32,667 nucleotides of DNA from Candidatus Saccharimonadota bacterium (GTDB taxonomy: Bacteria; Bacteroidota; Bacteroidia; B-17B0; Aurantibacillaceae): positions 1 to 32,667 of the forward strand of contig CAJCJB010000368.1 in assembly GCA_903970545.1 (NCBI GenBank), given 5' to 3'. Under the pieces are notes generated by a model, which saw nothing but the letters and a program-made list of their open reading frames with translations, searched no databases and had not been told where the DNA came from. The stretch's first letter is position 1. Each line of letters starts with the position of its first letter. This document shows, in pieces, positions 1 through 32,667 of this stretch. Both the position numbers and the translations under genes were made by a program.

Positions 1-227
1 TGTAGGCGTTGTTGTAGGTGTTACAGGTGTTGTGGTTGGCGTACCGGATGCTGTTGTTCTGGGCACAAACTCCGTCGATGCGCTCCATGCGCTTTTTAGT
101 TTTCCGTCTTCGGCACGTATGCGCACCGCAACTTCGTTTGCTTTTACCAAACCTGTAAGCCTAAAACTACTAACTTAACCTTTACGGTCGCTTCAGTTGA
201 AGCGACCTTTTTTATGGCATAAATCAT
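1..227 (-). pseudogene. Left-edge remnant: Fn3-like segment plus Thr/Pro linker
   Basis: The minus strand is open from 174 to 1 and reads an Fn3-like stretch (VRIRAEDGKLKSAWS) followed by a Thr/Pro linker (GTPTTTPVTPTTTPT) like the linker of the protein at 8051-8956. There is no start codon in that frame: a TAA at 175-177 precedes it. The preceding residues of the Fn3 strand seem to continue in another frame, from an ATG at 227-225 through ASTEATVKV. Dropping five bases (AAGTT) near 170-178 would join the two. This suggests a frameshifted or decayed copy, but only the edge is visible. The plus-strand reading of the same stretch is Val-rich, as expected for the antisense of Thr/Pro codons. Confidence 0.35.
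186..213 (+). terminator. Rho-independent terminator
   Basis: Perfect inverted repeat GGTCGCTTC / GAAGCGACC around a four-base AGTT loop, followed by six T on the plus strand. The minus strand lacks a T run after the stem, so it would stop plus-strand transcription from left of the window and insulate the protease promoter just downstream. Confidence 0.75.
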
Positions 228-236
228 TAACAGATG

Positions 237-268
237 TTTGGATTACCATATTACTTTTCGTATAATTG
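237..268 (+). promoter_or_regulatory. Bacteroidota-type promoter of the M43 protease gene
   Basis: TTTG at 237-240, a 20-base spacer and TATAATTG at 261-268 (one mismatch to TAnnTTTG) fit the Bacteroidota -33/-7 promoter. It lies 20 bases before the ATG at 288 and overlaps the alternative upstream start at 234, which argues for 288 as the true start. Confidence 0.5.
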
Positions 269-287
269 TGGCACTAAAAAACTCATC

Positions 288-2627
288 ATGAAGAAAATAG
301 TATTCGTAGCATCGGCCTTTGCCTTGCTTAGTGCAGGGGTAATGGCTCAAAACCGTGTAGGAGCATCAAAGAAAAGAAGTTTTTCGAAGGTAGATAAATC
401 CGCTACCACAAGAGATTATACAGAACCTAATTTAAAGGAGGGGCAGTTGCCTAACCGTGGTTGCGGCACAAAACTTCCACCTAAAGGCTGGGATGAGTCT
501 TTTAATAAAATGGTGGAAGCGCATAAACAAGATATTGCTAATGGCAGAGCCACCGCTACCACATATACCATACCTATTATATTCCATATTATTTATTCAA
601 CCGGAGAAGCTGAGGGAACAGGGCACAATCTTTCTCAGGCACAGGTAAATTCTCAAATACCTATTTTAAATGCAGATTATAACGGAACTGGTGTAAACAC
701 CAATTTATATGCAGCCATGACTTATAGCGGCGAACCTGCTTTTTACCAATACGCACAAACAGCCGGATTACCTGCACCTGATAATAACGGAACTATAATA
801 GCAAGTTCGGGTATTACCTTCTGCTTAGCTACTAAAGATACAAGCGGAAACATATTACCTGAACCCGGTATTGACCGTGTTGCATGGGAAAGTATTACAG
901 GTGCTACAGACCCTGCTACTTCTAATGTGCAGACATTGATGGATGGTACTATTAAGCCTGCCACAATATGGGACCCTACCAAATACTTTAACGTATGGAC
1001 AAGCGATGGAGGTTCATCAGATTTACTAGGGTATTCTACTTTTCCTCCTTTAACTGCTAGTTCTGCTTTAAACCCTTCTTGGGGCGAGACTGTTTCTAGT
1101 GTATCAACCACAGATGGAGTTTGGGTTAATTATACATCTATAGGAAATACAGGAAATGTAACTTCTCCTTATAATTTGGGTCGCACACTAACGCATGAAT
1201 CGGGTCATTACTTTGGTTTACGTCATATTTGGGGAGATGGAGATTGTGTTACGGATTATTGTAATGATACACCTCCTGCTACCGCAGCTAACTATGTTAA
1301 TTGCGGCACGGCATACCCATATATGGCTAACAGTTGCACAGGTACTCCTCCAAACGGAAATGGTCCTGACGGAGAAATGTACATGAATTTTATGGACTAT
1401 AGTAATGATTGTGGTATGTGGATGTTTACTACCGATCAGGTTAATCGTTTTTACACCGCTTTAACTAATAGTCCTTGGAGAATGGGTTTAACCGCTTCTG
1501 CTACTAACTTATGTAACCTAACCGTTTCTACACCTACTGCGGCATTTACTCCTCCTGCAAGTATTTGCGCAAACTCGGCAGCAGTTTTTACAGATGCTTC
1601 TTCAGGCCCTCCTACCAGCTGGAACTGGAGTGTGTCGCCAAGTACTGGTGTAACCATTACTACCAATACCGTTTCAAATCCAACTATTACATTTACGGCA
1701 GCCGGCAGCTATATCGTAACGGATGCGGTATCTAACTCGGCAGGAAGCAACTCTGTATCCCATGCAGTAACCGTTACGGTTTGTCCAACTACCTGCGATA
1801 CGATGAGAAATATTACAGCAGCAGATTTGGCTACTCCTCATATTTATCTTGTGGGTAGTACAACGCCACATGATTCAGGGTACTTACTTGGAACAAATAT
1901 ATACGGAGATTTGGCAAAAGCTGAAAAATATACTGTAGGTTCATCAGGCTATCAACTTAAGGCAATACAAGCCTATTTATATGTAACAGGTACGCATACC
2001 GTAACATTTAATGTATGGAACGATAATGCCGGTATGCCCGGTACTGTAATAGCCTCTCAAACAGTATTATTAAGTAGTTTGGTAAATGGTTATAATACTA
2101 TTACTCTGTCAACCCCCTATACATTTACAGCTACACCTCCAACCACTTTCTATGTCGGCTTTAATATACCTTCAGGTGCAAGCGGTGATACGATTGCTGT
2201 TGCAAGTAATGATGGTACTAATGGAGTTGCCAATGCAGGTTTTGAGCAGTGGAGTGATAACTCATGGAATGCATATAGTTCCGCTACTGACTATGATACT
2301 AACCTTGATAACTTCCTTTTCCCTATAGGATGTGGGGCAGGATTAGGGGCAGGTATTGAGACTAATAATCATTTAGGCAGTAGTATCAATCTATTCCCTA
2401 ACCCTAATAACGGTCAGTTTACGTTTGCTGTTAGCTTAACCGAAGCTACAAACCTAAACTTTACTGTTATTAATACCTTAGGTCAGGTTGTGTATGCTAA
2501 AACAGAAAATAACATAACAAATGCTGTGGTAAACTGCGATTTAACCAATTTGGCTAAAGGTGTTTATTATGCAAACATTACTGATAGCAATAACAACCGA
2601 ACAGTTAAGAAAATTATCATCCAATAA
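288..2627 (+). CDS. Secreted M43-family metalloprotease with PKD and T9SS sorting domain
   Basis: A 779-residue precursor. The start at 288 gives a classic signal peptide (MKKIVFVASAFALL...VMAQ); an in-frame ATG at 234 would bury it. The zinc site HESGHYFGLRHIWG lies at residues 303-316 (HExxHxxGxxH, metzincin), followed by a Met-turn region with YMNFMDY at 365-371, both typical of M43 (pappalysin/cytophagalysin) peptidases. A PKD-like domain follows at about 414-500, then a beta-rich region. The last ~80 residues (INLFPNPNNGQF... ending VKKIIIQ) form a type IX secretion C-terminal sorting domain, so the protein is expected outside the cell or on its surface. It has its own promoter and terminator and so appears monocistronic. 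Natural substrate is unknown. Confidence 0.93.
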   Translation: MKKIVFVASAFALLSAGVMAQNRVGASKKRSFSKVDKSATTRDYTEPNLKEGQLPNRGCGTKLPPKGWDESFNKMVEAHKQDIANGRATATTYTIPIIFHIIYSTGEAEGTGHNLSQAQVNSQIPILNADYNGTGVNTNLYAAMTYSGEPAFYQYAQTAGLPAPDNNGTIIASSGITFCLATKDTSGNILPEPGIDRVAWESITGATDPATSNVQTLMDGTIKPATIWDPTKYFNVWTSDGGSSDLLGYSTFPPLTASSALNPSWGETVSSVSTTDGVWVNYTSIGNTGNVTSPYNLGRTLTHESGHYFGLRHIWGDGDCVTDYCNDTPPATAANYVNCGTAYPYMANSCTGTPPNGNGPDGEMYMNFMDYSNDCGMWMFTTDQVNRFYTALTNSPWRMGLTASATNLCNLTVSTPTAAFTPPASICANSAAVFTDASSGPPTSWNWSVSPSTGVTITTNTVSNPTITFTAAGSYIVTDAVSNSAGSNSVSHAVTVTVCPTTCDTMRNITAADLATPHIYLVGSTTPHDSGYLLGTNIYGDLAKAEKYTVGSSGYQLKAIQAYLYVTGTHTVTFNVWNDNAGMPGTVIASQTVLLSSLVNGYNTITLSTPYTFTATPPTTFYVGFNIPSGASGDTIAVASNDGTNGVANAGFEQWSDNSWNAYSSATDYDTNLDNFLFPIGCGAGLGAGIETNNHLGSSINLFPNPNNGQFTFAVSLTEATNLNFTVINTLGQVVYAKTENNITNAVVNCDLTNLAKGVYYANITDSNNNRTVKKIIIQ

Positions 2628-2645
2628 TTATAAAATACCTGATAC

Positions 2646-2676
2646 AAAAAGCCTCATAGCAATATGGGGCTTTTTT
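2646..2676 (+). terminator. Terminator of the M43 protease gene
   Basis: Stem AAAAAGCCTCATA / TATGGGGCTTTTT (one G-U wobble) with GCAA loop and a run of T, 18 bases after the protease stop codon. The A-rich 5' arm could also serve the convergent ahcY transcript. Confidence 0.8.
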
Positions 2677-2724
2677 ATGCTCAAAACTTCAAGTTATCCT
2701 AAGCGGAGAAATCTCAAAAACTAA

Positions 2725-2752
2725 AAATCCCCCTCCTAACGGAGGGGGATTT
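2725..2752. repeat. Perfect 12-bp palindrome between convergent genes
   Basis: AAATCCCCCTCC, loop TAAC, GGAGGGGGATTT. It lies 33 bases past the ahcY stop and 98 past the protease stop, so it may be a bidirectional terminator. A shorter relative (CCCTTCC/GGAAGGG) sits downstream of thiH at 10115-10133. Confidence 0.7.
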
Positions 2753-2785
2753 AAAGCAAAACCTAAGAGTTAATCCCTCTAATAA

Positions 2786-4105
2786 TTAATATCTGTAAGC
2801 TTCAGGTTTAAATGGCCCCTCAACCTTTACACCAATATATTCAGCTTGGTCTTTAGTCAGAGTATCCAATTCAACACCAATTTTACCCAAATGCAAACGA
2901 GCTACCTTCTCGTCTAATATCTTAGGAAGCGTATAAACTTTCTTTTCGTAAGCTTTTGTGTTAGTCCACAACTCTAATTGAGCCAAAGTTTGGTTAGTAA
3001 ATGAGTTACTCATCACAAAACTTGGATGTCCTGTGGCGCAACCCAAATTAACCAAGCGTCCTTCTGCTAACACAATAATATCTTTCCCGTCAATAGTGTA
3101 TTTATCCACCTGAGGCTTAATAGTATCTTTTGTTTTACCGTGAGTTTTATTTAACCAAGCCATATCAATTTCAGTATCAAAGTGACCAATGTTACAAACA
3201 ATGGCATTATGTTTCATAGCTTCAAAATGACGACCAACAACAATATCCTTATTACCTGTTGTAGTAACAATAATATCAGCAATCTTCACTGCATTATCCA
3301 TTTTCATCACCTGATAACCATCCATCGCAGCTTGTAGCGCACAAATAGGGTCAATCTCCGTAACAATTACACGAACCCCTTGAGAGCTTAACGATTGTGC
3401 CGAACCTTTTCCAACATCACCATACCCTGCTACCACAGCTACTTTACCGGCCATCATAATATCAGTTGCACGGCGAATTGCATCTACTAAACTCTCTCTG
3501 CAACCATATTTATTATCAAATTTAGATTTGGTAACCGAATCGTTTACATTAATAGCAGGCATCAATAAAGTGCCATTTTTCATACGCTCATGCAAACGAT
3601 GAACTCCTGTTGTCGTTTCTTCCGATAAACCTCTGATACCCGCAGCCAATTCAGGATATTTATCAAAAACCATGTTGGTTAAATCTCCGCCATCATCCAA
3701 AATCATATTTAAAGGCTTACGGTCTTCGCCAAACCAAAGCGTTTGCTCAATACACCAGTCAAACTCTTCAGCATTCATCCCTTTCCACGCATAAACCGAT
3801 ATACCGGCAGCAGCAATAGCAGCAGCAGCATGGTCTTGTGTGGAGAAAATATTACAAGAACTCCAGGTAACTTCTGCGCCTAATTCAACTAAAGTTTCAA
3901 TTAATACGGCAGTCTGAATAGTCATGTGCAAACAACCGGCAATGCGCGCGCCAGCCAAAGGTTTTTTTGCACCATATTCTTTACGAAGTGCCATTAAGCC
4001 AGGCATTTCAACCTCAGCTAACTTAATTTCTTTTCTGCCCCATTCGGCTAACGTTAAATCTTTTACTTTGTACTTTGTGTACTGCGCAACAGTGGTTGTA
4101 GACAT
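2786..4105 (-). CDS. ahcY: Adenosylhomocysteinase
   Basis: 439 residues, the usual length for S-adenosyl-L-homocysteine hydrolase. The enzyme hydrolyses SAH to adenosine and homocysteine, relieving inhibition of methyltransferases in the cytoplasm. Visible hallmarks are the NAD-binding [10 protein letters not shown] loop, the preceding NKYGCRESL segment, [10 protein letters not shown] in the cofactor domain and the C-terminal PFKPEAYRY, where the final Lys and Tyr reach the neighbouring subunit's NAD. A well-formed promoter precedes it at 4138-4169. It is divergent from the phosphopantetheinyl transferase operon and appears to be transcribed alone. Confidence 0.97.
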
Positions 4106-4137
4106 GTTAATTATTTTTTTAAATGGTTATATTCGTG

Positions 4138-4169
4138 CAAATATACGGCAAACCTTATTAAAACACAAA
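4138..4169 (-). promoter_or_regulatory. Promoter of ahcY
   Basis: On the minus strand, TTTG (4169-4166), a 20-base spacer and TATATTTG (4145-4138) match the Bacteroidota -33/-7 consensus exactly, 32 bases before the ahcY ATG. A weaker plus-strand box (TATATTCG, 4128-4135) may serve the divergent operon. Confidence 0.6.
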
Positions 4170-4176
4170 CATACCA

Positions 4177-4773
4177 TTGCCCTTAAACAGCCCTGAAATA
4201 AAGCATTCTGTTATTAATCAACAATTAGAATTAGCCATTCTTAATTTAAACGAGTTTGCAGCTCACTTTAAGTTAACCGATAAAAGAACCATCGAAAAGC
4301 AAGCTGCACTTTATGTAGTAAGAAGCATTTTAAAAGATGATACGTTAGAGATTTTATATCAGGAAACCGGAAAACCTTACTTGCCAAACCTGAATATATC
4401 CATCTCTCATTCGTATAATTGGTTAGTTGTTCTTTTTTCCTTTAATGGAGTAGATGTTGGAGTAGATATAGAGAAGGTGCGCGATAAGATTTTAAATATT
4501 AAAGAGAAGTTCCTGTCATTACAGGAGTTACAAGATTTAAAAAATGCTTCACTCGAAAAATATACTGTTTATTGGTGCGTAAAAGAAGCCGTTTATAAAG
4601 CAATCGGCAAGATTGGATTAATTTTCGAAGAGCATATACATGTAGAAGATTTTACTTATTCACAAAAGGGTGGAAAAATAAATACATATGTAGAGGATGA
4701 TGCTATTAAAAAAACATATACTTTGCATTACCAACTTTTAAATGAATATATTTTAGTTTATACCGATAATTAA
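4177..4773 (+). CDS. 4'-phosphopantetheinyl transferase, Sfp type
   Basis: 198 residues. It transfers 4'-phosphopantetheine from CoA to a serine of carrier proteins. The two family signatures are present: GVDIE at residues 95-99 (Mg-binding Asp and Glu) and WCVKEAVYKA at 133-142, with the ISISHS segment of the CoA pocket at 74-79. The best start is TTG at 4177, giving MPL..., a common beginning in Bacteroidota homologues; no in-frame ATG lies nearby. It heads a tightly packed operon with GGGP synthase (2-base gap). One plausible client is the carrier protein at 27981-28232, but that link is inference. Confidence 0.9.
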   Translation: MPLNSPEIKHSVINQQLELAILNLNEFAAHFKLTDKRTIEKQAALYVVRSILKDDTLEILYQETGKPYLPNLNISISHSYNWLVVLFSFNGVDVGVDIEKVRDKILNIKEKFLSLQELQDLKNASLEKYTVYWCVKEAVYKAIGKIGLIFEEHIHVEDFTYSQKGGKINTYVEDDAIKKTYTLHYQLLNEYILVYTDN

Positions 4774-4775
4774 TA

Positions 4776-5501
4776 GTGAGTAACGTTTACCAAAAAATTA
4801 GTACATCCTACAAAAAGAAACAACCCCAGTTAGCAGTCCTAATTGACCCTGATAAATTTAATCTGGAATTAATTGAACTGGCAAATACATGCCATGTACA
4901 TTACTTTTTTGTTGGCGGAAGCGAGCTTACAAATGGAAATATTGATAAAACCATTTCAACAATCAAGAAGTACTCAAAAATTCCTGTAGTTATTTTCCCG
5001 GGAGATGAAAAACAACTTAGCGCAAAAGCAGATGCTGTTTTGTTTCTATCCCTACTATCCGGTAGAAACCCGGAGTATTTAATAGGTAAACAGGTTGTAG
5101 CCGCACCTTTTATTAAACAAATGAAATTAGAGTGTATATCAACTGCCTACATTTTAGTTGAAGGAAATAAAAAGTCCACCACCCAAAAGATTACAAAAAC
5201 TAAACCATTAAACAATGCCCAAATAATTATTAATACTGCTATTGCAGCTGAATTACTTGGATTTAAAACAATCTATTTAGAGGCAGGTAGCGGAGCAAAG
5301 AAAAATATAAATACAACTTTGATTAAAAGGGTGAAACAAAACACAAACATTCCATTACTTGTTGGTGGTGGTATTGATAATATTCAAAAAGCAGAACAAA
5401 CAATTAATTCAGGTGCAGATATACTTGTAGTAGGTAATGCATTAGAAAAAAATATTCAGTTGTTAACTCAATTATCTTCATTGTTTAAAAAAATAACCTA
5501 A
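4776..5501 (+). CDS. Geranylgeranylglyceryl phosphate synthase family protein (PcrB/GGGPS)
   Basis: 241 residues with a GTG start two bases after the previous stop. TIM-barrel prenyltransferase motifs: LIDPDK at 22-27 (Asp for Mg/diphosphate), FVGGSELT at 45-52, YLEAGSGA at 167-174 and VGGGI at 196-200 (glycerol-1-phosphate phosphate-binding loops), then VVGNALEKN at 218-226. The family joins a polyprenyl diphosphate to sn-glycerol-1-phosphate, the first committed ether-lipid step in Archaea. Homologues occur across Bacteroidota, and group II bacterial enzymes are reported to be active. Chain length and the fate of the product cannot be read from this sequence. No glycerol-1-phosphate dehydrogenase is in the window. 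Confidence 0.9.
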   Translation: MSNVYQKISTSYKKKQPQLAVLIDPDKFNLELIELANTCHVHYFFVGGSELTNGNIDKTISTIKKYSKIPVVIFPGDEKQLSAKADAVLFLSLLSGRNPEYLIGKQVVAAPFIKQMKLECISTAYILVEGNKKSTTQKITKTKPLNNAQIIINTAIAAELLGFKTIYLEAGSGAKKNINTTLIKRVKQNTNIPLLVGGGIDNIQKAEQTINSGADILVVGNALEKNIQLLTQLSSLFKKIT

Positions 5502-6133
5502 TGAAAGTTATAGTTATATCCCCTTCTAAAATAAAAGAAGAAGAAATAAAAAATCTAACCTTAATGTTTGAAGCAGGTTTAGAGTCCTATCATTTACGTA
5601 AACCAAAATTTAGCACACAGCAATTAAAAGAATATATTGAAAAAATTCCTAAACAATTTCGTAACCGAATTGTCATACATTCTCATCATAATTTAGCACG
5701 TAAATATGATTTGCAAGGAGTTCATTATACAAAGAAACACTTAGAGCCAACCTTTCGTAATTGGTGGAGAGAAAAACTATTGCACATAACTACAAGTCAT
5801 TTTATTAAAACAACATCGCATGGTAAACTTTCTTCGCTTTATGAAGAAGAGGAAATGAAATTTGATTATGTGTTTCTATCTCCCATTTTTGATACGATAA
5901 CAGGTAAATACCAAAGTGGGTTTTATGAAGATAGCATTATCGCTGCCATACAAAAAACAGGGAAAAAAATAATTGCACGCGGAGGCGTTGATGCTACACG
6001 TGTGGAAAAAATAAATGAATTGGGTTTTTATGGCATGGCATTATACAGCAGTTTATGGGATAGAGAAAGCCCGGTAGAAGAATATTTAAAAGTTATACAT
6101 CGTTGTAAAGAACTTGGTATTCATGTTGAATAA
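5501..6133 (+). CDS. ThiE/TenI-like TIM-barrel protein, paralogue 1
   Basis: 210 residues; its ATG overlaps the previous TAA (TAATG), so translation is probably coupled. It aligns with thiamine-phosphate synthase: YHLRK at 30-34 (cf. QLR of ThiE), DLQGVH at 70-75, YVFLSPIFDT at 123-132 (cf. GxGPxxxT) and ARGGVD at 159-164. The Mg/diphosphate-binding ND pair seen in the real ThiE of this window (N65-D66) is replaced by HSHHNL at 60-65. Canonical thiamine-phosphate synthesis is therefore doubtful. A TenI-like isomerase or another phosphate-ligand role is possible. It is sister to the next gene. Confidence 0.72.
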   Translation: MKVIVISPSKIKEEEIKNLTLMFEAGLESYHLRKPKFSTQQLKEYIEKIPKQFRNRIVIHSHHNLARKYDLQGVHYTKKHLEPTFRNWWREKLLHITTSHFIKTTSHGKLSSLYEEEEMKFDYVFLSPIFDTITGKYQSGFYEDSIIAAIQKTGKKIIARGGVDATRVEKINELGFYGMALYSSLWDRESPVEEYLKVIHRCKELGIHVE

Positions 6134-6720
6134 TGAGTTTTGAGTTTATTATAATTACTCCTGAAAAAGATTATCCAAAAGAAACCGAAGTTATTTGTAA
6201 TTTATTTAAAGCAGGTTTAAAAAAATTACATGTAAGAAAACCTAATGCCTCCTTAAATGAATTACGCGACTATATAAAACATATTCCAAAACAATTCCAT
6301 AAAAGAATTGTCGTTCATTCTCATTACGAATTAACAAAAGAATTTAACCTTAAAGGAATTCATCTTACAGAGAAGACAAAAAAATTAAAGGTTAGAGCCA
6401 ATCATTTAAAAATTGTTTCTGCTTCTTTTCATTCTGTACAAGATATTTTTAAAAGCAGAAGAAAATACGAGTATGTTTTTTTAAGTCCGGTATTTGATAG
6501 TATAAGTAAGCAAGGGTATAAAAGTAATTTTACGAATGATGAGCTTGCTTTATTCTTAAAGAAATCAAAACAAAATGTGTTTGCTTTAGGTGGCATAAAC
6601 TATAGAAACATTCTATCAGTTAAGAAGCTAAAATTTTCAGGTGCTGCCGCTTTGGGTTATATATGGGAAAGCAAAAACCCTGTGGAGCGTTACAAAAAAC
6701 TTGTTTCAAAAATCAAGTAA
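6133..6720 (+). CDS. ThiE/TenI-like TIM-barrel protein, paralogue 2
   Basis: 195 residues, TAATG overlap with paralogue 1. The same landmarks recur in order: LHVRK at 32-36, HSHYELTKEFNLKGIHLT at 62-79, YVFLSPVFDS at 114-123 and ALGGIN at 151-156. It lacks about 15 residues of the mid and C-terminal length of paralogue 1. As there, the ThiE ND pair is replaced by HSH. The shared replacement and adjacency point to a tandem duplication followed by divergence. Its 3' end overlaps the convergent thiF end by 15 bases. Function is unknown; the bona fide thiE is at 12540-13178. Confidence 0.7.
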   Translation: MSFEFIIITPEKDYPKETEVICNLFKAGLKKLHVRKPNASLNELRDYIKHIPKQFHKRIVVHSHYELTKEFNLKGIHLTEKTKKLKVRANHLKIVSASFHSVQDIFKSRRKYEYVFLSPVFDSISKQGYKSNFTNDELALFLKKSKQNVFALGGINYRNILSVKKLKFSGAAALGYIWESKNPVERYKKLVSKIK

Positions 6721-7758
6721 GCCGTTTTTTAGGTTATAGACTTTTGTAAAGCCATGGTCTTTTAAAATAGCTACGGCTTTTTTACTTCTTGCGCCACTTG
6801 CACAATGCACTATTGTTTCTTTCTCTTTATTTAGTTGAGCCAAACTGTTTTCAAGTTGGTTTAATGGAATAAGTATTCCGTCAATGTTTTTAAGTTCATA
6901 TTCATTTGGTTCTCTCACATCCACTAATTGAAAATCTTCTTTACGTTTTATTTTTTCTTTTAGTTCGTCAGCAGAAATTTCATTTATTGTTCCGCAAAAA
7001 ACATCGTAATCAATCAATTCTTTTATGTTTTTGTTTGCAAGGTTAGGGGTTATTGTAAAGGTATTGAACTGCATGGTTAAGGCATCAACCGTTAAGAGTT
7101 TTCCACTAAGTACTTCGCCAATATGGGTAACAATTTTTATAACTTCACTTGCCATTAGTGTTCCTATTATGCCGGGCAATACACCTATTACACCTGTTTC
7201 GGCACAATTAGGCACTTCCCCGGCGGCAGGAGGTTCAGGATATAAACATCTATACGTTGCACCGCCTTTATAATTAAATACACTTACTTGTCCATCAAAC
7301 TTAAAGATGGAGCCAAACACCAAAACTTTATTCAGCATTACACAAGCATCATTAACTAAATAGCGTGTGGCAAAATTATCGGAACCATCCACTACAATAT
7401 CGTAAGCTGAAAGTATATCTAACGCATTAGCAGATGTGAGATATGAGATATGAGATATGAGATTGATATACGGGTTTTGTTTCTCTAATTTTTCTTTGGC
7501 AACTATTGCTTTTTGTTTGCCAACATCTTCGGTAGTATATAAAACCTGACGTTGTAAATTGCTTTCATCTACGGTATCAAAATCTACTATGCCAAGGGTG
7601 CCAATACCTGCGGCGGTTAGGTATTGCAACACAGGGCAACCCAAACCACCTGCACCAATTACTAAAACTTTTGCCTGCTTTAATTTTTGTTGACCATCCA
7701 TACCTATCTCGGGTAGTATAATATGGCGTGCGTATCTTCTTTTTTCTTCGGGGGTCAT
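6706..7758 (-). CDS. thiF: ThiF/MoeB-type sulfur-carrier adenylyltransferase with C-terminal rhodanese domain
   Basis: 350 residues. The E1-like domain has GAGGLG (35-40, ATP binding), SNLQRQ (66-71), VDGSDNFATR (123-132) and a conserved Cys185 in VPNCAETG, equivalent to the cysteine used by the Uba4/MOCS3 group. A rhodanese domain follows from ~260, with active-site Cys319 in HCASGARS. The protein would adenylate and sulfurate ThiS (16270-16473). Only Cys171 of the usual zinc-binding CxxC pairs remains. It lies beyond an accessory block from the other thi genes and has no TPP riboswitch of its own. A MoeB-like role for MoaD is an alternative. A 7-bp tandem repeat encodes residues ~99-108. 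Confidence 0.87.
   Translation of the reverse strand: MTPEEKRRYARHIILPEIGMDGQQKLKQAKVLVIGAGGLGCPVLQYLTAAGIGTLGIVDFDTVDESNLQRQVLYTTEDVGKQKAIVAKEKLEKQNPYINLISHISYLTSANALDILSAYDIVVDGSDNFATRYLVNDACVMLNKVLVFGSIFKFDGQVSVFNYKGGATYRCLYPEPPAAGEVPNCAETGVIGVLPGIIGTLMASEVIKIVTHIGEVLSGKLLTVDALTMQFNTFTITPNLANKNIKELIDYDVFCGTINEISADELKEKIKRKEDFQLVDVREPNEYELKNIDGILIPLNQLENSLAQLNKEKETIVHCASGARSKKAVAILKDHGFTKVYNLKNGLLDF
7434..7463 (-). repeat. Heptanucleotide tandem repeat inside thiF
   Basis: Four consecutive 7-base units on the plus strand (GTGAGAT then three ATGAGAT) lie within the thiF-like coding sequence and encode NLISHISYLT in the intact frame. Because 7 is not a multiple of 3, gain or loss of one unit would frameshift the gene. 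Confidence 0.8.
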
Positions 7759-7805
7759 TTTTTAATTTCTTGTACTACCCTATAATCATTTGCGCGTTCC
7801 GGTAG

Positions 7806-8046
7806 TTTGATGTTGCAGCGCAAAGTTATATCATTTCAGCGCAAAGTTTTGATGTTGCAGCGCAGAATTATACTGTTGCAGCGCATAGTTTGTTCATTGC
7901 AGCGCGGAGTTATACCATTTCAGCGCAAAGTTTTGACGTTGCAGCGCATAGTTATACCATTGCAGCACATAGTTTTGACATTGCAGCGCGGAATTATACC
8001 ATTGCAGCGCAAAGTTCTACCGTTTCTGCGCTAAATTGTAAGAAAG
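7806..8046. repeat. 21-bp minisatellite, 11 units with alternating A/B spacers
   Basis: The core CAGCGCA recurs at 7816, 7837, 7858, 7879, 7900, 7921, 7942, 7963, 7984, 8005 and, degraded to CTGCG, 8026. The period is exactly 21 with no indel. The segment between cores alternates between TTATACCATT-like (A) and TTTTGACGTT-like (B), giving a 42-bp super-repeat. Two plus-strand frames stay open through the array: one reads seven-residue units such as LQRKVLT (TTG 7807 or ATG 7810 to the stop ending at 8034), the other SFDVAAH/SYTIAAQ units. All three minus frames meet a stop. No convincing ribosome site is visible. It could be a peptide-coding repeat or a non-coding structured array; TTGC/GCAA in each unit forms a tiny hairpin. 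Confidence 0.9.
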
Positions 8047-8050
8047 CGGG

Positions 8051-8956
8051 TTACTTTTTTTTGCGGTGTTTACGAGGTTTGCCCGTAACGACTTCTTTAA
8101 AATGGATTTTATTAACCTCTTTGAACTGAGGGCTTGAAGCCCCGAAGGCAGATTTAACATAAGCTTTGACTTCTTTGGCAATATGTATCATGCCGGTTGT
8201 GGGATTGTATAGAACTGTGGTGCGGGTTGCCATTGATGTATGGAGTGCATTTTGTGCAGTTTTTACAGCATTGTTGGCAGTTGTATAAGACGCGGCAGTT
8301 GTGTTTAAGGCTGCGACTTTAAGGTTAGCCTCGTTGGGATTGTAGGCGGGATAAAGGGAAACGTAGTTTACTAAATCCTGAAAGTGGGCTACAAGATTAT
8401 CATAACTTAGTTGGGCTGTGGAGATGGAATGAGGGACAACTGTGGTAGTTGTGGGTGCTGTTTTTTCGGGAGAAGGAGTTGGGGTGGTTGTTGCGGTAGG
8501 AGTGGGAGTTGGCGTAGTACCGCCGCCAGTGGGGGTTGTAGTTGGTGTTGTTGTGGATGCAGCTATTTTTTTAGTGGCGCGACTGCCTTGAATTTTACGA
8601 TTGATTGTTTTTGCATTTAGCATTGTTTCGGTATTTGCGCCTGATGCTAATAATGCAGCCATTATTTGTGTGGCTAATGATTTTAGGGGAGTAAATAATA
8701 CTTCGCGTGTATTAATAGTATGAGAAAGTGTGTTGTTTTTTAGTGTGATATCTGTTAAGGCGTTGGTGGCATTGGTATAGATGGTTTGCAATGCTGTGAT
8801 GGTGATTGCGGAATTTGAGGGATTATAGGCTGTACCGAAGCCTTGGCAGTCTATTATTAAGGTTTCGAAGTTGGCGAGGTTTTTTGCATGACCTGTTTCG
8901 GTAGTTGATACTTTTTTTGTTGCGGCGCCTGATGCTGATTTTTTCTTTTTTGTCAT
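8051..8956 (-). CDS. Uncharacterised two-repeat protein with Thr/Pro linker
   Basis: 301 residues, Lys-rich at both ends, no signal peptide or membrane segment. Residues ~30-122 and ~192-286 look like two copies of one helical domain: YNPSNSA (44-50) matches YNPNEAN (205-211), each followed by an Ala/Thr-rich helix and then a second helical block ending TINRKIQG or EVNKIHFK. A Thr/Pro-rich linker (133-174) joins them. I recognise this layout from hypothetical Bacteroidota proteins without a known function. A good promoter lies upstream at 8976-9006, so it is probably expressed alone within the block that separates thiH from thiF. The linker resembles the Thr/Pro segment at the left edge of the window. 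Confidence 0.75.
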   Translation of the reverse strand: MTKKKKSASGAATKKVSTTETGHAKNLANFETLIIDCQGFGTAYNPSNSAITITALQTIYTNATNALTDITLKNNTLSHTINTREVLFTPLKSLATQIMAALLASGANTETMLNAKTINRKIQGSRATKKIAASTTTPTTTPTGGGTTPTPTPTATTTPTPSPEKTAPTTTTVVPHSISTAQLSYDNLVAHFQDLVNYVSLYPAYNPNEANLKVAALNTTAASYTTANNAVKTAQNALHTSMATRTTVLYNPTTGMIHIAKEVKAYVKSAFGASSPQFKEVNKIHFKEVVTGKPRKHRKKK

Positions 8957-8975
8957 GAGTTCTTGTTTGTTATAG

Positions 8976-9006
8976 TAAAGCTATAAATAAATAGCCTATC
9001 AACAAA
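8976..9006 (-). promoter_or_regulatory. Promoter of the Thr/Pro-linker protein
   Basis: Minus-strand TTTG (9006-9003), 19-base spacer, TAGCTTTA (8983-8976, one mismatch to TAnnTTTG), 20 bases before the ATG. Confidence 0.5.
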
Positions 9007-9111
9007 GGCTTGCAGCGTATTTAGTTACTAACTGCGGTTAATATTTAGGGCTTGGAATTGTGGATTTTTCGTTTAGATTATAGGGACGGGAGGTTTTTGT
9101 ATATTTGGGAG

Positions 9112-10008
9112 ATGAAAAGAAAGGAATTAACAAAAGAGCACGATATAGTTATTAATGCAATTCAAAAAGCATTGAAACATGTGCCAAAAGATATTGAATT
9201 ACAAAAAGAAATATTTTACAAAGACCCCGAATACAAAAAATATAAAGGAGTAAGATATGACAAAGGATATACTAAGTGTAAGAATGATGTATTGAAAAGA
9301 TTTAGCAATGCTTGTTGTGTTTGCTTATCTACAGAGAAGGTTGTGTGGCATCATTTATATAGTTATAAATATTATCCTGATTTAAGAACAGACTTTAATA
9401 ATGGAGTTTGTGTGTGTGAAGTTTGTCATAGTAATTTTAATGCTTTATATGGAAACGTAAATACTTTAGAACAGTTTATTGAGTTTAGAAATACGGATAA
9501 AAATAAAGATGGAAAGAGACTTACTTTTCCAGAAGCTATTGAGTCTAGGAAGGGTAGTTACTTTGGAATAAAAGCTCAAAATACTCATAATATCAAAAAT
9601 GATTCAACGGTAAAGCACAAACAAACTCCGAAAGAAAAAGAAAATCAAAAAAAGATAATAGATAGTTTTGAAAGTTTAAAAAGTAATATTATCAAAGAAG
9701 AGGAAGAACTAAAAAAGAAATATGGTTACGATAAAGGCATCAAAATAAATTTTAGAGGCAAAGAAACTACCTCTTTGAGTGCTATTTCAAAGTTATCTAA
9801 AGAGTGTACTAGAATAAACACATTAATTAGTTGCAATAAAATAAGAGACAAGAAACTTATGGCTTCTAAATTTCATATGTCAGAGATAGATTTCTTAAAA
9901 AAACTTCAAGACCCCGCACAATATCTTAATTTTACTGATTCAGAAATAACACATCTAAACGATATTAAAGTGAATGACTATCCAATAGATAAATATTTTA
10001 ATGAATAG
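9112..10008 (+). CDS. HNH-endonuclease-like protein
   Basis: 298 residues from the ATG at 9112; an upstream in-frame TTG at 9052 would add an unlikely N-terminus. A compact zinc/HNH core spans residues ~68-110: CxxC at 68/71, WHH at 79-81, FNNG at 95-98, CxxCH at 102-106. This is the four-Cys ribbon framing His-Asn-His catalytic residues. The C-terminal ~130 residues are Lys/Ile-rich with helical character and an RGKETTSLSAISKLSK segment that might be a DNA-recognition motif; this is a guess. TATATTTG at 9100-9107 could be a -7 box giving a near-leaderless mRNA. It is oriented against the thi operon that it interrupts. It could be a homing-type or phage-defence nuclease. Confidence 0.7.
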   Translation: MKRKELTKEHDIVINAIQKALKHVPKDIELQKEIFYKDPEYKKYKGVRYDKGYTKCKNDVLKRFSNACCVCLSTEKVVWHHLYSYKYYPDLRTDFNNGVCVCEVCHSNFNALYGNVNTLEQFIEFRNTDKNKDGKRLTFPEAIESRKGSYFGIKAQNTHNIKNDSTVKHKQTPKEKENQKKIIDSFESLKSNIIKEEEELKKKYGYDKGIKINFRGKETTSLSAISKLSKECTRINTLISCNKIRDKKLMASKFHMSEIDFLKKLQDPAQYLNFTDSEITHLNDIKVNDYPIDKYFNE

Positions 10009-10016
10009 GTTGTTTT

Positions 10017-10102
10017 GCGTTAGGGATTGTAGTGGAAAGCCCACAGCCGTAATCGGCGAGGACTTGCAACGTAAAGCCCGACGGCGTAATCGCCGGAACG
10101 CC
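10017..10102 (+). repeat. Dispersed intergenic hairpin repeat, copy 1 (longest)
   Basis: Begins GCGTTAGGGATTG and ends GGAACGCC. It contains two small hairpins with the same TAAT loop (GCCG/CGGC, then CGGCG/CGCCG preceded by AAAGCCCGA). Related copies lie at 19739-19770 (plus) and 23153-23221 (minus), all intergenic. It resembles REP-type palindromic elements; no transposase is visible. Confidence 0.75.
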
Positions 10103-10114
10103 ACCCATCCCCAA

Positions 10115-10133
10115 CCCTTCCCATAAGGAAGGG
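10115..10133. terminator. CCCTTCC/GGAAGGG palindrome downstream of thiH
   Basis: Stem CCCTTCC, loop CATAA, GGAAGGG, just past the thiH stop codon and between convergent genes. Without a strong T run, it may be a weak terminator or a relative of the palindrome at 2725-2752. Confidence 0.45.
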
Positions 10134-10135
10134 AG

Positions 10136-11260
10136 TTAAAAACTTCTATCCCAATCTTTCCAAACGGGTTCGTAGCCTTGTTGTTTAATTAGGGTAGTAA
10201 TTTGTTGGGGGCTGCGCTCATCGGATATCTCGAACTGCTCTAAGGATTGAGGTTCTACAACATAACCACCGGGGTTGGTTTTAGAGCCTGCACTCATACT
10301 GGTAATGCCCAGTTTAATAACGTGGTTGCGGAAGTTTTCATCCTCGCGGGTAGAAATAGATAACTCAACCTCGGGATTAAAAATGCGATATGCACAAATT
10401 AGTTGCACGAGTTGTTTATCGCTCATAAAAGAGGTGAAAGATTTCATGGACGAATTATTTTGCGTGCCAACTTCTATGGGTCTTAAACGGGGAAAGGAAA
10501 TGGAGTACTTGGTTTTCCAATAGGTTTTTTCGAGATAATGTAAATGCAGGGCGGTAAAAAAGCAATCGGTGCGCCAATCTTCCAGTCCAATTAAAACCCC
10601 TAATCCTATTTTGTGTACTTGGGCTTTGCCTAGTCTGTCGGGGGTTTCCAGTCTGTAATCGAAGTTAGATTTTTTGCCTTTTGGGTGATGTGTTTTGTAA
10701 TTATTGCGATGATAGGTTTCCTGATAAACCAACACCGTGTTTAAACCTTCGGCTAGTAAGGTTTCATAATCGGGTTGGTCAAGCGGTTGCACCTCGATAG
10801 AGATATGAGAAAAATACGGACGAATTAATTGAATGGCATGTTGCAAATAATTTACGCCAACGGTTTGATTTGCTTCGCCTGTAACCAACAACACATGGTC
10901 GTAGCCCATTTGTTTGATGGCTTTTACTTCCTGCAGTATCTCATCATCGGAAAGTGTTTTGCGTTTTATTTTATTATCTAAACTAAATGCGCAATAGGTG
11001 CAAATATTCTGACACTCGTTGCTTAAATAAAGCGGCACATACATTTGTATGGTTTTGCCAAAGCGTTTTTGTGTGAGCACATTGCTTAGCTGAGCTATCT
11101 GCTCTAAATAGGACATGGCAGCCGGAGAAATTAATGCCTTGAAATCTTCTAAGGTGCGTTTATCTTTTTGCAAAGCCTGCAATACATCGGCATTTGTTTT
11201 AGCAAGAATGCTTTGCTTTACTTCGTCCCAATTGTATGTGTTGAATAGGTCTTTAAACAT
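10136..11260 (-). CDS. thiH: 2-iminoacetate synthase (radical SAM)
   Basis: 374 residues. ThiH cleaves tyrosine to dehydroglycine (2-iminoacetate) and p-cresol, supplying the C-N unit of the thiazole. The radical-SAM cluster motif is C83-QNI-C87-TY-C90 (CxxxCxxC), with the following SLDNKIKRKTLS segment typical of ThiH, and SAGSKTNPGGY near the C-terminus. Use of ThiH rather than glycine oxidase ThiO fits oxygen-independent thiazole synthesis. It is the last thi gene before the accessory block and follows thiG, from which it is separated by the GxxExxY cassette. Its start region lies inside one copy of a 34-base direct repeat. Confidence 0.95.
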   Translation of the reverse strand: MFKDLFNTYNWDEVKQSILAKTNADVLQALQKDKRTLEDFKALISPAAMSYLEQIAQLSNVLTQKRFGKTIQMYVPLYLSNECQNICTYCAFSLDNKIKRKTLSDDEILQEVKAIKQMGYDHVLLVTGEANQTVGVNYLQHAIQLIRPYFSHISIEVQPLDQPDYETLLAEGLNTVLVYQETYHRNNYKTHHPKGKKSNFDYRLETPDRLGKAQVHKIGLGVLIGLEDWRTDCFFTALHLHYLEKTYWKTKYSISFPRLRPIEVGTQNNSSMKSFTSFMSDKQLVQLICAYRIFNPEVELSISTREDENFRNHVIKLGITSMSAGSKTNPGGYVVEPQSLEQFEISDERSPQQITTLIKQQGYEPVWKDWDRSF

Positions 11261-11355
11261 TTTTAATTTCTTTCTCGCAGATAGCGCGGATTTTCACAGA
11301 TTTTTATTTTGTATGATTAATCATTTTTAGTTTCTTTCTCGCAGATAACGCAGAT
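11258..11355. repeat. 34-base direct repeat flanking the thiH leader
   Basis: Copies at 11258-11291 and 11322-11355 differ at three positions. Each starts with the complement of an ATG (CATTTTTA...) and ends with a CTCGCAGAT-containing element. The first copy includes the thiH start; the second provides a decoy start on the minus strand that would encode only MINHTK. Confidence 0.75.
11338..11355 (+). repeat. CGCAGAT element, left end of GxxExxY cassette
   Basis: CTCGCAGATAACGCAGAT touches the stop codon of the GxxExxY gene. It is the inverted partner of the element at 11731-11758 and the 3' part of the 34-base direct repeat. Confidence 0.7.
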
Positions 11356-11732
11356 TAGAGATTATTAGCTATTCTTATTATGGATGATGAAATGTTATCT
11401 GTATTAAAATTAACAAGCAGCCCAAGTTTTTTATTTGTAAGTTTAAGGTAAGTAAGCAATTGTTTGTGATGAACGGGAGCTAAGGCTTCAACAGATTTAA
11501 TTTCTATAATTACTTTTTCATTAACTAATATATCAAGTCTAAAACCTAAGTCTAATTTAATTTCATCATACGTTACGGGGATAGGTGCTTGCGTTTTAAT
11601 TTCCAGACCATCTTTACTTAATTCATAAGAAAGAGCAGCCTCATAAACCGATTCTAATAATCCGGGACCTAATGTATTATATACATTAAAAATAGCTCCC
11701 CTTATTTTATATGAAATATCGTTTTCGTTCAT
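11355..11732 (-). CDS. GxxExxY protein (PD-(D/E)xK-like fold)
   Basis: 125 residues. The naming motif G24-LL-E27-SV-Y30 is intact. A nuclease-like signature follows: D67 in FRLDILV, then E77-I-K79 (IIEIK), matching the D...ExK pattern of the PDDEXK_3 family. Members are common in Bacteroidota, often in several copies, and have no established function. It interrupts the thi operon between thiG (32-base gap) and thiH (94-base gap), in the same orientation, whereas neighbouring thi genes are 0-4 bases apart. Inverted CGCAGAT-type elements overlap both its start and stop codons, so it looks like an inserted cassette. Confidence 0.9.
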   Translation of the reverse strand: MNENDISYKIRGAIFNVYNTLGPGLLESVYEAALSYELSKDGLEIKTQAPIPVTYDEIKLDLGFRLDILVNEKVIIEIKSVEALAPVHHKQLLTYLKLTNKKLGLLVNFNTDNISSSIIRIANNL

Positions 11733-11758
11733 CTGCGTTTATTTGCGAAATCTGCGAG
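11731..11758 (-). repeat. CGCAGAT element, right end of GxxExxY cassette
   Basis: On the minus strand it starts CTCGCAGAT and ends AACGCAGAT, the same two blocks as the left element but with ten extra bases between. The last bases overlap the GxxExxY start codon. Confidence 0.7.
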
Positions 11759-11764
11759 ACACTT

Positions 11765-12535
11765 TTACTCTTCTAAAAATGCCGTTAACGGACTACTTGC
11801 TTCTGCAAAGTTTTTTGGTTTGGCTAGCTTAGCTTCGAAGGCTATTCGCCCCGCTTCCACAGCCATTTTAAATGCTTTGGCCATTTGTACCGGATTTTGA
11901 GAAACAGCAATGGCGGTATTTACTAAAACTGCATCGGCTCCCATTTCCATTGCTTCTGCTGCATGAGAGGGCGCGCCAATACCGGCATCAACCACTACAG
12001 GTACTTTACTTTGCTCGATAATTATTTCTAAAAACTCGCGGGTACGTAAACCTTTATTGCTGCCGATAACAGAACCAAGTGGCATTACGGCAGCTACTCC
12101 TACTTCTTCTAATCGTTTGCATAACACGGGGTCGGCATGTATATATGGCAAAACAACAAAACCAAGTTTTACTAATTCTTCGGCTGCTTTTAATGTTTCA
12201 ATGGCATCAGGTAATAAATATTTTGGGTCGGGATGTATTTCTAATTTCAACCAGTTTGTTTCTAAGGCCTCTCTTGCCATTTGTGCAGCAAATACAGCTT
12301 CTTTAGCATTGCGAACACCGGATGTGTTAGGGAATAAATTAAATTGAGGATGAGAGAGATGGGTTAAAATATCATCATCGGTATTTTTTACATCTACTCT
12401 TTTTAAAGCAACCGTAACCAATTCAGAACCTGAAACCAGCAAAGCTTCTTCCATAAGAACAGAAGAACTGAACTTACCTGTTCCTGTAAATAAACGAGAG
12501 GAGAATGTTTTATTTGCTATAATTAATGGCTTCAT
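11765..12535 (-). CDS. thiG: Thiazole synthase
   Basis: 256 residues, standard length. ThiG condenses 1-deoxy-D-xylulose 5-phosphate, dehydroglycine and ThiS-thiocarboxylate into the thiazole phosphate. The Schiff-base lysine is K97 in [10 protein letters not shown]; the phosphate site is visible as [20 protein letters not shown], preceded by [14 protein letters not shown]. Its start lies four bases after the thiE stop, showing operon membership. The GxxExxY cassette follows. Confidence 0.97.
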
Positions 12536-12539
12536 TTAA

Positions 12540-13178
12540 TCAGGCTTTAATCGTGTTGTGTTCTAACTGTGATAAAAACTCTTTTACAGTTTCTCTTTTA
12601 TCTTTTGAAAAGGTAATAGCACTTGCCATGGCAATTCCGTAAACACTACTATTCAATAATGCTGAAACATCATTTGAGGTAATTCCTCCGATAGCAATGA
12701 TAGGAATAGCCATATTATTAGCCCTGCATTTATTTATTATTTGTGTATAGCCTTCAATGCCCAATACAGGACTTAACTTTTCTTTAGTTGAGGTAAAACG
12801 AAAAGGACCTAAACCTATATAATCAACATTTGCTGCATGCATTTTAATATCTTCAAACGTGTTGGCAGTACCTCCAATAATAAAATTACTTCCTAATAAT
12901 TTTCTTGCTTCAGCGGTGCTTATATCTTCTTTTCCTAAATGCACACCATCAGCGTGTATTTCTTTTGCTAATTCAACACTATCATTTATAATAAGTTTTG
13001 CATGGTATTTTCTGCAAACAGCTAATGTATCTAAAGCAATAGTTTTCCATTCAGCATACGGTTTATTTTTAACACGCAACTGAACCCAATCTACTCCGGC
13101 TATGCAGGCTTCCTCAGCCAGTTCTGCATGAGTTTTACCTTCTACTTCTTGTGTTATATAATGTAATTTAGAAATCAT
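12540..13178 (-). CDS. thiE: Thiamine-phosphate synthase
   Basis: 212 residues. Couples HMP-diphosphate with thiazole phosphate to give thiamine phosphate. Motifs: WVQLRVKN at 31-38, LIINDSVEL at 62-70 (N65-D66, diphosphate/Mg ligands), DGVHLGKEDI at 77-86, GLGPFRFTSTKEKLSP at 122-137 and AIGGI at 162-166. Its start overlaps the thiD stop as ATGA. This is the canonical copy; the two ThiE-like proteins at 5501-6720 lack the ND pair. Confidence 0.96.
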   Translation of the reverse strand: MISKLHYITQEVEGKTHAELAEEACIAGVDWVQLRVKNKPYAEWKTIALDTLAVCRKYHAKLIINDSVELAKEIHADGVHLGKEDISTAEARKLLGSNFIIGGTANTFEDIKMHAANVDYIGLGPFRFTSTKEKLSPVLGIEGYTQIINKCRANNMAIPIIAIGGITSNDVSALLNSSVYGIAMASAITFSKDKRETVKEFLSQLEHNTIKA

Positions 13179-13930
13179 AATTTATGAAAACCTAATAAGG
13201 TTTTGTTACTATTTAAAACCTTCTCGGTATATTGTTTTGCTTTTAAACAAGCACGATGCAAATTCTCTCCCTTGGCGAGATTAGCTGTAATAGCAGAAGA
13301 CAATACACAACCTGAACCATGTTTAGGAAATACATCTTTAATCTTAGGGCGAAAGGAGAATTGTTTGCCTTCTTTTAGATACAAGGTATCATATCCAACT
13401 TTCTTTTCAGCATGACCACCTTTTAAAAACACATTACAGAATTGAGAAAGATGTTTAGCGTTTTCCATTGCTTCTGCGTGTTTTCCTAATTGCATTGCTT
13501 CAAGTATATTGGGAGTAATTAAATAAAGTTCTTTGCAAATCTTTTCCAATAGAGTTTTATTTACTTCTTTATGAAATTCAAAACCTGCGCTCGCTTTTAG
13601 GATAGAGTCCCATATTATTTTTAAGTTTGGGGATTTAGACTTAAGATGTGATATTATTATATCTAATGCATCTAAATTTTCAATCAATCCAATCTTTATG
13701 TATTCAAACTCAAAGCGCTTTTTTAATATATCAATTTGTTCAATTATTTTATCTGCCGCAATCCAATCAACACTTTTAAACTCTTCATCATTCTGAAATG
13801 TATTCGCTGATATAACTCCCAGTCCATATACTTTGCTGCTCTCAAATGTTTTTATGTCAGCCAGCACACCTGCCCCGCCACTCGGGTCAAAGCCGGCAAT
13901 ACTTAATACATATTTTCTTACAGGGCTCAT
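13175..13930 (-). CDS. thiD: Hydroxymethylpyrimidine/phosphomethylpyrimidine kinase
   Basis: 251 residues, ribokinase fold. Phosphorylates HMP and HMP-P to HMP-diphosphate for ThiE. N-terminal AGFDPSGGAGVLADIKTF (12-29) and C-terminal KHGSGCVLSSAITANLAKG, containing the GSGC anion hole, are diagnostic. The start overlaps the upstream stop (TAATG), and the stop overlaps the thiE start by four bases, so the three genes are probably translationally coupled. Confidence 0.95.
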   Translation of the reverse strand: MSPVRKYVLSIAGFDPSGGAGVLADIKTFESSKVYGLGVISANTFQNDEEFKSVDWIAADKIIEQIDILKKRFEFEYIKIGLIENLDALDIIISHLKSKSPNLKIIWDSILKASAGFEFHKEVNKTLLEKICKELYLITPNILEAMQLGKHAEAMENAKHLSQFCNVFLKGGHAEKKVGYDTLYLKEGKQFSFRPKIKDVFPKHGSGCVLSSAITANLAKGENLHRACLKAKQYTEKVLNSNKTLLGFHKL

Positions 13931-14382
13931 TAATTAAATTGTGCTACTCTTAATTTATGCAATCTTCTTAATTCTTCCGTATCTAATGATTGTAACCATT
14001 TATCTGCTTCTTCTACTTCATTAAAAAGTTTGGTTGGTACAAGAGGCTTGTTCATTCTTAAATAAAAATTGCCCAATATTCTTTGTGGCATAGAAAAAAG
14101 CACAAAAGAATCTGCTAATGTATACAAGGTGCCTTTGCCCCTCGAAATATATTTCATAACCTCCATATCAATAGTAGAAAACTTACCCGGTATGCGAAGC
14201 ATTTTATGTACAACCCCTTTTGTCATTTTTACAGTAACGTCAATGAGTTCTTCCGTTTCTTTCATAGTATAATTAAAGTTATCTCCATAAAAGAATTGAG
14301 TGATGCCATCATCTCGCAACTCAACTTTTGTATGAGATAATTCTACTCTATCTATTACTTTATATGAAACCGTTTTTTCCAT
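13930..14382 (-). CDS. Uncharacterised protein within the thiamine operon (STAS/DUF7793-like)
   Basis: 150 residues, no signal peptide or membrane segment. I see an N-terminal beta-rich half (VELSHTKVELRDDGITQFFY) and a C-terminal half with RILGNFYLRMNKPLVPTKLF then an EEADKWLQSL helix. This pattern resembles the Bacteroidota STAS/SpoIIAA-like small proteins (DUF7793-type), though the assignment is from memory of the pattern only. It sits three bases after thiC and overlaps thiD by one base, so it is a true operon member under the TPP riboswitch. No known thiamine enzyme matches it. It may be a regulatory or accessory factor. Confidence 0.75.
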   Translation of the reverse strand: MEKTVSYKVIDRVELSHTKVELRDDGITQFFYGDNFNYTMKETEELIDVTVKMTKGVVHKMLRIPGKFSTIDMEVMKYISRGKGTLYTLADSFVLFSMPQRILGNFYLRMNKPLVPTKLFNEVEEADKWLQSLDTEELRRLHKLRVAQFN

Positions 14383-14385
14383 ACA

Positions 14386-16245
<1,860 letters not shown>

Positions 16246-16269
16246 TTATTGAATTATATTGTTTTGATT

Positions 16270-16473
16270 TTACCCGCCTTGAGTAGCACGAATAATTGTT
16301 ATCTTATCATTATCGTTTAGTGTCTTCTGTTGCCATTCTGTTTTAGGAATCACGCTGTTATTTACTGCCACTGCAATACCCCGTTGCTCGTGTAAATGCT
16401 GTTGTTCCAATACTTGATGCAGCGTAGAAACCACAGTTAGGTTAATGGGGTTATTGTTTATAAAAACAGTCAT
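16270..16473 (-). CDS. thiS: Sulfur carrier protein ThiS
   Basis: 67 residues, ubiquitin-like. It ends with the required Gly-Gly (ATQGG), the group that ThiF adenylates and converts to a thiocarboxylate, which donates sulfur to ThiG. The internal GIAVAVNNSVIPKTEW segment is typical. It is the first gene after the TPP riboswitch, about 70 bases downstream, with thiC 24 bases later. Confidence 0.95.
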   Translation of the reverse strand: MTVFINNNPINLTVVSTLHQVLEQQHLHEQRGIAVAVNNSVIPKTEWQQKTLNDNDKITIIRATQGG

Positions 16474-16540
16474 GCCTTCTTTAATTATTATATACGAAAA
16501 TTTAGAGGGGCGAGAGAAACACCGAAAGCATTTCTTTCAC

Positions 16541-16614
16541 TTTTCCCTTCGCAGGCATTACCCTGTTCAGGTTCAAAGGGTTTTTCTCAGACTGCAATGC
16601 AGACACCCCTAAAG
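16541..16614 (-). promoter_or_regulatory. TPP riboswitch (THI element)
   Basis: The minus strand carries the conserved THI-box pieces in order: GGGGTGTCTG, CTGAGA, ACCCTTTGAACCTGA and CAGGGTAATGCCTGCGAAGG. These form the thiamine-pyrophosphate aptamer upstream of thiS. The following ~65 bases show a GAAAG/CTTTC mini-stem but no clear terminator, so control may act at the ribosome-binding region of thiS. Confidence 0.97.
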
Positions 16615-16624
16615 TTTTCTACTA

Positions 16625-16632
16625 CAAATATA
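16625..16632 (-). promoter_or_regulatory. -7 box of the thi operon
   Basis: TATATTTG on the minus strand, about 11 bases before the TPP aptamer, matches TAnnTTTG. No clear -33 TTTG is seen at the right distance. Confidence 0.5.
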
Positions 16633-16692
16633 AAAAGAAATTGGTTAGGTAGTTTTATTTGTTTTGAATGTTCCCAAAAAGAGTGTTAAAAC

Positions 16693-17691
16693 TTAAACAG
16701 CCCTCAACTCCTCTAACTTCTCCTTGTATTCAGTCTTTATTCTGGCAATAATATCTGCGCAAGAAGCAATACTGTCAATCAGCTCAACCGACTTACCGGC
16801 GCACCAAAGGGCCTGGTAATTGTTGGGCATTACCGATTTTTCCAGCTTCCTCATACCATTTAGCTGTATAAACATCTTAAACCATTTTTTGGTGCGGGGG
16901 TTGCGACTCATAAAACGTTCAAACCCGTTCTGCGTATAGCCCATTTTTTTTGCCGCAGGGGTATTAATAATGTTACAGGGTGTACCCGATAACTTGGTAG
17001 TCATCACAATATCATCCATGTGCGATTGTACAATCGCATCTTTATAGGGTTGGTTCACCGTAGCCTCTGTACTGGCAATAAAACGTGTGCCTATTGATAC
17101 TCCTGCTGCGCCCAATATTTGTACCGATAATAATCCAGCACCGCTTGTTATTCCCCCTGCAGCAACAATAGGTTTATCCGGAAAATTAGCCTTTAAAGAA
17201 GGTACCAATACCTGCAACGGGTTTGGTCCTGCATGTCCGCCTGCCCCCTGCCCCACCGCAATAAAACCATCACAATTTAAATCATAACATTTTTTGGCAT
17301 GTTCTATATTCGTCACATCACAAAATACTTTGGCGCCATAAGCATGTGCGGCTTCTATAACTTCTTTCGGACTACCTAAGGATGTAATATAAAAAGGCAC
17401 CTTATTATCTACACATATCTTTAAATGTTTTACGTATAGCGGATTCGATTTCTGAACGATTAAATTAACCCCATAGCTGCCTGTTATAGTTGAAGTTTTA
17501 TAAGCGGCTAAGGTTTTTAAGAGCGCATCCAGTTCACCTTCCTTGCGGTAGTTCAATGTAGGGAAAGTTGCCATAATACCCGCCTGCATTCCCGCCTTCA
17601 GCATAGCCTCATTGCTAACCAAAAACATGGGGGCCATAATAATAGGAAAATCTATCTTTAATAAATCGGTAAGGTTTTTTCCTAAAATCAT
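16693..17691 (-). CDS. Nitronate monooxygenase family (2-nitropropane dioxygenase-like) FMN protein
   Basis: 332 residues, TIM-barrel flavoprotein. Landmarks: PIIMAPMFLVSN at 16-27, VGQGAGGHAG at 146-155 with the family catalytic His153, AAGGI and IGTRFIASTEA for FMN phosphate and substrate regions. The family oxidises alkyl nitronates such as propionate-3-nitronate; some members act in fatty-acid or polyketide metabolism (FabK-like), so the substrate is not certain. The gene is divergent from the acyl-CoA synthetase with overlapping promoter boxes, and its stop lies ~60 bases upstream of the thi promoter, so run-through into the thi genes is possible. Confidence 0.88.
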   Translation of the reverse strand: MILGKNLTDLLKIDFPIIMAPMFLVSNEAMLKAGMQAGIMATFPTLNYRKEGELDALLKTLAAYKTSTITGSYGVNLIVQKSNPLYVKHLKICVDNKVPFYITSLGSPKEVIEAAHAYGAKVFCDVTNIEHAKKCYDLNCDGFIAVGQGAGGHAGPNPLQVLVPSLKANFPDKPIVAAGGITSGAGLLSVQILGAAGVSIGTRFIASTEATVNQPYKDAIVQSHMDDIVMTTKLSGTPCNIINTPAAKKMGYTQNGFERFMSRNPRTKKWFKMFIQLNGMRKLEKSVMPNNYQALWCAGKSVELIDSIASCADIIARIKTEYKEKLEELRAV

Positions 17692-17696
17692 TTTAT

Positions 17697-17704
17697 TAAC
17701 TTTG
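17697..17704 (+). promoter_or_regulatory. -7 box of the acyl-CoA synthetase gene
   Basis: TAACTTTG, perfect TAnnTTTG match, about 48 bases before the ATG at 17753. It lies seven bases from the opposing box of the nitronate monooxygenase gene. Confidence 0.5.
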
Positions 17705-17710
17705 GTGTTA

Positions 17711-17718
17711 CAAATATA
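17711..17718 (-). promoter_or_regulatory. -7 box of the nitronate monooxygenase gene
   Basis: TATATTTG on the minus strand, 19 bases before the ATG at 17691. The divergent boxes overlap functionally, so the two genes may be co-regulated or compete. Confidence 0.45.
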
Positions 17719-17752
17719 TATTATTTTTATGCACGCATAATATATTTACCAG

Positions 17753-19537
17753 ATGAACGAAAATTATAGACTGTTTGATTTACTTACGCATTTAAAGGAA
17801 ATAATGCCTTTAAAAGAGGATGCACTTGCCGCTAAAGAAAACGGAACCTGGCGCAAATACAGCACACAAGAGTATATTGATACCGTAAACTATCTAAGCT
17901 ATGCCTTTATTGATTTGGGCATTAAAGCTGGAGATAAAATTGGTTTGATATCTAACAACCGCCCCGAGTGGAACTTTGTAGACCATGCCTGTCTGCAAAC
18001 TGGGGCTATCAATACCCCGCTTTATCCAACGATGAGCGATAACGATTTAAAGTTTGTTATAAAGGATGCTGAGATAAAATATTTCTTTGTTTCAAACGAT
18101 GGGCTATATAATAAAGTAAAACTATGTGCCGAGGGTTCTACCGTTAAAGAAATATTTTCTTTCTCCCAGGTTGAAGGAGCAAGAAGCTTAGGAGATTTAA
18201 TCGCTATTGGTAACAAAAATCCACAGGAAAAGGAACTCGATGAAATAAAAGCAGCCATTAAAAACACCGATTTAGCCACCCTTATTTATACCTCGGGTAC
18301 TACCGGAAACCCAAAGGGAGTAATGCTTTCGCACCTTAATTTTATTTCTAACTGCATGGGCACTTTTGCTTTGTGTCCTTTTCAAAAAGAGTGGCGCGCG
18401 CTTAGTTTCCTTCCTTTAAATCACGTGTACGAGCGTATGCTTTCTTACCTGTATTTAAGTCAGGGTATGTCTATTTACTATGCCGAAAGCATGGATACCA
18501 TTGGCGATAACTTAAAAGAAGTAAAGCCGCAAATATTTGTTACCGTTCCGCGTTTGCTTGAAAAAGTATATGAAAGAATTGTAGCCACAGGCTCTAACCT
18601 TACAGGCATAAAAAAAGCAGTATTCTTTTGGGCATTGAATTTAGGTTTACGGTATGAACAACACCGTGCCAATGGTTGGTGGTACGAGTTTCAGTTAAGC
18701 ATTGCCAACAAACTTATTTTTAATAAGTGGCGCGAGGCATTGGGTGGCAACATCGTAGCCATTGCATCAGGTGGTTCTGCTTTGCAGCCCCGTTTGGCAA
18801 AAGTGTTTCATGCCGCAAAAATTAAAGTGCTGGAGGGTTATGGCTTAACCGAAACATCGCCTGTGGTATCAGTAAATACCTATAACGAAAACGATACAAA
18901 AATTGGTACCGTTGGACCTGTGATAAGTAACGTACAAGTTAAGATTGCCGAAGATGGAGAGATATGCGTTAAAGGCCCGAACGTAATGATGGGTTACTAC
19001 AACCACCCCGATTTAACCAAAGAAACTATTGATGAAGAAGGTTGGTTTCATACCGGAGATATTGGCATTATTGAAGACGGTAAGTTTTTAAAAATAACCG
19101 ACCGCAAAAAAGAAATATTTAAAACATCAGGCGGTAAATACATTACCCCTCAGCTTATAGAAAACAAATTGAAAGAAAGCCGCTTTATAGAACAAGCCAT
19201 GGTAATAGGTGAGCACGAAAAATTTCCTGCCGCCTTTATAGTACCCGCTTTTCCTTTTATAAAAGAATGGTGCACCAAACACAACATAACCTACACCACC
19301 AATATAGAAATGGTTAAGAACCCCGATGTCATTAACCGCATTATGAAAGAGGTTGAAACAGCCAATAAGGTTTTAGCCCATTACGAACAAATTAAAAAAA
19401 TACAACTCTTACCTGCCGAATGGAGCATAGAGCGTGGCGAAATGACCCCCAAACTATCCCTCAAACGCAAAGTAATTATGACTGCCAACAAAGAAGCCTA
19501 CGATGCTATTTATGCAGGCACCAGTAGCATGCGGTAG
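17753..19537 (+). CDS. Long-chain fatty acid-CoA ligase (AMP-binding)
   Basis: 594 residues. Activates fatty acids to acyl-CoA via acyl-AMP. The ATP/P-loop motif YTSGTTGNPKG lies at 179-189, the LEGYGLTETSPVVS motif follows, then WFHTGDIG and DRKKEIFKTSGGKYI with the family C-terminal lid. Length and the KKEIFKTSGGKY form fit the FadD15/ACSBG-type ligases. It is a single-gene unit followed by a 305-base spacer. Likely inner-membrane-associated in fatty acid uptake or recycling; no transporter is adjacent. Confidence 0.94.
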   Translation: MNENYRLFDLLTHLKEIMPLKEDALAAKENGTWRKYSTQEYIDTVNYLSYAFIDLGIKAGDKIGLISNNRPEWNFVDHACLQTGAINTPLYPTMSDNDLKFVIKDAEIKYFFVSNDGLYNKVKLCAEGSTVKEIFSFSQVEGARSLGDLIAIGNKNPQEKELDEIKAAIKNTDLATLIYTSGTTGNPKGVMLSHLNFISNCMGTFALCPFQKEWRALSFLPLNHVYERMLSYLYLSQGMSIYYAESMDTIGDNLKEVKPQIFVTVPRLLEKVYERIVATGSNLTGIKKAVFFWALNLGLRYEQHRANGWWYEFQLSIANKLIFNKWREALGGNIVAIASGGSALQPRLAKVFHAAKIKVLEGYGLTETSPVVSVNTYNENDTKIGTVGPVISNVQVKIAEDGEICVKGPNVMMGYYNHPDLTKETIDEEGWFHTGDIGIIEDGKFLKITDRKKEIFKTSGGKYITPQLIENKLKESRFIEQAMVIGEHEKFPAAFIVPAFPFIKEWCTKHNITYTTNIEMVKNPDVINRIMKEVETANKVLAHYEQIKKIQLLPAEWSIERGEMTPKLSLKRKVIMTANKEAYDAIYAGTSSMR

Positions 19538-19842
19538 ATTTATAACATATATAAACTTACTGCGCTATTTCTACTGAATTTGACAATTAATACTATAATT
19601 ACCAAATATGTCACTTCCCGAAGTTTCATTGGCATTACATCACTGAGAATAAAAGCCCTGCCAGTATAATTGTTTTTTTCATTTTCTAAATTTTTAATTG
19701 TTTATTAATTATTTTACAAAGGTGTATCCTTAATAAGTGTAAGCCCGACGGCGTAATCGCCGGAACGCCCCTAAATATTTTTTTGCAAGTAAAGCTAAAT
19801 ACGTAATTTAAAGTCTTTTAAATCTCTACGCTAAATGCATCT
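19538..19842. other. Intergenic region between acyl-CoA ligase and comF-like gene
   Basis: 305 bases, strongly A+T-rich, with no convincing coding frame. It contains a hairpin-repeat fragment (19739-19770). No clean terminator for the ligase gene and no clear promoter for the downstream gene were found. Confidence 0.7.
19739..19770 (+). repeat. Dispersed intergenic hairpin repeat, copy 3 (3' part only)
   Basis: Shares an uninterrupted 29-base identity with the end of copy 1 at 10017-10102, including the CGGCG-TAAT-CGCCG hairpin and the GGAACGCC end. The 5' half is missing. Confidence 0.8.
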
Positions 19843-20532
19843 GTGAAAGATTTTTTACTTGATATAGTTTCGCTCATATACCCCCGTGTTTGTGTGGCTT
19901 GCCATAGCAGCTTATTTAAACACGAGCAACACATTTGCAACCGGTGTTATATTACACTCCCCAAAACAGATTATCATTTGCAGAAAGATAACCCGCTTCA
20001 TAAAGTATTTTATGGCAGAGCAAATGTTACTGCAGCAAGCAGTTTTTTATTCTTTCAGAAAAAAGGGATGGTACAAAAAATGATTCATGCGCTTAAGTTT
20101 AAAGGTAAACCCGAGGTGGCTCAATTGTTAGGTAAATGGTATGCCGAAGATTTGAAGCAAAGCAATACATCGCTTACGTATGATTATATAATTCCTGTGC
20201 CCTTACACAAAAAAGGAATGCAAAAAAGAGGCTATAATCAAAGCGAATATTTTGCCAAAGGTTTAAGTGAGGTATTAGGCATTCCTGTTATAACCAATGT
20301 GCTTATTAAATACCGTTTTACCAAAACACAAACGAACAAGACAAGGGCAGAGCGTGCAGAAAATATTTTGCAATCATTCTCTATTGAAAATGCAGGAGTA
20401 ATAGATAACAAAAATGTGCTGTTGGTTGATGATGTGATAACAACAGGTGCTACGCTGGAAGCCTGTATTATTCAACTGCAAAAAAGCACCAACACAAAAG
20501 TATCGGTAGCCTCTATTGCCTATGCACAATAA
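19843..20532 (+). CDS. comF: ComF family phosphoribosyltransferase-like protein
   Basis: 229 residues with a GTG start. An N-terminal four-Cys zinc ribbon (C17, C20, C32, C35) precedes a type I PRTase fold; the PRPP-binding motif NVLLVDDVITTGAT is at 191-204 and RGYNQSEYFAKGL at 129-141. ComF/GntX relatives take part in DNA uptake for natural transformation; the exact activity in Bacteroidota is unproved. The next gene starts 15 bases later and is probably co-transcribed. Confidence 0.92.
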   Translation: MKDFLLDIVSLIYPRVCVACHSSLFKHEQHICNRCYITLPKTDYHLQKDNPLHKVFYGRANVTAASSFLFFQKKGMVQKMIHALKFKGKPEVAQLLGKWYAEDLKQSNTSLTYDYIIPVPLHKKGMQKRGYNQSEYFAKGLSEVLGIPVITNVLIKYRFTKTQTNKTRAERAENILQSFSIENAGVIDNKNVLLVDDVITTGATLEACIIQLQKSTNTKVSVASIAYAQ

Positions 20533-20547
20533 ATTAGTTGATGGAAC

Positions 20548-21066
20548 ATGGATATAAAAGAAGCGCTTTTACAAGAACACTCTAAAGCACAAATGCTAAA
20601 GATTGTTACTTATATAGGTAATGATAAAAAGAAGTTTGCCGAACTAATGACACTTATGCTTACTGCTGAATATCGCGTGGCACAGAGAGCAGCCTATCCG
20701 GTAAGTTACTGTGTAGAAAAGCATCCTGCCTTAATAAGCCCCTGGTTTAGTAAAATGATAAAAAAGATGGGCGATAAAACAGCTCATGATGCCATCAGAA
20801 GAAATGCGTTGCGCATACTGGAAGATATTGATATACCCGAAAAATACTGCGGAGTGCTTTTTGAAATAAGCAACCACTATTTACACGACATTAAAGAGCC
20901 TATTGCCGTAAGAGCTTTTTCTATAAGCGTTATGTATAACATTGCTAAAAAATACCCCGACCTTAAAAACGAAGTAAAGCATAACGCCGAAAGCCTTTTG
21001 CATTGCGGTATTCCTGCGCTTGAGAGCAGAAGCAGAATAGTATTAAAGCAGTTACAAAAACTTTAA
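20548..21066 (+). CDS. Small helical-repeat (HEAT-like) protein, uncharacterised
   Basis: 172 residues, nearly all alpha-helical by composition, with repeated helix pairs such as YRVAQRAAYPVSYCVEKHP, AHDAIRRNALRILEDI and AVRAFSISVMYNIAKKYP that look like HEAT/armadillo units. No signal peptide and no catalytic motif. Such folds usually bind proteins. It follows comF closely; its TAA overlaps the stop codon of the convergent gene by two bases. Confidence 0.7.
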   Translation: MDIKEALLQEHSKAQMLKIVTYIGNDKKKFAELMTLMLTAEYRVAQRAAYPVSYCVEKHPALISPWFSKMIKKMGDKTAHDAIRRNALRILEDIDIPEKYCGVLFEISNHYLHDIKEPIAVRAFSISVMYNIAKKYPDLKNEVKHNAESLLHCGIPALESRSRIVLKQLQKL

Positions 21067-23075
21067 GACTTAACGGGAGCACCTGCTACTTGCGGACAAT
21101 TAGCCAATCCGTTTTTAGCTTGTTGATGGTCTGGTTTTAGCTGCAAACATTTTTCAAATGCTGCACGTGCCCTTGCATAGTCTCCTAAAGAAAATGCCGA
21201 ACCACCTAAGTTATACCATATCTCGGGGTCTTGAGGGAATATCTTAGATGCTCTATCAAACCAATATAAAGAGTTTTGTATCTTCTTATCCTTAGCATCC
21301 TGAAAAGCCTGTTGTATATATACGTTTGAAAGTACACGATAATAACTTACCAAATAAGGATTACTTGGATATAGTCTGTAGGCTGTATTCCAAATTTCTT
21401 CGGCTTTATTATAATCACGTAATTTAAAGTAAGCCAAGCCTAAATTCAAATACCCGTTTACGTATTTTGGGTGCAACTCTAAAGCATGGTTCAAATACTT
21501 CTGTGCTTTCTCTAAGTATTCTTTTTCATGAGCTTTGTTCTCGGGGCGTTCGGATAAATCTATCCAACGTGCACCTGCGTTACCTAAACAAAGCACCGAG
21601 TTTGGCATTACATCCACATCGTGTGTAAACAGCGTAATATCGTTTTTCCAAATCTCGTTTCGGGTAATGGTTCTTATGCCAAACAATATAGTAAGTACAA
21701 TCAATACAGACCACAATACTCCTTTATGTACGTTTACTGATGAGAAATATTTTCGGGCACCTTCGGTAAAAACCCATCCTATGCATACTGCCCAACCTAA
21801 AGAGGAATGGAATATCAAACGCTCTCCCATGGTAGCTCCAATATCAAAAAGTAAGTTAGCAATCATTAAAAAGTTAGCGAAGAAGAATATCAAGCCCCAG
21901 GCAGCCGGATGCTTTTTACGGAACAGTTTAAACGTGTATATCAATAAACCGATATAAATAATTAATGATACCCAAACTTCCGGACTTGTGAAATGGCGAT
22001 AAGGAATACTGTTGTACGAATAATCTGAGCTTAGCACATAAGGGAAGAAAAGCAATATCAGGTATTTTAACCACACAAATACTTTGGTGGCTTTCATTTG
22101 GTCGCCACGCGCCAATAAATAAGGGTTGTTTAATAACTCCGTATCGGGAATACCTGTTTTGGCTACCACAATAGAGAACCTGATGCAGAAATAAACAAAC
22201 AGAGCAACTCCTAAAGCACAAAACAATTTAAAGTAATTCTTTAAGCTAAACTTATCGGTAAGCAACCAAAGGGTAACAGGTATTACGCCTGCTAAAGTAA
22301 CGGCATACTCTTTTGAAAGCAGCGCCAGGAAATAATTTACGGCACTCCACACCATGTATTTTGTTTGCTTGGTTTCGGCATACTTAAATACATAGATGAA
22401 CGTGAGGGCAATAAATATCATCGAGAATATCTCGTCCCTACTCTTCATGTTGGCAATTACCTCCGTATGTATGGGGTGTATGCAAAAGAGCAACGTTGCC
22501 ACAAAAGCCATGTCGGGGTACTTACTAAACAAATGGTTTCTAAACATAGCATAAATAAGCAACACCGCAATCATATAAAAGAGTACGTTGTTTAAATGCC
22601 GCATCATGCAACCTTTGGTCAAACAATCGTTATCATTATATAAACCATCATTGTTTATGTCCTCCTCCTTATCGGGTTTGCCATTGGCGTTATAATCCCA
22701 ACAATTACTGGGTGGCAAGTGCCCATCAGCATAGCTGCCTATAAACTGTTGTTCTATAGCAAAACTTACAATAGATAGCGGACGGTAACGCCCACCAGCC
22801 AACTGGGCTTTGGCATTCATTTGTTTATAGAAACTGTGGTAAGCATCACGAGACATGATACTGTCTATACCCGCAATACCCTCCATTACATACTCGTTTT
22901 TATGAATAACAATACCGTCATCCAGCGCAAACTCGTTCTTATAAGTATTAACGTAAAATATAAAGGCTATTAAGCCTAAGATAATATAAGGAATGACGGG
23001 TTTGCTGAACGGAAAAAGTGTGTATGGGTTTATGGTAGGTATAAATAAATTGGAGGTTGCCTTTTGCTTAGCCAT
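21063..23075 (-). CDS. TMTC-like GT-C membrane protein with C-terminal TPR repeats
   Basis: 670 residues. TM1 is at ~28-44, followed by the GT-C catalytic acidic pair D52-D53 (FALDDGIVIHKN), GGRYRPLS at 94-101, HPIHTEVIANMKSRDEIFS and about ten further hydrophobic segments. From ~520, TPR repeats include YVNGYLNLGLAYFKLRDYNK and PEIWYNLGGSAFSLGDYARA. The layout matches TMTC-type/DUF1736 protein O-mannosyltransferase-like proteins, which use polyprenyl-phosphate sugars. An unusual loop at 125-156 has three Cys and an EF-hand-like D127-x-N129-x-N131...D135, repeated as D139-x-N-x-D143-G. It probably faces the periplasm. Sugar and acceptor are unknown. Confidence 0.85.
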   Translation of the reverse strand: MAKQKATSNLFIPTINPYTLFPFSKPVIPYIILGLIAFIFYVNTYKNEFALDDGIVIHKNEYVMEGIAGIDSIMSRDAYHSFYKQMNAKAQLAGGRYRPLSIVSFAIEQQFIGSYADGHLPPSNCWDYNANGKPDKEEDINNDGLYNDNDCLTKGCMMRHLNNVLFYMIAVLLIYAMFRNHLFSKYPDMAFVATLLFCIHPIHTEVIANMKSRDEIFSMIFIALTFIYVFKYAETKQTKYMVWSAVNYFLALLSKEYAVTLAGVIPVTLWLLTDKFSLKNYFKLFCALGVALFVYFCIRFSIVVAKTGIPDTELLNNPYLLARGDQMKATKVFVWLKYLILLFFPYVLSSDYSYNSIPYRHFTSPEVWVSLIIYIGLLIYTFKLFRKKHPAAWGLIFFFANFLMIANLLFDIGATMGERLIFHSSLGWAVCIGWVFTEGARKYFSSVNVHKGVLWSVLIVLTILFGIRTITRNEIWKNDITLFTHDVDVMPNSVLCLGNAGARWIDLSERPENKAHEKEYLEKAQKYLNHALELHPKYVNGYLNLGLAYFKLRDYNKAEEIWNTAYRLYPSNPYLVSYYRVLSNVYIQQAFQDAKDKKIQNSLYWFDRASKIFPQDPEIWYNLGGSAFSLGDYARARAAFEKCLQLKPDHQQAKNGLANCPQVAGAPVKS

Positions 23076-23098
23076 ACTAATTTTTAGAAATTGAAACG

Positions 23099-23125
23099 CA
23101 AATATAGTTTTTTTACCGTTTCAAA
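23099..23125 (-). promoter_or_regulatory. Promoter of the TMTC-like gene
   Basis: Minus-strand TTTG (23125-23122), 15-base spacer, TATATTTG (23106-23099), 23 bases before the ATG. The -7 box is perfect, but the spacer is shorter than usual. Confidence 0.5.
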
Positions 23126-23152
23126 AAAGTGTGTCGTTATTTTACAGTATTT

Positions 23153-23221
23153 GGGCGTTCCGGCAGGTTACTGCCGTCGGGCTTTACGCGTTGCACGGCA
23201 GCTTGCTCCAATCCCTAACCC
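23153..23221 (-). repeat. Dispersed intergenic hairpin repeat, copy 2
   Basis: Minus-strand orientation: GTTAGGGATTGGAG at its 5' end, AAAGCCCGA, hairpin CGGCAG-TAAC-CTGCCG, then GGAACGCC. The hairpin is one pair longer than in copies 1 and 3, with both arms changed together. Confidence 0.75.
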
Positions 23222-23226
23222 AATAA

Positions 23227-23255
23227 AAAAGCCCTCGTTGTTAACGAGGGCTTTT
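23227..23255 (-). terminator. Terminator of the dnaK transcript
   Basis: Perfect 13-base stem AAAAGCCCTCGTT / AACGAGGGCTTTT with a three-base loop. The minus strand continues in T, so it ends transcription of dnaK and the small gene at 23279; it also protects the downstream TMTC-like gene. Confidence 0.85.
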
Positions 23256-23278
23256 AGTTTTATATTAAGAGATTGCAA

Positions 23279-23596
23279 CTAATTATTTAATTCTGCTATT
23301 AGAGTGTTATCTTTAGTCCACTTCCATTTGTTATCATTTAAGTCATGATATATTTGAGCTTGGTCGTACCACCATGTACCATCTAATAACTCAGACCGTT
23401 TTATACGAGTTATTTCCTTACTATAGCTATTACCTTCGCGCTTAACCAATTCCAAATTATCACCATTAACTACTTCCCTTATTCTATAAGAAGGGATAAT
23501 TTTAGTAAGTGATTGTTCAGGAAAAACATTTGAAGTGTTCTTGAATATCTCTCGCATCGGCGTCAAAAGAGTACCCTTTTCAATTTGCTTCAACAT
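23279..23596 (-). CDS. Small uncharacterised protein downstream of dnaK
   Basis: 105 residues, 5 bases after the dnaK stop, ending just before a strong terminator, so it is very probably co-transcribed with dnaK. No signal peptide, membrane segment or Cys. The C-terminal part is rich in Trp and Asn (GTWWYDQAQIYHDLNDNKWKW), which suggests a small folded beta domain. I do not recognise a family. No DnaJ, GrpE or HrcA is adjacent. Confidence 0.65.
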   Translation of the reverse strand: MLKQIEKGTLLTPMREIFKNTSNVFPEQSLTKIIPSYRIREVVNGDNLELVKREGNSYSKEITRIKRSELLDGTWWYDQAQIYHDLNDNKWKWTKDNTLIAELNN

Positions 23597-23601
23597 ACTA
23601 T

Positions 23602-25533
23602 TTACTTTTTATCGTCTTTTACTTCTTCGTAGGGTACATCCTGCACGTTATCATCTTTACCACCTTCGGTATGTGCCTGTTGTTCTGCACCAGCACCTGC
23701 GGCATCACCACCTTGTGCTTGTTGTTGTGTGTTCATGGCCGCATATAACTCTTGCGAGGCAGCTTCCCAAGCTTTGTTCAAAGCAGCTAAGTAGGTATCC
23801 ATTTTAGCTACGTCTTTAGCGGCATAAGCTTCTTTTAAGTGTTTTAAAGCTTCTTCGATAGGGGCTTTTTTCTCTGCCGGAATCTTATCTCCATAATCCT
23901 TCAATTGTTTTTCAGATTGGAATATTTGAGAATCAGCAGCATTAATTTTCTCTACTTCTTCTTTTGCTTTTTTATCGGCATCAGCATTAGCTTCTGCTTC
24001 ACGTTTCATTTTGTCAATCTCTTCTTTGCTTAAACCTGATGAAGCTTCAATGCGTATGTTTTGTACTTTGCCGGTAGCTTTATCCTTAGCCGATACACTT
24101 AATATACCGTTGGCATCAATATCAAAGCTTACTTCAATTTGAGGCACACCGCGTGGTGCAGGCATAATACCATCTAAGTTAAACTGACCAATGGTACGGT
24201 TATCTTTTGCCATAGGGCGTTCGCCTTGCAATACATGTAACTGTACACTTGGCTGGTTATCGCTGGCAGTAGAGAAAGTCTCTGTTTTTTTACTTGGAAT
24301 GGTTGTATTAGATTCAATCAGTTTGGTAAACACACCGCCAAAGGTTTCGATACCTAAAGAAAGCGGGGTTACATCTAACAACAATACATCTTTTACATCG
24401 CCGGTTAAAACACCGCCTTGTATAGCAGCACCAATAGCTACTACCTCATCAGGGTTAACACCTTTGCTTGGGGCTTTGCCAAAGTATTTTTCAACCGCAG
24501 CTTGTATAGCAGGGATACGAGTAGAACCACCCACTAAAATAATTTCGTCAATGTCAGAGTTTAATAAACCTGCATTTTTCATAGCAGATTTACAAGGCTC
24601 GATAGTACGTTGAATTAAGCTATCAGCTAATTGCTCAAATTTTGCACGGGTTAAAGATTTCACTAAGTGTTTAGGTATTCCATTAACAGGCATAATGTAT
24701 GGCAAGTTAATTTCAGAAGTCGTAGTGCTTGATAATTCTATCTTAGCTTTTTCGGCAGCTTCTTTCAAGCGTTGCAAAGCCATCGGGTCCTGACGCAAAT
24801 CAATACCTTCATCTTTTTTAAACTCATCAGCTAACCAGTCAATAATAACCTGGTCAAAATCATCACCGCCTAAGTGTGTATCACCATCGGTAGATTTTAC
24901 CTCAAAAACACCATCACCCAGTTCAAGAACTGAAACGTCGTGTGTACCGCCACCGCAGTCGAACACCACAATTTTCATTTCTTTCCCTTTCTTATCCATA
25001 CCGTAAGCTAAAGCAGCGGCAGTTGGCTCGTTAATGATACGGCGTACTTTTAATCCGGCTATTTCTCCGGCTTCTTTGGTTGCCTGACGTTGTGCATCAT
25101 TAAAGTAAGCAGGTACTGTAATAACCGCTTCGGTAACTTCATGACCTAAGAAATCTTCAGCAGTCTTTTTCATCTTTTGTAAGATGATAGCTGAAATTTC
25201 TTGTGGAGTATATTTACGGTCGTCAATTTCTACACGGGGGGTATTATTATCTCCTTTTACAACGGTATATGGTACACGTTTAACCTCTCCGGAAATTTCG
25301 TCGTAAGTATGCCCCATAAAACGTTTAATTGAATAAACTGTTTTCTTTGGGTTGGTAATGGCCTGACGTTTGGCAGGGTCTCCCACTTTGCGTTCTCCGC
25401 CTTCTACAAAAGCCACAACCGATGGGGTTGTGCGTTTTCCCTCGTTATTTGCAATAACAACTGGCTCGTTTCCTTCCATAACAGCTACGCAACTGTTAGT
25501 TGTTCCTAAATCTATTCCTATAATTTTAGACAT
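23602..25533 (-). CDS. dnaK: Chaperone DnaK (Hsp70)
   Basis: 643 residues, full length. ATP-driven cytoplasmic chaperone that acts with DnaJ and GrpE. Signatures: [18 protein letters not shown] at the N-terminus, [17 protein letters not shown] and [18 protein letters not shown]; the linker [15 protein letters not shown] follows, and the C-terminus ends [20 protein letters not shown] carries Cys and His where most homologues have VFDLGGGTFDVS, a mild variation. A sigma-54-like sequence lies in the leader (25565-25581). Confidence 0.98.
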
Positions 25534-25564
25534 AATGTATATTTTTTAATTCGAAATCCGTAAA

Positions 25565-25581
25565 GTCAATGATTGTGCCAA
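25565..25581 (-). promoter_or_regulatory. Sigma-54-like -24/-12 element upstream of dnaK
   Basis: Minus-strand TTGGCACAATCATTGAC against YTGGCACGRNNNTTGCW: the -24 half is complete, while the -12 half has TTG but not GC. It lies about 30 bases before the dnaK ATG. Chance match is possible; no housekeeping -7 box matches better here. Confidence 0.3.
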
Positions 25582-25623
25582 TAGGAATAAACCAAAGTAA
25601 ATCTGACAAGCTGTCATTATTTA

Positions 25624-26727
25624 TTACTGACAAGGAACCAAAGTTCCATTATAATTTAAGAACTGAAGTTTGCAGGTAATGGAACTCCCGGCAAGGGTAT
25701 CTAAGCAAGCTTGATTAAACGAACTGCTTAATATCCTTCCAATGGATTTTTGATAGCGTGAAGAAAACACACCTATACCACCGGATATATTAGTATAGTT
25801 TGGTACATTTTGTGATAATGGGGTGGCTGCATTTACCTGATTATATAGCGCTAAATTAGGTCCTCCGGCTATAAGTAAAAACTCTACACTATCAGCTGTT
25901 CTGGTAATAGACGGTCTTGCAGGAACAGGAATAGCAGCAGCTATATAACTTAAAAGAGAAGTCCCTAAGTAATCAAATGTCTGATTTAGTCCACCTACGG
26001 TGGAACTAGGGTAATAAGTTCCCAAGCCAAGATCTACATATTTAGGATTATTTATACCACCATCATTTTCAGTGTAAAAAAGGCGCATAGTTAAGTTGCA
26101 AACCCCAGCGTTTACGGGAGAATTATACTGACAGGTAACAACGCCTTGATTGCCCGGAACAATATTTAAGGGATTACTGGATGTGCCGGAGCCATAAGCC
26201 GGCCCGATTGCATTGTCGACACCAGATACATCTATTAGCTGAAAATCAGCAACCATAGGGGTCTGGGCAGTATATTGTTTCCCCGTTTTATTGTTTTGGA
26301 TAATAAGTTTATAGACACAATTGGTGTCGTATGCATATAACCTATGATTGGTTTTGTAAATGCGTGCATTTTGATTAAAAGTACCCGCCTCTAACTGCAT
26401 TAAGGTATCAGTCAAAACAATTTGCATATTAGCACTTGCAGGAACATCAACTGAAACCTGCGCACCGGTATATAAGTTCCAACGTTGCAATGAAACAGTT
26501 AATTCACCTGATGCAAAATAAACTGAATCTGGATTTTGAGCCATTGTATAGGCATTTCCTGCACCTAAAAAAACACGTTCTACGCGTATGTAACTAATGG
26601 CATCTGTAGTATCTAATAGTCCATAAACGCTCACACTTTCTTTATAGGGTGCAAGTATATTAAGCTTGTTGCTGCATCCTCCAAAAAGAGAGTAAATGAC
26701 TACTATAGCTAAAGCCTTCTTTAACAT
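25624..26727 (-). CDS. Secreted lipoprotein, uncharacterised
   Basis: 367 residues. The signal peptide ends in the lipobox LFGGC with lipidated Cys18. The mature part starts SNKLNILAPYKESVSVYGLL and is beta-rich, with repeated short Tyr/Thr strands and no catalytic motif that I can see. It has the feel of DUF4249-like Bacteroidota lipoproteins (IRVERVFLGAGNA region), but I cannot confirm the family. Likely outer-membrane anchored. Divergent from panB. Confidence 0.8.
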   Translation of the reverse strand: MLKKALAIVVIYSLFGGCSNKLNILAPYKESVSVYGLLDTTDAISYIRVERVFLGAGNAYTMAQNPDSVYFASGELTVSLQRWNLYTGAQVSVDVPASANMQIVLTDTLMQLEAGTFNQNARIYKTNHRLYAYDTNCVYKLIIQNNKTGKQYTAQTPMVADFQLIDVSGVDNAIGPAYGSGTSSNPLNIVPGNQGVVTCQYNSPVNAGVCNLTMRLFYTENDGGINNPKYVDLGLGTYYPSSTVGGLNQTFDYLGTSLLSYIAAAIPVPARPSITRTADSVEFLLIAGGPNLALYNQVNAATPLSQNVPNYTNISGGIGVFSSRYQKSIGRILSSSFNQACLDTLAGSSITCKLQFLNYNGTLVPCQ

Positions 26728-26734
26728 GGGGCAT

Positions 26735-26742
26735 CAAAATTA
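26735..26742 (-). promoter_or_regulatory. -7 box of the lipoprotein gene
   Basis: Minus-strand TAATTTTG, a perfect TAnnTTTG match only seven bases before the ATG at 26727, so the transcript would be nearly leaderless. Confidence 0.4.
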
Positions 26743-26772
26743 AGTTTTTTATCGGTTAAAAAGATTAATAGC

Positions 26773-26780
26773 TACTTTTG
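26773..26780 (+). promoter_or_regulatory. -7 box of the panB operon
   Basis: TACTTTTG, perfect TAnnTTTG match, 35 bases before the panB ATG; no clear TTTG at the -33 position. Confidence 0.5.
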
Positions 26781-26815
26781 TTTTTTAAGCGGTCGCTTTT
26801 AACAAATAAACGGTC

Positions 26816-27634
26816 ATGTCAACAGCAAAAAAGGAGTTTAAAAAGATAACTACCCATTCTATTCAGGAGATGAAAAGTTTAGGCGAAAAAATTTCTATGC
26901 TTACGGCATACGATTACACCATGGCTAAAATATTGGATGCCGCAGGTATTGATGTGCTTTTGGTGGGGGATAGTGCCAGCAATGTGATGCACGGACATGA
27001 AACCACTTTACCCATTACTTTAGACCAGATGATTTATCATGCCGCATCGGTTGTTAGAGCAGTTGACAGGGCACTTATTGTGGTTGACTTACCTTTTGGA
27101 ACCTATCAGGGTAATTCTAAAGAGGCTTTAAACTCTGCCATTCGTATTATGAAGGAGAGCGGGGCACATGCTGTAAAATTAGAAGGCGGAAAAGAAATTA
27201 AAGAATCTATAGAGCGAATACTTACCGCAGGTATTCCCGTAATGGGGCATTTGGGGCTGACTCCTCAATCTATATACAAGTTTGGAACATACAATGTAAG
27301 AGCAAAAGAAGAAGTAGAAGCCGCACAATTAATTGAAAACGCCCATGTATTGCAAAAATCAGGGTGTTTTGCCTTAGTACTGGAAAAAATACCCGCAAAA
27401 CTTGCCGGACAAGTTGCTAAAGAGCTTTCTATACCCGTTATTGGTATTGGTGCGGGGAATTTGGTAGATGGGCAGGTATTGGTTACACATGATATGATGG
27501 GAATGACGCATGAATTTAATCCCCGTTTTTTAAGAAGATACCTTAGTTTGTATGATGAAATGTTAGGCGCAACCGAGCGTTATATTAAAGACATCAAAAC
27601 AAAAGATTTCCCCAACGATAAAGAACAGTATTAA
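26816..27634 (+). CDS. panB: 3-methyl-2-oxobutanoate hydroxymethyltransferase
   Basis: 272 residues, usual length. Makes ketopantoate from 2-oxoisovalerate and methylene-tetrahydrofolate, the first step to pantothenate and CoA. Characteristic segments: [38 protein letters not shown] (metal Asp) and [16 protein letters not shown], with the catalytic Glu in LVLEKIP. It is the first gene of a compact operon whose later members include a carrier protein that needs a CoA-derived arm. Confidence 0.97.
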
Positions 27635-27636
27635 AC

Positions 27637-27981
27637 ATGAGTAATCAAGTAAAAGAGTTTAACGAGTACCGTTCTAAAATGAACGATTTGATATTGAGCA
27701 AAGATAACCTAGTAATAAAACGCCTTTATAACTTAGATGCCAACACTTATGCAGCAGGTGCGTTGGATGTAAAAACAAAAGAGATGCTGGGCTTGGTTGC
27801 CAGTATGGTTTTGCGTTGCGATGATTGCATTAAATACCACTTGGAGAAATGCTTTGAAGCAGGCACCCAAACAGATGAACTGTATGAAATTTTTGCTGTT
27901 GCCAATATTGTAGGCGGCACTATTGTAATACCTCATACACGTAGGGCGGCAGAATATTGGGAAGCACTGCAAACAAATTAA
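27637..27981 (+). CDS. AhpD-like (carboxymuconolactone decarboxylase family) protein
   Basis: 114 residues, two bases after panB. The AhpD-type redox motif C61-DD-C64-IKY-H68 is present, then KCFEAGTQTDELYEIFAVAN, the conserved helical core of the CMD family. Such small proteins are often peroxidase-like or disulfide reductases. In this operon the substrate is unknown. Its TAA overlaps the next ATG (TAATG). Confidence 0.9.
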   Translation: MSNQVKEFNEYRSKMNDLILSKDNLVIKRLYNLDANTYAAGALDVKTKEMLGLVASMVLRCDDCIKYHLEKCFEAGTQTDELYEIFAVANIVGGTIVIPHTRRAAEYWEALQTN

Positions 27982-28232
27982 TGCAGCTTCCCGAAGAAAA
28001 AATAGCAACTATTATTTCAGACAAATTATTTGAACTTACTTATAAAAAAGTTTCTTCAGCAGATGAAGAGTTGGTGTATAAAGGAATTTTAACTTCCATC
28101 ACTATGGTTGAATTAGCTATAGAACTGGAAAGAGCGTTTTCTGTTTCTATTTCTTTTATGGATATAAATACAGCTAACTTTAAATCGGTAAACGCAATAA
28201 AAGAGTTAATTAAAAAAACAGCCGCTAAATGA
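27981..28232 (+). CDS. Acyl carrier protein
   Basis: 83 residues from the ATG at 27981, which overlaps the previous stop; the longer frame opening at 27957 would run inside the upstream gene. It folds as a four-helix carrier protein by pattern: the phosphopantetheine serine lies in GILTSITMVELAIELE, with TSI in place of the usual DSL, an unusual but positionally matching site. It overlaps the next gene by four bases. It is not the housekeeping fatty-acid ACP and probably partners the adenylating enzyme at 28591. Confidence 0.82.
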   Translation: MQLPEEKIATIISDKLFELTYKKVSSADEELVYKGILTSITMVELAIELERAFSVSISFMDINTANFKSVNAIKELIKKTAAK

Positions 28233-28585
28233 AGTTGATTTTATTATACATAATGGCAGCTCTGTATGTAGCAGCAGGTGTTTATCATTTTGTAAACCCA
28301 AAAATGTATCAGCGTATTATGCCCACTTATTTGCCATGGCACATGCCCTTAATATATATAAGCGGTGTTTGTGAAATAGTGTTTGCTTTGTTACTGATTT
28401 CAGAAAGTACTCGCCCTGTAGCAGCCTGGTTAATTATAATTTTACTGATAGCTGTGTTTCCGGCAAACATACAAATGGCAGTAAGTTTTTGGCAAAAGCA
28501 ACGTCCTACCTTATGGATTGCCCTTGTGAGATTGCCACTTCAATTGATTCTCATTTGGTGGGCGTGGATTTATACTAAAAAGTAA
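28229..28585 (+). CDS. DoxX-like four-helix membrane protein
   Basis: 118 residues with four hydrophobic segments at ~2-20, ~39-57, ~64-83 and ~96-115. Motifs such as AGVYHFVNPKMYQRIMP and ISGVCEIVFALLL match the small DoxX/DoxD-like family of inner-membrane proteins, of poorly known function. The start overlaps the carrier protein stop by four bases (ATGA), so it is translationally coupled. Confidence 0.82.
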   Translation: MKLILLYIMAALYVAAGVYHFVNPKMYQRIMPTYLPWHMPLIYISGVCEIVFALLLISESTRPVAAWLIIILLIAVFPANIQMAVSFWQKQRPTLWIALVRLPLQLILIWWAWIYTKK

Positions 28586-28590
28586 AACCC

Positions 28591-30045
28591 ATGTATTTTA
28601 ATGTAGCTACCAAGGCATTTAAAGAAGAAAATATCGATGCAGATAAAATTGCTTTTGTTGCGACAGATAAATCTCTAACATGGCAGGAGTTAAAAACACT
28701 GTCAGATGAGGTTTGTAAAACACTTGAAAAAACAAACATCTCCAAAGGAGATCCGGTTTTAGTGTATGGCGATAAAGAAGCCTTCTTTTTAGCTGCAATA
28801 CTTTCCTGTTACAGAATGGGCTTGCCCTTTGTTCCCATCAACAATCATTTACCTGGAAAAAGAATTGAAAAGATAATTGAGCAAACACAAAGTCAGGTAA
28901 TGATTGGTGCTGGCAATTATTCAGCTATTCCGCAAATACCTATAGTTATTAAAGATGATTTCAGTATTCACAAAAAAGCAGACGCGTTTTTTTCTAAAAC
29001 TATAAACGCTGCTTATATTCTTTTTACCAGTGGCAGCAGCGGAGAACCCAAAGGGGTAATTATTTCGGATGAAAATATTATCTCATTTATGCAATGGTTT
29101 GCAAAAGAATTTCCTATAAATAAAGAAACTGTATTTATTAATCAGGCAAGTTTTTTATTTGATATTGCTTTGGCCGATTTCTTTGGAACTTTGCAAATGA
29201 GTGCTACGGCTATTTTTAATACAGAGACAGTTACTGCTGATGCCGATTTGTTTTTTGAAAGCATAAATGCACATAAAGGTACCTATTGGAACTCTACTCC
29301 TTCTTTTATTTCTGTTTATTTAGCCAATAAGAACTTTAACCAAACAATACTTCCAAGCATTACACATTTTGTTTTATCGGGCGAAGATTTGCCGGTAACA
29401 TTGGTAAAAGAACTAAAGCAACGTTTCTCAGACGTAACTATTATTAATGCATATGGACCAACGGAAGCTACCATCTATGCTTCGTTTGCAGAGATTACAG
29501 ATGATATGCTACAGGAAAAATCCTTACCCATAAGTAAAGCAGCTAACGAGACTATTTATTTAGATGGAGATGAAATTATTATCACAGGAAACAAAGTAGG
29601 AGAGGGGTATTTGAATAATGAAACTATTACAAAGCAAAGATTTTTTTCTGTGGAGAATAAAAGAGCTTTTCGTAGCGGAGATTTAGCGCATGTGAAAAAC
29701 AAGTACATTTATTATAACGGCAGAAAAGATACACAACTAAAACTAAATGGTTACCGAATTGAGCCGAATGAAATACAACATGCGCTTGAACGTATTGACT
29801 TTGTTAAACAGGCCGTATGTATGCCAATTACCATAAACAGCAAAGTAAAAAGGTTAATTGCTTTTGTGATATTAAAACCCGATCTAACTGTTGTTAAGGA
29901 AGAAGATTTAATGCAAGAATTACTAAAAAAAGAACTCCCTCATTATATGATTCCTTCTGAAGTGCTTGTACTGAAAGAGTTTCCTTATACCGAAAGTTTT
30001 AAAGTCGACAGACAAAAATTACTGTATAACTACTTAAGGCAGTAA
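28591..30045 (+). CDS. Stand-alone AMP-forming adenylating enzyme, DltA-like
   Basis: 484 residues, one adenylation domain and no carrier or condensation domain. Core motifs: FTSGSSGEPKG at 145-155 (A3), FDIALADF at 190-197 (A4; Asp191 is the residue that in amino-acid-activating domains binds the amino group), INAYGPTEATIY at 285-296 (A5), FRSGDLA at 360-366 (A7), GRKDTQLKLNGYRIEPNEIQ at 377-396 (A8) and the catalytic Lys471 in ESFKVDRQK (A10). Length and architecture resemble D-alanine:carrier ligase DltA. Neighbours DltB and DltD are absent. It likely loads an amino acid onto the carrier protein at 27981; the substrate is unknown. Confidence 0.88.
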   Translation: MYFNVATKAFKEENIDADKIAFVATDKSLTWQELKTLSDEVCKTLEKTNISKGDPVLVYGDKEAFFLAAILSCYRMGLPFVPINNHLPGKRIEKIIEQTQSQVMIGAGNYSAIPQIPIVIKDDFSIHKKADAFFSKTINAAYILFTSGSSGEPKGVIISDENIISFMQWFAKEFPINKETVFINQASFLFDIALADFFGTLQMSATAIFNTETVTADADLFFESINAHKGTYWNSTPSFISVYLANKNFNQTILPSITHFVLSGEDLPVTLVKELKQRFSDVTIINAYGPTEATIYASFAEITDDMLQEKSLPISKAANETIYLDGDEIIITGNKVGEGYLNNETITKQRFFSVENKRAFRSGDLAHVKNKYIYYNGRKDTQLKLNGYRIEPNEIQHALERIDFVKQAVCMPITINSKVKRLIAFVILKPDLTVVKEEDLMQELLKKELPHYMIPSEVLVLKEFPYTESFKVDRQKLLYNYLRQ

Positions 30046-30102
30046 ATAGAAATTAATTATCAGTCATATAAAATCTATTTCGTACTCCCTCAAATCTTTT
30101 TT

Positions 30103-30110
30103 TAACTTTG
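30103..30110 (+). promoter_or_regulatory. -7 box of the OmpA-family gene
   Basis: TAACTTTG, perfect TAnnTTTG match, 19 bases before the ATG at 30130, in the spacer after the adenylating enzyme. Confidence 0.5.
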
Positions 30111-30129
30111 TAAAAAGACAACCAATTAT

Positions 30130-31848
30130 ATGAATCCTTACTCTGTTTTTTGCAGAAAACTCCTTTCTTTGTTTTATTTAATACTCTTTTTTTCCTTTAA
30201 AGCTATTGCACAAGATGATGAGGGTTATATTGATATAAAATTTGATACCCGAACGCACAGAGAAAAAGCAGCAGTTGCGGGAGCCGATATAATCATATAT
30301 GCAAATGACAAGGAGGTACAGAAATTAAAAACAGATAAAAAAGGAAATGCCAAAGCAGAACTTAAATACGGGCCAAAGTATCGTTTTGTTTTTTCTAAAG
30401 CAGGGTTAGTTACCTGCTATATGCTTCTTAACTCAGATATTCCTCAAAAGAAAAAAATAACCATAGCTAGCTTTGCCCAATCAGTTCTTTTTATGACGAA
30501 GGACGAAAAAGATATTGATACTGCACGTTATCGTCATCCGTTTACTAAGTGGTATTATGACAGGGCAGGCAATCGGTTTAAAGAAGATGTTGATTACCTT
30601 AAAGTATTTGCCAGTGGAATTTTTAAAGAAGACCAGCTTGCTCAGGAATTAGCTGAAAAACAAGAAAAGGCAGAGAAAGAAAAGCAAGATTCCCTCAATA
30701 AAGCAAGAGAAGAATCAATAAAACAGGCCCATGCCTCCTTGCGTGCCGAATACAAAAACCAAAAGAAGATTGCGGGTAAAGTGGTCACTTCCGGAAAAAA
30801 CCAAAAGCCTGTTGTAGGTGCAAGAGTTTCTTTATGTAATGCCAATAAAGAACAAATTGGCACTACTATTACCAATGCGTTGGGAGGTTTTGTTTTTATT
30901 AAGAATGAAAAAGATGGCAACAATATAAATATTGAAATAGAAGGGGTAAATACTAAATATACAGGGGGGATTGCAATTACAAATAATCAGGGTAAAGAAA
31001 TAAAGACATCTCTTATTGATAGTAAAGGAAAATTTAATTTCAGATTTTTGCCTGTCGATAAAAAGCTAATTGAAGAAATGATAGTAGAAGATGTTGAACT
31101 GAAAATGGATATACAAGGGCAAATTCTTAAATCTTCTGCAAACAACCAGCAGCCAATGGCAAACCTCACTTTAAAATATGTAGATGAATTTGGAAATATA
31201 CTTGCATCGGTTATTACAGACGTCGATGGAAAATTCTCGTTTAAATCTTTAGTTAACGATGCCTTTTATGTTTTTAATATTGATGATAAAGATGCGCAGC
31301 TTAAAGCCGGAGAAAAAATTGTGTTGGCAGATGCTAAAGGAAAAGTTATCAAAGAAATTTTAAAAGGAGAAAAGGGGGCTTTTTACTTTGAGATTATTTC
31401 ATCCGAGCAAAATGGGCTTGCCACCTTGTTTTATGATGACCCATGGCTGGTTGTAATAGATCCATCCAGAAGTGGTAAAGATCCAAATAGCGATTTGGTA
31501 ATTAAAAAAAAGGTGTACTTTACCTCTAATGAAGCAACGCTTTTGCCCGAAGCAAAAAGAATTTTAGATGAGGTAGTAAATGTGATGGAAAACATTCCGA
31601 ACATTACGGTTGAGCTGAGTTCTCATTCCGATTCTAAAGGTTCTGATGAATATAACTTAACGCTTTCTAAAAAAAGAGCAAAGGCAGCAGTAGATTATAT
31701 TATATTGCAAGGAGTAAGTGCCAACAGGATTACAGGAATAGGTTATGGCGAAACCAAATTGGTTAATAAATGTGCCAACGGGGTTGAATGTACCGAAGAG
31801 CAACATGCTGAAAACAGAAGGCTGGAGTTTAAGGTGGTGCGGAAATAA
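30130..31848 (+). CDS. OmpA-family peptidoglycan-binding protein with Ig-like/carboxypeptidase-regulatory domains
   Basis: 572 residues with signal peptide (MNPYSVFCRKLL...AIAQ). Three beta-sandwich segments, each a regulatory-like 'GARVSL...TNALGGFVF' type, occupy roughly 30-100, 215-260 and 335-380. A Lys/Glu-rich coiled-coil-like stretch (~175-210) lies between. The C-terminal OmpA domain (~458-572) has VYFTSNEATLLPEAKRIL, ELSSHSDSKGSDEYNL, LSKKRAKAAVDYI and NRRLEFKVVRK, the peptidoglycan-binding pattern. It should tether the outer membrane to the wall; homologous OmpA proteins partner gliding/T9SS genes in Bacteroidota, but none are adjacent here. Confidence 0.9.
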   Translation: MNPYSVFCRKLLSLFYLILFFSFKAIAQDDEGYIDIKFDTRTHREKAAVAGADIIIYANDKEVQKLKTDKKGNAKAELKYGPKYRFVFSKAGLVTCYMLLNSDIPQKKKITIASFAQSVLFMTKDEKDIDTARYRHPFTKWYYDRAGNRFKEDVDYLKVFASGIFKEDQLAQELAEKQEKAEKEKQDSLNKAREESIKQAHASLRAEYKNQKKIAGKVVTSGKNQKPVVGARVSLCNANKEQIGTTITNALGGFVFIKNEKDGNNINIEIEGVNTKYTGGIAITNNQGKEIKTSLIDSKGKFNFRFLPVDKKLIEEMIVEDVELKMDIQGQILKSSANNQQPMANLTLKYVDEFGNILASVITDVDGKFSFKSLVNDAFYVFNIDDKDAQLKAGEKIVLADAKGKVIKEILKGEKGAFYFEIISSEQNGLATLFYDDPWLVVIDPSRSGKDPNSDLVIKKKVYFTSNEATLLPEAKRILDEVVNVMENIPNITVELSSHSDSKGSDEYNLTLSKKRAKAAVDYIILQGVSANRITGIGYGETKLVNKCANGVECTEEQHAENRRLEFKVVRK

Positions 31849-31947
31849 TTTTAGGTGCTTTTTTCGTATATTTGTATTAGTAAAGAATGAAACTTCTCTC
31901 AACCTACTTTTTTGGATCTGCTTATTAACCATGCAACCTGCGATACT

Positions 31948-31999
31948 GAAATTGTTTTAGGATAAGATTTTTAAAGTCAGATTTAAAAGAAACAATTTC
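31948..31999. repeat. 10-base inverted repeat
   Basis: GAAATTGTTT and AAACAATTTC separated by 32 A+T-rich bases. It could be a hairpin, a regulator site or a remnant of an element end. Confidence 0.5.
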
Positions 32000-32149
32000 A
32001 ATACCCAATTAATTTACCCAATTATGTACAATTCCCACCTAAATCTGGTATAACTGCAGTATCCACACTTAACTAAACTAGGGGTTAAACAAAGCCATAA
32101 TAGTGCTAAGCCGATAGATAAATTATCTTAATTATTACCACATAATTTT

Positions 32150-32177
32150 TTTGATTCATTTTATTTAGTTACATTGC
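32150..32177 (+). promoter_or_regulatory. Possible promoter of the cytochrome c peroxidase gene
   Basis: TTTG (32150-32153), 16-base spacer, TACATTGC (32170-32177, two mismatches to TAnnTTTG), 15 bases before the ATG. Confidence 0.3.
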
Positions 32178-32192
32178 TTTAAATTTCGAGCC

Positions 32193-32667
32193 ATGAAAAA
32201 CATTTTTTTGCGTTTTAGGTTTTCGTTTCTTTTTGTATTTATTGGTTTTGCGGTAATGCTTTTTGCCGTTGTATCATGCCATAAAACAGACCCCACCTAT
32301 TATTATAGTTATGGAATAAAGCCTACAGCTACAGACCCTTGGTTGCCGGCAACGCCTTATAATTATCCAAATACAAATGGAGCTAGCAACGATTTAGTTA
32401 CCCTTGGCAGGGTATTGTTTTATGATAAAAACCTGTCGGCAGATAATTCGGTAGCGTGTGGTTCTTGCCACCAGCAGGCAAATGGTTTTGCCGATAATAA
32501 ATCTTTTAGCACCGGTTTTGGCGGTCAACAAACACTTAGAAATGCGCATTCTCTTGTTAATACAAATAATTCTTTCTTCTGGGATGGAAAAGTAGGTAGT
32601 GGTAGTAGTGCAGGTGGTAATGGAAGTAGTCAAAGTGGGGGTTATAATGGCGGTGGCGGTGGTGGAG
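32193..32667 (+). CDS. Di-haem cytochrome c peroxidase (MauG family), partial
   Basis: 158 codons, cut by the window end. A lipoprotein-type signal peptide ends VVSC with Cys29. The first haem site is C89-GS-C92-H93, preceded by LGRVLFYDKNLSADNS, diagnostic of the CCP/MauG N-terminal haem domain, and followed by GFADNKSFSTGFGG and NAHSLVNTNNSFFWDG. Right after WDG (130-132) comes a Gly/Ser-rich low-complexity stretch (135 onward) running to the edge; in most relatives the next segment would lead to the EQ motif of the second part. Probable periplasmic or outer-membrane-anchored redox enzyme reducing peroxide or oxidising a partner. Confidence 0.9.
   Translation, partial: MKNIFLRFRFSFLFVFIGFAVMLFAVVSCHKTDPTYYYSYGIKPTATDPWLPATPYNYPNTNGASNDLVTLGRVLFYDKNLSADNSVACGSCHQQANGFADNKSFSTGFGGQQTLRNAHSLVNTNNSFFWDGKVGSGSSAGGNGSSQSGGYNGGGGGG

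Follow-up and report, generated by a model that had tools for sequence, protein, structure and literature searches.

The closest described counterparts of the element reported here are the REP, REPIN and BIME repeats together with their RAYT (TnpA-REP) enzymes. In both cases, a gene lies between inverted copies of a short cognate repeat, many gene-free inverted copies occupy intergenic positions, the clade of the enzyme matches the type of repeat, and the copy number of the gene is low. By contrast to RAYT, which is an HUH (Y1) enzyme, the GxxExxY protein is a PD-(D/E)xK protein resembling Cas4 and lambda exonuclease and matches PF13366 only. Because an HUH enzyme is absent, the GxxExxY element does not qualify as a RAYT system. 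Its repeats differ as well, being arrays of heptamer iterons at fixed spacing, of which several types are possible within one genome, and the gene can reach about 20 copies.

A second parallel is provided by the intervening sequences (IVSs) of 23S rRNA that carry an open reading frame (ORF) of the S23/four-helix-bundle family (TIGR02436). These also place a small ORF between inverted repeats and have been proposed to be selfish, and four-helix-bundle genes in the relatives analysed here carry inverted iteron arms. In the 23S rRNA IVS of Coxiella, heptamer repeats of the sequence GACAGAT are located just before the ORF in the loop (PMC4990558). Unlike these IVSs, the GxxExxY cassette codes for a protein with a nuclease fold and resides in an operon of protein genes (thiG-thiH), not in rRNA. 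Homing endonuclease genes are comparable in that they are small, free-standing and patchily distributed nuclease genes with occupied and empty sites, but the GxxExxY element has recognition-like repeats at both ends as well as gene-free palindromes, and involves no intron or intein. Pairs of MITEs and insertion sequences share the inverted ends and the occurrence of gene-bearing and gene-free forms, whereas GxxExxY elements contain neither a DDE nor an HUH transposase, and the gene-free copies in one genome (G018) share iterons only. With Cas4, RecB and lambda exonuclease, the GxxExxY protein has in common the fold, the motif-I Glu, the D-ExK and QxxxY motifs and a weak Cas4 profile similarity. 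It comprises only about 125 residues, however, and no CRISPR or recombination partners were seen at the loci examined.

To our knowledge, the annotation of GxxExxY in many genomes is that of a family with no assigned function. In the openly accessible literature, no description of such elements was found for GxxExxY, PF13366 or the repeat sequences, although an earlier description may exist elsewhere. Here we report on a GxxExxY gene within a window of 32,667 nucleotides, the whole stretch of DNA analysed, and on its counterparts in other genomes. Most of nearly 200 GxxExxY loci from at least 10 phyla are flanked by inverted arrays, each with a matching motif of its own. These findings suggest that bacteria and archaea contain elements of an undescribed class that combine a nuclease with repeats.

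Results and Discussion

The GxxExxY gene of the window (11355-11732, minus strand; 125 codons) encodes a PD-(D/E)xK nuclease of the RecB/Cas4 type, with the characteristic residues E27, Y30, D67, E77, K79, Q91 and Y95, and lies between two thiamine genes on the minus strand. Its upstream neighbor is thiG (11765-12535, minus strand), according to the ORF list and a profile match, and its downstream neighbor is thiH (10136-11260, minus strand), according to the ORF list, a profile match and comparison with relatives. A first-pass annotation made from the sequence had pointed out the tight spacing of the other thi genes, which are indeed at most 4 bases apart or overlapping. It had also described CGCAGAT blocks that are inverted around the GxxExxY gene and overlap its start and stop codons, and this is borne out by the sequence and by shuffling. 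There are six copies of CGCAGAT in the window, whereas 1.6 are expected and 0 of 100 shuffles reached six; five of these copies are at the GxxExxY gene.

The 5' arm (11731-11756, minus strand) contains three iterons, CGCAGAT, CGCAAAT and CGCAGAT, separated by TT and AAA, and the last of these (11731-11737) contains the ATG and overlaps the start codon (CGCAGATG). On the 3' side there are two copies of the arm, both read on the plus strand. The inner copy (11340-11355) is made up of two CGCAGAT iterons separated by AA, as opposed to three iterons in the 5' arm and in the outer copy, and its iteron at 11349-11355 overlaps the stop codon (TAATCTGCG). The outer copy (11276-11301) consists of CGCAGAT, CGCGGAT and CACAGAT, separated by AG and TTT. 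It had been labeled an extra direct copy, which is incorrect: like the 5' arm it has three iterons with spacers of 2 and 3 bases from the outside, so that its spacing mirrors that of the 5' arm, of which it is the true partner.

Several further features of the window were noted. An ordinary TPP riboswitch is located upstream of the thi operon (16527-16620, minus strand). Besides thiE (12540-13178), there are two adjacent ORFs at 5501-6720 that appear by eye to be thiamine-phosphate synthase/TenI-like, which would make three related genes in the window, two of them judged by eye. An ORF with a putative HNH-like Cys/His pattern (9052-10008, plus strand) lies on the strand opposite to thiH and downstream of it.

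The proposal that the cassette is inserted is supported by empty thiG-thiH junctions within the same genus. The junction of G005 (L124) reads ...TTTTTAGATTAGTAAAAATGTTTAAAG..., and those of G002 and G004 are empty, too. Compared with G005, the whole element corresponds to an inserted segment at 11266-11762 (minus strand). This segment is bordered by TAAAA both on the thiG side, where it includes the thiG stop codon (11763-11767, minus strand), and on the thiH side (11261-11265, minus strand), and a single TAAAA is present in the empty junction of G005. As judged from this single AT-rich case, the borders could possibly be the two copies of a 5-base target-site duplication. Target-site duplication was not established as a general rule, given that the clean pair of G014 and G020 shows none and G018 gives no clear signal. 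Based on ORFs and profiles, no known transposase is present in the insert, and its sole gene is the PD-(D/E)xK gene.

Identical junctions were observed in different states among the relatives. The thiG-thiH junction carries GxxExxY in G000, G011 and G036, gene-free palindromes in G013 and G025, and, in G001, which belongs to the same genus, a four-helix-bundle (TIGR02436) gene whose inverted arms are different. Similarly, the rfaE1-ubiE junction is occupied in G001, G006 and G014, empty in G020, a close relative of G014, with no clear duplication, and contains a gene-free palindrome in G012. In G010 and G013, the lpdA-hemH junction is occupied by proteins that differ in clade and iteron type, whereas a solo arm remains in G021. 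At thiG-thiH and at rfaE1-ubiE, gene-free and gene-bearing forms share a position, as could result from homing, in which cleavage by the nuclease at gene-free palindromes of its own type is followed by copying of the gene into them through repair, without true transposition. However, the gene-free and gene-bearing types at shared junctions are often different, empty junctions that lack a palindrome become occupied as well (G005 versus G000, and G020 versus G014), and the gene-free copies could instead be remnants of deletions. We consider homing rather unlikely. As a separate observation on the rfaE1-ubiE junction, the inserted element provides the ATG start codon of ubiE, where the empty relative apparently has TTG (L352 versus L346).

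GxxExxY genes were present in 42 of 60 relatives, with a maximum of 20 per genome. For 106 loci from the 60 relatives, the inverted match of the upstream flank with its own downstream flank had a median of 23, versus 12 for swapped flanks (p = 3e-45). The own-arm match was found again in 80 loci from named genomes (p = 7e-32), which represent at least 10 phyla, namely Bacteroidota, Balneolota, Acidobacteriota, Planctomycetota, Cyanobacteriota, Verrucomicrobiota, Chloroflexota, Nitrospirota, Ignavibacteriota and Thermodesulfobacteriota, and include a Methanosarcinales archaeon. A strict array, defined by at least two CRCNRAK iterons per arm in both arms, was detected in 43 of 110 and in 43 of 81 loci, and loci below this threshold have variant iterons or are decayed. 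Such arrays were present at 0 of 67 control genes, and an own-arm excess was not found for thiH, ubiE and hemH. Mismatched partners, these control genes and reversed-pattern controls, which were near zero, together rule out chance or general intergenic composition. The first-pass annotation had raised the question whether CGCAGAT-type repeats always flank GxxExxY genes. These genes are generally accompanied by inverted repeats, but CGCAGAT as the sole motif is ruled out because iteron types differ between clades. Carriage by phages or plasmids was rejected as well, with 0 of 50,697 phage records, six plasmid records and 1 of 2.9 million viral contigs matching.

Most iterons fit the heptamer CRC-N-RAK and others are variants of it, with usually two to four per arm at fixed spacing. 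An iteron type was assignable in 100 of 110 loci, and the types seen comprise CRCAGAT, CRCAGAG, CRCAAAG, CACTAAG, CATATAAG, CACATAG, CACCAAA, TACGAA, TATGAT and others. The motif differs between genes, and the two arms of a gene agree in motif and spacing. Within elements, 451 iterons are in the expected forward direction and 38 in reverse. Spacer lengths are mirrored between the arms in 37 of the 46 elements that have three iterons in both arms, compared with 8.3 expected for swapped partners. Agreement between own arms at iteron positions 2, 5 and 7 amounts to 0.92, 0.87 and 0.99, versus 0.54, 0.49 and 0.59 between swapped arms, and there is a slight excess at position 4 (0.62 own versus 0.53 swapped) and in the pairing of spacers (0.61 versus 0.48). 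Because own arms match at positions 2, 5 and 7 but hardly at position 4 or in the spacers, they resemble paired protein-binding sites more than a simple stem, and a pure base-paired stem is disfavored as the conserved feature.

This result bears on the possibility of an RNA-level element, the arms of which would form the stem of a processed transcript, as in 23S rRNA IVSs that are cut by RNase III. Such a function would explain the placement in operons, GxxExxY being co-directional with both neighbors in 79 cases and opposite in 4. It would also be in line with the stability of the gene-free elements when folded as RNA hairpins (z of -2.5 to -5.9), and with the heptamers preceding the loop ORF in the Coxiella IVS. 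By contrast, pairing at position 4 and in the spacers is little above that of swapped partners, and gene-free copies are equally common between convergent and divergent genes (11 versus 10). We regard an RNA-level element as improbable. The predominance of co-directional loci also fits the expression of GxxExxY by read-through.

In profile searches, the protein encoded in the window was identified as a full-length member of TIGR04256 (E 1e-43, 148 bits, cut-off 35) and matched PF13366 (PDDEXK_3) over its full length (E 1e-42, 145 bits, cut-off 22), with weak similarity to Cas4. Among 45 diverse members of the family, E27, Y30, D67 and K79 are invariant, Q91 and Y95 are nearly invariant, and E77 is conserved in at least 90%. 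An AlphaFold (AF2) model of the protein has a pLDDT of 96, and its best match among solved folds is Cas4 SSO0001, followed by lambda-type exonucleases, with E of about 1e-3. As modeled, GxxExxY would be a minimal nuclease, similar to Cas4 and lambda exonuclease, whose active site is intact. There are no cysteines (Fe-S) in the translation of 125 residues, and no cas genes were recognized among the ORFs of the window. A known defense system was set aside, the similarity to Cas4 being only weak.

Iterons tend to differ from one GxxExxY clade to the next. The iteron type, mapped onto a tree of 106 GxxExxY proteins, changes 32 times, compared with 66.7 times after shuffling. Similarity between proteins is correlated with similarity between arms (Mantel r of 0.36, permutation maximum of 0.09), and r is about 0 for distant flanks. 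Arms that are inherited jointly with the gene would follow the protein tree anyway, and the tree and Mantel results alone are thus no proof of recognition. The protein columns that vary most with the letters of the iteron are in helix 1 (residues 8, 11 and 18) and at residues 113-117, a ranking that we take as a lead only, with non-independent pairs and gaps included.

Among the links between protein and iteron, only enrichment in trans argues for action at a distance. After removal of the pairs at GxxExxY genes themselves, genomes with versus without the cognate gene contain a median of 4 versus 0 gene-free pairs for CGCAGAT (p = 1e-4), 12 versus 0 for CACAGAG (p = 1e-5) and 11.5 versus 0 for CATATAAG (p = 5e-9), although these p-values are optimistic because the counted genomes are phylogenetically related. 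The enrichment of gene-free palindromes alongside the cognate gene points away from a lone cassette and towards a system of two parts. Many gene-free repeats in the absence of a cognate gene were observed in G016 (CACAGAG), G010 (CGCAGAT) and G034 (CATATAAG). The first-pass annotation had considered that the repeats might occur freely at random sites. Gene-free copies are indeed widespread, but as inverted palindromes that are enriched together with the cognate gene and are intergenic, with 0-22% inside ORFs versus 85-91% at control positions.

The gene-free elements mostly consist of two inward-facing arms, and at times of alternating arrays. In G018, 11 of 20 sampled gene-free sites pass a strict palindrome test, and most of these have a spacing of 3,2 on both sides and an outer GC, like the GxxExxY gene L038 of the same genome. 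The similarity of their loops is no higher than that of shuffled sequence. Hence, recent copying of a single sequence does not account for the gene-free elements of G018, in which only the iterons have been kept, and a simple MITE whose interior is conserved is ruled out for this genome. Two other arrangements of repeats were noted. In G007 (L409-L415), CATATAAG arms form alternating, BIME-like multi-copy arrays, in which some loops are nearly identical. On contigs C9, C11 and C31 of G011, pairs of CGCAGAT with a spacer of 3 occur in regular direct arrays, unlike the palindromes, for example at C11:157929-158571 with steps near 92 or 221 bases.

The intergenic position of the gene-free copies, and the fact that arms are intact while loops and spacers diverge, could also reflect regulation that is useful to the host. 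The palindromes would then be selected terminators or mRNA-stability elements, and GxxExxY would be a domesticated regulator that binds them. However, convergent junctions are not preferred, the elements are patchily present between congeners, and active-site residues that are invariant or nearly so would be unexpected in a mere regulator. We consider host regulation decidedly improbable.

On balance, we favor as probable that GxxExxY genes and their arms constitute a large class of minimal, REP/RAYT-like elements, each composed of a Cas4-like nuclease and cognate iteron arms that it presumably recognizes. The insertion at thiG-thiH, the matched inverted arms, the association of protein clade with iteron type, the excess of gene-free copies in trans, the modeled fold and the conserved active-site residues are shown by the data, and for the protein, we infer iteron binding, cleavage and nuclease-driven movement. 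It would most likely recognize arms of its own type, both at its own gene and at intergenic gene-free palindromes, and cut or process the DNA there, which would allow the gene and its arms to spread or be maintained jointly, with the gene probably being expressed via read-through from the host operon. A more far-reaching proposal, which we make tentatively and with less than even confidence, is that GxxExxY proteins are sequence-specific nucleases driving an undescribed mobile or REP-like class in bacteria and archaea, with a code at iteron positions 2, 5 and 7, action in trans on gene-free palindromes and a Cas4-like enzyme in the role of RAYT.

Four-helix-bundle (TIGR02436) genes of the relatives (L149-L178) also lie between inverted arms made up of iterons of their own types, and own arms match better than swapped arms (p = 4e-10; see TTAGGTGTTAGGTATTAGG in L158 for an example). 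Since these genes do not encode nucleases and have the same kind of arms, a nuclease is dispensable for the architecture. Together with the heptamers of the Coxiella IVS, they indicate that the architecture is wider than one family, and that GxxExxY could still be passive cargo. In that case, inverted iteron elements carrying small genes would be spread by a different machinery (an unknown transposase or recombination), and the nuclease would be inert on iterons. Apart from the four-helix-bundle genes between similar arms, one of them at thiG-thiH in G001, this would agree with gene-free elements being far more numerous than genes. Yet the iteron type tracks the GxxExxY clade, gene-free copies of the cognate type are enriched in trans, and no common third gene was seen within the elements; we give little credence to passive carriage.

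Under the favored reading of a nuclease with cognate arms, the link between GxxExxY and iterons provides a candidate substrate for the protein family and a prediction of the repeat read by each copy, and it makes available dozens of natural variants, differing in specificity, of a nuclease of 125 residues. If true, GxxExxY would be a second, unrelated enzyme class for REP-type repeat systems. The link may also help to explain 23S rRNA IVSs, the ORF family of which has the same kind of arms.

The four-helix-bundle gene of G001 (L125) is located upstream of thiH between TTAGC-type inverted repeats, in the place of GxxExxY.
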